From contig NZ_SACT01000011.1 of NCBI RefSeq assembly GCF_004016515.1, positions 1 through 64,000 on the forward strand: 64,000 bases of DNA. Reading direction: 5' to 3'. Of this stretch, positions 1 to 64,000 are shown piece after piece. The notes under the pieces were generated by a model. That model was not told the DNA's origin, searched no databases, and saw only the letters and a program-made list of their open reading frames with translations. This DNA comes from Rubrivivax albus. Its GTDB lineage: Bacteria > Pseudomonadota > Gammaproteobacteria > Burkholderiales > Burkholderiaceae_C. Each line of letters starts with the position of its first letter. Position 1 is the first letter of the stretch. A program made the position numbers and the translations under genes.

Positions 1-94
1 CGGAGGGCGGGTCTGGCCTGGCGCGAGGTAAAGGAGGAGGCAAGCGCCCTGCGCGAGCCGGGGGACAGGAGCGCCAGGCCAGACCCGCCCTCCG
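1..94. repeat. 24-bp perfect inverted repeat (large hairpin) before the ABC permease genes
   Basis: Bases 1-24 and 71-94 are exact reverse complements, separated by 46 bases. As RNA this would fold into a very stable hairpin. It lies about 100 bases upstream of the first permease gene, where ABC operons often carry an intercistronic hairpin between a binding-protein gene and its permeases. It may protect upstream mRNA or partly terminate transcription; there is no clear T-run after the right arm. The left arm begins at the window edge, so it may extend further. Confidence 0.7.
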
Positions 95-191
95 TGGCCT
101 GCGCCAATGCAAACGGACAAAGGTCCAACGTCCGCTCCGGGTCGCAATCCGACGTTCACCCGCATTGCCGATGCACCATGGTCAGCGTCAC

Positions 192-1067
192 ATGACCGAC
201 CGCCGCCACGCCATCATCGGCTGGCTGCTGCTGCTGCCGGCAGCCGCCCTGCTGGCCGCGTTCACGCACTGGCCGGCGCTGGCCACGCTGTGGCACAGCC
301 TGTACACCACGCCCAAGCCCAACCGGCCGGCCCGCTTCGTGGGGCTGGAGCACTACCGGCTGCTGGCCGAGGACCCGGTGTTCCTCACCGCGCTGGTCAA
401 CAACGCCTGGTATGCGCTGGGCACCATCGTGCCGTCCATCGCCCTGGCCATCGTGATGGCACTGTGGGTCAATCGGGCGCTGGCCGGGCGCGGCCTGCTG
501 CGGCTGGCCTACTTCACGCCCACCGTGCTGCCGATGATCGCGGTGGCCAACATCTGGCTGTTCTTCTACACGCCCGACTACGGCCTGCTCGACCAGGTGC
601 GCGGCTGGTTCGGCGCCGGCGCGCACAACTGGCTGGGCTCGAAGGAGACCGTGCTCGGCGCCGTGATCGCGGTGGCGGTGTGGAAGGAGGCCGGCTTCTT
701 CATGATCTTCTACCTGGCGGCGCTGCAGCAGCAGTCGCCGGAACTGCGCGAGGCCGCGGCACTGGAGGGCTGCAGCCGCTGGCAGTTCTTCTGGCGCGTG
801 ACCTTCCCGCTGCTGATGCCGACCACGCTGTTCGTGCTCATCAATGCCGTCATCAACGCCTTCCGGCTGGTGGACCACATCGTGGTGATGACGCGCGGCG
901 GGCCGGACAACGCCAGCTCGCTGCTGCTGTACTACATCTACGAGACCGGCTTCAAGTACTGGGACGCCGGCTACGCGGCGGCCCTGACGGCCGTGCTGCT
1001 GGCCATCCTGGCGGCGCTGGCGCTGCTGCAGTTCGGCGTGCTCGAGCGGCGCACGCACTACCAGTGA
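192..1067 (+). CDS. ABC sugar-type permease, MalF/UgpA family
   Basis: Inner-membrane permease subunit of a carbohydrate-type (CUT1) ABC importer, 291 aa from the ATG at 192. Hydrophobic segments occur throughout, starting with the N-terminal WLLLLPAAALLAAF. The cytoplasmic EAA loop that docks the ATPase is visible near the C-terminal third (EAAALEGCSRWQFFWRVTFP). Start choice is uncertain: an in-frame ATG at 171 and TTG at 165 also exist and none has a strong ribosome binding site. The gene ends 7 bases before the second permease, so the two form a heterodimer pair in one operon. Binding protein and ATPase are presumably outside the window; the substrate (sugar or glycerol-3-phosphate-like) cannot be told. 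Confidence 0.88.
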   Translation: MTDRRHAIIGWLLLLPAAALLAAFTHWPALATLWHSLYTTPKPNRPARFVGLEHYRLLAEDPVFLTALVNNAWYALGTIVPSIALAIVMALWVNRALAGRGLLRLAYFTPTVLPMIAVANIWLFFYTPDYGLLDQVRGWFGAGAHNWLGSKETVLGAVIAVAVWKEAGFFMIFYLAALQQQSPELREAAALEGCSRWQFFWRVTFPLLMPTTLFVLINAVINAFRLVDHIVVMTRGGPDNASSLLLYYIYETGFKYWDAGYAAALTAVLLAILAALALLQFGVLERRTHYQ

Positions 1068-1074
1068 CCCGCTG

Positions 1075-1893
1075 ATGCTGCACCCCACCCGCCTGGACAC
1101 CGCGCTGAACACCCTGGGCGCCTGGCTGCTGGCGCTGCTGTGGGTGCTGCCACTGGCCTATGCCGTGTGGTCGGCCATCCACCCCACGGCGTACTCGGCG
1201 CGCTTCGAGCTGCTGGCGCCGCTGACGCTGGAGAACTTCGGCGCCGCCTGGGCCGCCGCCCCCTTCCCGCGCTACTTCCTCAACACCTTCGTGCTGGTGG
1301 GCAGCATCCTGGCCGGGCAGCTGGTGCTGTGCACGCTGGCGGCCTATGCCTTCGCGCGCTTCCGCTTCCCGGGCCGCGACCTCGCCTTCGCCCTGGTGCT
1401 GGTGCAGCTGATGGTGATGCCCGACGTGGTGCTGGTGGAGAACTACCGCAGCATGCACGCGCTGGGCCTGGTGGACACGCTGGGCGCGATGGCGCTGCCC
1501 TACGTGGCCTCGGCCTTCGGCATCTTCCTGCTACGCCAGACCTTCAAGACCGTGCCCACCGAACTGGAGGAAGCGGCGCGCATCGAGGGCTGCGGCAGCT
1601 TCGGCGTGCTCTGGCGCGTCTACGTGCCGCTGGCCAAGCCGGTGTACCTGGCCTATGCGCTGGTGTCGGTGAGCCACCACTGGAACAACTTCCTGTGGCC
1701 GCTGGTGGTGTCCAACTCGGTGGAGACGCGGCCGCTGACGGTGGGCCTGTCGGTCTTCGCCGGCACCGACCAGGGCATCGACTGGGCCATCATCAACGCC
1801 GCCACGCTGATCTCCAGTGCGCCGCTGCTGGTGGCCTTCCTGCTGTTCCAGCGGCAGTTCGTGCAGAGTTTCCTGCGTGCCGGCATCCGCTGA
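1075..1893 (+). CDS. ABC sugar-type permease, MalG/UgpE family
   Basis: Second inner-membrane permease of the importer, 272 aa, the usual length for MalG/UgpE-type subunits. It has an N-terminal membrane anchor (LLALLWVLPLAYAVW), several further hydrophobic helices, and the EAA loop EEAARIEGCGSFGVLWRVYV before the last helices. The start ATG at 1075 lies 7 bases after the stop of the preceding permease, consistent with coupled translation. Family membership is clear; the transported substrate is not shown by the sequence. Confidence 0.88.
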   Translation: MLHPTRLDTALNTLGAWLLALLWVLPLAYAVWSAIHPTAYSARFELLAPLTLENFGAAWAAAPFPRYFLNTFVLVGSILAGQLVLCTLAAYAFARFRFPGRDLAFALVLVQLMVMPDVVLVENYRSMHALGLVDTLGAMALPYVASAFGIFLLRQTFKTVPTELEEAARIEGCGSFGVLWRVYVPLAKPVYLAYALVSVSHHWNNFLWPLVVSNSVETRPLTVGLSVFAGTDQGIDWAIINAATLISSAPLLVAFLLFQRQFVQSFLRAGIR

Positions 1894-1967
1894 CGATGTC
1901 TCGGCCACGCGACGACTAGGCCGACGATGCTGCGGAGATCGGGGCCGGCGATGGAGAATCGCCCGCC

Positions 1968-2441
1968 ATGGACGACGCTGCCCGCCCGATCGACAAGATC
2001 GACCGCCGCATCCTGCGCGTGCTGCAGGCCGACGGCCGCATCAGCAACCTCAAGCTGGCCGAGGCGGTGCACCTGTCGCCCACGGCCGTGCTAGAGCGCG
2101 TGCGGCGGCTGCACCGCGACGGCTACATTCTGGGCTACGAAGCGCGGCTGAATCCGGCCAAACTGGGCGCCGGGCTGCTGGTGTTCATCGAGGTGCTGCT
2201 CGACCGCACGGTGCACGACGTGATGGACACCTTCAAGGCCGCCGTGCAGTCGCGCCCGGAGATCCTGGAGGCGCACCTCGTGGCCGGTGGCTTCGACTAC
2301 CTGCTCAAGACGCGCGTGGCCGACATGGCCGCGTACCGCGAGTTCATCGGCAGCGTGATCTGGACCCTGCCGGGTGTGCGCGAGACGCGGACGTACGCGG
2401 TGATGGAGGAGGTCAAGCACAGCGCGCAGCTGCCGCTGTGA
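1968..2441 (+). CDS. Lrp/AsnC-family transcriptional regulator
   Basis: A 157-aa DNA-binding regulator with the standard two-domain Lrp layout: an N-terminal winged helix-turn-helix (IDRRILRVLQADGRISNLKL, then LAEAVHLSPTAVLERVRRL) and a C-terminal RAM effector-binding domain (residues about 75-150). Such proteins sense amino acids and act as octamers. It resembles leucine-responsive Lrp closely but no specific ligand can be assigned. It lies 74 bases after the permease operon in the same direction and converges with the GGDEF-EAL gene. A GGAG-like ribosome binding site precedes the ATG at 1968. Confidence 0.9.
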   Translation: MDDAARPIDKIDRRILRVLQADGRISNLKLAEAVHLSPTAVLERVRRLHRDGYILGYEARLNPAKLGAGLLVFIEVLLDRTVHDVMDTFKAAVQSRPEILEAHLVAGGFDYLLKTRVADMAAYREFIGSVIWTLPGVRETRTYAVMEEVKHSAQLPL

Positions 2442-2477
2442 CACGGGCGGCGGGTGGTCAGCCCGCACCGGCCCTGG

Positions 2478-5096
2478 TCAGTGCACCGTCAGCGCCGAGT
2501 CGCTGAAGCCGGTGGGCGTGAAGCGTGCGAAATCCGACGGCCGGGCGTCCGGCCCGGGCCAGCGCCGCTCGACGGCGACCACGGCCGAGGCCGCCTCCGG
2601 GCTCAGCGGCCTCGCCAGCAGATAGCCCTGGCCCAGGCCGCAGCCCAGTGCGCGCAGCTGCGCCAGCTGGTCCGGCGTCTCGATGCCCTCGGCGATCACG
2701 GTCTTGCCCAGCGCATGGCCCAGCGTGATCACGGCCTTGACGACCTCGGCGTCGCTGGTCTGGTCCTGCAGGCGCTGCACGAAGCTGCGGTCGATCTTCA
2801 GGCTGGTGATCGGCAGGGTCGACAGATAGGCCAGCGACGAATAGCCGGTGCCGAAGTCGTCCACCGACAGGCCCACGCCCAGTTCGCGCAGCCGGCCCAT
2901 CACGTCGAGCGCGTTGTCCAGCCGCTGCATCAGCGTGCTTTCGGTGATCTCCAGCGTCAGCTGCCCGGGCTCCAGCCCGTTGCTGAGCAGCGCCGCAGCC
3001 ACCTGGGAGACGAAATTGGCACGGCACATGTCGGTGCCCGAGACGTTGACGTGCAGCCGCGGACGGGCATGGCCCGGCGGCAGGTCGCGCTCGAAGGCGC
3101 GCAGCTGGGCGCAGGCGTGGCGCAGCACCCACTCGGTGAGCTGGCCGATCAGCGCCGATTCCTCGGCGATCGGGATGAAGGTGGACGGCGGCACGGCCCC
3201 GCGCTCCGGATGCTGCCAGCGCACCAGGGCCTCGAAGCTGTCCACGCGGCCGGAGGCAAGGTCGTAGATCGGCTGGAAGGCCAGGCTCAGCTGCTGCTGC
3301 TCCAGCGCACGGCGCAGGTCGCGTTCCAGGTTCACCTGCGACGCCAGCTGGGCGCGCAGGCTCGCGTCGAACAGCGCCGTGCGTGCGCGCCCGGCGGCCT
3401 TGGCGCGGTACATCGCGATGTCGGCGTCGCGCAGCACGTCGCCCGGCGTCTCGTAGCCGACGCTGCTGAAGGTGATGCCGATGCTGGCGCTGCTGGTGAC
3501 CTCGGTGCCGTCCAGCGCATAGGGCTTTGCCAGCACCTGCTGCAGCCGCTCGGCCATCGCGAGCAACGCAGACTCGTCGCCCAGGTTGTCCACCAGCACG
3601 GCGAACTCGTCGCCCCCCAGCCTGCCGACGGTGTCGCAGGGCCGCACCTGAGCCTGGATGCGCTTGGCCACCTGGGTCAGGAAGCGGTCGCCGGCACTGT
3701 GGCCCAGCGTGTCGTTGATGAGCTTGAAGCGGTCGAAGTCGAGGTACATCACCGCGAAGGCGTAACCCGGCTCGCGGTGGCCGCGCTCGATGGCCTGCGC
3801 GAGACACTGGCCGAAGCGGATGCGGTTGGCCAGCGCCGTCAGACCGTCGTGGTAGGCGATGTGCTGCAGCTGCGCCTCCGCCTGCCGGCGTGCGGTGATG
3901 TCCTGAACCTGCAGGATCAGGCAGGGTTCGGCCGCGTCGTCGTCGGCGAACTGGCCGCTGTGCAGGGCCACGTGCAGCGCCCGGCCGTCGGTGGGCACGC
4001 AGCGGAGCTCCACCGTGGCATCGCTGCCACGTGGTGAGCCCACGTCGCGCCACTGCCGCTGCAGCAGGTCCACGTCCTCGGGGTGGACGACCGACTGGAA
4101 CGGCCGCCTGAGCAGGGTGGCCTCGTCGCTGCCCAGCAGCGCGCACAGCGCGGCGTTGACCTGCAGCACCCGGCCATCGGGCTGCACCAGCGCCATGCCG
4201 ATGGCTGCGTGCGAGAAGGCGCTGTGGAAGCGCTGCTCGCTGGCCCGCAGCGCCTGCAGGTGGCGGGCCGCCTGCTCGGCTTCACGCTCGGCGGCCTCGA
4301 TGCGCAGACGCTGGGCCTCGTCGTCCGACTCGCGCTGGCGGAAGTGGTAGTGCAGCATCACCAGCAGCACGATGATGATGGGCACCGCGCCGGCCATCAC
4401 CCCGATGCCGGTGGTGCGGAAGGCCAGGTACAGCAGCCCGGCGATCAGCGCGCTAGCCGCGTAGCTGGTGCCGACCCAGCCGAAGCTGGAGAAGAACGCA
4501 CGCATGTCCAGCCGCTGGCGCGCCTTGAGATGCAGCACCAGCGTGATCAGCAGCATGTTCTGCACGAAGTGCGCCACCGCGAAAGCCATCGCCAGCACGA
4601 GCACGGAGGCTTCGCCGATGGCGCCTGGCGGGAGCGCGTCGATGCACACGTGCAACGCCGTGCCCATGACCAGCATCGACAGGGCCGACGCTGCCGGGCT
4701 GACGATGCGGCTGGTCCAGCGCTTGGACGTGCGCAGGGCACCGACACCGGTTTCGCAGGCGGCGGCGAGCACGGCAGCCTCCGGCCCGTAGACGAGCAGC
4801 ACCAGAATGATGAAGATCTCGCCGGCAGCGAACGAGTTGTTCGAGCCCGGGATGCGCACCGGAAACAGGCCCGCCAGCATGGTGACCACACACCCGGCCA
4901 GCACCTGCAGGCCCAGGGCCCCCGGCAAGGCGGCGACGCGAAAGACCGACCACAGCAGCGCCGAAGCGCCCAGCGCCACCACGCACCACCAGTAGACGGT
5001 GGCCGGGCGGTTGTAGTCCGGCATCAGCGCAGCATGCAGCCGCCGCCAGGGCGCAGCCGGCAGAGGCTCGGGGGCGGCGGGCGGCTGTGCTGACAT
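2478..5096 (-). CDS. Membrane-anchored PAS-GGDEF-EAL c-di-GMP protein
   Basis: Dual-domain cyclic-di-GMP enzyme, 872 aa from the ATG at 5096 (a GTG 15 codons upstream is also possible). The N-terminal ~270 residues form a multi-helix membrane sensor. A short coiled linker, a PAS domain, a GGDEF domain and a C-terminal EAL domain follow. The GGDEF site is intact (RLGGDEFAVL) with an RxxD inhibitory site (RPCD) five residues before it. The EAL domain keeps FEALVRW, VNVS, LEITEST, DDFGTGYSS, LKIDRSF and IAEGIET, so both synthesis and hydrolysis look possible. Net activity is unknown. It probably tunes motility or biofilm, fitting the pili and PilZ genes nearby. Confidence 0.93.
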   Translation of the reverse strand: MSAQPPAAPEPLPAAPWRRLHAALMPDYNRPATVYWWCVVALGASALLWSVFRVAALPGALGLQVLAGCVVTMLAGLFPVRIPGSNNSFAAGEIFIILVLLVYGPEAAVLAAACETGVGALRTSKRWTSRIVSPAASALSMLVMGTALHVCIDALPPGAIGEASVLVLAMAFAVAHFVQNMLLITLVLHLKARQRLDMRAFFSSFGWVGTSYAASALIAGLLYLAFRTTGIGVMAGAVPIIIVLLVMLHYHFRQRESDDEAQRLRIEAAEREAEQAARHLQALRASEQRFHSAFSHAAIGMALVQPDGRVLQVNAALCALLGSDEATLLRRPFQSVVHPEDVDLLQRQWRDVGSPRGSDATVELRCVPTDGRALHVALHSGQFADDDAAEPCLILQVQDITARRQAEAQLQHIAYHDGLTALANRIRFGQCLAQAIERGHREPGYAFAVMYLDFDRFKLINDTLGHSAGDRFLTQVAKRIQAQVRPCDTVGRLGGDEFAVLVDNLGDESALLAMAERLQQVLAKPYALDGTEVTSSASIGITFSSVGYETPGDVLRDADIAMYRAKAAGRARTALFDASLRAQLASQVNLERDLRRALEQQQLSLAFQPIYDLASGRVDSFEALVRWQHPERGAVPPSTFIPIAEESALIGQLTEWVLRHACAQLRAFERDLPPGHARPRLHVNVSGTDMCRANFVSQVAAALLSNGLEPGQLTLEITESTLMQRLDNALDVMGRLRELGVGLSVDDFGTGYSSLAYLSTLPITSLKIDRSFVQRLQDQTSDAEVVKAVITLGHALGKTVIAEGIETPDQLAQLRALGCGLGQGYLLARPLSPEAASAVVAVERRWPGPDARPSDFARFTPTGFSDSALTVH

Positions 5097-5185
5097 GAAT
5101 CGCGGGCCCAGAAAGGAAACGGGGTGCCGGTCTATCGGCACCCCATGGTCTCGCTTGAGTGAGGACTGCGGCTGTCCGCCCAGCG

Positions 5186-7345
5186 TCAGGGCTGCCCCTC
5201 GCTGAGGATCACGCCTTCGCTGAGGATCACACCCTCGCTCAGGATCACGCCTTCGCTGAGGATCACGCCTTCGCTCAGGATCACCCCTTCGCTGAGGATC
5301 ACGCCCTCGCTGAGGATCACACCACTGCCGGAGATCAGCGCGCCCGAGACGATGTCTGCACCGGCAAACACGCTTTGCGTGCCGGTCAATGCGGTGCCGA
5401 GTACCACACCGCCGCTGAGCAGTGCGCCGCTGGTGAACGGCACCGTTCCGAAGCTGCGCGGCACGGTGTTGGCCGCCACGGTACCGCTGGCGGGCCAGTA
5501 GCCGATCGAGATGCGCTCGACCTTGCCGTTGGCCCAGACCACGCGCGGGTCCCAGATGGCCTGGTGGTAGCGGAACAGCGAACTGTGCGACGCGATGTGC
5601 GAGCCGCCTACGAAGGCCATGCGGCTCCAGTTGAAGCTCTGCCCACCCACCGTGCTCGTCGGGAAGGCCGGCATTGATGTGGCCAGCAGCGAATCGCCGA
5701 CCTGAAGCGTGCCTGTGGCGATGCGCTGGGCGATGTCGGGGCGCAGCGACTTGGCGATGCGCACCGCACCGTCAAGGTTCAGCAGGCCCGCGCCCTGTTC
5801 GGCCAGGGCCGCACCCGGCAGCGGCTGCGCCGTGAACTGCAGCAGCGCCTTGACCAGGGGCGGCGTCAGCCCCGGGTTGGCCTGCAGCAGCACCGCCGCG
5901 GCACCGGCGACCACCGGCGCGGAGACCGACGTGCCCGAGAGGTACATCAGATTGCGGTCGCTGCCCTGCAGGGCGCCCAAGCCCGCCGTCAGTGCCGGGT
6001 AGTCGCGCGCCAGCTTGTTCCAGGTGCCGTTGGTGGCCACGGCGGCAGCGCCGACGATGCGGTTGCCCGGCGCCACCAGGTCCGGCTTCATCAGGTTGTC
6101 GATGCGCACGCTGCCGTTGGTCAGCTCCAGCGCACCGCGCGTGGGACCGCGCGAACTGAACAGGTTGACGGTGTCGTCGCCACGCGCCGTCGTGCCCCGC
6201 ATGTGGGTCGACCCCACGGTGATCACCGACGGATCGTGGCCCGGCGAGCCGATGCTGCCGAAACGCAACCGGCCGGCCGTCGCGCGGCCGTAGTTGCCGG
6301 CCGACACCACCACGGTGAGACCGGCGGCCGTGGCGGCCCGGGCCGCACGCGCCAGCGGGTCGGTCTCCCACGACTCCGTGGAATCCGACGCCAGGCTGAG
6401 GTTGACGACGCGGATGTTGTAGCGCTTGGCGTTGTAGATCACCCAGTCCAGGCCGCCGAGCACGTCGGCCATCGTGCCCTGGCCGTCGTCGCCCAGCACC
6501 TTGACGTCGACGATCGACGCACCCGGCGCCACACCGGCGGTGCCCTTGACCAGGGTGGTGGCCCGCCCGGCCGCGACCGCGGCCACGTGCGTGCCGTGGC
6601 CGTGACGGTCCGCGTCGGCGTTGCTGCCGTTGTCCACCGCCGCCTCGAAGGCCTCTCGCGCCAGCGAGCCCGGGGCGAAACCGGAGGCCATCAGCGCCAT
6701 GGTGCCTGAACCGACCAGATTCACGCTCTTGACGACACGGCTGTTGCCATTGGCGTCGCTGAACGCTGCATGGCGGCGCATCACGCCAGAGTCCAGCACC
6801 GCGATGCCCACGCCGCTGCCGTCCAAGCCCCAGCCCGGGAGCAGCGACAGGCTGTCGACACGGACCGCCGAGGTCAGGGCGCCGGTCGTGAGTTCGAGGT
6901 CGCTGCCGGCGCGTGCCGTCACGCGGTTGGGCGACACCGAGACGACGTCGTCGCGCGCCTCCAGGCGGCGCAGCGCGCGCGCCGGCATCGTCACCGACAG
7001 GGCGCGCACCGACGCGAAGCGGGCGTGCACCGTGCCGCCGGCGCGCTCGATGAAACGCTGCAGCGCCTTGAGTTCCGGATCGTTCGAGTCGCTGACCACC
7101 ACGGCCTGCACCATGCGCCTGCCGTTCTTCTTCTTCTCCCAGCGGTGGCGCAGGGGTGCGTCGTCGCGTGCGTCGAGGGCCGGCGCCAGGTCGCGGGCGA
7201 ACTTGCGATGCTTCTTGGCCTCCCGAGCGGCGTCGGCGTGTGCCGTGACACCGGCGGCCAGCAGCAGCGAGGCCATCAGCCAGCTGAGCTTCTGCTTCAG
7301 GCGACGGCGTTCGATCAGCACGATGAACGGGGTCAGCACGGTCAT
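5186..7345 (-). CDS. Secreted S8 subtilisin-like serine protease with hexapeptide-repeat tail
   Basis: Predicted exported subtilase, 719 aa from the ATG at 7345, chosen because AAAGGAAAC precedes it. The N-terminus has a basic stretch and signal peptide (LSWLMASLLLAAGVTAHADA), then an inhibitor-like propeptide. The catalytic domain keeps the Asp (VAVLDSGV-type, AVLDSG), His (HGHGTHVAAVAAG) and Ser (LSGTSVSAPVVAG) motifs. The last ~90 residues turn into loose six-residue repeats ending in seven exact GVILSE units and GQP. The tail probably forms a beta-solenoid or surface-association element (inference). No obvious sorting signal or autotransporter domain is seen. It is a single gene, upstream of the GGDEF-EAL gene on the same strand. 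Confidence 0.92.
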   Translation of the reverse strand: MTVLTPFIVLIERRRLKQKLSWLMASLLLAAGVTAHADAAREAKKHRKFARDLAPALDARDDAPLRHRWEKKKNGRRMVQAVVVSDSNDPELKALQRFIERAGGTVHARFASVRALSVTMPARALRRLEARDDVVSVSPNRVTARAGSDLELTTGALTSAVRVDSLSLLPGWGLDGSGVGIAVLDSGVMRRHAAFSDANGNSRVVKSVNLVGSGTMALMASGFAPGSLAREAFEAAVDNGSNADADRHGHGTHVAAVAAGRATTLVKGTAGVAPGASIVDVKVLGDDGQGTMADVLGGLDWVIYNAKRYNIRVVNLSLASDSTESWETDPLARAARAATAAGLTVVVSAGNYGRATAGRLRFGSIGSPGHDPSVITVGSTHMRGTTARGDDTVNLFSSRGPTRGALELTNGSVRIDNLMKPDLVAPGNRIVGAAAVATNGTWNKLARDYPALTAGLGALQGSDRNLMYLSGTSVSAPVVAGAAAVLLQANPGLTPPLVKALLQFTAQPLPGAALAEQGAGLLNLDGAVRIAKSLRPDIAQRIATGTLQVGDSLLATSMPAFPTSTVGGQSFNWSRMAFVGGSHIASHSSLFRYHQAIWDPRVVWANGKVERISIGYWPASGTVAANTVPRSFGTVPFTSGALLSGGVVLGTALTGTQSVFAGADIVSGALISGSGVILSEGVILSEGVILSEGVILSEGVILSEGVILSEGVILSEGQP
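5198..5323 (-). repeat. Seven tandem 18-bp units encoding GVILSE
   Basis: Seven consecutive 18-base units inside the subtilase gene encode the identical hexapeptide GVILSE. The DNA copies differ only at silent third positions, which indicates selection on the protein repeat. This is a coding tandem repeat and not a CRISPR array: there are no spacers. Copy number could vary between strains by slippage or recombination. Confidence 0.95.
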
Positions 7346-7557
7346 TCTTGTTTCCTTTCCCACCGCTCGGCCCGATGTGGAGCGAGTGGGCGCGATCATC
7401 TGAAATGCCCCTTGTTCTGGGGTCATCTCACATTTGGAAACGTGAACGATTGGGCGTGAAAAGGCACGCCGGCCTGCGTGAATTTTTCCTCTCGGCCGCT
7501 CAAGCCAAAACTTGAGGGCGATGTTCGTGAAGGAATTCCGTGCGCGGCCGCGCGACC

Positions 7558-8250
7558 TCAGGCCTCGCGCCGGCCGAAGATGGCCGTGCCCACGCGCACC
7601 ATCGTCGAGCCCTCGAGCACGGCCGCCTCCAGGTCGTCGCTCATGCCCATCGACAAGGTGTCCAGATGCAACCCTTGTTCAGCCAGGGCCGTGGCGAGCT
7701 CGCGCAGCGCGCGGTGGGGCAGGCGCTGCACCGCCACCGTGTCGGCCGGCGCCGGGATCGCCATCAGCCCGCGCAGGTGCACCCGCGACGCAGGCAGTGC
7801 GGCCACGGCGGCGGCCAGCGCCGGCACCTCCGCCGGCGCCACGCCGCTCTTGCTGTGCTCACCACTGACGTTGACCTGCAGGCACAGCTGCAGCGGCGGC
7901 AGGTGCGCCGGGCGCTGGTCGGCCAGGCGCTGGGCGATCTTCAGCCGATCCACCGAATGCACCCAGTCGAAGGCCTCGGCCACCACACGGGTCTTGTTGC
8001 TCTGCAGCGGGCCGATCAGGTGCCACTGAAGCGGCAGGTCGCGCAGCGCGGCCATCTTGTCCAGCGCTTCCTGCACGTAGTTCTCGCCAAAGGCACGCTG
8101 GCCGGCGGCGGCGGCCTCGCGCACCGCGTCAGGGCCCTGGGTCTTGCTCACCGCCAGCAGCGTGACGCTGTCGACACCGCGGCCCGCCGCGATACAGGCG
8201 GATGCCAGCCGCGCCTTCACTTCTTGTAGCCTGATGCCGATGCTGCTCAT
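7558..8250 (-). CDS. yggS: YggS-family pyridoxal phosphate homeostasis protein
   Basis: A 230-aa PLP-binding protein of the YggS/PROSC family, single-domain TIM barrel without known catalysis, which buffers vitamin B6 and affects amino-acid pools. The PLP lysine sits in LLAVSKTQ, and the family motifs FGENYVQE, WHLIGPLQSNK, GLMAIPAP, LSMGMSDD and VRVGTAIFG are all visible. Length matches the family. It is divergent from pilT with only 42 bases between start codons, the usual arrangement in Burkholderiales, where the two promoters must be crowded or overlapping. Confidence 0.96.
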   Translation of the reverse strand: MSSIGIRLQEVKARLASACIAAGRGVDSVTLLAVSKTQGPDAVREAAAAGQRAFGENYVQEALDKMAALRDLPLQWHLIGPLQSNKTRVVAEAFDWVHSVDRLKIAQRLADQRPAHLPPLQLCLQVNVSGEHSKSGVAPAEVPALAAAVAALPASRVHLRGLMAIPAPADTVAVQRLPHRALRELATALAEQGLHLDTLSMGMSDDLEAAVLEGSTMVRVGTAIFGRREA

Positions 8251-8292
8251 AATCCCCCGAGCTTAAGGGCGCCTGCCCGCGCCCCATCCTGC

Positions 8293-9336
8293 ATGGACAT
8301 CACCCAGCTGCTGGCCTTCTCGGTCAAGAACAAGGCGTCGGACCTGCACCTGTCGGCCGGGCTGCCGCCGATGATCCGCGTGCACGGCGACGTGCGCCGG
8401 ATCAACGTCGAGGCGCTCGACCACAAGATGGTGCACGACATGGTGTACGACATCATGAACGACGCCCAGCGCAAGCACTACGAGGACACGCTCGAGTGCG
8501 ACTTCAGCTTCGAGATCCAGGGCCTGGCGCGCTTCCGCGTCAACGCCTTCAACCAGAACCGCGGCGCCGGCGCCGTGTTCCGGACGATCCCGAGCAAGAT
8601 CCTCACGCTCGAGCAGCTCAACTGCCCGAAGGTGTTCGCCGAGCTGGCGCTCAAACCGCGCGGGCTGGTGCTCGTCACCGGCCCCACGGGTTCGGGCAAG
8701 AGCACCACGCTGGCGGCCATGGTCAACCACCTCAACGAGACCGAGTACGGCCACGTGCTGACGGTGGAGGACCCGATCGAGTTCGTGCACGAGAGCAAGA
8801 AGTGCCTGATCAACCAGCGCGAGGTCGGGCCGCACACGCTGTCCTTCAACAACGCGCTGCGCTCGGCGCTGCGCGAGGACCCGGACGCGATCCTGGTGGG
8901 CGAGCTGCGCGACCTGGAGACCATCCGCCTGGCGCTCACCGCGGCCGAGACGGGCCACCTGGTCTTCGGCACCCTGCACACCAGCAGCGCGGCCAAGACC
9001 ATCGACCGCGTGGTGGACGTCTTCCCGGCCGCCGAGAAGGAGATGGTGCGCGCAATGCTGTCGGAATCGCTGCAGGCGGTGATCTCGCAGACGCTGTGCA
9101 AGACCAAGGACGGCAGCGGCCGCGTGGCGGCGCACGAGATCATGGTCGGCACGTCAGCGATCAAGAACCTGATCCGCGAGAACAAGATCGCCCAGATGTA
9201 TTCGGCCATCCAGACCGGCCAGAACCTGGGCATGCAGACCCTGGACCAGAACCTCGCCGACCTGGTGCGGCGCAACGTGATCGCGCCGGCGGAAGCCAGA
9301 GCCAAAGCGAAGATTCCAGAGAATTTCCCTGGGTAA
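8293..9336 (+). CDS. pilT: Type IV pilus retraction ATPase PilT
   Basis: Cytoplasmic hexameric ATPase that depolymerises type IV pili for twitching motility. It has 347 aa, the normal PilT length. Visible are the N-terminal PAS-like region, Walker A (GPTGSGKSTT), the Asp box and Walker B region (LREDPDAILVGELRDLETI), the His box (ALTAAETGHLVFGTLHT) and the C-terminal AIRNLIRE-like motif (SAIKNLIRENK) needed for retraction. The gene is followed 99 bases later by pilU in the same direction. Confidence 0.97.
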   Translation: MDITQLLAFSVKNKASDLHLSAGLPPMIRVHGDVRRINVEALDHKMVHDMVYDIMNDAQRKHYEDTLECDFSFEIQGLARFRVNAFNQNRGAGAVFRTIPSKILTLEQLNCPKVFAELALKPRGLVLVTGPTGSGKSTTLAAMVNHLNETEYGHVLTVEDPIEFVHESKKCLINQREVGPHTLSFNNALRSALREDPDAILVGELRDLETIRLALTAAETGHLVFGTLHTSSAAKTIDRVVDVFPAAEKEMVRAMLSESLQAVISQTLCKTKDGSGRVAAHEIMVGTSAIKNLIRENKIAQMYSAIQTGQNLGMQTLDQNLADLVRRNVIAPAEARAKAKIPENFPG

Positions 9337-9346
9337 GGCTGGACAT

Positions 9347-9370
9347 GAAACCCTGCCTGCGCAGGGTTTC
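9347..9370 (+). terminator. Hairpin between pilT and pilU
   Basis: A perfect 10-base stem (GAAACCCTGC, 9347-9356, with 9361-9370) closes a four-base loop CTGC just after the pilT stop. No T-run follows, so it is a poor intrinsic terminator. It may instead shield pilT mRNA or reduce read-through into pilU. Structure seen directly; the role is inferred. Confidence 0.5.
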
Positions 9371-9435
9371 GTGCCTGCCGAACCGGCCGAGCTCTGCGAG
9401 GCCGTGGGCGCGCAGTCAACGATAGGATTCCCCGC

Positions 9436-10635
9436 ATGGAACGCGATCAGGCTTCGAAATTCGTCAGCGACCTGCTGCGCCTGATGGTGGCGCGCAACGG
9501 CTCCGACCTGTTCCTGACCGCCGAATTCCCGCCGGCGATCAAGGTCGACGGCAAGGTCACCAAGGTCAGCCCGCAGCCGCTGACCGGCCAGCACACGCTT
9601 CAGCTCGCGCGTGCGGTCATGAACGACAAGCAGGCCGCGGAGTTCGAGCGCACCAAGGAGTGCAACTTCGCGATCGCGCCGCAGGGCGTGGGGCGCTTCC
9701 GCGTCAATGCCTTCATGCAGCAGGGGCACGTCGGGCTGGTGTTCCGGACGATCCCGCAAACGCTGCCGACCATCGAGAGCCTGAACCTGCCGCGCGTGCT
9801 CAAGGACGTGGCGATGACCAAGCGCGGGCTGTGCATCTTCGTCGGTGCCACCGGCTCCGGCAAGAGCACCTCGCTGGCCGCCATGGTGGACTGGCGCAAC
9901 GAGAACTCCTACGGCCACATCATCACCATCGAGGATCCGGTGGAGTTCGTGCACCCGCACAAGAACTGCATCGTCACCCAGCGCGAGGTCGGCATCGACA
10001 CCGACGGCTGGGAACAGGCGCTGAAGAACACGCTGCGTCAGGCCCCCGACGTGATCCTGATGGGCGAGATCCGCGACCGCGAGACCATGGAGCACGCGGT
10101 CGCCTTCGCCGAGACAGGCCACCTGTGCCTGGCCACGCTGCACGCCAACAGCGCCAACCAGGCGCTGGACCGGATCATCAACTTCTTCCCGGAAGAGCGT
10201 CGCCAGCAGCTGCTGATGGACCTGAGCCTGAACCTGCGCGCGCTGGTGTCGCAGCGGCTGATGCCGCGCGAGGAGGGCCGCGGCCGGATCGCCGCGGTGG
10301 AGATCATGCTCAACACCCCGCTGATCGCCGACCTGATCTTCAAGGGCGAGGTCGCCGAGATCAAGGAGCTGATGAAGCGCAGCCGCGAGCTGGGCATGCA
10401 GACCTTCGACCAGGCGCTGTTCGACCTCTACGAGAACGGCAGCATCAGCTACGAGGATGCGCTGCGCAATGCCGACAGCGTCAACGACCTGCGGCTGCAG
10501 ATCAAGCTCAACAGCCAGCGTTCGCGCAACACCGACCTTGCGGCCGGCACCGAGCACATGAGCATCGTCGGCATGAAGGCCGAGGACCTGGGCGAGCCGC
10601 CCAAGCGCCGCACCACCGACCAGCGGCCGGCCTGA
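9436..10635 (+). CDS. pilU: PilT-like ATPase PilU
   Basis: Accessory retraction ATPase of type IV pili, 399 aa. It shares the PilT core: Walker A (GATGSGKSTS), Walker B region (DVILMGEIRDRETM) and His box (AFAETGHLCLATLHANS), with the longer C-terminal tail typical of PilU. PilU works together with PilT and boosts retraction force. Start is the ATG at 9436. It follows pilT directly, as in most twitching betaproteobacteria and pseudomonads. Confidence 0.96.
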   Translation: MERDQASKFVSDLLRLMVARNGSDLFLTAEFPPAIKVDGKVTKVSPQPLTGQHTLQLARAVMNDKQAAEFERTKECNFAIAPQGVGRFRVNAFMQQGHVGLVFRTIPQTLPTIESLNLPRVLKDVAMTKRGLCIFVGATGSGKSTSLAAMVDWRNENSYGHIITIEDPVEFVHPHKNCIVTQREVGIDTDGWEQALKNTLRQAPDVILMGEIRDRETMEHAVAFAETGHLCLATLHANSANQALDRIINFFPEERRQQLLMDLSLNLRALVSQRLMPREEGRGRIAAVEIMLNTPLIADLIFKGEVAEIKELMKRSRELGMQTFDQALFDLYENGSISYEDALRNADSVNDLRLQIKLNSQRSRNTDLAAGTEHMSIVGMKAEDLGEPPKRRTTDQRPA

Positions 10636-10681
10636 GCCACACGGCGGGGCGCCCGGGCGGCGCTCCGCCTAAGATCGGGGC

Positions 10682-11587
10682 ATGAACGCCCCTGCCCCCC
10701 GCACCTACGACTCCGTTCCTGCACGCCGCGTGGCCTTTCTCGGCCTGGGCGTGATGGGGTATCCGATGGCCGGCCACCTGGCCCGCGCCGGGCACCAGGT
10801 CACGGTCTACAACCGCACCGCCGCCAAGGCCGCGGCCTGGGTGGCCGAGTATGGCGGCGCCAGCGCGCCCACCCCGGCAGCGGCGGCGCAAGGCGCCGAC
10901 ATCGTCTTCGCCTGCGTGGGCAACGACGACGACCTGCGCGCGGTCACGCTGGGCGCCGACGGTGCTTTCGGCGCGCTGGCCGCCGGTGCCATCTTCGTCG
11001 ACCACACCACGGCCTCGGCCGCCATCGCGCGCGAACTGCATGCCGCCGCGCAGGCCCGCGCCGCACACTTCATCGACGCCCCGGTCTCCGGGGGCCAGGC
11101 CGGCGCCGTCAACGGCGCACTGACCGTGATGTGCGGGGGCGATGCCGAGCCCTTCGACACCATGAAGCCGGTGGCCCTGGCCTTCTCGCGCGCGGTCACC
11201 CGCATCGGCGACGCCGGCGCCGGCCAGCTGGCCAAGATGGTCAATCAGGTCTGCATCGCCGGCCTGGTGCAGGGCCTGTCGGAGGCCATCGCCTTCGGCC
11301 AGCGCGCCGGGCTGGACATGCCGCTGGTGCTCGACGTCATCGGCAAGGGTGCGGCCCAGAGCTGGCAGATGGACAACCGCGGCAAGACCATGGTCGAGGA
11401 CAAGTTCGACTTCGGCTTCGCGGTGGACTGGATGCGCAAGGACCTCGGCCTGGTGATGGACGAGGCGCGGCGCAACGGTGCCCAGCTGCCGGTGACGGCG
11501 CTGGTGGACCAGTTCTATGCCGAAGTGCAGGCCATGGGCGGTCAGCGCTGGGACACGTCCAGCCTCATCCGCCGCCTGCGCAAGTAG
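10682..11587 (+). CDS. NAD(P)-dependent beta-hydroxyacid dehydrogenase (3-hydroxyisobutyrate dehydrogenase family)
   Basis: A 301-aa cytoplasmic oxidoreductase of the 3-hydroxyisobutyrate / tartronate-semialdehyde / glyoxylate reductase family. The Rossmann motif is GLGVMGYPMAGHL, the substrate loop is DAPVSGGQAGA, and the catalytic lysine lies in GAGQLAKMVNQ. The family reduces or oxidises small beta-hydroxyacids, but the exact substrate is not readable from sequence. It lies 46 bases after pilU and converges with the dolP-like gene. It has no evident functional link to the pili. Confidence 0.88.
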   Translation: MNAPAPRTYDSVPARRVAFLGLGVMGYPMAGHLARAGHQVTVYNRTAAKAAAWVAEYGGASAPTPAAAAQGADIVFACVGNDDDLRAVTLGADGAFGALAAGAIFVDHTTASAAIARELHAAAQARAAHFIDAPVSGGQAGAVNGALTVMCGGDAEPFDTMKPVALAFSRAVTRIGDAGAGQLAKMVNQVCIAGLVQGLSEAIAFGQRAGLDMPLVLDVIGKGAAQSWQMDNRGKTMVEDKFDFGFAVDWMRKDLGLVMDEARRNGAQLPVTALVDQFYAEVQAMGGQRWDTSSLIRRLRK

Positions 11588-11611
11588 GCCGGGGCCGGCC
11601 CCGGCCGCCGG

Positions 11612-12238
11612 CTACTTTGCCGCCGGCGTCATGCGCGCCAGCTCTTCTTCGCTGATCAGCTCGAACACGCGCACCACCTTCACCACGCCGGGCACCCGGC
11701 TGGCCAGGTCGGCCGCACGTGCGGCTTCGGCCTCGGTGACGCGGCCCATCAGATAGACATTGCCGCGCTCGACGACCACCTTCACGGCGTTGGCCGCCAC
11801 GTCCTTGGCATCGACGAAGCTGGCCTTGACCTTCAGGCCCAGCTGCAGGTCGTTGGCGCGCGAGGTGGTGGAGCTGTTGCCGGCCACCGTCAGCTCGTTG
11901 ACCACCGATTTCACGTTCTCCACCCGGGCCAGCGACTCTTCCACCCGGGCGCGCTGGGTCTCGTCGGGCACCTCGCCGGTGAGCAGCAGCATGCGGTTGT
12001 AGCTGGTCACGTTCACATGGCCCAGCGTGGCCAGTTCCTTGACGCGGTTGCCGGCCTTGAGCTCGATGCCCTGGTCCTCGACCTGGGCGCCGGTGGTGCG
12101 GCGGTCGGTGGCCACGAGCACGCCGCCGACCATCGCGCCGCCGACGATCAGCGGGGCACAGCCGGGCAGCGCCGTGAGTGCGCCCAGCGCGAGCAGGGCG
12201 GCAGCCAGCGGCCGGCCTCCGTGACGGGGGAAATTCAT
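11612..12238 (-). CDS. dolP: Dual BON-domain outer-membrane lipoprotein, DolP (YraP) family
   Basis: Periplasmic lipoprotein of 208 aa. The signal peptide ends in a lipobox (LTALPGC, lipidated Cys), followed by two BON domains that bind anionic phospholipid: roughly residues 45-115 (GNRVKELATLGHVNVTSYN) and 125-195 (VKVVVERGNVYLMGRVTEAEA). DolP supports outer-membrane integrity and BAM function in enterobacteria. The start ATG overlaps the stop of the SIS gene (ATGA), so the two are translationally coupled. The order yraN, SIS protein, dolP matches the conserved yraN-diaA-yraP block of E. coli. Confidence 0.92.
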   Translation of the reverse strand: MNFPRHGGRPLAAALLALGALTALPGCAPLIVGGAMVGGVLVATDRRTTGAQVEDQGIELKAGNRVKELATLGHVNVTSYNRMLLLTGEVPDETQRARVEESLARVENVKSVVNELTVAGNSSTTSRANDLQLGLKVKASFVDAKDVAANAVKVVVERGNVYLMGRVTEAEAARAADLASRVPGVVKVVRVFELISEEELARMTPAAK

Positions 12239-12771
12239 GCGGGGTCCTGTTCTCCAAGCAGTTGCACATCGATGCCGTCGACCAGCGCATGCAGCATCAG
12301 CAGATGCACCTCGCGCACGCGCGCCGCGCGCTCGTGCGCCACGGCCAGCAGCACGTCGGTCTCGGCCAGCGCATGGCGCCAGGCCGGCGCGGCACCGGTG
12401 AAGGCGATGACCGCCATGTCCTGGTCGTGCGCCGCCTCCACCAGGGCCTGCGCCGCCGGTGCCGCGAGCAGGTCGTCGAACAGCAGCAGCAGGTCGCCGG
12501 GGTGGCCCAGCGCCCTCAGCGGCGTGGGGTCGGGCGCGATGGTCAGCGCAGCCAGCGGCGGCCGCTCGCGCTCGAATCCGCGGACCAGCAACGAGGCCGC
12601 GTGCGCGGCCAGCGGCCCGCCCACGGTCAGCAGCTTGCCCCCGCCGGTCAGGCAGCCCACACAGGCCTGCAGCGCCTCGCCCATGGGGCGGCCCAGGGGC
12701 TCGGCCACCTGGTAGAGCAGGTCGGCGCAGTCGAAGAAGGACTGCTGCAGGCGCGGTTCGAGCATCGGCAT
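12235..12771 (-). CDS. SIS-domain protein, DiaA/GmhA-like
   Basis: A 178-aa single SIS (sugar isomerase) domain protein in the slot held by diaA (yraO) in E. coli. The SIS core is visible (ACVGCLTGGGKLLTVGG, LLLLFDDLL, MAVIAFTGAA). Phosphoheptose isomerase GmhA catalytic residues are not evident, and the family S-x-S loop is degenerate: the family form GNGGSA is VGGPLAA here. A DiaA-like role binding DnaA, or another regulatory sugar-phosphate role, is possible but not proven. It overlaps dolP by 4 bases and lies 57 bases after yraN. A second ATG at 12765 is an alternative start. Confidence 0.75.
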   Translation of the reverse strand: MPMLEPRLQQSFFDCADLLYQVAEPLGRPMGEALQACVGCLTGGGKLLTVGGPLAAHAASLLVRGFERERPPLAALTIAPDPTPLRALGHPGDLLLLFDDLLAAPAAQALVEAAHDQDMAVIAFTGAAPAWRHALAETDVLLAVAHERAARVREVHLLMLHALVDGIDVQLLGEQDPA

Positions 12772-12828
12772 CGAGTGTAGGACACCGGTCGGACACGGCC
12801 GGTTCCGTGGTGGGCCGGACGCGCTGTT

Positions 12829-13233
12829 TCAGCCGGTGACATCGAAGGCACCGGGCAGCCACTCGAGCCGGTCGCCGTCGATGGCCACCACGTCGAAGCG
12901 GCAGGGTGGCGGCGACGCGTATCGCCGCAGGAAGTGCTGGGCCGCCAGCACCAGGGCACGCTGCTTGGCGGCACCCACGCTGGCGGCCGCACCGCCCTGG
13001 GCCAGGCTGCGGCGGGCACGCACCTCGCAGAAGACCAGGGTGCCGTCGGGCGCGCGCAGGATCAGGTCGACCTCGCCGCCGCGTGCCCGCGGCCCGCGCG
13101 CCACCCGATAATTGCGCTCCACGAGCGTCAGCCCCTGGCGCTGCAGATGCGTCAGCGCGCGGACCTCGGCCGCGTCGCCCGTCGCCTTCGTGCTTCCAGC
13201 CCTGCCGAACGCCCCGCCGAACGCCTTGAACAC
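12829..13233 (-). CDS. yraN: YraN/UPF0102-family endonuclease-like protein
   Basis: A 134-aa protein of the UPF0102 family with the Holliday-junction-resolvase-like nuclease fold. Motifs seen: GDAAEVRALTHLQRQGLTLVERNYR, GGEVDLILR, LVFCEVRAR and the GGAAASVGAAKQRAL helix. GEVDLI plus EVR carry the restriction-endonuclease-like D/E-x-K-type site. Its function is not established. The start is unclear: GTG 13233 is favoured by family length, and this overlaps the divergent 5' end of rsmI by about 44 bases. A longer form from 13293 would run deeper into rsmI. Confidence 0.88.
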   Translation of the reverse strand: MFKAFGGAFGRAGSTKATGDAAEVRALTHLQRQGLTLVERNYRVARGPRARGGEVDLILRAPDGTLVFCEVRARRSLAQGGAAASVGAAKQRALVLAAQHFLRRYASPPPCRFDVVAIDGDRLEWLPGAFDVTG

Positions 13234-14137
13234 CTCGCCCTCCCTGCTGCTGCAGGCCGCCGAACAGGCCGCCGGCGGCCAGACCCTGCCCACCGGCGCA
13301 CTCTACGTGGTGGCCACGCCGATCGGCAACCTGGCCGACCTGACGCTGCGCGCCATCCATGTGCTGGCGCTGGCCGACACCGTGGCCTGCGAGGACACCC
13401 GCGTCGGCGGCGCACTGCTGCAGCACCTGGGACTGCGCAAGCCGCTGCTCCCGCTGCACCAGCACAACGAGGCCGCGGCCGCGGGGCACGTCATCCACCG
13501 CCTGGCGGCGGGTGAACGCGTGGTCCTGGTCAGCGACGCCGGCACACCGGCCGTCAGCGACCCCGGTGCGCGGCTGGTGGCCGCGGTGGCCGCCGCCGGC
13601 CATCGCGTGCTGCCCATCCCGGGCCCCAGCAGCGCACTGGCCGCACTGAGCGTGGCGGGCGATGCCACCGCCACGGCCTTCATGTTCCAGGGCTTCCTGC
13701 CGGCCAAGGGCCGCGAGCGCGAGGCGGCGCTGGCCGCGGTGCTGGCGGCGCCGGGCGCGCAGATCCTGTTCGAGGCGCCGCACCGCATCGAGACCCTGGC
13801 CGCGGCCCTGGCGGCGGCCGCGCCGATGCGCACCGTCACCCTGTGCCGGGAGTTGACCAAGCAGTTCGAGACCGTGCACACGGCCCCGGCGGGCGACCTG
13901 CCGGCCTGGCTCGCGGCCGACGCCAACCGCCTGCGTGGCGAGTTCGTGCTCGTGCTGCATGCGCTGCCGCCAACGGCGGGCGACGACGACATCGACCCGG
14001 CGGCCCTGCGCGCCCTGGACGTGCTGCAGCGCGAGCTGCCGCTGAAGCAGGCCGTGGCGCTGGCCGCCGAGATCAGCGGCGCCCCGCGCAACGCGCTCTA
14101 TGCCCTGGCGCTGTCACGGAAGCAGGGCGAAAACTAG
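13190..14137 (+). CDS. rsmI: 16S rRNA (cytidine-1402 2'-O)-methyltransferase RsmI
   Basis: SAM-dependent enzyme that 2'-O-methylates C1402 in the 16S rRNA P-site, tuning decoding fidelity. It has 315 aa from GTG 13190; TTG 13226 is an alternative. Tetrapyrrole-methylase-fold motifs are clear: YVVATPIGNLADLTLRA, CEDTRVGG, VVLVSDAGTPAVSDPGARLV, IPGPSSALAAL, FQGFLPAKGRER and FEAPHRIETL. It is transcribed away from yraN, and the two N-terminal coding ends overlap. The tldD gene follows 9 bases later. Confidence 0.95.
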   Translation: MLPALPNAPPNALNTSPSLLLQAAEQAAGGQTLPTGALYVVATPIGNLADLTLRAIHVLALADTVACEDTRVGGALLQHLGLRKPLLPLHQHNEAAAAGHVIHRLAAGERVVLVSDAGTPAVSDPGARLVAAVAAAGHRVLPIPGPSSALAALSVAGDATATAFMFQGFLPAKGREREAALAAVLAAPGAQILFEAPHRIETLAAALAAAAPMRTVTLCRELTKQFETVHTAPAGDLPAWLAADANRLRGEFVLVLHALPPTAGDDDIDPAALRALDVLQRELPLKQAVALAAEISGAPRNALYALALSRKQGEN

Positions 14138-14146
14138 AATCTGCCA

Positions 14147-15607
14147 ATGAAGCGCGAACCCACGATCGAACGGCTGGCGATCGCCCAGTCGCTGATGCTC
14201 GAACCCTTCGGGCTGTCGGAATCCTCGCTGGCGCAGGCGCTGGCCACGATCCGCGAGCACCGCGTCGACGACGCCGACCTCTACTTCCAGACCACCCGCC
14301 ACGAGGGCTGGAGCCTGGAGGAGGGCATCGTCAAGAGCGGCAGCTTCAGCATCGACCAGGGCGTGGGCGTGCGCGCGGTGGCCGGCGAGAAGACCGCCTT
14401 CGCGTATTCCGACGACCTGTCGGAATCCTCCTTGATGGACGCCGCCCGCACCGTGCGCACCATCGCCGCGGCCGGCCAGCAGCGCCGCATCAAGGTGCCC
14501 GCGCGCACGAAGCCAGCCGCCAGCCGCGTGCTCTACGCCCCCACCGACCCCATCGGCACGCTGGACAGCGCCAGCAAGGTGGCGCTGCTGGAAAAGGTGG
14601 AGAAGATGGCGCGCGCCAAGGACCCGCGCATCGTGCAGGTGATGGCCAGCGTGGCCGCCGAGCATGACGTGGTGCTGATCGCGCGCGCCGACGGCACGCG
14701 CGCCGCCGATGTGCGGCCGCTGGTGCGCGTGAACGTCACCGTCATCGCCGAGCAGGCCGGCCGCCGCGAGGTGGGCTCCGCCGGCGGCGGCGGACGCTTC
14801 GGCCTGGGCTACTTCCAGGACGCGGTGCTGCAGTCCTACGTGGACCAGGCGGTGGACGCGGCGCTGACCAACCTGGACAGCCGCCCCGCGCCGGCCGGCG
14901 AGATGACGGTCGTGCTCGGCCCCGGCTGGCCCGGCGTGCTGCTGCACGAGGCCGTGGGCCACGGCCTGGAAGGTGACTTCAACCGCAAGGGCAGCAGCAC
15001 CTTCAGCGGCCGCGTCGGCCAGCGCGTGGCGGCCAGGGGCGTGACCGTGCTCGACGACGGCACCATCGCCGACCGCCGTGGCAGCCTCAACATCGACGAC
15101 GAGGGCGCGGCAACGCAGCGCAACGTGCTGATCGAGGACGGCATCCTTCGCGGCTACATGCAGGACAGCCTCAACGCGCGCCTGATGGGCGTCAAGCCCA
15201 CCGGCAACGGCCGCCGCGAGAGCTACGCCCACCTGCCGATGCCGCGCATGACCAACACCTACATGCTCGGCGGCGACCGCGACCCGAAGGAGATCGTCGC
15301 CAGCCTCAAGCGCGGCATCTACGCCACCAACTTCGGCGGCGGCCAGGTCGACATCACCAGCGGCCGCTTCGTCTTCAGCGCCAGCCAGGCCTGGTGGGTG
15401 GAGGACGGCCAGCTGAAGTACCCGGTCAAGGGCGCCACGCTGATCGGCAACGGCCCTGAAGCCATGAACCGCGTCAGCATGATCGGCAACGACCTGCAGC
15501 TCGACACCGGCGTCGGTGTCTGCGGCAAGGAAGGCCAGAGCGTGCCGGTGGGCGTGGGCCAGCCGACGCTGCGCATCGAGAAGCTCACGGTCGGGGGCAC
15601 GGCCTGA
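14147..15607 (+). CDS. tldD: Metalloprotease TldD
   Basis: TldD subunit, 486 aa, of the TldD-TldE (PmbA) heterodimeric zinc protease, which degrades unfolded peptides and matures some ribosomal peptides such as microcin B17, and processes CcdA. The active-site motif HEAVGHGLEGD is present, as are the family motifs around GWPGVLLHEA and FGGGQVDITSG. The partner tldE/pmbA is not in this window. The gene lies 9 bases after rsmI and 2 bases before the threonine ammonia-lyase gene, suggesting co-transcription. Confidence 0.96.
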   Translation: MKREPTIERLAIAQSLMLEPFGLSESSLAQALATIREHRVDDADLYFQTTRHEGWSLEEGIVKSGSFSIDQGVGVRAVAGEKTAFAYSDDLSESSLMDAARTVRTIAAAGQQRRIKVPARTKPAASRVLYAPTDPIGTLDSASKVALLEKVEKMARAKDPRIVQVMASVAAEHDVVLIARADGTRAADVRPLVRVNVTVIAEQAGRREVGSAGGGGRFGLGYFQDAVLQSYVDQAVDAALTNLDSRPAPAGEMTVVLGPGWPGVLLHEAVGHGLEGDFNRKGSSTFSGRVGQRVAARGVTVLDDGTIADRRGSLNIDDEGAATQRNVLIEDGILRGYMQDSLNARLMGVKPTGNGRRESYAHLPMPRMTNTYMLGGDRDPKEIVASLKRGIYATNFGGGQVDITSGRFVFSASQAWWVEDGQLKYPVKGATLIGNGPEAMNRVSMIGNDLQLDTGVGVCGKEGQSVPVGVGQPTLRIEKLTVGGTA

Positions 15608-15609
15608 AC

Positions 15610-16842
15610 ATGCCGGCCACACCCGGTGCCGTGCCCATGGCGGTCTCGCTGTCCGACATCGAGGCGGCGGCCGGGCGGCTACGCGGCCAGGTGCTGGACA
15701 CGCCCTGCGTCGAAAGCCGCACGCTGGGCCAGATCCTGGGCTGCCGGGTCTTCCTGAAGTTCGAGAACCTGCAGTTCACCGCCAGCTTCAAGGAGCGCGG
15801 CGCGCTGAACAAGCTGGCGCAACTCGTCGAGTCCGGCCAGCCGCTCAAGGGCGTCATCGCCGCCTCGGCCGGCAACCATGCCCAGGGCGTGGCGCACCAT
15901 GCGCAGCGTCTGGGTCTGCGTGCGGTGATCGTGATGCCGGTGCTCACGCCCACCGTGAAGGTGGAACGCACGCGGGGCTTCGGCGCCGAGGTGGTGCTGC
16001 ACGGCGAGACCTTCGACGCCGCGCGCGAGCACGCGCTGCAGCTGGCCGCCGAACAGGGCCTGAGCTTCGTGCACCCGTTCGACGACCCGGCCGTCATCGC
16101 CGGCCAGGGCACCATCGGCCTGGAGATGCTGGCCGAGCAGCCGGACCTGGACACCCTGGTGGTGGCCGTGGGCGGCGGTGGCCTGATCAGCGGCATCGCC
16201 ACGGCGGCACGCGCGATCAAGCCGGGGCTGGAGATCGTGGGCGTGCAGACGGCGCGCTTCCCGGCGATGGTCAATGCGGTCAAGGGCACGGCCCATCCGC
16301 AGGGCACCAGCACCATCGCCGAGGGCATCGCCGTGGGCAGGCCGGGGCAGATCACGCGCGAGATCGTCGGCGCACTGGTCGACGACCTGGTGCTGGTGGA
16401 CGAAGGCGACATCGAGCAGGCCATCGTGATGCTGCTCGAGATCGAGAAGACCCTGGTCGAAGGCGCCGGCGCCGCTGGCCTGGCGGCGCTGGTGAAGGAC
16501 CCGAAACGCTTCGCCGGCAGCCGCGTGGGCCTGGTGCTGTGCGGCGGCAACATCGACCCGGTCGTGCTGCAGGCCATCATCGGTCGCGGCCTGGTGCGCG
16601 CGGGCCGCCTGGCGCGCATCCGCGTGGCGGCGCGCGACACCCCTGGCGTGCTCGCCAAGATCACCGCCGTCGTCGCGCAGGCCGGCGCAAACATCGAGGA
16701 GGTGCACCACCAGCGCGCCTTCTCGATGCTCAGCGCGCAGAACGTCGAGGTGGAGCTGGTGCTGCAGACGCGCAACCGCGAGCACGTCTGCGCCGTGCTG
16801 GACGCGATGCGCAGCGCAGGATTCGACGCGTCCGCGTACTGA
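15610..16842 (+). CDS. Threonine ammonia-lyase (threonine dehydratase) with C-terminal ACT domain
   Basis: PLP enzyme, 410 aa, deaminating L-threonine (and serine) to 2-oxobutyrate, the entry to isoleucine synthesis or threonine catabolism. The PLP lysine is in FTASFKERGALNKL and the phosphate-binding loop is VAVGGGGLISGIA. A single ACT domain (about residues 335-410, starting RIRVAARDTPGVLAKI) suggests allosteric control. It resembles the shorter catabolic/ilvA-like group with one ACT unit, so ilvA or tdcB cannot be chosen safely. ATG 15637 is an alternative start. It is closely linked to tldD. Confidence 0.9.
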   Translation: MPATPGAVPMAVSLSDIEAAAGRLRGQVLDTPCVESRTLGQILGCRVFLKFENLQFTASFKERGALNKLAQLVESGQPLKGVIAASAGNHAQGVAHHAQRLGLRAVIVMPVLTPTVKVERTRGFGAEVVLHGETFDAAREHALQLAAEQGLSFVHPFDDPAVIAGQGTIGLEMLAEQPDLDTLVVAVGGGGLISGIATAARAIKPGLEIVGVQTARFPAMVNAVKGTAHPQGTSTIAEGIAVGRPGQITREIVGALVDDLVLVDEGDIEQAIVMLLEIEKTLVEGAGAAGLAALVKDPKRFAGSRVGLVLCGGNIDPVVLQAIIGRGLVRAGRLARIRVAARDTPGVLAKITAVVAQAGANIEEVHHQRAFSMLSAQNVEVELVLQTRNREHVCAVLDAMRSAGFDASAY

Positions 16843-16860
16843 ACGGGACCTCCTCCCGTT
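16842..16860 (+). terminator. Possible weak terminator after threonine ammonia-lyase
   Basis: A 7-base stem (AACGGGA / TCCCGTT) with loop CCTCC begins at the last base of the stop codon. Only two or three T residues follow, so termination would be weak. The remaining ~140 bases to the next gene show no other recognisable element. Confidence 0.4.
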
Positions 16861-17001
16861 TGGCCTGCTGACGCCGGCGCCCCCGCGGCGTGCGCCCGCG
16901 GCTGCCCGCCAGACAGTGCCACCGTCGGCGCGCAGAAGTGGACAAAAGGGCCCGCCCACTGCGTTCAAACATCGTGCTCGGCGGCCGATCATGCGAAACA
17001 G

Positions 17002-18093
17002 ATGATCAGCGACCCCATCACACTGGACCATGAGCACACACGCGCCGAGCAGCGCGTGATGCTGGCGCTGCTGTATTTCGGCGCGGCGGCCATGATGACC
17101 GTCTGGGCGCTGGAGTCGTACTCGGGCGCCATCACCCCCTGGGACCGTTGGCTGCTGCCGATCTCTGCAGCGGCCATCCTGGGCTCGGCGCTCCTGATGC
17201 GGCGGCGGCCTCAATGGGCGAAGGGTCTGCGCGTGCTGCCGGTGGCCATCTTCAACCTCTACCTGGTGGTGACGCTGCTGAGCGCGGTGCGGTTCGCCTC
17301 GGGTCCGCAGCAGTGGTACCAGACAGTCACGGGCATGTACTGGGTGCCGCTGGCCTTCGGCTGCGCCTTCGTCTTCCTGCCGCTGCGCCAGGCACTGTGG
17401 GTCTCGGGCACGACGGCCGCAGGGATCTTCGGCCCGCTGCTGGTCTGGTCGGCGCGCGACGCGCTGCCGCCCTGGTTTGACGACAGTGGACCGCTGCTGC
17501 CGGTGCTGGGCCTCGCGCAGGCCACCTTCATCGTGCTGCTGGCGGCCGTGGTGACGCTGCGCAACAACCATGAACAAGCCCATGCACACATGCAGGCCAT
17601 GCATGCGCTGGCGCGCACCGACATGCTGACCAGTCTGCCCAACCGCCGTGCGATGGTGGAGGAACTGTCGCGCGCGCTGGTCACCACCCGGCGCGACGGG
17701 CGCCCGCTGGCGGTGGCATTGATCGATGTCGATCACTTCAAGCGTGTCAACGACGTCCACGGTCATGCCACCGGCGACGCAGTGCTCAAGGCCACCGGTA
17801 CGCAGATGGCCCACCAACTCCGTGCCAGCGACCGCCTGGGCCGCTGGGGCGGCGAGGAGTTCCTGCTCTGCGTGCCGGACACCGAGGTGGCGTCCGCGGC
17901 GGCACTGGCTGAGCGCATCCGACACGCCGTCCAGACGTTTCCGCATGCCCACGGCGCGCCGGTGACGATCAGCATCGGGCTCGCGAAGGTGCTGCCCGGT
18001 GACGACATCGACGCCCTGGTCAGGCGAGCCGACCGGGCGCTCTACCTGGCAAAGTCACGCGGCCGAAACAGGGTCGAGGTGCTGGCCGCGTAG
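17002..18093 (+). CDS. Membrane-bound diguanylate cyclase (GGDEF)
   Basis: A 363-aa protein with about six hydrophobic helices in residues 1-190, a short linker and a C-terminal GGDEF domain (about residues 205-360). The active site is GGEEF (RWGGEEFLLCV), a functional variant, and an RxxD inhibitory site (RASD) precedes it by five residues. Substrate-binding residues in DMLTSLPNRRA and LIDVDHFKRVNDVHGH are kept, so it should make c-di-GMP and be product-inhibited. The membrane part may sense a small molecule or envelope state (inference). It is a single gene upstream of the aroG leader. Confidence 0.93.
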   Translation: MISDPITLDHEHTRAEQRVMLALLYFGAAAMMTVWALESYSGAITPWDRWLLPISAAAILGSALLMRRRPQWAKGLRVLPVAIFNLYLVVTLLSAVRFASGPQQWYQTVTGMYWVPLAFGCAFVFLPLRQALWVSGTTAAGIFGPLLVWSARDALPPWFDDSGPLLPVLGLAQATFIVLLAAVVTLRNNHEQAHAHMQAMHALARTDMLTSLPNRRAMVEELSRALVTTRRDGRPLAVALIDVDHFKRVNDVHGHATGDAVLKATGTQMAHQLRASDRLGRWGGEEFLLCVPDTEVASAAALAERIRHAVQTFPHAHGAPVTISIGLAKVLPGDDIDALVRRADRALYLAKSRGRNRVEVLAA

Positions 18094-18181
18094 GCGATGC
18101 CGCCTGATCCGGCCAGTTGCGCCTGGGTCTCGGGGGCTGCCGGAAGCGAGCGGCGATGCGCACCGTGCTACAGTGCGCGCC

Positions 18182-18256
18182 ATGTCTCGGTTTGCATTCC
18201 TCTTTACGAGCTTCTGGTTCTCGCACCGCACGGCGGCTGGAGAGGCAAGCGCGTAA
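18182..18256 (+). CDS. Phe-rich leader peptide of the DAHP synthase attenuator
   Basis: A 24-aa open frame starting MSRFAFLFTSFWFSHR, upstream of the DAHP synthase gene. Residues 4-13 contain five Phe codons (at 18191, 18197, 18203, 18212, 18218) and one Trp. Its stop at 18254-18256 lies 25 bases before an intrinsic terminator. This is the classic design of ribosome-mediated attenuation: when charged tRNA-Phe is scarce the ribosome stalls on the Phe run, allowing an antiterminator (CGGCGG 18231-18236 with CCGCCG 18285-18290) and read-through into aroG. No strong ribosome binding site is visible. Layout is seen in sequence; mechanism is by analogy to pheL/trpL. Confidence 0.82.
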   Translation: MSRFAFLFTSFWFSHRTAAGEASA

Positions 18257-18281
18257 GCAAAGCAGACGCACCGAACCCCCC

Positions 18282-18309
18282 AAACCGCCGGCAGCCCCGG
18301 CGGTTTTTT
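18282..18309 (+). terminator. Attenuator terminator upstream of DAHP synthase
   Basis: A perfect 10-base stem AAACCGCCGG / CCGGCGGTTT (18282-18291 with 18297-18306) with loop CAGCC, ending in a T-run (18304-18309) and a further TTT. This is a textbook rho-independent terminator placed 22 bases before the aroG start, so it would block the gene unless opened. The local stem CCGC/GCGG (18226-18229 with 18233-18236) could serve as the competing protector. Confidence 0.88.
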
Positions 18310-18330
18310 GTTTGTCAAGCCAGGCCCACC

Positions 18331-19434
18331 ATGACCGACCGCTACACCCTCAGCGAGAAGACCAGCGAAACCGACGACCTGCGCATCCAGGACGTCGTGC
18401 CCCTGCCGCCGCCGGAGCACCTGATCCGCTTCTTCCCGATCGCCGGCACGCCGGTGGAGGCCCTGATCGCCGACACGCGGCAGGCGGTGCGCCGCATCGT
18501 GCACGGGCTGGACGACCGGCTGCTGGTCGTCATCGGCCCCTGCTCCATCCACGACCCGGCCGTGGCGCTGGAGTACGCCCGCCGCCTGAAGCACCTGCGA
18601 GAGCAGCACGCCGGCGAGCTGGAGGTGGTGATGCGCGTGTACTTCGAGAAGCCGCGCACCACCGTGGGCTGGAAGGGCCTGATCAACGACCCCTACCTGG
18701 ACGGCAGCTTCCGCATCCACGAAGGCCTGCGCATCGCACGCCAGCTGCTGGTGGACATCAACCGCCTGGGCGTGCCGGCGGGCAGCGAGTTCCTCGACAC
18801 CATCAGCCCGCAGTACATCGGCGACCTGATCGCCTGGGGCGCCATCGGTGCGCGCACCACCGAGAGCCAGGTGCACCGCGAGCTGGCCAGCGGGCTGAGC
18901 GCGCCCATCGGATTCAAGAACGGCACCGACGGCAACCTGAAGATCGCCTGCGACGCCATCCAGGCTGCCGGCAACCCGCACCACTTCCTGTCCGTCCACA
19001 AGAACGGCCAGGTGGCCATCGTCTCGACCATGGGCAACCCCGACTGCCACGTCATCCTGCGCGGCGGCAAGGCGCCCAACTACGACGCCGGCAGCGTCGC
19101 CAGGGCCTGCGCCGACCTGGAAGCCGCCAAGCTGCCCTGCCGGCTGATGATCGACTGCAGCCACGCCAACAGCAGCAAGCAGCACCAGCGGCAGATCGAG
19201 GTGGCCGCCGACATCGGCCGCCAGCTGGCCGAGGGCAACCGTTGCATCTTCGGCGTGATGGTGGAAAGCCACCTGCAGCCCGGCGCGCAGAAGTTCACCC
19301 CAGGCAAGGACGATCCTTCGAAGCTGGCCAGCGGCCAGAGCATCACCGACGCCTGCATCGGCTGGGACGATTCCATCGGCGTGCTGGACACGCTGGCCCA
19401 GGCGGTGAAGGCGCGGCGGGCGCAAGGCGGCTGA
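18331..19434 (+). CDS. aroG: 3-deoxy-7-phosphoheptulonate (DAHP) synthase, class I (AroF/G/H type)
   Basis: First enzyme of the shikimate pathway: condenses phosphoenolpyruvate and erythrose-4-phosphate. It has 367 aa from the ATG at 18331; longer upstream frames are not needed and would read through the terminator. Motifs: VVIGPCSIHDP (PEP site), YFEKPRTTVGWKGLINDP, GARTTESQVHRELASG, GFKNGTDGN, DCSHANSSK and the metal ligands near the C-terminus (GMVVESHL-type, VMVESHL). Expression appears controlled by the Phe leader/attenuator just upstream, which suggests this is the Phe-responsive isozyme. Allosteric specificity cannot be read. Confidence 0.95.
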   Translation: MTDRYTLSEKTSETDDLRIQDVVPLPPPEHLIRFFPIAGTPVEALIADTRQAVRRIVHGLDDRLLVVIGPCSIHDPAVALEYARRLKHLREQHAGELEVVMRVYFEKPRTTVGWKGLINDPYLDGSFRIHEGLRIARQLLVDINRLGVPAGSEFLDTISPQYIGDLIAWGAIGARTTESQVHRELASGLSAPIGFKNGTDGNLKIACDAIQAAGNPHHFLSVHKNGQVAIVSTMGNPDCHVILRGGKAPNYDAGSVARACADLEAAKLPCRLMIDCSHANSSKQHQRQIEVAADIGRQLAEGNRCIFGVMVESHLQPGAQKFTPGKDDPSKLASGQSITDACIGWDDSIGVLDTLAQAVKARRAQGG

Positions 19435-19452
19435 GCCTCGATCCGATCGAAC

Positions 19453-19470
19453 GGCACGCTCGAGCGTGCC
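19453..19470. repeat. 18-bp perfect palindrome after aroG
   Basis: GGCACGCTCGAGCGTGCC is its own reverse complement, 19 bases after the aroG stop and between two convergent genes. It could be half of a bidirectional terminator, but no T-run is present on either side; a protein-binding site is also possible. Role unknown. Confidence 0.45.
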
Positions 19471-19542
19471 CGTCGTCAGCCGAACTGGCGAAGATCATCG
19501 ACGGCGCCGACGGCAGCACGCGCCATGCGCTGAGCGCACCGA

Positions 19543-20319
19543 CTACAGGTCCAGCGACAGCAGGTCACGCGGCCGGCGGCCGCGGTGGATCCAGCGTTGC
19601 AGCACCTTCTCGGCCAGCGGCGACATCTGCAGCCATCGGCAGCCCACGCGCAGTGCCGTCGGGTCGGCCACCTCTGGCGTCACGTGCAACACCTTCAGGT
19701 CAGCCACCAGGTAGGTGATCTCATCGAACTCGAACTCCACGCCATGCAGTTCCTGCCCCGGCGAGAACACGGTGACATCGGCGCACAGTCGAAGGCCGCA
19801 GCCTTCGGCGCCGAGGTCTGCGACACGCACGGTGAGCGGGCCACCGCCCGCCCGGTCCATGGGCACCTGCGCCACCGGCACACTGTTGGGCCAGCCCTTG
19901 ATGCGTTGGCCCTGGCGTCGCGCAAGGCGGTACATGTCCTGCGGGCCATCGCAGCTGATGGCCAGGCCACCGGACCTGACCACCACATCCAGCCCGGTCA
20001 TCAGGAACTGAAACTTCTGGTCGTCGACGTAGACCGCGCCCCACAACTCGGCGGCCGTGGCCAGCCGCCGCACAGTCTCACGGTTGGCTTCGCTGGCCTC
20101 GGCGCTGAAGTGAAGTTGCGCGCCAGTCTGGTCGACTGACCAGAGAGACACGGTCAGCACATCACCGCCAGGCTGACCCAGGGTCACCGGAAGGTCACTC
20201 TGGCAGACCTTGTTCAGCCAGACGGCGCGCTCGAACGGGTCGCCGATGTGAAAGCGGTTCCAGGTGCTGAATTCATCCCAGGGCCGGATTGCGGCGGGTA
20301 TGGTGTTCAAGAACGACAT
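19543..20319 (-). CDS. YcgR-like PilZ-domain flagellar brake protein
   Basis: A 258-aa cytoplasmic c-di-GMP effector with an N-terminal YcgR (PilZN) domain (about residues 15-125) and a C-terminal PilZ domain. The c-di-GMP-binding Arg cluster is in MYRLARRQGQRIKG, and the second motif D-x-(A/S)-xx-G is seen as VADLGAEGCG. YcgR slows flagellar rotation when bound to c-di-GMP. The gene converges with aroG and is not next to flagellar genes here. It fits the several GGDEF/EAL proteins in the window. Confidence 0.85.
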   Translation of the reverse strand: MSFLNTIPAAIRPWDEFSTWNRFHIGDPFERAVWLNKVCQSDLPVTLGQPGGDVLTVSLWSVDQTGAQLHFSAEASEANRETVRRLATAAELWGAVYVDDQKFQFLMTGLDVVVRSGGLAISCDGPQDMYRLARRQGQRIKGWPNSVPVAQVPMDRAGGGPLTVRVADLGAEGCGLRLCADVTVFSPGQELHGVEFEFDEITYLVADLKVLHVTPEVADPTALRVGCRWLQMSPLAEKVLQRWIHRGRRPRDLLSLDL

Positions 20320-20469
20320 GACGGGTGTCCTGGCCAGGGGGGTAGTGGCGCCCCTGGAACGGAGCTATCGGACATCCGCGCGCGAACTTGAGCACCGCAC
20401 AGCGGCGTCCAGTGCATCTGGTGAAGGTGCGGCGCGCCTCGGGCGTCTGACGTCGATGCGGTCGACGGT

Positions 20470-21822
20470 TCAGCCCGCCACCAAGGCGTTGGCCAGCGCC
20501 CGGTGCCGCACCAGCAGCGCCGGCAGGTCCAGCGTCGTCAGCTGGCCGTCGCGCACCACGTGCCGGCCATGCACCACGCTGTGCTTCACGCGCGGCACCT
20601 GGCAGAAGAACACCGCGGCGATCGGGTCGTGGCCGGCGCCGGCCAGGCCCACCTCGTCCAGCGGCACGGTGACCAGATCGGCCGCCATGCCCGGCGCCAG
20701 CACGCCGATGTCGTCGCGGCCCAGCACCCGGGCACCGCCGCGGGTGGCGATCTCCAGCACGTCGCGCGCGGTCAGCGCGTCGGGCCCGTGGCCAACCCGC
20801 TGCAGCAGCATCGCCAGCCGCGCCTCGGCCAGCAGGTGGCCGCTGTCGTTGCTGGCCGAGCCGTCCACCGCCAGGCCCACCGGCACGCCGGCGTCGCGCA
20901 TGGCGCGGATGGGCGCGATGCCCGAGGCCAGCCGCATGTTGCTGCCCGGGCAGTGCGCCACGCCGGTGCCGGTGCGCGCGAAGAGATCGATGCCGGCTGC
21001 GTCCAGCTGCACGCAGTGCGCGTGCCAGACGTCCGGGCCCACCCAGCCCAGCTGTTCGGCGTATTCCGCCGGCGTGCAGCCGAAGTGCGCACGCGTGTAG
21101 TCGATGTCCTTCTGGTTCTCGGCCAGGTGGGTGTGCAGGCTCACGCGGTGCCTGCGGGCCAGCACCGCGGCATCCTCCATCAGCTGGCGGCTGACCGAGA
21201 ACGGGCTGCAGGGCGCGACCACGATGCGTCGCATCGCGAAACGCGCCGGGTCGTGCCAGCGCTGGATCAGACGCTCGGTGTCGGCCAGGATGGTGTCCTC
21301 GTCCTCGACGACGCTGTCGGGCGGCAGGCCGCCGTGGCTTTCGCCCACGCTCATCGCGCCGCGCGCGGCGTGGAAGCGGATGCCGATCTGCATCGCCGCT
21401 TCCAGCGTGTCGTCCAGCGTGGTGCCGTTCGGGAAGAGGTAGAGGTGGTCGCTGCTGGTGGTGCAGCCCGACAGCAGCAGTTCGGCCGCGGCCGTCTGCG
21501 TGCTGACGAAGGCCATTTCCGGCGTCAGCCGCGCCCACACCGGGTAGAGCGCACGCAGCCAGTCGAACAGCTCGGCGTCCTGCGCCGCCGGCAGCACGCG
21601 GGTGAGCGTCTGGTAGAAGTGGTGGTGGGTGTTGACCAGGCCCGGCAGCACGACCTGATCGGTGGCGTCGATGACCACGTCGGCCGTGGCGGGCAGGTCG
21701 GCCGTCGGACCGACAGCCTCGATGGCGTGGTCGCGGATGAAGACGGCGCCGTCGGGGATCTCGCGCCGCGCGTCGTCCATCGTCGCCAGCAGCGTGGCGT
21801 GGCGGACCAGCAGCGTGCTCAC
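20470..21822 (-). CDS. 8-oxoguanine deaminase-like amidohydrolase
   Basis: A 450-aa metal-dependent amidohydrolase of the cytosine/8-oxoguanine deaminase group (related to hydroxydechloroatrazine hydrolases). Metal and catalytic residues are visible: NTHHHFYQTL (HxH), HTHLAEN, WHAHCVQL and AVDGSASNDSGH. 8-oxoguanine deaminase converts 8-oxoguanine to urate, which fits its place directly before the urate oxidase gene puuD: it overlaps the puuD stop by 4 bases and belongs to the same minus-strand operon. Exact substrate is inferred from context and motif. Confidence 0.85.
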   Translation of the reverse strand: MSTLLVRHATLLATMDDARREIPDGAVFIRDHAIEAVGPTADLPATADVVIDATDQVVLPGLVNTHHHFYQTLTRVLPAAQDAELFDWLRALYPVWARLTPEMAFVSTQTAAAELLLSGCTTSSDHLYLFPNGTTLDDTLEAAMQIGIRFHAARGAMSVGESHGGLPPDSVVEDEDTILADTERLIQRWHDPARFAMRRIVVAPCSPFSVSRQLMEDAAVLARRHRVSLHTHLAENQKDIDYTRAHFGCTPAEYAEQLGWVGPDVWHAHCVQLDAAGIDLFARTGTGVAHCPGSNMRLASGIAPIRAMRDAGVPVGLAVDGSASNDSGHLLAEARLAMLLQRVGHGPDALTARDVLEIATRGGARVLGRDDIGVLAPGMAADLVTVPLDEVGLAGAGHDPIAAVFFCQVPRVKHSVVHGRHVVRDGQLTTLDLPALLVRHRALANALVAG

Positions 21823-23021
21823 TGCGTGGGCGCCCCGGCCTCGTACCAGCGCCGGATCAGGTCGCGCTCGGCCTCGGTGATCTGGGTGGCGTTGTTCATC
21901 GGCATCAGCTTCAGCACCGCGACCTGCTGGTAGACCGCCAACGCGTGCTGCTGCACCAGCGCCGGCGTGTGCAGCGCCACGTTCTTGTTCTGCACCTGTT
22001 CACCGTGGCAGAGCACGCAGCGCTGTTCGATGACGGCCTGCACCGCCGGCCAGGTCACCGGCGCGGCCACGGCGGCGGCCGGCTTCGGGGCTGGCGCCAG
22101 CCACACGGCCAGGCCCAGCAGCAGCGCCACCCCGACCACCGCGTGTTCCCAAGGCGCACGCCGGCCCTGCACGTGCGCCGCGTGGCGGGCGGCAAAGCTG
22201 TGGCGGATCAGCGCGCCGGCGGCCATCAGCAGCACCAGCACGGCCCAGTTGTGTTCGCCCTGCGTCAACCAGCCGTAGTGATTGGACAGCATGGCCACGA
22301 TGACCGGCAGCGTGAAGTAGGTGTTGTGCACGCTGCGCTGCTTGCCGCGCTGGCCGTGCACCGGGTCCGGCGCCTGGCCGGCCTGCAGCGACGCGATCAC
22401 CTTCTTCTGCCCCGGGATGATCACGAAGAACACGTTGGCGCTCATCGCCGTGGCCAGCATCGCGCCCACCAGCAGGAAGGCGGCGCGGCCGGCGAACAGC
22501 TGGCAGGCGGCCCAGGACGCCAGAACCACGAACACCAGCACCGCGCCGCCGACGATGAGGTCGCCCTTGGCGCCCTGGCCCAGCGTGCGGCAGATGATGT
22601 CGTAGACGAACCAGAAGGCGACCAGGAAGCCCAGCGCCGTGGCGATGGCCGCGATGGGCGACCAGTCGAACACCGTGCGGTCGATCAGGAAGCTGCTGGC
22701 GTTGAACAGGTACAGCACCGTGAACAGCGCAAAGCCGGTGAGCCAGGTGCTGTAGCTTTCCCAGTAGCTCCAGTGCAGCCGCTCCGGGATGCCGCGCCAG
22801 CGCGGCGCCACCTTGTACTTCTGCGAGTGGTAGAAGCCGCCGCCGTGCACGGCCCAGAGCTCGCCGTCCACGCCCTTGGCCTTGAAGTCGTCGTGCTCCG
22901 GCGGCGTGAGGCTGTTGTCCAGCATCACGAAGTAGAAGGACGAGCCGATCCACGCGATAGCCGTGATCACGTGCGCCCAGCGCAGCAGTAGGTTGGCCCA
23001 GTCGAGCAGGTAGGCGTCCAC
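21819..23021 (-). CDS. puuD: Membrane urate hydroxylase PuuD with cytochrome c domain
   Basis: Integral-membrane urate oxidase, 400 aa. About eight hydrophobic helices (start LLLRWAHVITAIAWIGSSFY) are followed by a C-terminal cytochrome c domain with the haem motif CVLCH and a Met-rich distal region (LKLMPMNNATQ). PuuD oxidises urate to 5-hydroxyisourate and passes electrons to the haem domain and respiratory chain rather than making peroxide. It is followed by 8-oxoguanine deaminase (4-base overlap) and preceded 4 bases upstream by uraH. Length and motifs match the family. Confidence 0.95.
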   Translation of the reverse strand: MDAYLLDWANLLLRWAHVITAIAWIGSSFYFVMLDNSLTPPEHDDFKAKGVDGELWAVHGGGFYHSQKYKVAPRWRGIPERLHWSYWESYSTWLTGFALFTVLYLFNASSFLIDRTVFDWSPIAAIATALGFLVAFWFVYDIICRTLGQGAKGDLIVGGAVLVFVVLASWAACQLFAGRAAFLLVGAMLATAMSANVFFVIIPGQKKVIASLQAGQAPDPVHGQRGKQRSVHNTYFTLPVIVAMLSNHYGWLTQGEHNWAVLVLLMAAGALIRHSFAARHAAHVQGRRAPWEHAVVGVALLLGLAVWLAPAPKPAAAVAAPVTWPAVQAVIEQRCVLCHGEQVQNKNVALHTPALVQQHALAVYQQVAVLKLMPMNNATQITEAERDLIRRWYEAGAPTQ

Positions 23022-23025
23022 CGGG

Positions 23026-23385
23026 TCAGCTTCCCCTGTAGGTGGAGTAGCTCCACGGGCTCACCAGCAGCGGCACGTGGTAGAGGCCGGCGGCATCCGC
23101 GATGCCGAAATCGATCTGCACCACGTCGATGAAGGGCGGGTCGGGCAGGGCCACGCCACGCGCACCGAAATAGGGCGCCACCTCGAAACGCAGCCGCCAG
23201 CGGCCGACGGCCATCTCGGCGGCCGACAGCAGCGGGCCGTCGACCCGACCGTCGGCGTTGAGCGTCACGGTCTTGACGTCGTGCGCCACGCCGCCGCTGT
23301 CGACACGCTGCAGCGTCACGCGCATGCCAGCGGCCGGACAGCCGTGCGCGGTGTCGAGCACGTGGGTGCTCAGATGGCCCATGGT
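23026..23385 (-). CDS. uraH: 5-hydroxyisourate hydrolase (transthyretin-like)
   Basis: Hydrolyses 5-hydroxyisourate to OHCU, the step after PuuD. It has 119 aa from the ATG at 23385, chosen because a GGGAG ribosome binding site precedes it. Family features are clear: N-terminal [17 protein letters not shown] with the catalytic His, [18 protein letters not shown] at the end, including the signature YRGS tetrapeptide. It is the first gene of the minus-strand half of the cluster, divergent from puuE with about 50 bases between starts, so the two operons likely share a control region. Confidence 0.96.
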
Positions 23386-23435
23386 TTGCTCCCGGTGCAC
23401 ACTTGCAGGAATCGCCTCACGATATCGCAAGCCGC

Positions 23436-24410
23436 ATGCCCACCGAGCCGACCTACCCCCGCGACCTGGCTGGCCACGGCCGCCACCCGCCGCACCCGCG
23501 CTGGCCCGGCAACGCCCGCGTGGCCGTGCAGTTCGTGCTGAACTTCGAGGAGGGCGGCGAGAACAGCGTGCTGCACGGCGACGCCGGCAGCGAGCAGTTC
23601 CTCTCCGAGATGTTCAACCCCGCCGCCTACCCGGCGCGGCACCTGAGCATGGAGGGCATCTACGAGTACGGCTCCCGCGTGGGCGTCTGGCGACTCCTGC
23701 GCGAGTTCGAGCGGCGCGGCCTGCCGCTGACGGTGTTCGGCGTCGGCATGGCGCTGCAGCGCTGCCCCGACGTGACCGCCGCCTTCGTTGAGGCCGGACA
23801 CGAGGTTGCCGCCCACGGCTGGCGCTGGATCCACTACCAGAACGTCGATGAAGCCACCGAGCGCGAGCACATGGCGCGCTGCGTGGACGCGATCACGCAG
23901 CTCACCGGCCAGCGCCCGCTGGGCTGGTACACCGGGCGCGACAGCCCGGCCACGCGACGCCTGGTGGCCGACTTCGGCGGCTTCACCTACGACAGCGACT
24001 ACTACGGCGACGACCTGCCGTTCTGGCTGCAGGTGAAGACCTCCAGCGGCGACTTCGCCCCCCACCTGGTGGTGCCCTACACGCTGGACTGCAACGACAT
24101 GCGATTCGCGCTGCCACAGGGCTTCAGCCACGGCGAGCCCTTCTTCCAGTACCTGAAGGACGCCTTCGACGTGCACTACGCCGAAGGCGGCTCCGATGGT
24201 CAGGCCGAGGGCGACACCCAGCCGAGCATGATGAGCATCGGCCTGCACTGCCGCCTGCTCGGCCGCCCGGGCCGCTTCCGCGCGCTGCAGCGCTTCCTGG
24301 ACCACGTGCAGGCCCACGACCGTGTCTGGGTCGCGCGTCGCATCGACATCGCCGAGCACTGGCGGCGCACCCACCCCTTCGACCCGGCCACCGCCTTCGT
24401 CTGGACATGA
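23436..24410 (+). CDS. puuE: Allantoinase PuuE (polysaccharide-deacetylase fold)
   Basis: Metal-independent allantoinase of the chitin-deacetylase-like family, 324 aa from the ATG at 23436 (a TTG at 23403 is less likely). It opens the hydantoin ring of allantoin to give allantoate. Visible motifs: [59 protein letters not shown] and [10 protein letters not shown]. First gene of the plus-strand half of the purine cluster; it overlaps the next gene by 4 bases (ATGA). Confidence 0.95.
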
Positions 24411-26173
24411 GCCTCACCCTCGAACAGCTCAACGCGGCCGACGCCGAAGGCTTCGTCGCCGCACTGGACGGCGTCTACGAGCACTCGCCGTGGATCGCCG
24501 CGCGCGCTGCAGCGGCACGCCCCTTCGCCACCGTGGCCGCGCTGCTCAAGGCGCTGGCCGACGTGGTGCGCACCGCGCCGCGCGACGACCAGCTGGGCCT
24601 GATCCGCGCCCACCCGGAACTGGCGGGCAAGGCCATGGTGGCGCAGGCGCTCACCGCCGAATCCACCGGCGAGCAGCAGCGCGCCGGGCTGACGGCCTGC
24701 ACGCCCGAGGAGTTCGCGCGCCTGCAGCAGCTCAACGCCGACTACAACGCGCGCTTCGGCTGGCCCTTCATCCTGGCCGTGCGCGGCCCGCGCGGCACCG
24801 GCCTGTCGCGCGGCGAGATCATCGCCACCTTTGCGCGCCGGCTGGACCACCACCCCGACGTGGAGTTCGCCGAGAGCCTGCGCCAGATCCACCGCATCGC
24901 GCAGATCCGCCTCAACGACAAGCTGGGCCTGCAGCCCGCGGCCGGCGAGCAGGTCTGGGACTGGGCCGAAGCGCTGGCCGCGCACAGCGACCCCGGCTAC
25001 AAGGAACAGGGGCAGCTGACGGTGACGTACCTCACCGCGGCGCACCGCGCCTGCAGCGCGCAGCTGCAGGCGTGGATGCGCGAATGCGGTTTCGACGAGG
25101 TGGGCGAGGACGCGGTGGGCAACGTCGTCGCCGTCTACCACGGCGCCGATCCGTCGGCGCCGCGCCTGCTCACCGGCAGCCACTTCGACACCGTGCGCAA
25201 CGGCGGCAGGTACGACGGCCGGCTGGGCATCTTCGTGCCGATGGCGGTGGTGCAGGCGCTGCATCGCGAAGGCCGGCGGCTGATGCACGGCATCGAGGTC
25301 GTGGGCTTCGCCGAGGAGGAAGGCCAGCGCTACAAGGCCACCTTCCTGGGCTCCGGCGCCCTGCTCGGCCAGTTCGACCCCGCCTGGCTGGACCAGGCCG
25401 ACGCCGACGGCGTCACCATGCGCCAGGCCATGCAGGCCGTGGGCCTGCCGGGCACGCTGGAGGCCATCGCGCCGCTGCAGCGCGACCCGGCGCGCTACCT
25501 CGGCTTCGTGGAGGTGCACATCGAGCAGGGCCCGGTGCTGGACGCGGCCGACCAGCCGCTGGGCATCGTCACCTCCATCAACGGCGGCCGCCGCTTCGTC
25601 GGCGAGATGGTCGGCCTGGCCAGCCACGCCGGCACCACGCCCATGGGCCAGCGCCGTGACGCTGCCGCCGGCGTGGCCGAGCTGCTGCTCTTCGTCGAAC
25701 AGCGCGCCGCGCAGACGCCCGACACCGTGGGCACCGTCGGCCTGCTGGACGTGCCCGGCGGCTCGATCAACGTGGTGCCCGGGCGCTGCCGCTTCAGCCT
25801 GGACCTGCGCGCCACCACCGACCCGGTGCGCGACGCCGCCGTCACCGACGTGCTGACCGCGGCCGAGGCCATCGCCACCCGCCGCGGCCTGACGCTCAAG
25901 CTCGAAGAGACCATGCGCGCCGCCGCCGCGCCCAGCCACCCGGCCTGGCAGGCGCGCTGGGAAGCGGCGGTGCAGGCGCTGGGCCTGCCACTGTTCCGGA
26001 TGCCCAGCGGCGCCGGCCACGACGCGATGAAGCTGCACGAAGTCATGCCGCAGGCCATGCTCTTCGTGCGCGGCGGCAACGCCGGCATCAGCCACAACCC
26101 GCTGGAGACCATCAGCGCCGACGACGCCGAGCTGTGCGTCATGGCCTTCCGGCACCTCTGCGAGCACCTATGA
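24407..26173 (+). CDS. UraD-AllC fusion: OHCU decarboxylase plus allantoate amidohydrolase
   Basis: Bifunctional 588-aa protein. Residues 1-~170 form OHCU decarboxylase, with the His of RAHPELAGKA, the AESTGEQQRAGL loop and NARFGWPFILAVRG; it makes S-allantoin. Residues ~175-588 form an M20-type allantoate amidohydrolase, with metal ligands in GSHFDTVRNGGRYDGRLG, AEEEGQRY and VEVHIEQGP, and a C-terminal GAGHDAMKLHE. The fusion joins steps before and after the PuuE reaction, which is encoded immediately upstream with a 4-base overlap. It is followed by an M20 gene with a 4-base overlap. Product of AllC is ureidoglycine and ammonia. Confidence 0.94.
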   Translation: MSLTLEQLNAADAEGFVAALDGVYEHSPWIAARAAAARPFATVAALLKALADVVRTAPRDDQLGLIRAHPELAGKAMVAQALTAESTGEQQRAGLTACTPEEFARLQQLNADYNARFGWPFILAVRGPRGTGLSRGEIIATFARRLDHHPDVEFAESLRQIHRIAQIRLNDKLGLQPAAGEQVWDWAEALAAHSDPGYKEQGQLTVTYLTAAHRACSAQLQAWMRECGFDEVGEDAVGNVVAVYHGADPSAPRLLTGSHFDTVRNGGRYDGRLGIFVPMAVVQALHREGRRLMHGIEVVGFAEEEGQRYKATFLGSGALLGQFDPAWLDQADADGVTMRQAMQAVGLPGTLEAIAPLQRDPARYLGFVEVHIEQGPVLDAADQPLGIVTSINGGRRFVGEMVGLASHAGTTPMGQRRDAAAGVAELLLFVEQRAAQTPDTVGTVGLLDVPGGSINVVPGRCRFSLDLRATTDPVRDAAVTDVLTAAEAIATRRGLTLKLEETMRAAAAPSHPAWQARWEAAVQALGLPLFRMPSGAGHDAMKLHEVMPQAMLFVRGGNAGISHNPLETISADDAELCVMAFRHLCEHL

Positions 26174-27447
26174 GCCTCCACGACACGCTCGACGCCTGGA
26201 TCGACGCCCACTTCGACGAGGAGGTGCGCTTCCTGCAGGCGCTGGTGCAGGTGCCCACCGACACACCGCCGGGCAACAACGCGCCGCACGCGCTGCGCAC
26301 CGCCGAGCTGCTGGCCGCCATGGGGCTGGAGGCCGAGCGCCATGTGGTGCCCGCAGGCGACGTGCACGCCTACGGCCTGCAGAGCCTGACCAACCTGATC
26401 GTGCGCCGCCGCTATGGTGGCGACGGTCCGGTGATCGCCCTCAACGCCCACGGCGACGTCGTGCCCCCCGGCGACGGCTGGACGCACGACCCCTACGGCG
26501 GCGAGATCGAAGACGGCCGGCTCTACGGCCGCGCCGCCGCGGTGAGCAAGAGCGACTTCGCCACCTACACCTTCGCTCTGCGCGCGCTGGACGCGGCGCA
26601 GGCCGCGGGCCTGGCGCTGAACGGCGGCGTCGAGCTGCTCTTCACCTACGACGAGGAGTTCGGCGGCGAACTCGGCCCCGGCTGGCTGCTGGAGCGCGGG
26701 CTCACGACCCCCGACCTGCTGATCGCCGCCGGCTTCAGCTACGAGGTGGTGACCGCCCACAACGGCTGCCTGCAGATGGAGGTGGCGGTGCACGGCACGA
26801 TGGCGCATGCCGCCATCCCGCACACCGGGGTCGATGCGCTGCAGGGTGCGGTGGCCATCCTCAACGCGCTCTACGCGCTCAACGACGGCTACCGCGCCAT
26901 CACCTCCCAGGTGCCGGGCATCACCCACCCGTACCTGAACGTCGGCCGCATCGAAGGCGGCACCAACACCAACGTCGTGCCGGGCAAGGTGGTCCTGCGG
27001 CTGGACCGGCGCATGATCCCGGAAGAGGACCCGGTGGCGGTGGAGGCGTCGATCCGGCAGACCATCGCCGAGGCCGCGGCTTCGCGAGCCGGCATCTCGG
27101 TGGAGATCCGCCGCCTGCTGCTGGCCCGCGCCTGGCAGCCCGACGCCGGCAATGCGCGCCTGGTGCAGGCGCTGCAGCGCCACGGCGAGGCCGTCTTCGG
27201 CGAAGCCATCCCCGCCCGTGGCACGCCGCTGTACACCGACGTGCGCCTCTTCGGCGAACGCGGCATCCCGGCAGCCATCTACGGCGCCGGCCCGCGCACG
27301 GTGCGCGAGAGCAACGCCAAGCGGGCCGACGAGCACCTGGTGCTCGACGACCTGCGGCGCGCCACCAAGGTGGTGGCGCGCACGCTGGCGGAGCTGCTGG
27401 CGGTGCCCGGCGGCACCGACGCAGCCTCAGCGTCCGCTACTGCTTGA
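26170..27447 (+). CDS. M20-family amidohydrolase/peptidase (ArgE/DapE group) in purine cluster
   Basis: A 425-aa zinc-hydrolase-like protein. ATG 26170 overlaps the uraD-allC stop. Metal-site motifs LNAHGDVVPPGDGW and TYDEEFGGELG are present, and EHLVLDD is near the end. However, the usual bridging Asp in the GRG-x-x-DMKGG stretch is replaced: it reads GRAAAVSKSDFATY here, with Val/Ser at the Asp position and a shifted Asp. This variant may define a subfamily. Location suggests action on a late purine-degradation product such as ureidoglycine/ureidoglycolate or another N-acyl compound (inference). It converges with the lipoprotein gene with an 11-base overlap. Confidence 0.8.
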   Translation: MSLHDTLDAWIDAHFDEEVRFLQALVQVPTDTPPGNNAPHALRTAELLAAMGLEAERHVVPAGDVHAYGLQSLTNLIVRRRYGGDGPVIALNAHGDVVPPGDGWTHDPYGGEIEDGRLYGRAAAVSKSDFATYTFALRALDAAQAAGLALNGGVELLFTYDEEFGGELGPGWLLERGLTTPDLLIAAGFSYEVVTAHNGCLQMEVAVHGTMAHAAIPHTGVDALQGAVAILNALYALNDGYRAITSQVPGITHPYLNVGRIEGGTNTNVVPGKVVLRLDRRMIPEEDPVAVEASIRQTIAEAAASRAGISVEIRRLLLARAWQPDAGNARLVQALQRHGEAVFGEAIPARGTPLYTDVRLFGERGIPAAIYGAGPRTVRESNAKRADEHLVLDDLRRATKVVARTLAELLAVPGGTDAASASATA

Positions 27448-27937
27448 CGCCGTTGCGGAAGAACGAGCCGTCCGGCGCCACGCCCCAGGCCCATCGCAGG
27501 TCGGCGCCGGCGTCGGTGAGGCTGATGTCGAAGTGGCCGTCCGCGAACTCGATGTAGAGCAGCTTGCCGAACGGCCCCGCGGTGTTGTCGACGCAGTACG
27601 ACGTCACCGCGTGCGCCTGGCCCTTGTAGGTCATCTCGCCGCTGCCGCTGAGCACCATCTGGGCGTCACCGGTCTTCACGAAGTTGAAGTTGACGTCGAA
27701 CGTGCCTTCCTCGCCGTCGAAGGTGCCGGCGTAGGCGGCCAGGTCGGCCTCGGTGGCCACCGAGACGGCGCCGGCCGTGTAGTTGGCGGTGTTGCAGCTC
27801 AGCGTGACGGTGCCACCGCCACCTGTACCACCGCCGCCGGTACCACCATCACCAGCGCCGCTGTCGTCGCCACCCCCGCCACAGGCGGCCAGCGCCGCAG
27901 CCAGGACCACGGTCATCATCAGGGAAACCTTGTGCAT
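27437..27937 (-). CDS. Small lipoprotein with Gly-rich linker
   Basis: A 166-aa predicted lipoprotein: signal peptide with lipobox LAAC, then a GGGG-Asp-Gly-Thr linker of about 25 residues, then a compact C-terminal domain (~120 aa) with no family I recognise. Start ATG 27937 has a GGAGGG ribosome binding site. The last 11 bases overlap the stop of the convergent M20 gene. It lies 100 bases downstream of the Ser/Thr kinase gene on the same strand, and a second glycine-linker lipoprotein lies on the other side of that kinase. Confidence 0.75.
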   Translation of the reverse strand: MHKVSLMMTVVLAAALAACGGGGDDSGAGDGGTGGGGTGGGGTVTLSCNTANYTAGAVSVATEADLAAYAGTFDGEEGTFDVNFNFVKTGDAQMVLSGSGEMTYKGQAHAVTSYCVDNTAGPFGKLLYIEFADGHFDISLTDAGADLRWAWGVAPDGSFFRNGVKQ

Positions 27938-28037
27938 GTCGAACCCTCCGGTTGTTCCCTGGCTTACGCCAGGGCCGCCGGCGCCGCGGGTCAATAGATT
28001 GGGGTCAATGCATTCGCGCCACCGCCGCCGCCGCGGC

Positions 28038-30524
<2,487 letters not shown>

Positions 30525-30546
30525 GGTCAGGAAACGAACGAACGTG

Positions 30547-30584
30547 GCACGGGCGCGCCAATCTAGCCGACGGCGCGCCCGTGC
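30547..30584. terminator. 13-bp inverted repeat between lipoprotein and kinase genes
   Basis: Arms 30547-30559 and 30572-30584 are exact reverse complements (GCACGGGCGCGCC on the left) around a 12-base loop. It sits just after the stop of the upstream lipoprotein gene on the minus strand and before the kinase start. No strong T-run follows, so it may be a partial terminator that uncouples kinase expression, or an mRNA-stabilising hairpin. Confidence 0.5.
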
Positions 30585-30594
30585 TGCCGGCGCT

Positions 30595-31692
30595 TCAGCG
30601 CTGGACGAAGGTGTACGTCACGCTGTAGTCGATCGTGATCGGCGAGGTGATGCGCGCCGCGATGGTGCCCACCGTGCCGTCGAAGCTGCAGCTGACCACT
30701 TCCACCCCCGTGGGCAAGGCGCCCAGCGTGTCGGTGCCGCCGCAGAACTCCGACTCGCTGGCCGGCTTCGCGGGCAGGCCGTCGATGCAGATCTCGGGGA
30801 TCGGCACGCCGCCCAGGCCGCTGACCGTGGTCTGCACCACCATCGACCAGGTGCCGGCCACCGGGTTGGCCGTGCAGGCGCCCAGGCTGACGTCGATCTG
30901 GCCGCCGCCGCTGCCGCCACCGCTCCAGCTCACGGTGAAGCCGGTGGTGGAGATGTTGGCGTTCCAGGTGACCAGCACGTTGCCGTCGGGCGAGGTGATG
31001 GTCTGCGTGCAGGCCGTGGCCGTGCAGTCGAAGCGCAGGCGCATGGCGTCGAGCACGGCATCCAGGCCCTGGCCGTTGGCAGCGAACTCGGCGGTGAAGA
31101 CGTTCAGCGCCGTCGGGTCCACGCCCTGCGCACGCATGACGTCCTGCAGGTTGGCGTTGACGCGCGCCGCGGCGGCCAGCACCTGCTCCGGCGTCGGCGC
31201 GTTGGCCTGCCAGTTGGCCAGCAGGTCGGCCAGCGGCCGGTAGCCCCAGGCGTCGGCCATGGCCAGCGTCGTCAGCGGCGTGATGTTGGCGCGGCCCGCG
31301 GCCTGCGCGTAGCTGGCCCAGACGTTGCCGTCGGCGTCGGTCACCTGCAGCGCGTAGGGCGCGCCTTCGGTGATCGTCAGCGTGAAGCTGCCGTCGCTGG
31401 CGGTGATGGCGGTGACGGTCTGGCCCTGCGCGTTGGTGCCGGTGACGGTGGCGCCGGCGATCGGCGCCCCGACCGCGGCCAGGCCGGTGATCAGCGCCGT
31501 GGGCGCGGGCGTGCCACCGCCGGTGACGCCGCCGTCGTCGTCGCCACCGCCGCAGGCCACCAGGCCCAGCGCGGCGCCGGCCATGGCCAGCGACAGGCCG
31601 AAAGTGCGGGCCGCACGCCACCAGGCGCGGGCGGTGCTGCGGGCAGGGCTGGCAGGGCGGGCCGTCGCCGGCCGGTGCATCGATGGGCTCAT
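30595..31692 (-). CDS. Lipoprotein with carboxypeptidase-regulatory-like domain
   Basis: A 365-aa predicted lipoprotein; start ATG 31692 has a GGAG site 9 bases upstream. A basic N-terminus, hydrophobic segment and lipobox (ALGLVAC) are followed by a GGGDDDGGVTGGG linker. Next comes an Ig-like/carboxypeptidase-regulatory fold (ATVTGTNAQGQTVTAITASD). The remainder is rich in Ser, Thr and Ala with three Cys pairs and no recognised enzyme motif. It is divergent from the ECF sigma gene and upstream of the kinase on the same strand. It could be a surface or periplasmic partner of the kinase (inference). Confidence 0.75.
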   Translation of the reverse strand: MSPSMHRPATARPASPARSTARAWWRAARTFGLSLAMAGAALGLVACGGGDDDGGVTGGGTPAPTALITGLAAVGAPIAGATVTGTNAQGQTVTAITASDGSFTLTITEGAPYALQVTDADGNVWASYAQAAGRANITPLTTLAMADAWGYRPLADLLANWQANAPTPEQVLAAAARVNANLQDVMRAQGVDPTALNVFTAEFAANGQGLDAVLDAMRLRFDCTATACTQTITSPDGNVLVTWNANISTTGFTVSWSGGGSGGGQIDVSLGACTANPVAGTWSMVVQTTVSGLGGVPIPEICIDGLPAKPASESEFCGGTDTLGALPTGVEVVSCSFDGTVGTIAARITSPITIDYSVTYTFVQR

Positions 31693-31812
31693 CAGGATCT
31701 CCAGAACGCGCCTCCCCCCGGAGGCCACGACCCCTTACGCCGGGGGGCGTCGGCAGGCGGCTCATGGCGTGCGTGACACTGGTCACGGGAACGGCCCCGC
31801 GACGATCACACA

Positions 31813-32445
31813 ATGCGACCCATGACTGCCGACCTGTGCGCCGGACCCGCCGACGACGAGATCACGCTGTGGTTGTCCAGCCTGCAGGCGCCGACGCCGG
31901 AGGCGGGGGCGCAGCTGTTCTCGCTGCTCTACGACGACCTGCGCCGCATGGCGCGCCAGCACCTGCGGCGTGAGAACCCGGGCCACACCCTGAGCCCGAC
32001 GGCGCTGGCCCACGAGGCCTGGTTCCGCATGGCCGGGCAGACGCGCACGCTGTGGAAGAACCGCAGCCACTTCCTGGCCGTGTGCTCGACGATGATGCGG
32101 CGCATCCTGGTCAACCACGAACTCGCCCGCCGCGCGGCCAAGCGGGACGCCGACCTGGTGCCGGTGACGCTGTCGGGCCTGGAGCAGCTGGCCGCGCCCA
32201 CCGACCGCGACGTGGTGGCGGTGCACGAGGCGCTGCTGGCCTTCGAGGCCATCGACGCGCGCGCGGCCAAGGTGGTGGAACTGCGCTTCTTCGGCGGGCT
32301 GGAGAACGACGAGGTGGCCGAGGCGCTGGGCGTCTCGCCGGCCACCGTCAAGCGCGACTGGGTCGTGGCCCGCGCCTGGCTGCACCGGGCGCTGTCGGGG
32401 CAGGAGCCTCCGGCCGACGCCGCTGGCGCGACTGCTACAGCTTGA
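31813..32445 (+). CDS. ECF-type RNA polymerase sigma factor (kinase-associated group)
   Basis: A 210-aa extracytoplasmic-function sigma factor. Region 2 is visible (LFSLLYDDLRRMARQHLRRE, SPTALAHEAWFRM, HFLAVCSTMMRRILVNHE) and region 4 contains the helix-turn-helix (VELRFFGGLENDEVAEALGV, SPATVKRDWVVARAWLH). The conserved sequence places it in the group commonly encoded with large Ser/Thr kinases and lacking a classic anti-sigma factor. No anti-sigma gene lies next to it. The kinase at 28038-30524 is the plausible regulator. Its 3' end overlaps the convergent receptor gene by 11 bases. Confidence 0.93.
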   Translation: MRPMTADLCAGPADDEITLWLSSLQAPTPEAGAQLFSLLYDDLRRMARQHLRRENPGHTLSPTALAHEAWFRMAGQTRTLWKNRSHFLAVCSTMMRRILVNHELARRAAKRDADLVPVTLSGLEQLAAPTDRDVVAVHEALLAFEAIDARAAKVVELRFFGGLENDEVAEALGVSPATVKRDWVVARAWLHRALSGQEPPADAAGATATA

Positions 32446-34690
32446 GTTCCAGCTGCAGCCGCCAGGCGATGTCCGACGGCGTCACGCTGCGCACGCTGGA
32501 CCGCACGCTGCCGTCGTCGTAGTCCCGCAGGTTTTCGCTGTCGCGCGGCAGCACGTTGCCGGCCGACAGCCGCCAGGCCAGGCCAGGCTGCACCGTCCAC
32601 AGCAGGTACAGGTCCAGCACGCGGCGGTCGTCGACCTGCACCCACTGCGTCTCGCTGAGCTGCGTGCGGTAGCCCGGCACCCAGTTCAGGTTCACGCCAC
32701 CCTTCAGCGGCGTGCCACGCCAGGCGTGGTCGGCCCCCAGGTTCAGCGTGCCGTCGGCCTGCTCGTCGAGCCGGTTGTCGGGGCCGGGCAGGCCGTCCAC
32801 GCGCGAGCGGAACAGCGACAGGCTGGCGCGCAGCTCGGTGCGCGGCGCGCCGGCCCACCACTGGTCGGCACGGCCCTTGGCCTCCAGCTCCACGCCCTGC
32901 GTGGTGGCCTCGCCGATGTTGCGCGTGCGGCTCACCCAGCGCGGCACCGGGCTCCAGGCCACGTCCTCCAGCGCGGTGACGGTGCGCTGCAGGTCGCGGA
33001 TGCGGCGGTGGAACAGGCTGGCGCTGAAGACGCCGCCGCCGCTGGGGTAGTGCTCCAGCGCCAGGTCGATGCCGGTGGCGAGCTCGGGCTTGAGCTCGGG
33101 GTTGCCGGCGCGGTCGGGCGCCGTGGGCGTGTTCGGGCCGTCCAGCGGGTAGCGGTCGTCGGGCCGGGGGCGGGCGATCAGGTTGCCCAGGCCCGGCGCC
33201 TTCCAGCTGCGCGTGAGGCTCATGCGCACCTGGCTGCGGCTGGCCGGGTCGGGCTTCCACACGGCGTGCGCCAGCGGCGTGAGCACGCGGTCCAGGTGCT
33301 CGGGGCGGCCCGTGCCGTCGGACAGGCCCGGCTCCCCGCTGGCGTCGCCCACCGTGCGGATGCCCTCCCACCGCAGCCCGAAGTGCAGCGCCCAGTTCGG
33401 TGTCGGCGCCCACTCGTCCTGCGCATACAGGGCCAGGCGCTGGCTGTCGGCCGCGAGGTTGTCGCCGAAGTCGGTGAGCAGGGGCACGCCGTCCTGCACC
33501 AGGCGGCGGGACTCGGTGCGGCGCGCGGTCTCGAGCTCGAAACCGGCCACGCCGCTGTGCTCGCCCTTGCCGGCGGCGTCGCCGCCCAGCAGCGCGGTGT
33601 ACTTGCCCGACAGGCGCAGCGAGCGCTCGCGGGTGTCGTTGGTCTCGTCCTGCGTGCGCAGCGCTGCGCCGGCCGCCGACTCGACGCGCTGGCCGGTGTT
33701 CTCCGACCGCCACAGGCCGCCCGTGAGGCTGGACTCCAGCCGCCCCGGCCCCAGGCGCTGGCGCCACTGCCCGTTCAGACGCAGGTTGGTGAAGCTGCCG
33801 TCCCCGGTGTCCTCGGCCAGGTCGTAGCGGGCCAGCCCGCGGGTGGTGGCCCGCGTGGCGACGGACTGGCTGCGGTTCTCGGCCCGGAACAGGTTGGGCG
33901 ACAGCATCAGCATGTCGCCGCCGGTGCCCAGGCGCCACTGCAGCCGCGCGCCCAGGTTCAGGCCGCGGCGGGTGGACAGGCTGCTGCGGTCCTCGGCCCA
34001 GGCCCCGGCCTCGTCGCCACCGGTGGTGTCGGACTCTACCAGGCTGCGGTCGTCGCTGCGGCGCAGAAAGGTGCCGGCGTTGAGGTTCACTGTGGCGTCA
34101 CCGACGGTGTCGTTCCATGTCCAGAAGGCACCAGGCGTGGTCAGGCCGTGCTCCAGGCCCAGGCCCAGGCGCAGGTCGTTCAGGCGACGGCGGTAGCCCT
34201 CGCGCAGCACGATGTTGATCGTGCCGGCGATGGCGCGTGCACCGGTCTCGGCGGTGGGCGCGCGCAGGATCTCGATGCGCTCGACCTGGTCGGGTGTCAG
34301 CGACTCCAGCGAGAAGCCGCGCGGGATCGGCTCACCGTCGATCAGCAGCTGCGTGTACCCATTGCCCAGGCCACGCAACCGCGGCGGGCCGCCGCGGCCC
34401 GGCCGGCCGCCGGGCGTGGTGACCCCGGGCAACCGACGCAGGGTCTCGCCGATGGTGCTGTCGCCGTACTGTTCGATCTCCTCGCGGCCGATGACGATCT
34501 TGGCGGCGGTGGCGCGGCGGCGCTGTTCGGTGTCGGTTTCACGACCGCCGGTGATCTCCACGCGTTGCGTCGGCGCCGACGCCGCGGCGGCCGGCGCGGG
34601 CGGGGCCACGGTCTGGGCGAGACAGGCACCGGCAGCGGCGGCAAGGGCCAGCAGGGCGGCGGTGGGCGGCAGGATGGGGTGGGCGGTCAC
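32435..34690 (-). CDS. TonB-dependent outer-membrane receptor
   Basis: A 751-aa TonB-dependent transporter starting at GTG 34690, chosen because a signal peptide follows (LLALAAAAGACLAQ). The plug domain (about residues 40-150) begins with a TonB-box-like QRVEITG and contains IGETLRRLPGVTTPGG, LRGLGNGYTQLLIDGEPIPRGF, VERIEILRAPTAETGARAIAGTINI. The rest is a beta-barrel ending in WRLQLELKL with the aromatic/Leu C-terminal strand. The ligand is unknown; no siderophore genes are adjacent. The plug group resembles receptors in which the SD is followed by GxGG-rich stretches. It is convergent with the ECF gene. Confidence 0.9.
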   Translation of the reverse strand: MTAHPILPPTAALLALAAAAGACLAQTVAPPAPAAAASAPTQRVEITGGRETDTEQRRRATAAKIVIGREEIEQYGDSTIGETLRRLPGVTTPGGRPGRGGPPRLRGLGNGYTQLLIDGEPIPRGFSLESLTPDQVERIEILRAPTAETGARAIAGTINIVLREGYRRRLNDLRLGLGLEHGLTTPGAFWTWNDTVGDATVNLNAGTFLRRSDDRSLVESDTTGGDEAGAWAEDRSSLSTRRGLNLGARLQWRLGTGGDMLMLSPNLFRAENRSQSVATRATTRGLARYDLAEDTGDGSFTNLRLNGQWRQRLGPGRLESSLTGGLWRSENTGQRVESAAGAALRTQDETNDTRERSLRLSGKYTALLGGDAAGKGEHSGVAGFELETARRTESRRLVQDGVPLLTDFGDNLAADSQRLALYAQDEWAPTPNWALHFGLRWEGIRTVGDASGEPGLSDGTGRPEHLDRVLTPLAHAVWKPDPASRSQVRMSLTRSWKAPGLGNLIARPRPDDRYPLDGPNTPTAPDRAGNPELKPELATGIDLALEHYPSGGGVFSASLFHRRIRDLQRTVTALEDVAWSPVPRWVSRTRNIGEATTQGVELEAKGRADQWWAGAPRTELRASLSLFRSRVDGLPGPDNRLDEQADGTLNLGADHAWRGTPLKGGVNLNWVPGYRTQLSETQWVQVDDRRVLDLYLLWTVQPGLAWRLSAGNVLPRDSENLRDYDDGSVRSSVRSVTPSDIAWRLQLELKL

Positions 34691-34790
34691 GGGCGCGGAT
34701 TGTGGGCCCGCGCTCCCTAGTCTGCCGGTTGCGGGGCATGGTGGGTCGCCGCATGCTGGGCCGGTACCCGACCACCGCCAGGAGAAGCCC

Positions 34791-35849
34791 ATGCCCAGCC
34801 GCTCGACCCCGCGCCGGCCCGCCCGCACGCACGTCTGCTTCGACCGTATCCTGCCGCGCGAACTGTTCCGGCCACAGACCACGCAACCCGGCCGGCCCGG
34901 CCGCACGCGCGCGATATCGCCGATCGGCAAGACCTGGATGAACGGCAGCACGCTGCACGTGCGCTTCATGGGCGGCAGCACGGCACAGCGCGCCAAGGCC
35001 ATCGAGCAGGCGGCGTGGTGGACCGACGTCTGCAACCTGCAGATCGTGTTCGACGGTGCGCCGAACGCCGACATCCGCATCGCCTTCGACCCGAACGACG
35101 GTGCCTGGTCCTACATCGGCACCGACTGCCGCAGCATCCCGCTCGACGAGCCGACGATGAACCTCGGCTTCCTGGACGGTGGCACCGCAGCGCACGAATG
35201 GGGCCACGCCATCGGCCTGGCGCACGAGCACCAGAACCCTGCCGGCGGCATCCAGTGGAACGAGGCGGTGGTGATCCGCGAATTGGCCAAGAGCCCCAAC
35301 TTCTGGGACGAGCAGACGACGCGCTTCAACATCCTGCGCCGCTACAGCGCCGACCAGGTCAACGGCACGCGCTTCGACCCCGAATCGATCATGCTGTACT
35401 TCTTCCCGGCCGACTGGACGACCAACGGCATCGGCACCGAGGCCAACGAGGACCTGTCGGCCATGGACAAGCAGTTCGTCGCCGGCGCCAAGATGTACCC
35501 GAAGGCGCGGCCGACGCTGGTGGACGCCACGCCGCTGACGGTGGGCGCACGCACGCGCACGGCGGCGTCGATCGCGCAGTTCGGCGAAGAGGACCTGTTC
35601 CGCTTCACCGTGGCGCCGGAGGCCGAGGGCCGGCACGTGGTCGACACCCGCGGGCCCAGCGACGTGGTGATGAAGCTCTTCGGCCCCGACGAGCCCACGC
35701 GGCTGATCGCCGAGGACGACGACTCCGGCTACGGCTTCAATGCCCGCATCGCCGCCGACCTGTCGGCCGGCACCTACTGGGTGCAGGTGCGCCACTACAA
35801 CCGCGAGAAGGGCGTGGGCGACTACAGCGTGCGTGTGCGGCGCGCCTGA
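34791..35849 (+). CDS. Metzincin-type zinc metalloprotease with C-terminal PPC-like domain
   Basis: A 352-aa protein from ATG 34791 with an AGGAGA ribosome binding site. The zinc motif HEWGHAIGLAHEHQNP fits HExxHxxGxxH with an extra Glu-His, as in astacin-like metzincins, and a Met-turn-like SIMLYFFP follows. The domain spans about residues 45-230. Residues ~245-352 resemble a bacterial pre-peptidase C-terminal beta-sandwich (VVDTRGPSDVVMKLFGPD, SAGTYWVQVRHYN). No signal peptide or propeptide is seen, so location and export are unclear. It is divergent from the TonB receptor. Substrate unknown. Confidence 0.85.
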   Translation: MPSRSTPRRPARTHVCFDRILPRELFRPQTTQPGRPGRTRAISPIGKTWMNGSTLHVRFMGGSTAQRAKAIEQAAWWTDVCNLQIVFDGAPNADIRIAFDPNDGAWSYIGTDCRSIPLDEPTMNLGFLDGGTAAHEWGHAIGLAHEHQNPAGGIQWNEAVVIRELAKSPNFWDEQTTRFNILRRYSADQVNGTRFDPESIMLYFFPADWTTNGIGTEANEDLSAMDKQFVAGAKMYPKARPTLVDATPLTVGARTRTAASIAQFGEEDLFRFTVAPEAEGRHVVDTRGPSDVVMKLFGPDEPTRLIAEDDDSGYGFNARIAADLSAGTYWVQVRHYNREKGVGDYSVRVRRA

Positions 35850-35958
35850 ACTGCCGCGTCGGCGGCTGCACCCACCCCGGTACGGTACCCCCGGGTCGGT
35901 CCCGGGACCATTGGGCGGCGATGCCCCCTAGGATGAAGGGATCTCCTTCCCTTTCGCC

Positions 35959-38787
35959 GTGCAGGACCCGACGGACGACTTTGCCGATGCCAGCAACCTG
36001 GTGCCACATGCGGCCCGGGCGCTGGCGTGGTTCCTGGGCGGCTTGGGCGTGCTGCTGTGCATCGCGTCGGCGGTGCAATTGGCGCTGGACCGCCCGCCGG
36101 GTGCGTCGGTGGCGCGTGGCCTCTTCGGCGGCGCCCTGGTCGTGAGTGCGTGGGTCGCCAGCCGCTTGCTTGCGCGCGGACGCCCGCAGGCCGCCGTCAC
36201 GCTGGTGCTGACGGTGGCCGCCCTGGGCGCCGGACTGGCGACGGCGGGCGTGGGCGTGGGCACCAGCGGCGTCGCCATCTCCGGCATCACGCTGCTGATC
36301 GTGATGGCCGGCCTGCTGGCCAGCGACCGTGGCGCCCATGCGTTGACGCTGTTCTACCTGCTCCTGGTCGGCGCGCTGGCCTGGGCCGAGCACACCGGCC
36401 GCTTGCCCGGCGCGCAGGCCCTGGCCGCGCTGGGCGTGGCCGACCGCGTCACCAACCTCGTGCTGCTGGGCCTGGGCGCCTGGCTGGCCGCGCTGCTGGC
36501 GCGCCGGATCGTGGCCGGGGCACTGGACCGCGCGCAAGACCAGTCGAACCGCCTGGCCACGCTGCTGCGCATGGGCAGCGACTGGTCGTGGGCCATGGAC
36601 ACGAAGGGGCGACTGACCTGGCTGTCGTCGTCCTTCGAGGGGCGCACGGGCCGGCGCATCGACGAGTTCATGCGTCTGGACCTGCCCGGCGGCCCGCAGA
36701 CCGTGCGCGACGAGGGTCTGGAGACCCTGCTCACGCACATGCGGGAACGGCGTCCCTACCGCGACCTGACCATGGCCTTCCAGTGCAGCGATGGCACACC
36801 ATTGATCGTGCGCGGCAGCGGCGAGCCCCGGTTCGACGCCACCGGCAAGCTGGTCGGCTGGTGGGGCGTCAGCCGCAACGTCACCGCCGAGTCGCTCACG
36901 GCGCGCCAGCGCCAGCGCGAACAGGTGTTGCTCGACCGCCTCGTGCGGCTCAGCCCGGACGCCATCGCCGTGGTTAACCTCGACGACGGCAAGGTGCTGC
37001 TGGCCAACCCGAGCTTCGTGAGCCTGTCCGGGCGCCCTGAACACGAGGTCATCGGCCGCAGCGCGGTGGACCTCCACCTGTGGCCCGACTGGGGCCCAGC
37101 GCACGCGCTGCGCAACGCGCTGGACCGCGACCCGGTGCTGCACGACCTGCGCCTGCCGGTGCACGGGGCCGAAGGCACGCTGCGCGAGCTGCAGGTGGCG
37201 GCCGCCCGCTTCGAATGGGACGGCGCGCCGGCGGCCGTGCTGGTGGGCCGCGACGTCACGGCGATGGAGCGCGCCCGCCGCGAGACCGACGCCATCCTGG
37301 ACAAGGCGGCCCTGGGCATCGCGTTCGTGCGGGAGCGCCGCTTCGACCGTGTGAACCCGCAGTTCGAGCGCATCTTCGGTGTGCCGGCCGGTTCGCTGGC
37401 CGGGCGGCCCATGCGCGGGATGTTCACCGACGACGAGGCCTTCGAACGCTTCGCCCGGCGGGCCGACCGCGCCCACGGCGATGGCCAGCTGATCGACATC
37501 GAACGCACGGTGCCGCGGCCCGACGGCAGCACGGTGACCGTGCGCCTGCTGGCCCAGGCCCTGGACCCGGCACAGCCCCTGGACGGCGGCGCGATCTGGG
37601 TGGCCGAGGACATCGGCGAACGCCGACGCGCCGAACAGGAACTGGCCGACGCGAAGCGGCTGGCAGAAGCGGCCAGCGAAGCCAAGAGCAGCTTCCTGGC
37701 GACGATGAGCCACGAGATCCGCACGCCGCTGAACGGCGTGCTCGGACTGGCGCGGCTGCTGCAGGACCAGGCGCTGTCGCCGGCACGCCGGCAGGACTAC
37801 CTGGCCCACCTGGTGCACGCCGCCGAAGGCCTCGCGGGCATCGTCTCCGACGTGCTGGACCTGTCGAAGATCGAGGCCGGCGAGCTGGAGATCGAGCGCA
37901 TCGACTTCGACCTGCACGAACTGCTCGGCCGGGTGTTCCGCAGCTTCGCGCTGCTGGGCCAGGAGCGGGGCCTGGACATGCACCTGGAGATCGATCCGGC
38001 CGTGCCGGCTCGCGTGCTCGGCGACCCGCTGCGCCTGCGCCAGATCCTGGCCAACTACCTGAGCAACGCCCTGAAGTTCACGGCCGATGGCCACATCACA
38101 CTGGGCGCGTCGCCCTCGGCCACCGGCGTGCGGCTGACGGTGGCCGACACCGGCCCCGGCGTGGCGCCGGAGCTCCAGGCGCGCCTGTTCCGGCCGTTCA
38201 CGCAGGCCGACAGTTCGACCACGCGCCGCTTCGGCGGCACCGGGCTGGGCCTGTCGATCTGCCGGGAACTGGCCGAGCGCATGGGCGGCCACGTGGGCGT
38301 CGACAGCAGCGGCGCACAGGGCAGCCTGTTCTGGGTCGACCTGCCGCTGCCGGCGGCCAGCGCCACGCCCACCACCGAGCCAGGTCCAGCTCAGGACGGC
38401 AAGCCACTGCAGGGCCTGCATGTGCTGGTGGCCGAGGACAACGCGGTGAACATGCTGATCGTGGCCACGATGCTGCGCACGCTCGGGGCCGAGGTCTGCG
38501 AGGCCCACGACGGCGCGGAGGCGGTGCAGCGCGCGCTGCACGAGGACGGCGCACTGGACGCCGTGCTGATGGACCTGCACATGCCCCAGGTCGACGGTCT
38601 CGAGGCCACGCGCCGGCTGCGTGCCGACCCGCGCACGGCACGCCTGCCGGTGTTCGCGTTGTCCGCGGCGGTGCTGGAGCGCGACCGTGAGCAGGCGCGT
38701 GCCGCCGGCATGCAAGGCTTCATCGGCAAGCCCGTCAGCGACGCCGATCTGGTGGCGGCGCTGGCGCCGCTCCGCCGCCCGCGCTGA
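35959..38787 (+). CDS. Hybrid sensor histidine kinase with PAS domains and receiver
   Basis: A 942-aa membrane signal protein starting at GTG 35959. Residues ~20-200 form about six hydrophobic helices. Two or three PAS domains follow (about 205-330, 335-450, 455-570), then HisKA with the phospho-His in FLATMSHEIRTPLNGVLG, and HATPase with N, G1 and G2 boxes (NYLSNALKFT, VADTGPGVAPE, GTGLGLSICRELAERMGG). A C-terminal receiver domain has DD/D/K (AEDNAVNM, LMDLHMPQVDG, GKPVSD). All phosphorelay residues are present. No partner regulator or Hpt gene is adjacent, so it is an orphan. It converges with the cyclotransferase-like gene 3 bases away. Confidence 0.93.
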   Translation: MQDPTDDFADASNLVPHAARALAWFLGGLGVLLCIASAVQLALDRPPGASVARGLFGGALVVSAWVASRLLARGRPQAAVTLVLTVAALGAGLATAGVGVGTSGVAISGITLLIVMAGLLASDRGAHALTLFYLLLVGALAWAEHTGRLPGAQALAALGVADRVTNLVLLGLGAWLAALLARRIVAGALDRAQDQSNRLATLLRMGSDWSWAMDTKGRLTWLSSSFEGRTGRRIDEFMRLDLPGGPQTVRDEGLETLLTHMRERRPYRDLTMAFQCSDGTPLIVRGSGEPRFDATGKLVGWWGVSRNVTAESLTARQRQREQVLLDRLVRLSPDAIAVVNLDDGKVLLANPSFVSLSGRPEHEVIGRSAVDLHLWPDWGPAHALRNALDRDPVLHDLRLPVHGAEGTLRELQVAAARFEWDGAPAAVLVGRDVTAMERARRETDAILDKAALGIAFVRERRFDRVNPQFERIFGVPAGSLAGRPMRGMFTDDEAFERFARRADRAHGDGQLIDIERTVPRPDGSTVTVRLLAQALDPAQPLDGGAIWVAEDIGERRRAEQELADAKRLAEAASEAKSSFLATMSHEIRTPLNGVLGLARLLQDQALSPARRQDYLAHLVHAAEGLAGIVSDVLDLSKIEAGELEIERIDFDLHELLGRVFRSFALLGQERGLDMHLEIDPAVPARVLGDPLRLRQILANYLSNALKFTADGHITLGASPSATGVRLTVADTGPGVAPELQARLFRPFTQADSSTTRRFGGTGLGLSICRELAERMGGHVGVDSSGAQGSLFWVDLPLPAASATPTTEPGPAQDGKPLQGLHVLVAEDNAVNMLIVATMLRTLGAEVCEAHDGAEAVQRALHEDGALDAVLMDLHMPQVDGLEATRRLRADPRTARLPVFALSAAVLERDREQARAAGMQGFIGKPVSDADLVAALAPLRRPR

Positions 38788-38790
38788 GCT

Positions 38791-39276
38791 TCAGCCGGGC
38801 AGCAACTGCCGGTGGCGGGCGGCGCGCAGCGGGTCGGGATCCGCGAGCGCCTCGATGGCGGCCAGTGCCGCGACGTAGGACGTAGGCAGGCCGTGGTGAC
38901 GCGCACCGGCCACGACGATGTCGCGGTACCAGTCGTAGGGCCGAAGTGCAGGATCGGTGCGCAGCGCCAGATAGGTCCAGGCCTCGAGCACGCCGGCGGC
39001 CGTGTGCACGGCCAGGGCGCGCTCGGTGTAGCCGTGGCCCAGAGACTCGGCGGCGTCGAGCGCCGGCTTGTCGGCCGGGTCCAGCCGCCAGACCACGCCG
39101 TGCACCTCGGCCGCGGCGTCGGCCACCACGTCGCACTTGCCGGAGCCGTCGCGCGAGGCCATGTGCCAGGCCAGGCGGTGGCCGGGCAGCACGCCGGTGG
39201 CCACCACCCGTGCCGACGGCGTGCGCGCCAGCAGCCGCGCCGGCAGCAGGTTGGAGCCGTAGGCGAAGACGAGCAA
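38791..39276 (-). CDS. Gamma-glutamylcyclotransferase-fold protein
   Basis: A 161-aa protein of the GGCT/AIG2-like cyclotransferase fold. The substrate-binding YGSNL motif is at the N-terminus (MLVFAYGSNLLPARLL), and the catalytic Glu is probably in LDAAESLGHGYTE. It would release 5-oxoproline from gamma-glutamyl peptides. It is the last gene of the peptide ABC operon, 17 bases after the ATPase gene, so it may process gamma-glutamyl peptides taken up by that system (inference). Substrate is not proven. Confidence 0.85.
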   Translation of the reverse strand: MLVFAYGSNLLPARLLARTPSARVVATGVLPGHRLAWHMASRDGSGKCDVVADAAAEVHGVVWRLDPADKPALDAAESLGHGYTERALAVHTAAGVLEAWTYLALRTDPALRPYDWYRDIVVAGARHHGLPTSYVAALAAIEALADPDPLRAARHRQLLPG

Positions 39277-39293
39277 GGCGCGGCCAGGCCGCG

Positions 39294-40970
<1,677 letters not shown>

Positions 40971-40973
40971 GAC

Positions 40974-42023
40974 TTACTCCAGGCCCCGAAGCTTCGGATC
41001 GAGCGCGTCGCGCACGGCGTCGGCCAGCAGCGAGAACGCGGTCACGAACACGGCCATGAACAGCGTGGCCGCGGCCAGCTGCCACCAGTAGCCCAGGATC
41101 AGCTCGCTCTGCGCCTCGGCCAGCATCGTGCCCCAGGAGACGTCCTCCACACCCACGCCCAGGCCCAGGTAGGACAGGATCACCTCGGCCTTGATGAAGC
41201 CCACCACCAGCAGGCTCATGCGCACCAGGATCACGTGGCTGACGTTGGGCAGGATGTGCTTGAACATCCGGCTCCACGTGCTGGCGCCGATCGCTTCCGC
41301 AGAACGCACGTACTCGCGCGCCCCGTGCTTGATGAACTCGGCACGCACCTGGCGGTACAGGCCGGTCCAGCCCGTCAGGCCCAGGATCAGCACCACGGTC
41401 AGGATGCCGCGGCCGAACACCGCGGCGAAGGCGAAGATCAGCAGGATGCCGGGGATGGACTCGAACACGTTGTAGAGCCACTCCAGGAGGTCGCCGATGC
41501 GGCGGCCGAAGAAGCCGCTGAAGGCGCCCAGCACGGTGCCGATGGTGGTGGCCAGCACCGCCGCCAGCACGCCGACGAAGACCGAGATCTCGGTGCCCTT
41601 GATGGCCTTGTCCAGCACGTCGCGGCCCAGCCGGTCGCCGCCCAGCGGCAGCGTCTCGGCCTTCACCGTCTCGGTGGTCTTGTACTTGGCCGCGGCGGCG
41701 TCCCATTCCTGGTAGCGCGGGGCCAGCGGGTCGACGTCCGACAGGTCCACGTTCGGGCCCTTGGGCACCTCGATGGTCCCGATGGCCTCCGGCGGCCGCG
41801 GGCCGAGGAAGGTGGGCGGCGCGTTGGCCACGCCGACCTCGTTCTGCCAGTTCTTGGCCACCAGGCCCAGCCAGGACGCCAGGATCAGCACCAGGAAGGC
41901 GGTCACGATGGCCGCGGAGACGAGGCCGACGCGGTCGGTCTTGAAGCGGCGCCAGGCGGCATGCCAGACGCCTTCGGAGCGCTCGTCGACGGCGCTCGCG
42001 GCGGGGTTCAGCACGGCGCTCAT
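40974..42023 (-). CDS. Peptide ABC permease, OppC/YejE type
   Basis: A 349-aa inner-membrane permease with an N-terminal OppC-type anchor and about six helices. A long periplasmic segment lies between helix 1 and 2 (residues ~50-130), typical of YejE-type subunits. The EAA-type loop EYVRSAEAIGASTWSRMFKHI precedes the final helices. The start overlaps the oppB-like stop by 4 bases. It pairs with the following permease and the fused ATPase. Confidence 0.92.
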   Translation of the reverse strand: MSAVLNPAASAVDERSEGVWHAAWRRFKTDRVGLVSAAIVTAFLVLILASWLGLVAKNWQNEVGVANAPPTFLGPRPPEAIGTIEVPKGPNVDLSDVDPLAPRYQEWDAAAAKYKTTETVKAETLPLGGDRLGRDVLDKAIKGTEISVFVGVLAAVLATTIGTVLGAFSGFFGRRIGDLLEWLYNVFESIPGILLIFAFAAVFGRGILTVVLILGLTGWTGLYRQVRAEFIKHGAREYVRSAEAIGASTWSRMFKHILPNVSHVILVRMSLLVVGFIKAEVILSYLGLGVGVEDVSWGTMLAEAQSELILGYWWQLAAATLFMAVFVTAFSLLADAVRDALDPKLRGLE

Positions 42024-42958
42024 TTCAGTTGCACCCGCGGGTCGACCAGCTTGAACATCACGTCCACGGCCAGGTTGATCAGCATCGTCAGCACCGCCAG
42101 GTAGACGGCGATGGCCTGGATCACGGGGTAGTCGCTGCGGTTGACCGCCAGCAGCACCTCACGCCCCAGCCCCGGGATCGAGAAGAAGACCTCGATCAGG
42201 AACGAGCCGACGAACACGCTGGGCAGGGCCAGGCCGATGTTCGTCAGGATCGGGATCATCGCGTTGCGCAGCACGTGCTTGAACATGATCGTGTTCTCGG
42301 TCATGCCCTTGGCGCGCGCGGTGCGCACGTAGTCGTGGCCCAGCTCGTCGAGGAAGAAGGTGCGGTACAGCCGGGTGTAAGGCGCCAGACTCACGGCCAC
42401 GGCCAGCAGCACCGGCAGCGGTGCGTAGGTGATCAGGTTGGTCCAGGTGCTGTCGCTCCAGCCCTGCACCGGGAACCAGCCGAGTTGGAAGCCGAACACG
42501 TACTGACCGACGATGACGTAGACCAGGAAGCTGATCGACAGCGCCACGGTGCTGATGACCATGATGCTGCGGTCGGCCAGCGAGCCGCGGCGGTAGGCCA
42601 CCCACATCGCGATCGGCAGCGCGATCACGGCCTCGAGCACGAGGATGGGCAGCATCACCGTCAGCGTCGCCGGCAGCCGGGTGGCAAAAAGGTTGCTCAC
42701 CGCCTCGTTGGTGGCCCAGCTCTTGCCCCAGTCGAACGTGACCACGCTCTTGAGGTAGATGCCCAGTTGCACCCAGACCGGCTCGTCCAGGCCCAGCTGC
42801 TGCCGGATGGCGGCGATCTGCTCGGGCGTGGCGTTCAGGCCACCGAGGATTTCGGCAGGGTCACCGCCGAAGTACTTGAAAAGAAAGAACACCAGCAGCA
42901 CGACACCGAGGATCGTCGGCACCATTTGCCACAAGCGCCGCAGAAGGTAGGCGGCCAT
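42020..42958 (-). CDS. Peptide ABC permease, OppB/YejB type
   Basis: A 312-aa inner-membrane permease with N-terminal Opp-type helix (MAAYLLRRLWQMVPTILGVV), six predicted helices and the docking loop DYVRTARAKGMTENTIMFKHV. It is the first gene of the minus-strand operon oppB-oppC-oppDF-cyclotransferase. The start is 167 bases from the start of the divergent binding-protein array; the intervening DNA should hold both promoters, but I could not define -35/-10 boxes with confidence. Confidence 0.92.
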   Translation of the reverse strand: MAAYLLRRLWQMVPTILGVVLLVFFLFKYFGGDPAEILGGLNATPEQIAAIRQQLGLDEPVWVQLGIYLKSVVTFDWGKSWATNEAVSNLFATRLPATLTVMLPILVLEAVIALPIAMWVAYRRGSLADRSIMVISTVALSISFLVYVIVGQYVFGFQLGWFPVQGWSDSTWTNLITYAPLPVLLAVAVSLAPYTRLYRTFFLDELGHDYVRTARAKGMTENTIMFKHVLRNAMIPILTNIGLALPSVFVGSFLIEVFFSIPGLGREVLLAVNRSDYPVIQAIAVYLAVLTMLINLAVDVMFKLVDPRVQLK

Positions 42959-43125
42959 GACGTCAGTTCACTCCCGGGTTTGGGAAGGCGCGAGTGTACG
43001 GGGGCGACAAAGCCCTGCGCCTCGGGGCTTCCGCGAAGCAACCCCCGTGCCCAGTGGGTTGTCCCTCAGCGGACAATGAGGGTCACACGGCTAGACTCGC
43101 GCCTTCGTCGTCCCCCTTCGCACCC

Positions 43126-44937
43126 ATGAAGCGTTCCGTCCTGCTGGCGCTGGCCACGAGCCTCGCGCTGGCCTGGGGCACCGGGTCGGCGCAGACCCCG
43201 CCCGCGTCCGCCGACGCGCCGCGCGTGCTGCGCTATGCCTTCCCCGTGGCCGAAACCGGCTTCGACCCGGCCCAGATCTCCGACCTGTACTCGCGCACGG
43301 TCGCCGCGGCGATCTTCGACGCGCCGCTGACCTACGCCTATCTGGCGCGCCCGGCGCAGGCGGTGCCCAACACCGCGGTGGCCCTGCCCGAGATCAGCAA
43401 CGACGGCACGACCTTCACCTTCCGCATCCGGCAGGGCATCTTCTTCCAGGACGACCCGGTCTTCCAGGGCAAGCCGCGCGAACTCACCGCCGCGGACTAC
43501 CTGTACGCGATCAAGCGGCACTACGACCCGAAGTACAAGAGCCCGAACCTGTTCCAGCTGGAGAACGCAGGCATCCTGGGCCTGTCGGAGCTGCGCAAGC
43601 GGCTGATCGACGAGAAAAAGCCCTTCGACTACGACACCGAGGTCGAGGGCCTGAAGCTGCTGGACCGCTACAGCTTCCAGGTGCGCATCAAGGCGCCGGC
43701 GCCGCGCTTCTACTACCTGTTCACCGACGGCGCCGTGATGGGCGCCGTGGCACGCGAGGTGGTCGAGCACTACGGCGATGCCATCATGGCGCACCCGGTG
43801 GGCACCGGGCCGTTCGTGCTCAAGAGCTGGCGGCGGTCGTCGAAGATCGTGCTCGAGCGCAACCCGGGCTACCGCGAGGTGCGCTATGCCGAGCAGCCCC
43901 CGGCCGACGACGCCGAGGCCGTGGCCATGGCGCAGCGCCTGGACGGCCGCAAGCTGCCGCTGCTGGACCGCGTGGAGATCAGCATCATCGAGGAGCAGCA
44001 GCCGCGCTGGCTGGCGTTCCTGAACGGCGAGCACGACTTCCTCGACCGCCTGCCCAACGAGTTCGCGCCCAACGCCATCCCGCACAACCGGCTGGCGCCC
44101 AACCTCGCCAAGCAGGGCATGCAGATGGTGCGCACGCCGCTGGTGGACGCCACGCTCTCCTACTTCGCGATGGAGAACCCCGTCATCGGCGGCTACACGC
44201 CGGACAAGGTGGCCTTCCGGCGTGCGATGTCGCTCGCCTACGACGGGCAGGCCGAGATCGCCCTGGTGCGCCTGGGCCAGGCGGTACCGGCGCAGTCGGT
44301 GATCCCGCCGCTGCTGTCGGGCTACGACCCGGCCTTCAAGAGCGAGATGAGCGAGCACAGCGTGGCCAAGGCCAACGCGCTGCTGGACCTCTACGGCTGG
44401 CACGACAAGGACGGCGACGGCTGGCGCGACCAGCCCGACGGCAGCCCGCTGCTGGTGGAGTACTCCAGCCAGCCCGACCAGCAGTCGCGCAAGCTGCAGG
44501 AGCTCTGGCGCAAGGCGGGCGAGGCGGTCCGGGTGCGCATCACGTTCAAGATCGCCAAGTGGCCGGAGCAGCTCAAGGCCAGCCGCGCCGGCAAGCTGAT
44601 GATGTGGGGCGTGGCCTGGGGCGGCGTCAGCCCCGACGGCAGCTACTTCCTGGACCTGCTCTACGGCCCGAACAAGGGCCAGGCCAACCATGCGCGCTTC
44701 GACCTGCCCGAGTTCAACGACCTCTACCGGCAGCAGAACGTGATGCCCGACGGCCCCGAGCGCGAGGCCATCATCCAGCGCATGAAGCGGTTGTCGGTGG
44801 CCTACGCGCCCTACAAGGTCACCGGCCACCGCGTGGCCACCGACCTGATGCACGCGCCGGTGGTCGGCTATCGCCGCCACCCGTTCCTGCGCGACTTCTT
44901 CCGCTACGTGGACGTCGATCCCGCGCTGCAGCCATGA
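43126..44937 (+). CDS. Peptide ABC binding protein, family 5 (array copy 1)
   Basis: A 603-aa periplasmic solute-binding protein starting at ATG 43126, with a Sec signal peptide (SVLLALATSLALAWGTGSAQ). Large SBP_bac_5 fold of YejA-like length. Marks shared by all five array members: ISDLYSRTV-like N-term, HPVGTGPFVLKSWRR, EEQQPRWLAFLNG, NALLDLYGWHDKDGDGWR and a C-terminal YAPYKV motif. First gene of the plus-strand array, divergent from the permease operon. It overlaps copy 2 by 4 bases. Ligand unknown; a peptide or related compound is likely. Confidence 0.93.
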   Translation: MKRSVLLALATSLALAWGTGSAQTPPASADAPRVLRYAFPVAETGFDPAQISDLYSRTVAAAIFDAPLTYAYLARPAQAVPNTAVALPEISNDGTTFTFRIRQGIFFQDDPVFQGKPRELTAADYLYAIKRHYDPKYKSPNLFQLENAGILGLSELRKRLIDEKKPFDYDTEVEGLKLLDRYSFQVRIKAPAPRFYYLFTDGAVMGAVAREVVEHYGDAIMAHPVGTGPFVLKSWRRSSKIVLERNPGYREVRYAEQPPADDAEAVAMAQRLDGRKLPLLDRVEISIIEEQQPRWLAFLNGEHDFLDRLPNEFAPNAIPHNRLAPNLAKQGMQMVRTPLVDATLSYFAMENPVIGGYTPDKVAFRRAMSLAYDGQAEIALVRLGQAVPAQSVIPPLLSGYDPAFKSEMSEHSVAKANALLDLYGWHDKDGDGWRDQPDGSPLLVEYSSQPDQQSRKLQELWRKAGEAVRVRITFKIAKWPEQLKASRAGKLMMWGVAWGGVSPDGSYFLDLLYGPNKGQANHARFDLPEFNDLYRQQNVMPDGPEREAIIQRMKRLSVAYAPYKVTGHRVATDLMHAPVVGYRRHPFLRDFFRYVDVDPALQP

Positions 44938-46727
44938 TGCCTTCGATCCGCCCCCTGCTCGCAGCGCTGCTGTGCGCCGTCTCCGTCGGCACTGCGGCAG
45001 CGGCGGCCCCGAAGGTGCTGCGCATCGCGTTCAACACGCCGGTCACGGCGCTGGACCCGGCGAAGATCTCCGACCTCTACTCGCGCACGGTCACGCCGCA
45101 CATCTTCGAGGGCCTGTACGAGTACGACCACCTGGCGCGGCCGTTCAAGATCAAGCCGCTGACGGCCGACGGCCTGCCCGAGACGTCGGCCGACTTCCGC
45201 GAATGGACGATCCGCGTCAAGCCGGGGATCTTCTTCGCCGACGATCCGGCGTTCAAGGGTCAGAAGCGTGAGCTGGTGGCGGCCGACTACGTCTACAGCC
45301 TCAAGCGCATCATGGACCCGGCCAACAAGAGCCCGCTCGGGTCCGTGCTGCAGGACATCGGCATCGTCGGGCTGAACGCGCTGCGCGACGAGGCCGTGGC
45401 GAAGAAGGCGCCGTTCGACTACGACCGCGAGATCCCCGGCCTGCGCGCGCCGGACCGCTACACGCTGAAGATCACGCTGGAGCAGCCGCGCCCGCGCCTG
45501 CTGCAGACGCTGGCCGGCGGCGACGTGTTCGGCGCGGTGGCGCGCGAGGTCATCGAGTTCTACGGCGATGAGATCATCACCCACCCGGTGGGCACCGGCC
45601 CCTTCGTGCTCAAGAGCTGGCGGCGCGGCTCGCAGATCGTGCTCGAACGCAACCCCGGCTACCGCGAGCGCTTCTACGAGGCCGAGCCGGCTCCCGACGA
45701 CGCCGAGGGCCAGGCCATCCTGGCCGACCTGAAGGGCAAGCGCATCCCCATCGTCGACCGCGTGGAGGTGGCCATCATCGCCGAGGAGCAGCCGCGCTGG
45801 CTGAGCTTCCTGCAGGGCGACCTGGACATCTCCGCTATCCCGTCGGTGGCCATCCCGCAGGCGATCCCCAACGGCAAGCTGGCCCCCAACCTCGAGAAGC
45901 AGGGCATCCGCCACTACCGGTCGCTCAATGCCGACGGCGTCTACCTGTACTTCAACATGGATGACAAGACGGTCGGCAGCACCGAACCGGCGCAGGTGGC
46001 GCTGCGACGCGCGCTGTCGCTGTCGCTGGACGTGCCCAAGCTGATCAACCGGCTCTATCGCGGCCAGGGCATCCCGGCGCAGTCGCTGTTCATCCCGCAC
46101 TGCACCGGCTACGACCCGGCCTTCAAGAGCGAGATGGGCGACCACGACCCGGCACGCGCGAAGGCCCTGCTGGACCTCTACGGCTTCCTGGACCGCGACG
46201 GCGACGGCTTCCGCGAGCGCCCCGACGGCTCGCCGCTGAAGGTGGAGCTGGCCACGCAGCCCGACCAGTTCAGCCGCCAGATGGACGAAGCCATGCAGAA
46301 GGACTTCGCCGCGGTGGGCATCCGGCTGACGCACTACTACGGCCAGTGGTCCGAGCAGCTCAAGGCGGCCTACGCCGGCAAGCTGCAGATGTGGCTGCTG
46401 GGCGGCTCGGCCGCCAGCCCCGATGGCCTGGACACGCTGCAGTCCTACTACAGCGAGCAGATCGGCAGCGGCGGCAACTTCGCGCGCTTCCGCAATGCCG
46501 AGATGGACCAGATCTACCGGCAGGTGGCGGCCATGCCCGACGGCCCCGAGCGCGAGGCGCTGTTCCTGCGCGCCAAGCTCATCGGCGTGGCGCTGATGCC
46601 CTACAAGTCGCTGCTGCACCGCATGGCCAACTCGCTGGCGTACAAGCACCTGATCGGTTTCCGCCGCCCGCTGTTCTGGAACGAGTGGTGGCACCTGGTG
46701 GACATCCGGAGGGATGAATCCTCATGA
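44934..46727 (+). CDS. Peptide ABC binding protein, family 5 (array copy 2)
   Basis: A 597-aa paralogue of copy 1. Two adjacent ATGs (44934, 44937) give MMPS or MPS. Sec signal peptide: PLLAALLCAVSVGTAAAA. The same landmarks occur (HPVGTGPFVLKSWRRGSQIV, EEQPRWLSFLQG, ALLDLYGFLDRDGDGFRERP). The ligand-facing segments differ from copy 1 (for example YLYFNMDDKTVGST instead of LSYFAMENPVIGGY), suggesting different specificity. Coupled to neighbours by ATGA overlaps on both sides (44934-44937 and 46724-46727). Confidence 0.93.
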   Translation: MMPSIRPLLAALLCAVSVGTAAAAAPKVLRIAFNTPVTALDPAKISDLYSRTVTPHIFEGLYEYDHLARPFKIKPLTADGLPETSADFREWTIRVKPGIFFADDPAFKGQKRELVAADYVYSLKRIMDPANKSPLGSVLQDIGIVGLNALRDEAVAKKAPFDYDREIPGLRAPDRYTLKITLEQPRPRLLQTLAGGDVFGAVAREVIEFYGDEIITHPVGTGPFVLKSWRRGSQIVLERNPGYRERFYEAEPAPDDAEGQAILADLKGKRIPIVDRVEVAIIAEEQPRWLSFLQGDLDISAIPSVAIPQAIPNGKLAPNLEKQGIRHYRSLNADGVYLYFNMDDKTVGSTEPAQVALRRALSLSLDVPKLINRLYRGQGIPAQSLFIPHCTGYDPAFKSEMGDHDPARAKALLDLYGFLDRDGDGFRERPDGSPLKVELATQPDQFSRQMDEAMQKDFAAVGIRLTHYYGQWSEQLKAAYAGKLQMWLLGGSAASPDGLDTLQSYYSEQIGSGGNFARFRNAEMDQIYRQVAAMPDGPEREALFLRAKLIGVALMPYKSLLHRMANSLAYKHLIGFRRPLFWNEWWHLVDIRRDESS

Positions 46728-48535
46728 TCCGCACGATTGCGCTGGCACTGGCACTGGCCGTGGCCCTGCCCGGCGTGGCGCAGACCCCGCCGAAGAAGGT
46801 GCTCAAGCTCGCCTTCACCACGGCCACGACGAGCTTCGACCCGGTGCAGATCAGCGACCTGTACTCGCGCACCATCACGCCGCACATCTTCGAGGCCCTG
46901 TACCAGTACGACTACCTGGCACGGCCGGTGAAGGTCAAGCCGCTGACGGCCGCCGGTCTGCCCGAGGTCTCCGCCGACTACCGCACCTGGACCGTGCGCG
47001 TGAAGCCCGGCATCCACTTTGCCGACGACCCCGTCTTCAAGGGGCAGAAGCGCGAGCTCACCGCGCGCGACTACGTCTACTCGATCTTGCGCAGTGCCGA
47101 CCCGGCCAACCGCGCGCAGATCTGGACCTACATCGCCAGCCTCAAGCTCAGCGGGCTGGCCGCCAAGCGGCAGAAGCACCTGGACGACAAGACCCCGTTC
47201 GACTACGACAGCGAACCCGAGGGCCTGCGCACGCTGGACCGCTACACGCTGCAGATCCGCCTGGACGAGCCCAACCCGCGCTTCCTGGAGGTGCTGGCGG
47301 CGTCCGACCTGCTGGGCGCCGTGGCGCGCGAGGTGGTGGAGGCCTACGGCGACAAGATCGGCGAGCACCCCGTGGGCACGGGCCCGTTCAGGCTCAAGAG
47401 CTGGCGGCGCGGCTCGCAGATCGTGCTGGAGCGCAACCCCGACTATCGCGAGCGCCTCTACGACGCCGAGCCGGCAGCCGACGATGCCGAGGGCCAGGCC
47501 ATCCTGGCCAAGATGCGCGGCAAGCGCCTGCCCATCGTCGACGAGGTGCTGGTGGCCATCATCGAGGAGGACCAGCCGATGTGGCTGAGCTTCCTCAACG
47601 GCGAGGTCGACGGCCTGCTCTCGCGCGGCAACTCCGTGCCCGGCAACTTCGTCGTACAGGGCATGCCCGGCGGGCAGGTGGCGCCCAACCTGGCCAAGAA
47701 GGGCATCGTCGGCAAGCAGACGGTGAACTCCGACATCGCGATCACCTACTTCAACATGGAGGACCCGGTGGTCGGCGGCTATACGCCGGAGAAGGTGGCA
47801 CTGCGCCGCGCCATCGGGCTGGCAATGGACATCGACCGCGAGATCCGCATCATCCGCCGCGGGCAGGCCATCCCGGCACAGTCCAACATCGTGCCTGGCA
47901 CCACTGGCTACGACCCGGACTTCAAGAGCGAGGGCGGCGACTACAACCCTGCCCGCGCCAACGCGCTGCTGGACCTCTACGGCTACCTCGACAAGGACGG
48001 CGACGGCTGGCGCGACCTGCCCGATGGCAGCCCGCTGGTGCTCAACCGCGCCACGCAGCCGGAACAGATCAACCGCCAGTTCGACGAGCTGTTCCGCAAG
48101 AACATGGAAGACATCGGCCTGCGCGTGACCTTCGAGACCGGCCAGTGGCCCGAGCAGCTGAAGAAGGCACGCGCCGGCAAGCTGCAGATCTGGGCCCTGG
48201 GCTCGTCGGCCGCCGGCACCGACGGCCAGAGCGCGCTGTTCCGCCTGCACGGCGTGCAGGCCGGCGGGCAGAACCTGGCGCGCTTCAAGCTGCCGGCCTT
48301 CGACGCGCTGTTCGACCGCATGAGCGTGCTGCCCGACGGCCCCGAGCGCGAGGCGCTGTTCCTCGAGGCCAAGAAGATCGCCGTGGCCTACATGCCCTAC
48401 AAGCCCACCGTGCACCGCATCAGCACCGACATGTGGTACCCCTGGCTGATCGGCTACCGGCGCCCGCTGTTCTGGAGCGAGTGGTGGCACCTGGTGGACG
48501 TGGACGTGGCGATGCGCGAGGCGGCGCAGCGCTGA
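46724..48535 (+). CDS. Peptide ABC binding protein, family 5 (array copy 3)
   Basis: A 603-aa paralogue with a Sec signal peptide (TIALALALAVALPGVAQ). Shared motifs: HPVGTGPFRLKSWRRGSQIV, EEDQPMWLSFLNGE, NALLDLYGYLDKDGDGWRD. Its ligand loop has the family-typical ITYFNMEDPVVGGYTPEKV. It overlaps copy 2 by 4 bases and ends 14 bases before copy 4. Probably part of one long transcript with the other copies. Confidence 0.93.
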   Translation: MIRTIALALALAVALPGVAQTPPKKVLKLAFTTATTSFDPVQISDLYSRTITPHIFEALYQYDYLARPVKVKPLTAAGLPEVSADYRTWTVRVKPGIHFADDPVFKGQKRELTARDYVYSILRSADPANRAQIWTYIASLKLSGLAAKRQKHLDDKTPFDYDSEPEGLRTLDRYTLQIRLDEPNPRFLEVLAASDLLGAVAREVVEAYGDKIGEHPVGTGPFRLKSWRRGSQIVLERNPDYRERLYDAEPAADDAEGQAILAKMRGKRLPIVDEVLVAIIEEDQPMWLSFLNGEVDGLLSRGNSVPGNFVVQGMPGGQVAPNLAKKGIVGKQTVNSDIAITYFNMEDPVVGGYTPEKVALRRAIGLAMDIDREIRIIRRGQAIPAQSNIVPGTTGYDPDFKSEGGDYNPARANALLDLYGYLDKDGDGWRDLPDGSPLVLNRATQPEQINRQFDELFRKNMEDIGLRVTFETGQWPEQLKKARAGKLQIWALGSSAAGTDGQSALFRLHGVQAGGQNLARFKLPAFDALFDRMSVLPDGPEREALFLEAKKIAVAYMPYKPTVHRISTDMWYPWLIGYRRPLFWSEWWHLVDVDVAMREAAQR

Positions 48536-48549
48536 AGGCGGGCAGGCCC

Positions 48550-50385
48550 ATGCGCCAGTTCCTGGCCACGGTGGCCATGGCGGTCGCCATGGGCGCGGCC
48601 GGCGCGGCCACCCCTGTGCAGGGTCATGGCGTCACGGCCGCAGTGTCCCCGCCAAAGGTGCTGCGCTACGCCTTCCGTGTCGCCGAGACCGGCTTCGACC
48701 CGGCGCAGGTCATCGACGTCTACTCGCGCACCGTCACGCCGCACATCTTCGAGGGCCTGTACGGCTACGACCACCTGGCACGGCCGGCGAAGATCGAACC
48801 GCTGACCGCGGCCGCGATGCCCGAGGTCAGCGACGACTTCCGCACCTGGACCGTGCGCCTGCGGCCAGGCATCTTCTTCCAGGACGACCCGGCCTTCGGC
48901 GGCCGGCCGCGCGAACTGGTCGCCGCCGACTACGTCTACAGCTTCAAGCGCTTTGCCGACCCGGCCACCAAGAGCCCGGCCTGGGGCAGCCTGCAGCAGC
49001 AGGGCATCGTGGGCCTGGCCGAGCAGCGCGAGCGTGCGCTGACCACCAAGCAGCCCTTCGACTACGACACCCCCATCGCCGGCCTGCAGGCGCTGGACCG
49101 CCACACGCTGCGTTTTCAGCTGGCCGCGCCGCGGCCGCGCTTCCTGGAGACGCTGGCCACCGGCGACCTCTTCGGCGCCGTGGCGCGCGAGGTGGTGGAA
49201 CGCTACGGCGCCGACATCCCGGCGCACCCGGTGGGCACCGGGCCGTTCCGGCTGGCGCAGTGGCGGCGCAGCTCGCTGATCGTGCTGGAACGCAACCCCG
49301 CCTACCGCGAGCGCTTCTACGACGCCGAACCCGCAGCCGACGACGCCGAAGGCCAGGCCCTGCTGGCGCGCTTTCAGGGCCGGCGGCTGCCGATGGTGGA
49401 CCGGGTGGAGATCAGCATCATCGAGGAGGAGCAGCCGCGCTGGCTGGCCTTCCTGCAGGGCCAGCACGACTTCATCGAGCAGATGCCCGCGGCCTTCATC
49501 GACCTGGCCATGCCCGGCGGCGAGGTGGCGCCGCACCTGGCGCGCAAGGGCGTGCGCGGCTGGCAGGCGGTGCGCTCCGACGTCTTCTTCGTCGTCTTCA
49601 ACATGGACGACCCGGTGGTCGGCGGGCTCGCGCCGGCGCAGGTGGCGCTGCGCCGTGCCATCGGTCTGGCCCTGGACGTGCCGCGCGAGATCGCCACCGT
49701 CTGGCGCGGCCAGGCCATCGCCGCGCAGTCCACGCTGCTGCCGCACACCACGGGCCACGACCCAGCGCTGCGCAGCGAGATGGGCGTCTACGACCCCGCC
49801 CGCGCCAAGGCCCTGCTGGACCTCTACGGCTGGACCGATCGCGATGGCGACGGCTGGCGCGAACGCCCCGACGGCCAGCCGCTGGTGCTGGAGATGCTGA
49901 CCCAGCCCGACAGCCAGTCGCGCGCGCTCGACGAGCTGCGCGCCAAGAATCTGGCCGCCGTGGGCCTGCGGCTGCGCTACCGCGCGCAGAAGTGGCCGGA
50001 GAACCTGAAGGCCGCGCGCGGCGGCCAGTACCAGCTCTGGCGCGTGGGCGGCTCGGCCGCGGCGCCCGACGGCCAGCCGTCCCTGGCGCGATTCCACGGC
50101 CCGCAGGTGGGCGGTCAGAACATCGCACGCTTCCGCCTGCCGGCCTTCGACGCGCTCTACGAGCGCATGGAGGTGCTGCCCGACGGACCGGAGCGGCTGG
50201 ACCTGATGCGCCAGGCGCAACGCCTGGGCATGGCCTACGCGCCGTACAAGACCCTGGTCCACCGCGTCGTCACCGACCTCGCCCAGCCTGCCCTGCTGGG
50301 CTATCGCCGCACCCTGTTCTGGCAGGACTGGTGGCACATGGTCGACATCCAGACCGGCCCCGACAGCAACACCAGGACCCCATGA
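48550..50385 (+). CDS. Peptide ABC binding protein, family 5 (array copy 4)
   Basis: A 611-aa paralogue from ATG 48550. Sec signal peptide (FLATVAMAVAMGAAGA) with an unusually long mature N-terminus before the first domain. Shared motifs: HPVGTGPFRLAQWRRSSLIV, EEEQPRWLAFLQGQ, ALLDLYGWTDRDGDGWRERP. It lies 14 bases after copy 3 and overlaps copy 5 by 4 bases (50382-50385). Ligand unknown. Confidence 0.93.
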   Translation: MRQFLATVAMAVAMGAAGAATPVQGHGVTAAVSPPKVLRYAFRVAETGFDPAQVIDVYSRTVTPHIFEGLYGYDHLARPAKIEPLTAAAMPEVSDDFRTWTVRLRPGIFFQDDPAFGGRPRELVAADYVYSFKRFADPATKSPAWGSLQQQGIVGLAEQRERALTTKQPFDYDTPIAGLQALDRHTLRFQLAAPRPRFLETLATGDLFGAVAREVVERYGADIPAHPVGTGPFRLAQWRRSSLIVLERNPAYRERFYDAEPAADDAEGQALLARFQGRRLPMVDRVEISIIEEEQPRWLAFLQGQHDFIEQMPAAFIDLAMPGGEVAPHLARKGVRGWQAVRSDVFFVVFNMDDPVVGGLAPAQVALRRAIGLALDVPREIATVWRGQAIAAQSTLLPHTTGHDPALRSEMGVYDPARAKALLDLYGWTDRDGDGWRERPDGQPLVLEMLTQPDSQSRALDELRAKNLAAVGLRLRYRAQKWPENLKAARGGQYQLWRVGGSAAAPDGQPSLARFHGPQVGGQNIARFRLPAFDALYERMEVLPDGPERLDLMRQAQRLGMAYAPYKTLVHRVVTDLAQPALLGYRRTLFWQDWWHMVDIQTGPDSNTRTP

Positions 50386-52178
50386 GCTTCCCTCGCCGAG
50401 CCTTCCTGCAGGGCGCCGCCGCCGGCGCGCTGGCGCCAGGCCTGCTGCACGCCGCCACACCCGACGCTGGAAAGAAGGTGCTGCGCATCGCCTTCCCGGC
50501 GCCGGAATCCACCTTCGACCCGCCGCAGACCAACAGCGACTACTACTCGAGCACGCTGATCCAGCAGATCCTGGAAGCGCCGCTGAGTTACGACTACCTG
50601 GCGCGCCCCGTGCGCCTGCTGCCCAACACCGCGGCGGCGATGCCCGAGGTCTCGGCCGACGGGCGCAGCTTCACGGTGCGCATCAAGCCCGGCATCTTCT
50701 TCCAGGACGACCCGGCGTTCAAAGGCCGGCGGCGCGAACTGGTGGCCGAGGACTACGTCTACAGCATCAAGCGCTTCTACGACCCGCAGTACAACTCAGG
50801 CGACCTCTACCTCTACGAGCAGGCGAAGCTGCCCGGGCTGAGCGAACTGCGCCAGCAGGCGCTGAAGAACCGCACGCCCTTCGACTACGACGCGCCCGTG
50901 GAAGGCGTGCGCGCGCTGGACCGCTACACCTTCCGGATCACGCTGGGCGACGACGACCCGCGCTTCATCTACCGCTTCGCCGACGCGCAGATCATGGGCG
51001 CGGTGGCGCGCGAGGTGGTCGAGTTCTACGGCAAGGACATCGGCGCCCACCCGGTGGGCACCGGCGCCTTCCGACTGAAATCCTGGCGGCGCGCGTCGCG
51101 CATCGAGCTGGAGCGTTCCCCCAGCTACCGCGGCACCGTCTACGACGGCACACCCGGCGACGACCCCGACCTGCAGCGCGTGGCCGCGCACCTGAAGGGC
51201 AGGACCCTGCCGCTGGCCGACGAGGTGCACGTGGACATCGTCGAGGAAGACCAGCCGCGCTGGCTGAGCTTCCTCAACGGCGCCTACGACTTCCTGGCCG
51301 TGCCCGGCACCTACATCCCGCTGGCCGTGCCGCACGGCGAGCTCGCGCCCTACCTGGCCAAGCGCGGCATCCGCATGCAGCGCCACCAGCAGGCGGACAT
51401 GGTGATGAGCTACTTCTACATGGAGGACCCGGTGGTCGGCGGCTACACGCCGGAGAAGGTGGCGCTGCGCCGCGCCATCGGCCTGGCGCAGGACCAGCAG
51501 GCCTACATCCGCCACGTCTTCGGCGGCAGCGGCACACCGGCGCAGAGCACCATCCCGCCGTTCACCTCGGGCCACGACCCAGACTACGTCAGCGAGATGA
51601 GCACCTACGACCCGGCCCGCGCCAAGGCGCTGCTGGACCTCTACGGCTACACCGACCTGGACGGCGACGGCTGGCGCGAGCTGCCCAGCGGCCAGCCCCT
51701 GCGTCTGCGCATGGCCTCGATGGCCGACCAGCGTTCCCGCGGCGCCAACGACCTGCTGCGTCGGCAGCTGGCGGCCATCGGCGTGCGCATCGACTTCGAG
51801 ATCGCCACCTGGTCGGAGCTGCTGAAGAAGACGCGCGCCGGCACGCTGCAGATGTGGGGCTACTCCTGGGGGGCCACGTCACCCGACGGCGGTTTCTTCC
51901 TGGGCATCGCCTACGGCCCGAACGCCGGCGATTCCAACGACCCGCGCTTCAACCTGCCGGCCTTCGACGAACTGTTCCGCCGCCAGCAGCGCCTGCCGGA
52001 CGGGCCCGAACGCGAGGCCGTGATGCGCCAGGCCAAGGACCTCCTGGTGGCCTACATGCCCTTCAAGGTGCACATGCACCGCACCATCACCGACCTGGTG
52101 CAGCCCTGGACCGAGGGCTACCTGCGCCACCCCTTCATGCGCGACCTCTGGCGCTTCATCGACGTGCAGCCGCATTGA
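50382..52178 (+). CDS. Peptide ABC binding protein, family 5 (array copy 5), Tat-type signal
   Basis: A 598-aa paralogue and the last of the array. Unlike the other four, its signal peptide has a twin-arginine motif (FPRRAFLQGAAAGALAPG), suggesting Tat export of a folded protein. Core marks are kept (HPVGTGAFRLKSWRRASRIE, EEDQPRWLSFLNG, ALLDLYGYTDLDGDGWRE). The N-terminal landmark differs (PPQTNSDYYSSTLIQQILEA), so it is the most diverged copy along with its export route. It overlaps copy 4 by 4 bases. Confidence 0.92.
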   Translation: MSFPRRAFLQGAAAGALAPGLLHAATPDAGKKVLRIAFPAPESTFDPPQTNSDYYSSTLIQQILEAPLSYDYLARPVRLLPNTAAAMPEVSADGRSFTVRIKPGIFFQDDPAFKGRRRELVAEDYVYSIKRFYDPQYNSGDLYLYEQAKLPGLSELRQQALKNRTPFDYDAPVEGVRALDRYTFRITLGDDDPRFIYRFADAQIMGAVAREVVEFYGKDIGAHPVGTGAFRLKSWRRASRIELERSPSYRGTVYDGTPGDDPDLQRVAAHLKGRTLPLADEVHVDIVEEDQPRWLSFLNGAYDFLAVPGTYIPLAVPHGELAPYLAKRGIRMQRHQQADMVMSYFYMEDPVVGGYTPEKVALRRAIGLAQDQQAYIRHVFGGSGTPAQSTIPPFTSGHDPDYVSEMSTYDPARAKALLDLYGYTDLDGDGWRELPSGQPLRLRMASMADQRSRGANDLLRRQLAAIGVRIDFEIATWSELLKKTRAGTLQMWGYSWGATSPDGGFFLGIAYGPNAGDSNDPRFNLPAFDELFRRQQRLPDGPEREAVMRQAKDLLVAYMPFKVHMHRTITDLVQPWTEGYLRHPFMRDLWRFIDVQPH

Positions 52179-52311
52179 GCGTGTGAGAGGTCATCCCGTG
52201 CGTGCCGGCCGGGTGGATACGGCGCTTGCGCCTGGTTACCCCAACACCCCTGTTCCGTGGTCCATTGCGGCCGAAAGGTATCGTAGGCGCCTGCGCCTGC
52301 TCAGTGTCCCC

Positions 52312-53064
52312 ATGTCCTACACCAACCTCACCAGGTCCATCCTGCCCGCCAAGCACCAGCCGGTCCCGGGCCATGACGCGGCCAGCGCCGAGGCCCTGCA
52401 CGGCGCCTTCACCATCCGACTGGCCCACGACGACGAGCGCACGGCCGCAGGCGCTCTGCTGGCGCAGCGCTACGCGTGGCGCGGCTACCGCACCGTCACG
52501 CTGCCGCGCGACCAGACCGGCTGGCGCACCACGCTCACGGCGCATGGCCGCGGCGACACGCCCATCGGCACGCTGACGCTGGAACTCGACGGCGGGCCCG
52601 AGGGCCTGTCGGCCGCGGCCGCCTTCGGCCCCGAGGTCGAAGCCATGCGGGCACGCGGCCTGCGGCTGGCCGAGTTCACCCGACTGGCGGTGGACACGGG
52701 TGTGCACAGCACGCGCGTGCTGGCCGGGCTGTTCCACGTCGGCTACATCGTGGCCCACCGGCTGCGCGCCTGCGACACGCTGCTGCTGGAGGTGAACCCT
52801 CGCCACGTGCGCTTCTACGAGCGCATGCTGGGCTGCCAGGTGGTCGGTGACGAACGGGTGCACCCCGGCGTGCAGGCACCGGCGGTGCTGCTATCGGCGC
52901 CCTTCGCGTACATCCGCGCCCAGATCCGTGCCCACGCCGGGACCGCGGAACTGGCGGGGAACGCCCGCTCCTTGTATCCGTTTGCGTTCGCCGTCGACGA
53001 GGAGAGCGGCATCCTCGCGCGCCTGCTGCAGGCCCAGGGGCGGACCGGCACCTCGGTCCACTGA
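52312..53064 (+). CDS. FeeM-like N-acyltransferase
   Basis: A 250-aa protein of the N-acyl amino acid synthase FeeM / acyl-homoserine-lactone-synthase-like fold in the GNAT superfamily. Recognisable family features: GTLTLELDG, RLAEFTRLAVDTGVHSTRVLAGLF, LLLEVNPRHVRFYERMLGC and QAPAVLLSAP. FeeM joins a long acyl chain from acyl-ACP to an amino acid such as tyrosine. The actual amine acceptor here is unknown. Start ATG 52312 is preferred to longer frames. It converges with trxC and stands alone, 133 bases after the binding-protein array. Confidence 0.8.
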   Translation: MSYTNLTRSILPAKHQPVPGHDAASAEALHGAFTIRLAHDDERTAAGALLAQRYAWRGYRTVTLPRDQTGWRTTLTAHGRGDTPIGTLTLELDGGPEGLSAAAAFGPEVEAMRARGLRLAEFTRLAVDTGVHSTRVLAGLFHVGYIVAHRLRACDTLLLEVNPRHVRFYERMLGCQVVGDERVHPGVQAPAVLLSAPFAYIRAQIRAHAGTAELAGNARSLYPFAFAVDEESGILARLLQAQGRTGTSVH

Positions 53065-53073
53065 GGCGCCGGC

Positions 53074-53499
53074 TCAGGACGCCATCGCGACGATCTGCCC
53101 GGCCGGCAACGCCCCGGCTTGGCGCCTCACCTCGCGCCCACCCTCCAGCCGCACCAGGGTCGGGATGCTGCGGATCGCGAAGCGCTGCGCCAGTTCCGGG
53201 TTGGCGTCGGTGTCCACCTTCACCAGCAGGGCCCTGCCCCGGAGCTGCTGCGCTGCCTGGGCAAAGGCCGGCGCCATCATCCGGCAGGGCCCGCACCAGG
53301 TGGCCCAGAAGTCCACCAGCACCGGCAGCTCGGTCTTGCCGGCCACGGCGTCGAAGTTGTCGTCGCGCAGTTCCACCGGCGCGCCGGGCAGCAGTTCGGT
53401 GCCGCAGCGCCCGCAGACGGGGTCGTCGCCCAGGCGCTCGGCGGGCACGCGGTTGAGCGCGCCGCAACGGGCGCAGCCGATGTGATGGTGTGTACGCAT
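53074..53499 (-). CDS. trxC: Thioredoxin 2 (zinc-binding TrxC)
   Basis: A 141-aa cytoplasmic disulphide reductase. The N-terminal zinc finger has two CxxC motifs (CARC, CGRC), characteristic of TrxC, and the thioredoxin domain has the active site DFWATWCGPCRMMAP and the cis-Pro (IRSIPTLVRLEGG). TrxC helps in oxidative stress. Start ATG 53499 is chosen because MRTHHHIGCARC matches the family N-terminus. It is divergent from the ECF sigma gene with 109 bases between starts. Confidence 0.94.
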   Translation of the reverse strand: MRTHHHIGCARCGALNRVPAERLGDDPVCGRCGTELLPGAPVELRDDNFDAVAGKTELPVLVDFWATWCGPCRMMAPAFAQAAQQLRGRALLVKVDTDANPELAQRFAIRSIPTLVRLEGGREVRRQAGALPAGQIVAMAS

Positions 53500-53574
53500 G
53501 GGGGTATAGATGATGACATCCTGCCGGTGTTCAAGTCCAGCCCAGCGATCGGCGCTCGCAGCATCCCCTGATCG

Positions 53575-53601
53575 GGAATAGCCTCGGGCCACCGAGCGTA
53601 T
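53575..53601 (+). promoter_or_regulatory. Possible ECF-type promoter (GGAATA-N16-CGTAT)
   Basis: GGAATA (53575-53580) and CGTAT (53597-53601) are separated by 16 bases, matching the general ECF-sigma promoter pattern with a GGAA-type -35. It lies directly before the ECF gene at 53609, suggesting autoregulation. The -10 box ends only 7 bases before the GTG, so the transcript would be nearly leaderless. Sequence match only; not tested. Confidence 0.4.
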
Positions 53602-53608
53602 CCCTGTC

Positions 53609-54142
53609 GTGACCACTGCGCCCCCCGCCTTCCGCCAGCAGCTCATCGGGCAGATCCCGCGGCTGCGGCGGTACGCGCGCACGCTGGCCTTCGAACCGGA
53701 GCGGGCGGACGATCTGGTGCAGGCCACGCTGGAGCGCGGACTGATGCACTGGCACCAGTACGACCAGCGGCGCGACATCGGCGTGTGGCTGCTGTCCATC
53801 GCCCACAACGCCCACATGGACCAGCTGCGCCGCGACCGCCGCCTGTCCACCGTGGACCCGGCCGACCTGCAGGCGCTGCAGGACCGTGGCGGCGGCGACG
53901 CCGGCACCGACGTGGGCCTGCGCATGGACCTGCTGGCTGCGCTGGCCCAGCTGTCGGCCGAGCAGCGCGAATCGCTGCTGCTGGTGTGCGTGGAACAGCT
54001 CAGCTACGCCGAGGTGGCCGAGGTGATGCAGGTGCCGTTGGGCACCGTGATGTCGCGTGTCTGCCGCGCCCGTGCGGCGATGCGCCAGCTTCTCGAGGGC
54101 CGTGGCCCGGCGGTACAGCCGGCACTGCGGCGGGTGAAATGA
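53609..54142 (+). CDS. ECF RNA polymerase sigma factor
   Basis: A 177-aa ECF sigma factor starting at GTG 53609. Region 2 (IPRLRRYARTLAFEPERADDLVQATLERGL) and region 4 (LSAEQRESLLLVCVEQLSYAEVAEVMQVPLGTVMSRVCRARAAMR) are clear. It is followed by an overlapping anti-sigma gene (ATGA at 54139-54142). Position next to trxC suggests an oxidative or envelope-stress role, but the regulon is unknown. A candidate autoregulatory promoter lies upstream. Confidence 0.94.
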   Translation: MTTAPPAFRQQLIGQIPRLRRYARTLAFEPERADDLVQATLERGLMHWHQYDQRRDIGVWLLSIAHNAHMDQLRRDRRLSTVDPADLQALQDRGGGDAGTDVGLRMDLLAALAQLSAEQRESLLLVCVEQLSYAEVAEVMQVPLGTVMSRVCRARAAMRQLLEGRGPAVQPALRRVK

Positions 54143-54939
54143 CGAACGCACCGAGCGACGAACAACTCAGCGCCTGGCTGGACAGCGCGCTGCCCGACGA
54201 CGAACAGCAGCGCGTGGAAGCCTGGCTTGCCGCCAACCCGGAAGCCGAGGCCCGCGTGCGCGCCTGGGCCGCCGACCGCGACGCGCTGCGTGCGCTGGGC
54301 GACGTCTGGCTGGTCGGGCCGGTGCCCGAACGCCTGGTGCAGGTGGTGCAGCGCCCGGCCCAGGCACCGGCCTGGCGGCAGGCCGCCATGGCCGCTGGCC
54401 TGCTCGTGGCCGGCGCGGCGCTGGGCGCCGGCGGGCTGTGGCAATGGCAGCAGCATCAGGCGGGACCCACCGCCGCCGTGCAGGCCGGCGCCGCGCTGGC
54501 CGGCCCCACCGGCTGGGTCTCGCGTGCCGCCTACGCCCACGCCGTCTACGTGGCCGAGCCACGGCACGCGGTGGAGGTGCGGGCGCAGGAGGAGCACCTG
54601 GCGCGCTGGCTGACGCGGCGCATCGACGTCCCGGTGAAGCTGTTCGACCTGCGCGACCAGGGCTTCGAGCTCATCGGCGGCCGCCTGCTGCCCGACGGCG
54701 ATGGCAAGAGCGCGCAGCTGATGTACCAGGATGCCCAGGGCCTGCGCGTCACCGTCTACCTGCGCAAACCGCCCGACGGTACCGAGACGGCCTTCCGCTG
54801 GGAGCGGCAGGGCGAGCTGGGACTGTTCTACTGGGTCGAATCCGGCGCCGGCTATGCGCTGGTCGGTGCGCTGCCCAAGGCTACGCTGCTGGCGCTGGCG
54901 GAGGCGATCTACCGGCAGCACCCGGGGGCGGTTCGCTGA
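54139..54939 (+). CDS. Membrane anti-sigma factor
   Basis: A 266-aa protein overlapping the sigma gene by 4 bases. The N-terminal ~60 residues form an anti-sigma-like helical domain (LSAWLDSALPDDEQQRVEAWL). One transmembrane helix follows (about residues 80-100, AAMAAGLLVAGAALGAGGLW) and then a periplasmic domain of ~165 aa. No zinc-binding H-x3-C-x2-C motif is seen, so it is not a ZAS type. The periplasmic part (DVPVKLFDLRDQGFELIGGR) resembles domains in other putative transmembrane anti-sigma factors. It should hold the sigma factor at the membrane until a signal triggers proteolysis. Confidence 0.88.
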   Translation: MTNAPSDEQLSAWLDSALPDDEQQRVEAWLAANPEAEARVRAWAADRDALRALGDVWLVGPVPERLVQVVQRPAQAPAWRQAAMAAGLLVAGAALGAGGLWQWQQHQAGPTAAVQAGAALAGPTGWVSRAAYAHAVYVAEPRHAVEVRAQEEHLARWLTRRIDVPVKLFDLRDQGFELIGGRLLPDGDGKSAQLMYQDAQGLRVTVYLRKPPDGTETAFRWERQGELGLFYWVESGAGYALVGALPKATLLALAEAIYRQHPGAVR

Positions 54940-54967
54940 AGGCACCGCGGACGCTTGAGCCGCAGGG

Positions 54968-55612
54968 TCAGGCGCCGTCGCCCACGAACGGATTCGTCCG
55001 CCGCTCAGCCCCGAACGTGCTCTCCGGCCCATGACCCGGCACGAACACCGTGTCGTCACCCATGGGCCATAGCCGCATGCGGATGCTGTCGAGCAGCTGC
55101 GCATGGTTGCCACCCGGGAAGTCGGTACGCCCGATGCTGCCGGCGAACAGCACGTCGCCGACGAAGGCCACGCCGCTGCCGGCATGGTGGAACACCACGT
55201 GCCCCGGCGTGTGGCCGGGGCAGTGGCGCACCGTCAACGACTCATCGCCCAGCGTCACCGTGTCGCCGTCCTCGAGCCAGCGCGTGGGCACGAAGGGCTC
55301 GGCAGGCGCGAAACGGAACATCTGCGCCTGCTGAGCCAGCGCGTCGATCCAGAACTGGTCGCCACGGTGCGGCCCGACGATGGGCCGGCCGGTCTCGCGC
55401 GCCAGCTGCCCGGCACCGCCGGCGTGGTCGATGTGCGCATGGGTGAGCCAGATGGCCTGCAGGTCGAGCCCGCGCTCGGCCACGGCGGCTCGCAGCCGTG
55501 GCAGTTCGCCCCCAGGGTCGATCAGCGCCGCCGCATGTGTCCGGCCGCACCAGACTAGGCTGCAGTTCTGCTGGAAAGGGGTGACAGCGAGGGTGAGGCG
55601 TTGCAGCGGCAT
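54968..55612 (-). CDS. Metallo-beta-lactamase-fold hydrolase, glyoxalase II-like
   Basis: A 214-aa MBL-fold enzyme. Start ATG 55612 is chosen (MPLQRLTLAVTPFQQN) rather than upstream frames because it matches the family N-terminus. The metal motif HAHIDHAGG, the His of CPGHTPGHV, the Asp of FVGDVLF and the last His of FVPGHGP are all present. Resembles YcbL-type short glyoxalase II homologues that hydrolyse S-lactoylglutathione or related thioesters. It converges with the anti-sigma gene 28 bases away. Confidence 0.9.
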   Translation of the reverse strand: MPLQRLTLAVTPFQQNCSLVWCGRTHAAALIDPGGELPRLRAAVAERGLDLQAIWLTHAHIDHAGGAGQLARETGRPIVGPHRGDQFWIDALAQQAQMFRFAPAEPFVPTRWLEDGDTVTLGDESLTVRHCPGHTPGHVVFHHAGSGVAFVGDVLFAGSIGRTDFPGGNHAQLLDSIRMRLWPMGDDTVFVPGHGPESTFGAERRTNPFVGDGA

Positions 55613-56241
55613 GCGGTGTGGGTTTTCGGATCTATGTGTCGAAACGGGGTCGTTTTTCGACACTTTAGAACGGTCGCCACAGCCTGTTCCTGCAATAAAG
55701 CGTCGATCCGCACCATCACGGTGCATTCATCGAGGTGATAGGTGGAGCCTTGCCGACAGACGTAATGTGTCGAATTTTGGAGAGTCGGAATAGCAGCGTA
55801 AGGAGCCTGTCGCCGACCGCGGGCGAACTCCCGGTAGGCGCTATCAAGCCGACCTTCGACTCGGCTGCCGTCGCGGACGTCAGCGTCCGCAGTGCGAGTG
55901 ACAGCCGACGCTGATCCCACTGCTGCTCGGCCTCACCGCCTGAACGGCTGGTCCGTCACTGCATGACGGGCTCGTCTCGACCCATCAGAGACATTCGATT
56001 GTTTGACCTCGTTACCGAAAAGCGGCCAGTGGGGACACCTAGCGCCGCACGCCGGACAGAGCTACGGCCGACTCAAACATTAAGTGCTCGGCGGCTGGCT
56101 GTGCCTCGCGGTCATCATAGAGCTCAACTCGGCACTGGACGTGCGCAGCAAGAGCGAGGTACTGGCGGTGGGCCTCGTCGCGAGCCTGCTCGGCACGAGC
56201 AGGCTGATGCGCGAGCGCCGCTGAGGCCGCTCGCTGCCGGG
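55613..56241. other. 629-bp region without a recognised gene
   Basis: Less GC-rich than the flanks. A 9-base perfect inverted repeat GTGTCGAAA / TTTCGACAC lies at 55636-55644 and 55655-55663, with another GTGTCGAA near 55768; these could be operator copies. A minus-strand frame at 55555-55920 and a plus-strand frame at 55963-56292 are open but show no family resemblance and overlap real genes. A 46-codon plus frame at 56084-56224 is the only one with high third-position GC. No insertion-sequence ends or RNA gene could be identified. Confidence 0.5.
56084..56224 (+). CDS. Possible 46-aa small hydrophobic protein
   Basis: A GTG-started frame (MLGGWLCLAVIIELNSALD onward, ending SRLMRERR) with very high third-position GC, as in real genes of this genome, and a hydrophobic N-terminal half. 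It ends 17 bases before the convergent CoaBC-like gene. No ribosome binding site and no family are recognised; the GTG immediately follows a stop codon in frame. Treat as speculative. Confidence 0.22.
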   Translation: MLGGWLCLAVIIELNSALDVRSKSEVLAVGLVASLLGTSRLMRERR

Positions 56242-57507
56242 TCACGACGCTCGACTGGCAGGCCGCCGCGTGCGCTCCAGATGTTCGGCTAGGCGCACCG
56301 CGATCTCCCGCTTCGATTCCATCTCGACCAGCGGCGCCGAGGCCGAAAGCAGGTAGGCGCGATGCATGCCTGCGTCGGTGTAGTCCTCCTGGCGGTTGAG
56401 GATCACCGCGGCGTGGCCGGCATCCAGCCGGCGCTGACCGATCTGCACCAGATCGTCCAGCGTGCACCCGATCTCGAACTTGAAGCTCACAAGTTGCAGT
56501 GCAGGGTGCGCCTGCTGAACGAGGTCGACGACCTTTTGCGTGGGGCGCAGGTCCAGGCGCAGTGCCGGGTCTCCGCTGCGGAGCTTGCCTTCGAACGCGT
56601 GGCTCGGTGCGTAGTCGGCCACCGCGGCGGCGAAGATGCCAACTTCCGCGCCCACCGTGGCCAGGTGTTCCAGGACGGTGTCGCGGTACTGCGCAAAGGT
56701 ACTCACGCGGTGCACGTTCAGCCAGGTCGGCGTCGGCATCGCGGCGCTGCCCAGCAACAGCGTCACCTCCGCACCGCGCCGGTGGAGTTCGCCAGCGATC
56801 TCGATGCCCAGCGTGCCGCGGAACTTGTTGGTGATGCGCCGCACACCGTCGATCGGCACAGGGGTAGGCCCGGCGGTCACCAGGATGCGTGCGCCCTTCA
56901 ACGGCGACGACGAGACCACCCGGCAGGCCTCGCTGACGATCGCGTCGATCTCTGGCAGATTGTGCTTGCCATGTGCGTCGCGCGGCCGCATGACGGAAAC
57001 GCCCCAGGCCTGCAATTGCACGAGGCTGTCGTGCAGCACGGGGTTGTGCATAGTGCCGTGCATCGTCGGCACCAGCATGACCTTGGCACGCCCGCGGGCC
57101 ATCAGCCCCAGCGCCGACGCCAGCGTCGTCGTCAGCGGGCCGTCGGCGATGCCGTGGCGGCACTTGTTGATCGTGTTGTAGGTGGCCGGCGCGACCAGGT
57201 ACAGGTCGAACGGCCGGCTGGCCGCGAGGTGCTCCGAGTCCGGCGACAGGGCGCCCACCACCGGATGGGTCGAGGCCCACGTCAGCGCGTCGCGCGTCGT
57301 GTAGCGCAACGCTTCCGCGGACGCATAGCACACCACCTCCGCCTGCTGGCGCCTCAGGGCCCGGGCAAGCAGCGGTGCCTTCATCGCAGCGATGCCGCCG
57401 CTGACCAGCAAGGCCACGCGACGCCCGGCCAGGCCCTGGCCAACTACGCGCACGTCGTGGTCGCCGACTTCTGGGCTTTGCGGCGGCTGGATCGGTTCAA
57501 CGGTCAT
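56242..57507 (-). CDS. Diverged CoaBC paralogue (HFCD flavoprotein plus CoaB-like domain)
   Basis: A 421-aa two-domain protein like bifunctional CoaBC. The N-terminal flavoprotein domain (about residues 25-205) keeps the catalytic His region (DSEHLAASRPFDLYLVAPAT), but the PAMN motif reads PTMHGTMHNP and the Cys-containing flap (ACGxxGxGRM) of CoaC is absent. The C-terminal CoaB-like domain (about 210-410) keeps ILVTAGPTPVPIDGVRRITN, AAAVADYAPS, FEGKLRSGD and FKFEIG. It overlaps the transglutaminase-like gene by 11 bases, implying a coupled function. With an accessory context and altered active site it is probably not the housekeeping CoA enzyme (inference). Confidence 0.82.
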   Translation of the reverse strand: MTVEPIQPPQSPEVGDHDVRVVGQGLAGRRVALLVSGGIAAMKAPLLARALRRQQAEVVCYASAEALRYTTRDALTWASTHPVVGALSPDSEHLAASRPFDLYLVAPATYNTINKCRHGIADGPLTTTLASALGLMARGRAKVMLVPTMHGTMHNPVLHDSLVQLQAWGVSVMRPRDAHGKHNLPEIDAIVSEACRVVSSSPLKGARILVTAGPTPVPIDGVRRITNKFRGTLGIEIAGELHRRGAEVTLLLGSAAMPTPTWLNVHRVSTFAQYRDTVLEHLATVGAEVGIFAAAVADYAPSHAFEGKLRSGDPALRLDLRPTQKVVDLVQQAHPALQLVSFKFEIGCTLDDLVQIGQRRLDAGHAAVILNRQEDYTDAGMHRAYLLSASAPLVEMESKREIAVRLAEHLERTRRPASRAS

Positions 57508-58366
57508 GCATGCTCCTGTCGTTTTGCTGGGCGGCCGGATCCCGCAGGCGGAGTCGCCAGCGCTGCCAGGCCTCGCTGGCGACGAAGGCAGCGTGCAGGG
57601 CGGGCCGCTGCTCCCGAAGCCAGACGAAGAAGCTGTCCTGTACGCTCCTGACGCTCTGGTGCTTGTGCGCATGCATGCGGCAGTGCTCGAGGTAGAGGTT
57701 GAAGACCGCCAGCACCTGCGGCGCTGTGCGGCGCCGCTTCTCGAGCATCCTGTCGATGTCGGGGCTGGGATGCTCGCTGCGACGGACCAGGTGGCCGGGT
57801 TCGATGTGCAGCCTTGCGTGATCGTCGCCGCCGAAGGCCACCAGGCGCGACTGCGGCGACAGGTGCACCGTGCGTTCGGACAGCATGCGGTCGTCCGTCG
57901 GGTCCGCTTCGAGCCAGCGGCCGCCGAGCAGCACGCAGCCACTGACGTGATTCGATTCATGGCTGACGAAGACCTTGAATCGATCGGAACACAGCGGACC
58001 GAAGTACTCCCGGGTGCGCACGCGGTGCACGTGGAACCCGGACGGGATGCCAATGGACCTCAGCATCGCAGCCATCAGGTTGGCCTTGTTGGAACACGAG
58101 CCGGCGCGCAGCCTTAGCGTCTCCGACGCGCGATGCCTATGGATGCCGACCACGTACCGGATCTCGTCGCGCGTCCAGTGGAACACGCGGACGGCGCGGT
58201 CGCGATCGGTCCGCGCGCCGCGCGTGATGTCCGCCGCGGCGTCCCGCACGGGCTCGCTGGCCGCGTCGCAGTAGCGGCTGGCCTGCACGAAGGCTGGCGG
58301 CACGCCGTCGGGCGCGTTCGGCACGTGCCGCTGATGCGCAACGTGTTCGGTTCGGATGTGGTGCAT
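57497..58366 (-). CDS. Transglutaminase-like (papain-fold) protein
   Basis: A 289-aa protein from ATG 58366, with GGGAG upstream. The transglutaminase-core fold spans about residues 35-165: putative triad Cys91 (LRAGSCSNKANLMAAMLRS), His140 (SHESNHVSG) and Asp155 (GGRWLEADPTDD). The remaining ~120 residues are basic and His-rich (DRMLEKRRRTAPQVLAVF, CRMHAHKHQS) and match nothing I know. No signal peptide, so cytoplasmic. The stop overlaps the CoaBC-like start by 11 bases. Possible roles are peptide amidation, crosslinking or proteolysis; substrate unknown. Confidence 0.78.
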   Translation of the reverse strand: MHHIRTEHVAHQRHVPNAPDGVPPAFVQASRYCDAASEPVRDAAADITRGARTDRDRAVRVFHWTRDEIRYVVGIHRHRASETLRLRAGSCSNKANLMAAMLRSIGIPSGFHVHRVRTREYFGPLCSDRFKVFVSHESNHVSGCVLLGGRWLEADPTDDRMLSERTVHLSPQSRLVAFGGDDHARLHIEPGHLVRRSEHPSPDIDRMLEKRRRTAPQVLAVFNLYLEHCRMHAHKHQSVRSVQDSFFVWLREQRPALHAAFVASEAWQRWRLRLRDPAAQQNDRSMHDR

Positions 58367-58742
58367 CGGTGTGGACTCCCTGTCGGCGCCGACGCGGGGG
58401 TTCGATGCCCCTTTGCGTCCCGTCGGGACCACTGCCGCCGCCAGCCATCGATGGTTCCGGCGTCACGCCGCCCTCGCATCACCAACTTGCAGTACGCGAC
58501 CGAGCACTTCCGACAGGCCCCTTCGGCGGGGCAGGCGCCGTCGGCGGGCGTGTTGGCCACGTGAAGCACGCGCGCAGGGACGGCGCATCGCACAGCGTGC
58601 GGCGAGTGGAACTGCCGGTCTTCAGAGGGCGCGCAGCGTCCAGAGCTTGTTCACACTGCAGGCAGGGTCGCGAAGGCCCATCAATTCGGGCCCATCCAGG
58701 CGCTGCGATGTCCGACGTATTGACGACGGCGCCGCAGCCCGC
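58367..58742 (-). other. 376-bp gap inside the cluster, with a Cys-rich open frame
   Basis: Between the methyltransferase-like and transglutaminase-like genes. On the minus strand, a frame starting at GTG 58593 reads MRCAVPARVLHVANTPADGA and continues with CPAEGACRKCSVAYC; its first ~37 codons have genome-like third-position GC, then the bias fades and the frame runs into the transglutaminase gene in another phase. It could be a small precursor or regulatory peptide, a remnant, or chance. A 19-codon frame at 58681 (MGLRDPACSVNKLWTLRAL) is another possibility. Confidence 0.3.
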
Positions 58743-59267
58743 TCATCCCATCCGCGCCAGAGCACGACTCTCCACGCGCGCCGATCTCCAGTAGTAGATG
58801 CCGACGATCAGCGCCACCAGTGCCAACCACAGCGAGCCGCTGGAAATGAAGACACCAATCAGGATCGTCACGTTGCTCACGTAGATCGGGTGGGCAATCC
58901 AGCGATACGGCCCAGCCTTGACCCTCTCCGGCGGCACCCTCAGGTCGTAGCACGGGCTGTAGTTCGCACCCAATGCACGAATCGACGCCTCGAACCCGAA
59001 CAGACCCGCCAGCGAGACGAACGACCCGAACAACTGCAGCGCAGCGCAGTCATGGATCTTCAGAAGGAACTGCCAGTCCATCCAGTAGCTGCAGACGGCC
59101 ACCACGGTGCCCAGGGGGACCAGGGTCACGTATACGGGAAGGAAACTCGCGTCCGACGCCAATTCGGCGCGTTCCTTGGGATAGCGTGAATTCAGTGCCC
59201 GATAACGCATCGACGAGAACACGACGGCAAAGATCAGAACGACCGTCGAAAGCACCTGGGCAGTCAT
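58743..59267 (-). CDS. Isoprenylcysteine carboxyl methyltransferase-like membrane protein
   Basis: A 174-aa integral-membrane protein with about four helices (LSTVVLIFAVVFSSMRY, then VYVTLVPLGTVVAVCSYW, and two C-terminal helices). The ICMT/phospholipid-methyltransferase signature is visible: VKAGPYRWIAHPIYVSN, where GPY...HP binds SAM. The family methylates carboxylates, lipids or thiols at the membrane. No prenylation system is expected in this organism, so the substrate is unknown. It overlaps the next upstream gene by 4 bases (59264-59267), indicating one operon. Confidence 0.85.
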   Translation of the reverse strand: MTAQVLSTVVLIFAVVFSSMRYRALNSRYPKERAELASDASFLPVYVTLVPLGTVVAVCSYWMDWQFLLKIHDCAALQLFGSFVSLAGLFGFEASIRALGANYSPCYDLRVPPERVKAGPYRWIAHPIYVSNVTILIGVFISSGSLWLALVALIVGIYYWRSARVESRALARMG

Positions 59268-59677
59268 GCTTCGCCGATGACGATGATCATGGCCGTTGCG
59301 TCGATGGCGATCGGGCCGACCTCGGATCGCGCCTTCGCGTGGAACTTGTTGCGCGACAGCTTGCGGAACTCCGTGAACTCGATTCTCTGGACCAGCGCCT
59401 TCTCGTCGACGACCATGTCGCGCAGGGATATCGAGAGCGACGTCGGCCAGACCTTCAATGCCTCGGCCGCATGCACGTCCGCGTTCAAGCCGAGCCTGTT
59501 ACACGCGTAGACATACGTCAACTTCTGCATCTGCACCAGCGCGGCGATGAAGGTCAGATGGCTCGGGCTGTTCAGCATCGCTGACTGATACGTGCGATCG
59601 AACTGCGCCTCGATCCACGTGCCTCCGATCCTGAATTCCCGGACGTGCAGTTCCTCCAGAACATGTCGTTCCGGCAT
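59264..59677 (-). CDS. Small protein of possible hotdog fold
   Basis: A 137-aa protein from ATG 59677 (a longer frame begins at 59752). I do not recognise a named family, but the layout NSPSHLTFIAALVQMQKLTYV in the middle and a beta-rich end (IEFTEFRKLSRNKFHAKARSE, GPIAIDATAMIIVIG) resembles hotdog-fold thioesterases or FabA/FabZ-like proteins. No catalytic His/Glu pair can be assigned. It has a low-GC composition compared with genes earlier in the window. It overlaps the methyltransferase-like gene by 4 bases and is the first gene of the four-gene cluster. Confidence 0.6.
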   Translation of the reverse strand: MPERHVLEELHVREFRIGGTWIEAQFDRTYQSAMLNSPSHLTFIAALVQMQKLTYVYACNRLGLNADVHAAEALKVWPTSLSISLRDMVVDEKALVQRIEFTEFRKLSRNKFHAKARSEVGPIAIDATAMIIVIGEA

Positions 59678-59789
59678 GACATTGAAATGAATGCGACAGA
59701 CGGATCCGCATGGCACAACCGACTGGAGATCCGTGCCTGCCATTTCAGGCAATTGCTGCCTTGAACTCAGAGGTCATCTCCCGGGTTGA

Positions 59790-60327
59790 TCAACCAGACC
59801 GAGCTGTGCCTGATCGCCTTCGCAGCCATGCCAGCGCGGTCAGCCCCAGCGCCAGCAAGCCCGCCGCCGCCGGCTCGGGCACCGCGGACAACACGATCTG
59901 CTGCCCCGCCAGACCGGGCAGACCGACGACGTTGACATACACCGCCCCGGTGCCCTGCGAGAGCCTGTCCGACTACAGCCCCGGATAGGTGCTGGCCGAT
60001 GCCTGCAGCACGAAGGTCTCGAAGCTTAATGTGCCGTTGAGATCGAAGAACCCCACCCCGTAAAACGCCACTTCGTAGATCGCTGCGTTGCGCGTGAGCG
60101 CCAGCCGTAATCACGTCCGGCGAAACGGCAACGTTGAAGATGCCGGCAAAGTTGTCCAGCGCGCTGCCGGGGCCGACGAGCGTGGCCGTGCGGAACACCT
60201 GCGACTGGCACGGGAAGAGGTAGTCGACGCGTACTTCGTCACCCGGCCGCAGCCCGGCAGCCAGCGCCGGCGTCAGCCCGGACAGCGCCGCAGCCACGAC
60301 GGAAGCCAGAGAACCCAAACCGTGCAT
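59790..60327 (-). pseudogene. Broken PEP-CTERM exported protein
   Basis: The frame starts at ATG 60327 with a signal peptide (LASVVAAALSGLTPALAAG), then a mature part (RVDYLFPCQSQVFRTATLVG, ALDNFAGIFNVAVSPDVIT). Near 60102-60106 the frame shifts by one base. In the shifted frame sensible protein continues (LALTRNAAIYEVAFYGVGF, DLNGTLSFETFVLQASAST) to an in-frame TAG at 59973-59975, and then to a perfect PEP-CTERM signal: VPEPAAAGLLALGLTALAWL, RRR-rich tail, stop 59790-59792. So one frameshift and one nonsense codon interrupt it (or sequencing errors). PEP-CTERM proteins are anchored/sorted by exosortase. Confidence 0.8.
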
Positions 60328-60349
60328 GACGGCCCCTGCAGTGCGCCAG

Positions 60350-61492
60350 TCACGCGTTCGACAGATGACGGCCAGTGGGTGCACCGTGCCGCCGGCTGCG
60401 CACTCCCAACAGGGCCAGGCCGAGTGCGGTCAGCCACAGCGTGCCCACCACGGGCACCTGCTGCGCATTGAGCGCCTGCAACGCCAGCAGGGCTTCATCG
60501 TCGTTCATCTCGGAGAGCACCAGCGGCGAGAAGCCGTCGGTCTCGGCCACCAGCAACCCGCCTTCGACCCGCGTGGCGAGCAGTTCCCAGAGCCCCAGGT
60601 CCTCGTCGAAGTGGAAGACCTTCAGCGCCAGCGGATTCACACCCACGGCATACGGGATGTAGATGCTGGACGTGCCGACCAGGTTGCCGCTGACGTCGAT
60701 GTCCCAGGCCTGCAGCCGGGTGGAGAAGGTGTTGAAGACGAAGAGGTCTGCTTCGGCCAGCGTCGCCGCCGGGTTCACCGCAACCTGCAGGTCGCCATCG
60801 GCCGCGAAGTCGATCGACAGCCCCCCGGAACTGCCGCCAGCGGCACCACCGAAGAAGTCCACCGGCCCGCTGCCGTCGGAGACGGACTGACGCTCCTGGA
60901 TGGTGAGGAAGCCGTTCGTGAGCGTGTTCGGAATCGGGTTCACGCGGTCGCCCTGCCGCGTGGCCGCGTAGCTGCCAACCCCCTGCAGGTTGTAGGCGAA
61001 GTAGTCCAGCGGCTCGCGTGCAGCCAGGTTGGTGAAGCCGTCGGAGTAGTACATCACGAAGTCATTGAACCCCGTGCCGTTGCTGCTCATGCCATTGCTG
61101 AAAGTCTCGGGCACGTCGCCGTGCACCTGCACCGTGCCGGTAACCAGGCCCTGGGTGTTGAAATAGACCTGCACATAGGTGTTGGCCGTCGACCAGGTCG
61201 TGTCGGCGGCGGGGTTGGACGGGTTGGGCTGGAAGGTCTGCGCCTCGCTGAAGACGATGGTGTCCGGCCGCACCTTGACCGAATCCCTGCCCTGCGACAC
61301 GGCAGCGTCAATGAGCGCTGTGTCGACGGTTGCCGACCACGACCCGGTCAGCACCGAGTACGGCGTGCCGCTGACGAAGAAGCCCAGGAAACTGCTCTCA
61401 AGCGTCAGCACGGCGCCATGGGCAGGCGCCATCGAGGTCACGGCGACGAACGCGAGCCCACCGACTCCGCGACGGAAGTGAGCCATGCACAT
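60350..61492 (-). CDS. Exported protein with PEP-CTERM-like C-terminus
   Basis: A 380-aa protein starting at ATG 61492 with GAGGAGG 7 bases upstream. Signal peptide (GVGGLAFVAVTSMAPAHG), then a beta-rich mature domain (residues ~30-340) with many Thr, Ser, Asn and Gly and no recognised enzyme motif. The end has the PEP-CTERM layout of short motif, hydrophobic helix and Arg cluster, but the motif is VPVVG in place of VPEPG (VPVVGTLWLTALGLALLG, then VRSRR). It may be a variant sorting signal or a degenerate one. It lies 22 bases upstream of the broken PEP-CTERM gene, same strand. Confidence 0.75.
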   Translation of the reverse strand: MCMAHFRRGVGGLAFVAVTSMAPAHGAVLTLESSFLGFFVSGTPYSVLTGSWSATVDTALIDAAVSQGRDSVKVRPDTIVFSEAQTFQPNPSNPAADTTWSTANTYVQVYFNTQGLVTGTVQVHGDVPETFSNGMSSNGTGFNDFVMYYSDGFTNLAAREPLDYFAYNLQGVGSYAATRQGDRVNPIPNTLTNGFLTIQERQSVSDGSGPVDFFGGAAGGSSGGLSIDFAADGDLQVAVNPAATLAEADLFVFNTFSTRLQAWDIDVSGNLVGTSSIYIPYAVGVNPLALKVFHFDEDLGLWELLATRVEGGLLVAETDGFSPLVLSEMNDDEALLALQALNAQQVPVVGTLWLTALGLALLGVRSRRHGAPTGRHLSNA

Positions 61493-61610
61493 CGATGCGC
61501 CTCCTCGTGTCCTGTTCAGCATCCGCCCCTCGGTTGGGCCGTCAACCCACGCATGCGACGTTCCCTGCGCATGGCCGCGCGAGCATCACCCGATCGGAGG
61601 ACGTCGCACA

Positions 61611-62807
61611 TCACCCCCCGGATTCCGGGGGGGTGGGTGGGTCGTCGTTCACCCCACGTACCGGCGGCGCCAGCTTGGCGGCCAGCCGCAGCAGGTCCAG
61701 CTGCGAGTTCGCGCCGGTCTTGGCCATCGCGGTCTTGAGCTGCGTGCGCACGGTCTCCAGCGAGGTGCCGCGCTGCTCGGCGATGTCGCGCGGCGCCAGG
61801 CCGTTGACCAGCGCGTCAGCCACCTGTGCCTCGGCGTCGGTCAGCGCGAACAGCTTCGCCAGGCCCTGCAACGACACCACCTGCGCCACCGCCGGGTCCA
61901 CCAGGAAGACCGCGGCGCCATGCAGCATCTCGCCGTCGCTCAGGCGCTCGCCGTGCAGCGGCATGGCCTCGGCCAGCACGGCGCGGTCGCCGCGCTGCAG
62001 CACCTGCGTGCCACCACCATGCAGGGCCTTGCCGGACGCGGTGCCGATGCAGCCGGCCAGGAGCCGCTGCACCGCCGCGTCCTGCGCGACGTCGGCGGCG
62101 CGCAGACGCCCGTCGCGCGTGATGTGGACCGCACCGCTGGCAGCGCAGGCCGCATGCGCGCTGGTGTTGGCCGCGGCCACGCGACCTGCGGCATCGACGA
62201 TCACTAGGCCCACCAGCAGCCGGTCCAGTACCGACAGCACTAGGCCGTAGCGTTCGGCCAGCCGGTCGAGCACGCGGTGCAGTTCGCCGGCGCGCGCCAG
62301 GTGCGGCAGCACCGCCTGCAGCAGCGACTTCTCGCGGTCGCTGTGCGAGCCCCTGGATTCCAGCCGGTTCACCGAAATGTAGTCGCGCCACAGGCCGTGC
62401 GTGCTGACCTGCGCGCTCATGCACCAGTAGCAGCCCAGTGCCTCGCGCTGGTACTGGATCCATTCCGACGCGTCCCAGGCGGCACGGTCGGTCACGTACT
62501 CGAACTCGCGGAACACCTGGCCCGGCACCAGGTTGTGCAGGTAGCGGAAGCGCACGTCCTTCTGCGCGCCGTTGGGGCCCTGGTAGGCCGCGAGGTCAGC
62601 CTCCGCAAAGCCGGCGAACGCCGTGATCTCGTTGTGCAGCGTCTCGCCGTTGACCAGCAGGTAGGCCGTCGCCTTGCTGCCAGTCAACCCGCCGATCGCC
62701 GCGACCGCCCGTGCCCAGCCATCGGCATTACCAGGCGCCTGGTAGACGGCGTGCACGGTATCGAGTAGCGGCTCTAGGTCTTCAGAGCCGAAAGCAGTTG
62801 ATGCCAT
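61611..62807 (-). CDS. LuxR-type transcriptional regulator
   Basis: A 398-aa regulator. Start ATG 62807 has an AGGAGAGG ribosome binding site. The C-terminal LuxR helix-turn-helix (about residues 325-380) is seen in LFALTDAEAQVADALVNGLA, PRDIAEQRGTSLETVRTQLK and TAMAKTGANSQ. The N-terminal ~200 residues form a sensor-like domain (QAPGNADGWARAVAAIGGLT) and the middle (~205-310) resembles a PAS unit (VLDRLLVGLVIVDAAGRVAAAN). No receiver or autoinducer-binding domain is recognised. It lies 118 bases upstream of the PEP-CTERM-like gene on the same strand and may control it. Confidence 0.9.
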   Translation of the reverse strand: MASTAFGSEDLEPLLDTVHAVYQAPGNADGWARAVAAIGGLTGSKATAYLLVNGETLHNEITAFAGFAEADLAAYQGPNGAQKDVRFRYLHNLVPGQVFREFEYVTDRAAWDASEWIQYQREALGCYWCMSAQVSTHGLWRDYISVNRLESRGSHSDREKSLLQAVLPHLARAGELHRVLDRLAERYGLVLSVLDRLLVGLVIVDAAGRVAAANTSAHAACAASGAVHITRDGRLRAADVAQDAAVQRLLAGCIGTASGKALHGGGTQVLQRGDRAVLAEAMPLHGERLSDGEMLHGAAVFLVDPAVAQVVSLQGLAKLFALTDAEAQVADALVNGLAPRDIAEQRGTSLETVRTQLKTAMAKTGANSQLDLLRLAAKLAPPVRGVNDDPPTPPESGG

Positions 62808-63272
62808 CGCGGCGCCTCTCCTACACCAATTGGGGTATGAACCCAAATTGCTTTGTCTAAATACTTTATGTCATCGATCCGCGCTTACCCAGCACGGCTC
62901 GCTCGTGTCGTTCGACGGCACCCCTGAGACGAGGGGTCAGTGGGAGGGGACGCAGATGGCCATAGAAGACCGCAGGGTTCCGAGTACTCAGCGCCCCGAC
63001 CCTGGTGTGCCGCGCCTTAGCTCCTGCGCAGCGGGCCGCGCATCGCGCTACGTCTGGTCGGGACGGCGGTGCGTGTCGATGCCTCTGAAGGTGGTCGGCG
63101 TCAAGGCAGCCTTCTCGGGCAGCACCGGGAACACCAGTACCACGGGTGCACCGCCAATCTTGCCGGTGTGCGCATCTGTCATGTGGACTGACAGCGTGAC
63201 GATCATGCCGCCATCAGGCTTCAGCAAGATCGCTAGCCAGTCAATTTACGGCCTGATGAAGGTAGCCAGGTG
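62808..63272. other. 465-bp region without a recognised gene
   Basis: The GC content falls here. An imperfect inverted repeat around 62826-62850 (CAATTGGGG ... CCCAAATTG) upstream of the LuxR-type gene could be an operator. A plus-strand frame at 62830-63273 and a minus-strand 52-codon frame at 63048-63206 (MIVTLSVHMTDAHTGKIGGA onward) are open; the latter reads like a real protein fragment (PVVLVFPVLPEKAAL) but has no recognised family. No tRNA, terminator or attachment site was identified. Confidence 0.45.
63048..63206 (-). CDS. Possible 52-aa small protein or gene remnant
   Basis: Minus-strand frame starting ATG 63206 (MIVTLSVHMTDAHTGKIGGA) with plausible protein composition; a TTG at 63227 could extend it (LLKPDGG). 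No ribosome binding site is evident. It may be a remnant of a larger gene at the edge of an acquired segment. Speculative. Confidence 0.2.
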   Translation of the reverse strand: MIVTLSVHMTDAHTGKIGGAPVVLVFPVLPEKAALTPTTFRGIDTHRRPDQT

Positions 63273-64000
63273 ATGCGTGTAGCCCTTTGTACGTCAGTGG
63301 TGGGTTTGCTGTTGGCAGGCTGCGGTGGGGGTAGCGGTGGTGATGGCGCCATTTCCTTGACACTCAGTGCCACAGTCGCGGGGCTTGAGGGGACAGGGCT
63401 GGTTCTGCAGTACAACGACCAGGCGACCATTGACGTTACGTCGAATGGCCAAGTAATTCTCGCCTCTGACTTGGTTTCAGGATCTGCCTATAGCGTCAAG
63501 GTGTTGACGCAGCCAAGCGACCCAGGACAATCGTGTGTGGTTAGTAATGACACCGGTACTGCCACGTCAAACGTCGACAATGTCACCGTAACCTGCACAA
63601 CGACAGAGATCAAAGCCTATCGAATTGGCGGAGTCGTATCAGGTCTGTCAGGGTCTGGCTTGGTCCTTCAGAATAACGGCGGTGACGACTTGTTCATCGC
63701 AGAGAATGGCGCGTTCACATTCCAGACCTCGGTCGCCGATGGCGCGAGCTATGCGGTCTCGGTTTCGGTGCAACCCGAGAACCCGGAGCAGAACTGCGCA
63801 GTGAGCAACGCTAATGGGACAGCACAAGGCGCAGGAATCGATAATGTTCAAGTGGCTTGTACAACCCGGACTATTTACCAATTGGTGGAGGTCTCGGGAA
63901 CAACAGGTGCGCCAGGCAGTAGCGGGGAACTGCTGGCGGCTTGCCCAGTCGACAAGCCCGTCGTAGGCGGAGGCTTCTCTGCTTCAGGCACTGACCGCGT
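63273..64000 (+). CDS. Lipoprotein with tandem beta-sandwich-like repeats (partial, runs off the window)
   Basis: Open from ATG 63273 to the window end (242 codons so far, no stop). A short signal peptide ends in a lipobox (LLLAGC), followed by GGGSGGDG. Two tandem ~90-residue repeats follow: one begins TVAGLEGTGLVLQYNDQATI, the other VVSGLSGSGLVLQNNGGDDL, each with a paired Cys (QSCVVSN...VTC, QNCAVSN...VAC). Such repeats occur in surface lipoproteins of several proteobacteria. Composition is clearly lower in GC with mixed third positions, unlike the rest of the window, suggesting transfer. Function unknown. Confidence 0.78.
   Translation, partial: MRVALCTSVVGLLLAGCGGGSGGDGAISLTLSATVAGLEGTGLVLQYNDQATIDVTSNGQVILASDLVSGSAYSVKVLTQPSDPGQSCVVSNDTGTATSNVDNVTVTCTTTEIKAYRIGGVVSGLSGSGLVLQNNGGDDLFIAENGAFTFQTSVADGASYAVSVSVQPENPEQNCAVSNANGTAQGAGIDNVQVACTTRTIYQLVEVSGTTGAPGSSGELLAACPVDKPVVGGGFSASGTDR

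Follow-up and report, generated by a model that had tools for sequence, protein, structure and literature searches.

Canonical CoaBC enzymes (TIGR00521; e.g., 6TGV from M. smegmatis) carry a CoaC domain followed by a CoaB domain, with the CoaC-site His and the Asn and Lys of CoaB. Stand-alone CoaC/PPCDC proteins, represented by plant Hal3, human PPCDC, and Planctomycetota CoaC, belong by sequence to the HFCD family, as do the peptidyl-cysteine decarboxylases EpiD and CypD. HFCD proteins act on the peptide C-terminal Cys in RiPP pathways. Transglutaminase-like cysteine proteases (3ISR; PF01841) are characterized by a common core and a Cys-His-Asp triad. Relatives of these systems are encoded side by side on the minus strand in the window, that is, the whole 64,000-nucleotide stretch of Rubrivivax albus DNA that was analyzed. 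The genes of a papain-fold transglutaminase-like protein (TG, 57497..58366) and of a second, divergent CoaBC (CoaBC2, 56242..57507) overlap by 11 bases at the start of CoaBC2 and represent a conserved, uncharacterized association.

CoaBC2 (421 aa) was assigned on the basis of Pfam, TIGR00521, and a phylogenetic tree as an MH-type CoaC (Flavoprotein, 72.5 bits) fused to CoaB (DFP, 116.8 bits). Its TIGR00521 score, 217.7 bits, was about 2 bits below the curated cut-off of 219.7, and two MH-type relatives from other genomes exceeded this value (226.1 and 245.4 bits). An intact canonical CoaBC scoring 430 bits, versus 217.8 for CoaBC2 in the same genome-wide comparison, is present elsewhere in the genome; the window gene is not the sole copy, and the first-pass annotation was right to call it a CoaBC paralogue. 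The two copies are 30%–36% identical. In the trees, from which a fragment (L032) was excluded, the MH-type clade of CoaBC2 was separated from the canonical rows used with support of 100/100. CoaBC2 shares with canonical CoaBC the domain order, the CoaC-site His, and the CoaB Asn and Lys, but differs in its flap region, which is six columns shorter, in its own motifs PTMHGTMH and GKHNLP, in its separate clade, and in being a second genome copy.

The first of these motifs occupies the place of PXMNXXMW, and the redox Cys of the CoaC flap is absent from all 16 MH-type rows; the His in place of the Asn of PXMNXXMW and the missing Cys distinguish CoaBC2 from the stand-alone CoaC/PPCDC proteins. The interpretation of CoaBC2 as a degenerate pseudoenzyme lacking the textbook Asn and Cys was set aside, since 6TGV shows both features, with a PAMH-type motif (PAMH..MW) and an aligned flap without Cys. 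Deviation from PXMNXXMW is therefore not decisive for CoaBC2 activity. Moreover, 75 of the 84 positions invariant among 11 MH-type proteins that are the only copies in their genomes (a count leaving out L023 and CoaC-only rows) are kept in CoaBC2, catalytic ones included: H93, M149, H150, M153, H154, G180, K181, N183, and K308 were retained, and so was N227. N227 and K308 align with the CoaB Asn and Lys of 6TGV and are the equivalents of N210 and K289 of E. coli CoaB. The Asn is replaced by T or P in 4 of the 11 full-length only copies, and the copy of genome G100 lacks the otherwise invariant K115 and D122. H93, the CoaC active-site His, whose role is described in PMC9604783, was invariant across 17 aligned rows, among them the genome's own canonical CoaBC.

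In 21 genomes of Planctomycetota, Acidobacteriota, and other groups, the MH type was found but a canonical CoaC was not, although most only-copy genomes are MAGs, in which incomplete assembly may account for some of the missing canonical genes. Given this distribution, the MH type most likely represents a genuine alternative phosphopantothenoylcysteine synthetase/decarboxylase. The same pattern was observed in 11 of 11 non-Rhodobacteraceae genomes reached through the CoaBC2 search, G100 excepted. The two types were mutually exclusive in two families. In one Planctomycetota family (n = 41), 8 genomes had the MH type, 31 a canonical-strength CoaC match, none both, and 2 neither (Fisher p 4.7e-7, uncorrected for kinship); the sequence check covered all 8 MH-type and 6 of the 31 canonical-strength matches. 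In one Acidobacteriota family, five of seven genomes had the MH type, two the canonical one, and none both. All other Flavoprotein matches in the 21 MH-only genomes were UbiX, 10 of 11 by model and 1 by reading. The 10 tested as possible canonical CoaC all exceeded the TIGR00421 cut-off and were rejected; the second match of genome G147, at 113.9 bits, lies inside the canonical range, yet is UbiX by model. Since one canonical Planctomycetota CoaC scored just 68.5 bits, the bit score cannot separate the types, and the MH assignments rest on the sequences themselves. Four MH-only genomes retain a separate canonical CoaB, so that a PPC decarboxylase is needed there, and no candidate for it other than the MH type was found. 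No paper on MH-type CoaBC was found in the open-licence literature.

The open frame of TG extends to 58432 and had been annotated as 57497-58432, but the most likely start is the ATG at 58366, giving a protein of 289 aa, in agreement with database entry P0009. A match to Transglut_core (PF01841) of 62.7 bits against a cut-off of 23 supports the earlier description as a papain-fold/transglutaminase-like protein, and the best PDB relative of the TG profile was 3isr (E 1.5e-7). C91, H140, and D155 (numbered by the first row of the alignment), which from the fold we take to be the Cys-His-Asp triad, did not vary across the 15 aligned rows. Unlike proteases of the 3ISR type, TG is coupled through its gene to CoaBC2. 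TG lies directly upstream of CoaBC2 at all 20 loci of the second-copy kind, whereas none of the 20 only-copy loci that could be tested has it there, two loci lacking upstream sequence (L004 and L023) being left out. The 20 second-copy loci comprise the window, one from the window's order (G100), and 18 of Rhodobacteraceae type, which include one whose genome was not searched (L014) and one where the other copy is a CoaB fragment only (G134). Since 18 of the 20 come from one bacterial family, the pair represents only about three independent lineages, and the tree neither demonstrated nor ruled out a single TG-linked clade. The window TG is only 23%–25% identical to four Rhodobacteraceae TGs, which bear an additional N-terminal region; therefore, these proteins may differ in substrate. 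The statement that no described pathway combines the four families agrees with the open-licence literature, where no description of TG with CoaBC was found.

On balance, we lean toward the view that TG and CoaBC2 constitute a module of two overlapping, acquired genes whose products make, and probably rework, thiols of the 4'-phosphopantetheine type. CoaBC2 belongs to the alternative CoaBC lineage that appears to stand in elsewhere for the canonical PPC decarboxylase. Most likely, its CoaB half still couples a phosphopantothenate-type acid to cysteine in a nucleotide-dependent reaction, and its CoaC half decarboxylates the product via FMN, giving 4'-phosphopantetheine or a closely similar compound. 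The most likely role of TG would then be to hydrolyze or transfer an acyl or amide (or thioester) group of the CoaBC2 product or its derivatives. A carrier cycle outside CoA synthesis, in which CoaBC2 joins cysteine to phosphopantothenate and decarboxylates the conjugate while TG cleaves the amide to give back phosphopantothenate and free cysteamine, or passes the cysteamine arm to another acceptor, is a quite improbable variant. If true, it would represent a dedicated cysteine-to-cysteamine route, possibly taurine-directed or leading to a protective thiol, made from a borrowed CoA enzyme.

CoaBC2 is an accessory gene with a patchy distribution, seen in 1 of 119 relatives and in none of 397 further genomes of the phylum. 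An extra enzyme of essential metabolism with such a distribution, next to an intact canonical one, could also be a self-protection module, where CoaBC2 is a bypass enzyme tolerant of antimetabolites aimed at CoaBC and TG breaks such amides down. An antibiotic directed at CoaBC, CJ-15,801, is named in PMC12172042, but the scanned neighbors, which covered part of the neighbors at part of the loci, included no gene for antibiotic production, export, or resistance, and we regard this explanation as unlikely. Equally doubtful is a small natural-product pathway, in which CoaBC2 has become a ligase/decarboxylase for another substrate, such as the C-terminal Cys of a peptide or some other acid, and TG a peptidase or amide synthase. 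Chemistry of this kind is performed by HFCD proteins in RiPP pathways, as the first-pass annotation had pointed out, and in four of the five plasmid regions read, distant TG relatives belong to clusters that also carry acyl-CoA, P450, or carrier-protein genes. EpiD and CypD chains were both weak PDB matches of the CoaBC2 profile. However, the HFCD half scored 16.8 bits with the CypD peptide-cysteine decarboxylase model NF033753 (cut-off 215), the CoaB domain absent from EpiD and CypD is retained, and the catalytic and most other invariant positions of the only-copy type are kept. The 376 bases upstream of TG (58367..58742, minus strand) likewise contained no convincing peptide gene among the cataloged ORFs of at least 20 aa, and the proposal of RiPP-type chemistry appears weak overall.

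A recently acquired but inactive or decaying extra copy without a role would be consistent with rarity in the genus (0 of 71 sampled congeners), but the frames are intact, GC3 is 0.86–0.87, the catalytic positions are kept, and the pair is conserved across distant taxa, making this reading very unlikely. Searches for mobile relatives returned 53 plasmid records for CoaBC2, with at most 35% identity among the 20 listed, and only distant relatives for the window TG, none above 60% identity; searches of plasmids with a Rhodobacteraceae TG, HD, and ICMT (the latter two encoded beyond the 376 bases) found none. Scans of viral contigs with HD and CoaBC2 yielded nothing useful (a single 27% partial match), and a viral origin was rejected; nothing convincing was found in PHROGs.

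All four minus-strand reading frames of the first-pass annotation were confirmed in place, together with their overlaps at 57497-57507 and 59264-59267. ICMT (58743..59267, 174 aa) is a membrane methyltransferase of the ICMT/PEMT superfamily, as had been proposed, with 39.8 bits for PEMT (PF04191) and 24.6 bits for ICMT (PF04140, cut-off 24); its score with the equivalog NF040696, 37.9 bits, was far below the cut-off of 160. HD (59264..59743), overlapping ICMT by 4 bases, is a rare orphan family whose profile finds 38 proteins, the window's own included. It most likely starts at the ATG at 59743 (about 159 aa) rather than at 59677, since homologues show a conserved SxCxxxFNVMP segment ahead of the previously assigned Met. 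The suggestion of a hotdog-like protein was not borne out: the frame 59264-59677 had no Pfam or NCBIfam match, HD had no convincing match in Pfam or PDB and no hotdog chain in the latter, and 25 members gave just scattered weak matches to unrelated families, the window member giving none. With TG starting at 58366, the 376 bases separate ICMT from TG, and the chain of overlaps does not join all four genes; scans for promoters, terminators, and RNA families around this gap revealed nothing useful. The reported lower GC content applies to HD (0.594) and ICMT (0.606) but hardly to TG (0.682) and CoaBC2 (0.687), against 0.702 for the window. Other CoaBC2 loci led to 29 genomes, in none of which HD was found (a search without a positive control, with the genome of L014 outside it); HD was also found in 0 of 119 relatives, 0 of 397 other genomes of the phylum, and 0 of 368 other genomes of the class, searches that did recover the window copy. 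Considering the gap, the GC difference, and the failure to find HD in these other genomes, HD and ICMT are probably a separate neighbor unrelated to TG and CoaBC2. Among the four families, the conserved co-occurrence found is that of TG with CoaBC2. A single operon and pathway of four genes, suggested by their consecutive order, common strand, and two short overlaps, is highly improbable given the gap, the GC step from 0.61 to 0.68, and the result for HD in the 29 genomes.

CoA synthesis, a drug-target pathway, includes the decarboxylation of phosphopantothenoylcysteine among its steps. Our results point to a separate lineage of the enzyme for this step, which is found instead of the canonical form in several groups of bacteria; where the canonical enzyme is retained, this lineage has been recruited as an additional copy next to a papain-fold protein. 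If CoaBC2 makes phosphopantetheine, it would supply the step that seems to be missing from CoA synthesis in the MH-only groups; if the pair does other work with the same chemistry, it would represent an unrecorded thiol pathway.

The four minus-strand genes of the first-pass annotation were recovered in place, and Pfam and NCBIfam assigned them to a CoaC-CoaB fusion (CoaBC2, 56242–57507), a transglutaminase-like protein (TG, 57497–58366), a PEMT/ICMT-superfamily methyltransferase (ICMT, 58743–59267) and an orphan that may have a hotdog fold (HD, 59264–59743). HD most likely starts at ATG 59743, since its homologues share an upstream SxCxxxFNVMP segment. For TG, ATG 58366 is the most likely start, in agreement with database entry P0009, and therefore 376 bases separate ICMT and TG. 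Neither a small gene nor a promoter, terminator or RNA family stands out in this gap. The GC fractions of HD, ICMT, TG and CoaBC2 are 0.594, 0.606, 0.682 and 0.687 (window, 0.702), and HD with ICMT and TG with CoaBC2 look like two units. The suggested co-occurrence of all four families holds for the TG-CoaBC2 pair, which recurs elsewhere, but not for HD, found in none of the 29 genomes reached via other CoaBC2 loci, nor in partly overlapping samples of 119, 368 and 397 other genomes. The HD family profile matched 38 proteins among 5.8 billion, including the window's own, and comparison with Pfam and PDB revealed no convincing relative.

Several other genes lie around this segment. A FeeM-type N-acyl amino acid synthase (52183–53064, plus strand; PF21926, 153.8 bits) is located about 3 kb away, and translations read by eye show two consecutive frames, the first resembling an ECF sigma factor and the second a membrane anti-sigma factor (53609–54939, plus strand). 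On the minus strand, 59767–60384 reads by eye as what seems to be left of a secreted protein of PEP-CTERM type, seemingly frameshifted, with a VPEP...LRRR tail legible in another frame. The 390-aa protein at 60350–61522 (minus strand) begins like a signal sequence and ends in a PEP-CTERM-like tail, with no Pfam match and only a weak NCBIfam PEP-CTERM match (E 0.03).

CoaBC2 proved to be a paralogue, as first proposed: in this genome of 5.3 Mb (74 contigs, completeness 99.98%), a different contig encodes a canonical CoaBC, which scores 430.3 bits versus 217.8 for CoaBC2. The 119 relatives searched include 71 congeners and 6 genomes lacking a match of either CoaBC type; only G100, a genome of the same order, carried the CoaBC2 type (47% identity), and it too has a canonical copy of its own. 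A further 397 genomes of the phylum yielded none (E 1e-60). Thirty relatives, 43–60% identical, came from a pattern scan of species genomes; frequent motifs among them are AEHLSD, PTMHGTMH and DAYGKHNLP (MH type). They comprised 18 Rhodobacteraceae-type loci and 12 loci, some with the CoaC half only, in 11 other genomes labelled Planctomycetia/Planctomycetota/Phycisphaerales, Acidobacteriota, Deltaproteobacteria (two), Limnothrix, Proteobacteria and unnamed bacteria. Maximum-likelihood trees separated this family from the canonical rows (two full-length CoaBC in the first tree, four CoaC domains in the second) with support of 100/100, but gave the window and G100 copies no firm place inside it.

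Canonical CoaBC exceeded the family cut-off in G100 and in 16 of the 17 Rhodobacteraceae-type genomes of the 29-genome sample, which includes G100 (in G133 it is cut by the contig end); the seventeenth, G134, had a strong CoaB-only fragment as its other copy. In the 11 others (G120, G121, G123, G124, G136, G139 and G143–G147), the Flavoprotein-family search found, besides the MH type, one further protein in six and none in five. The MH type thus occurs where canonical CoaC is missing, and two families bear this out. Within the Planctomycetota family of G145 (41 genomes), 8 genomes had the MH type, 31 a match of canonical CoaC strength (85.6–117.3 bits), 2 neither and none both (Fisher p 4.7e-7, not corrected for kinship; sequences checked for 8/8 and 6/31, respectively). 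The Acidobacteriota family of G124 showed the MH type in 5/7, the canonical type in 2/7 and both in 0/7. Ten of the 11 other Flavoprotein matches in the 21 MH-only genomes were UbiX by model, and the last one resembles UbiX on visual inspection. Nine CoaCs from other Planctomycetota, among them the six lowest-scoring apart from G146, were all canonical by motif. A separate canonical CoaB is present in G124, G143, G145 and G146; these genomes should therefore make phosphopantothenoylcysteine and need a decarboxylase. Most MH-only genomes are MAGs, and G121, labelled a cyanobacterium, may represent contamination.

As described in PMC9604783, the first step of phosphopantothenoylcysteine decarboxylation requires His and the Asn and Met of PXMNXXMW, and the second a Cys. 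The MH type keeps His and Met, has His in place of Asn, and lacks the Cys. The structurally solved CoaBC of M. smegmatis (PMC7794376) shares the His at the Asn position and likewise lacks a Cys where the sequences align, so these changes do not point to lost function. The 11 full-length only-copy proteins have 84 invariant columns (leave-one-out, 84/84 to 84/99), of which the window copy keeps 75, G100 76 and the Rhodobacteraceae type 76–78. None of the window's nine losses is one of the residues just named; one, A91S, lies inside AEHLSD. K115 and D122 are lost in G100, and the Rhodobacteraceae copies have changes in common at positions that include Y110, A121 and N371, which may reflect tuning. 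The CoaB Asn equivalent to E. coli N210 is T or P in 4 of the 11 only-copy proteins (L006, L007, L174 of G982, and L028), whose CoaB half may be decaying; G124, the source of L007, has a separate canonical CoaB.

TG lies directly upstream of the CoaBC2 type in 18/18 Rhodobacteraceae-type loci, G100 and the window (at L017 only the TG end is on the contig), using a profile built partly from Rhodobacteraceae-locus TGs themselves; the window TG as lone query found 17/18 of these Rhodobacteraceae-type partners. TG was upstream in 0/10 testable only-copy loci from the pattern scan and in 0/10 further ones with shorter flanks (0.4–1.9 kb). The pair is the unit, because its neighbours differ among the Rhodobacteraceae loci scanned (an ABC transporter for branched-chain amino acids together with an AMP-binding ligase; RNase HII; an adenine methylase). 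Distant TG relatives on plasmids had acyl-CoA, P450 or carrier-protein genes clustered around them in 4/5 regions, the fifth (Azoarcus) lacking such a cluster; these contexts only hint at acyl-thioester or amide chemistry. Two actinobacterial plasmids (L136, 4983–6779; L193, 4980–9568) carry distant TG relatives clustered with P450s and BtrH N-terminal-domain proteins, a second recurring context of small transglutaminase-like proteins.

Less likely, the pair could be an antimetabolite bypass, operating beside the canonical CoaBC. CoaBC2 could also, with low probability, be a neofunctional natural-product ligase/decarboxylase; the plasmid clusters of TG relatives speak for this, the retained catalytic positions against it. 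A single operon of all four genes is unlikely: the short overlaps within each pair favour it, the 376-base gap and the split in GC content do not. A passive extra copy is likewise unlikely, given the conserved pairing with TG. Most likely, TG-CoaBC2 is an accessory module, in which, on comparative evidence, the alternative CoaBC supplies a phosphopantetheine-type product, and, by inference, the papain-fold TG would act on this product or its derivatives.
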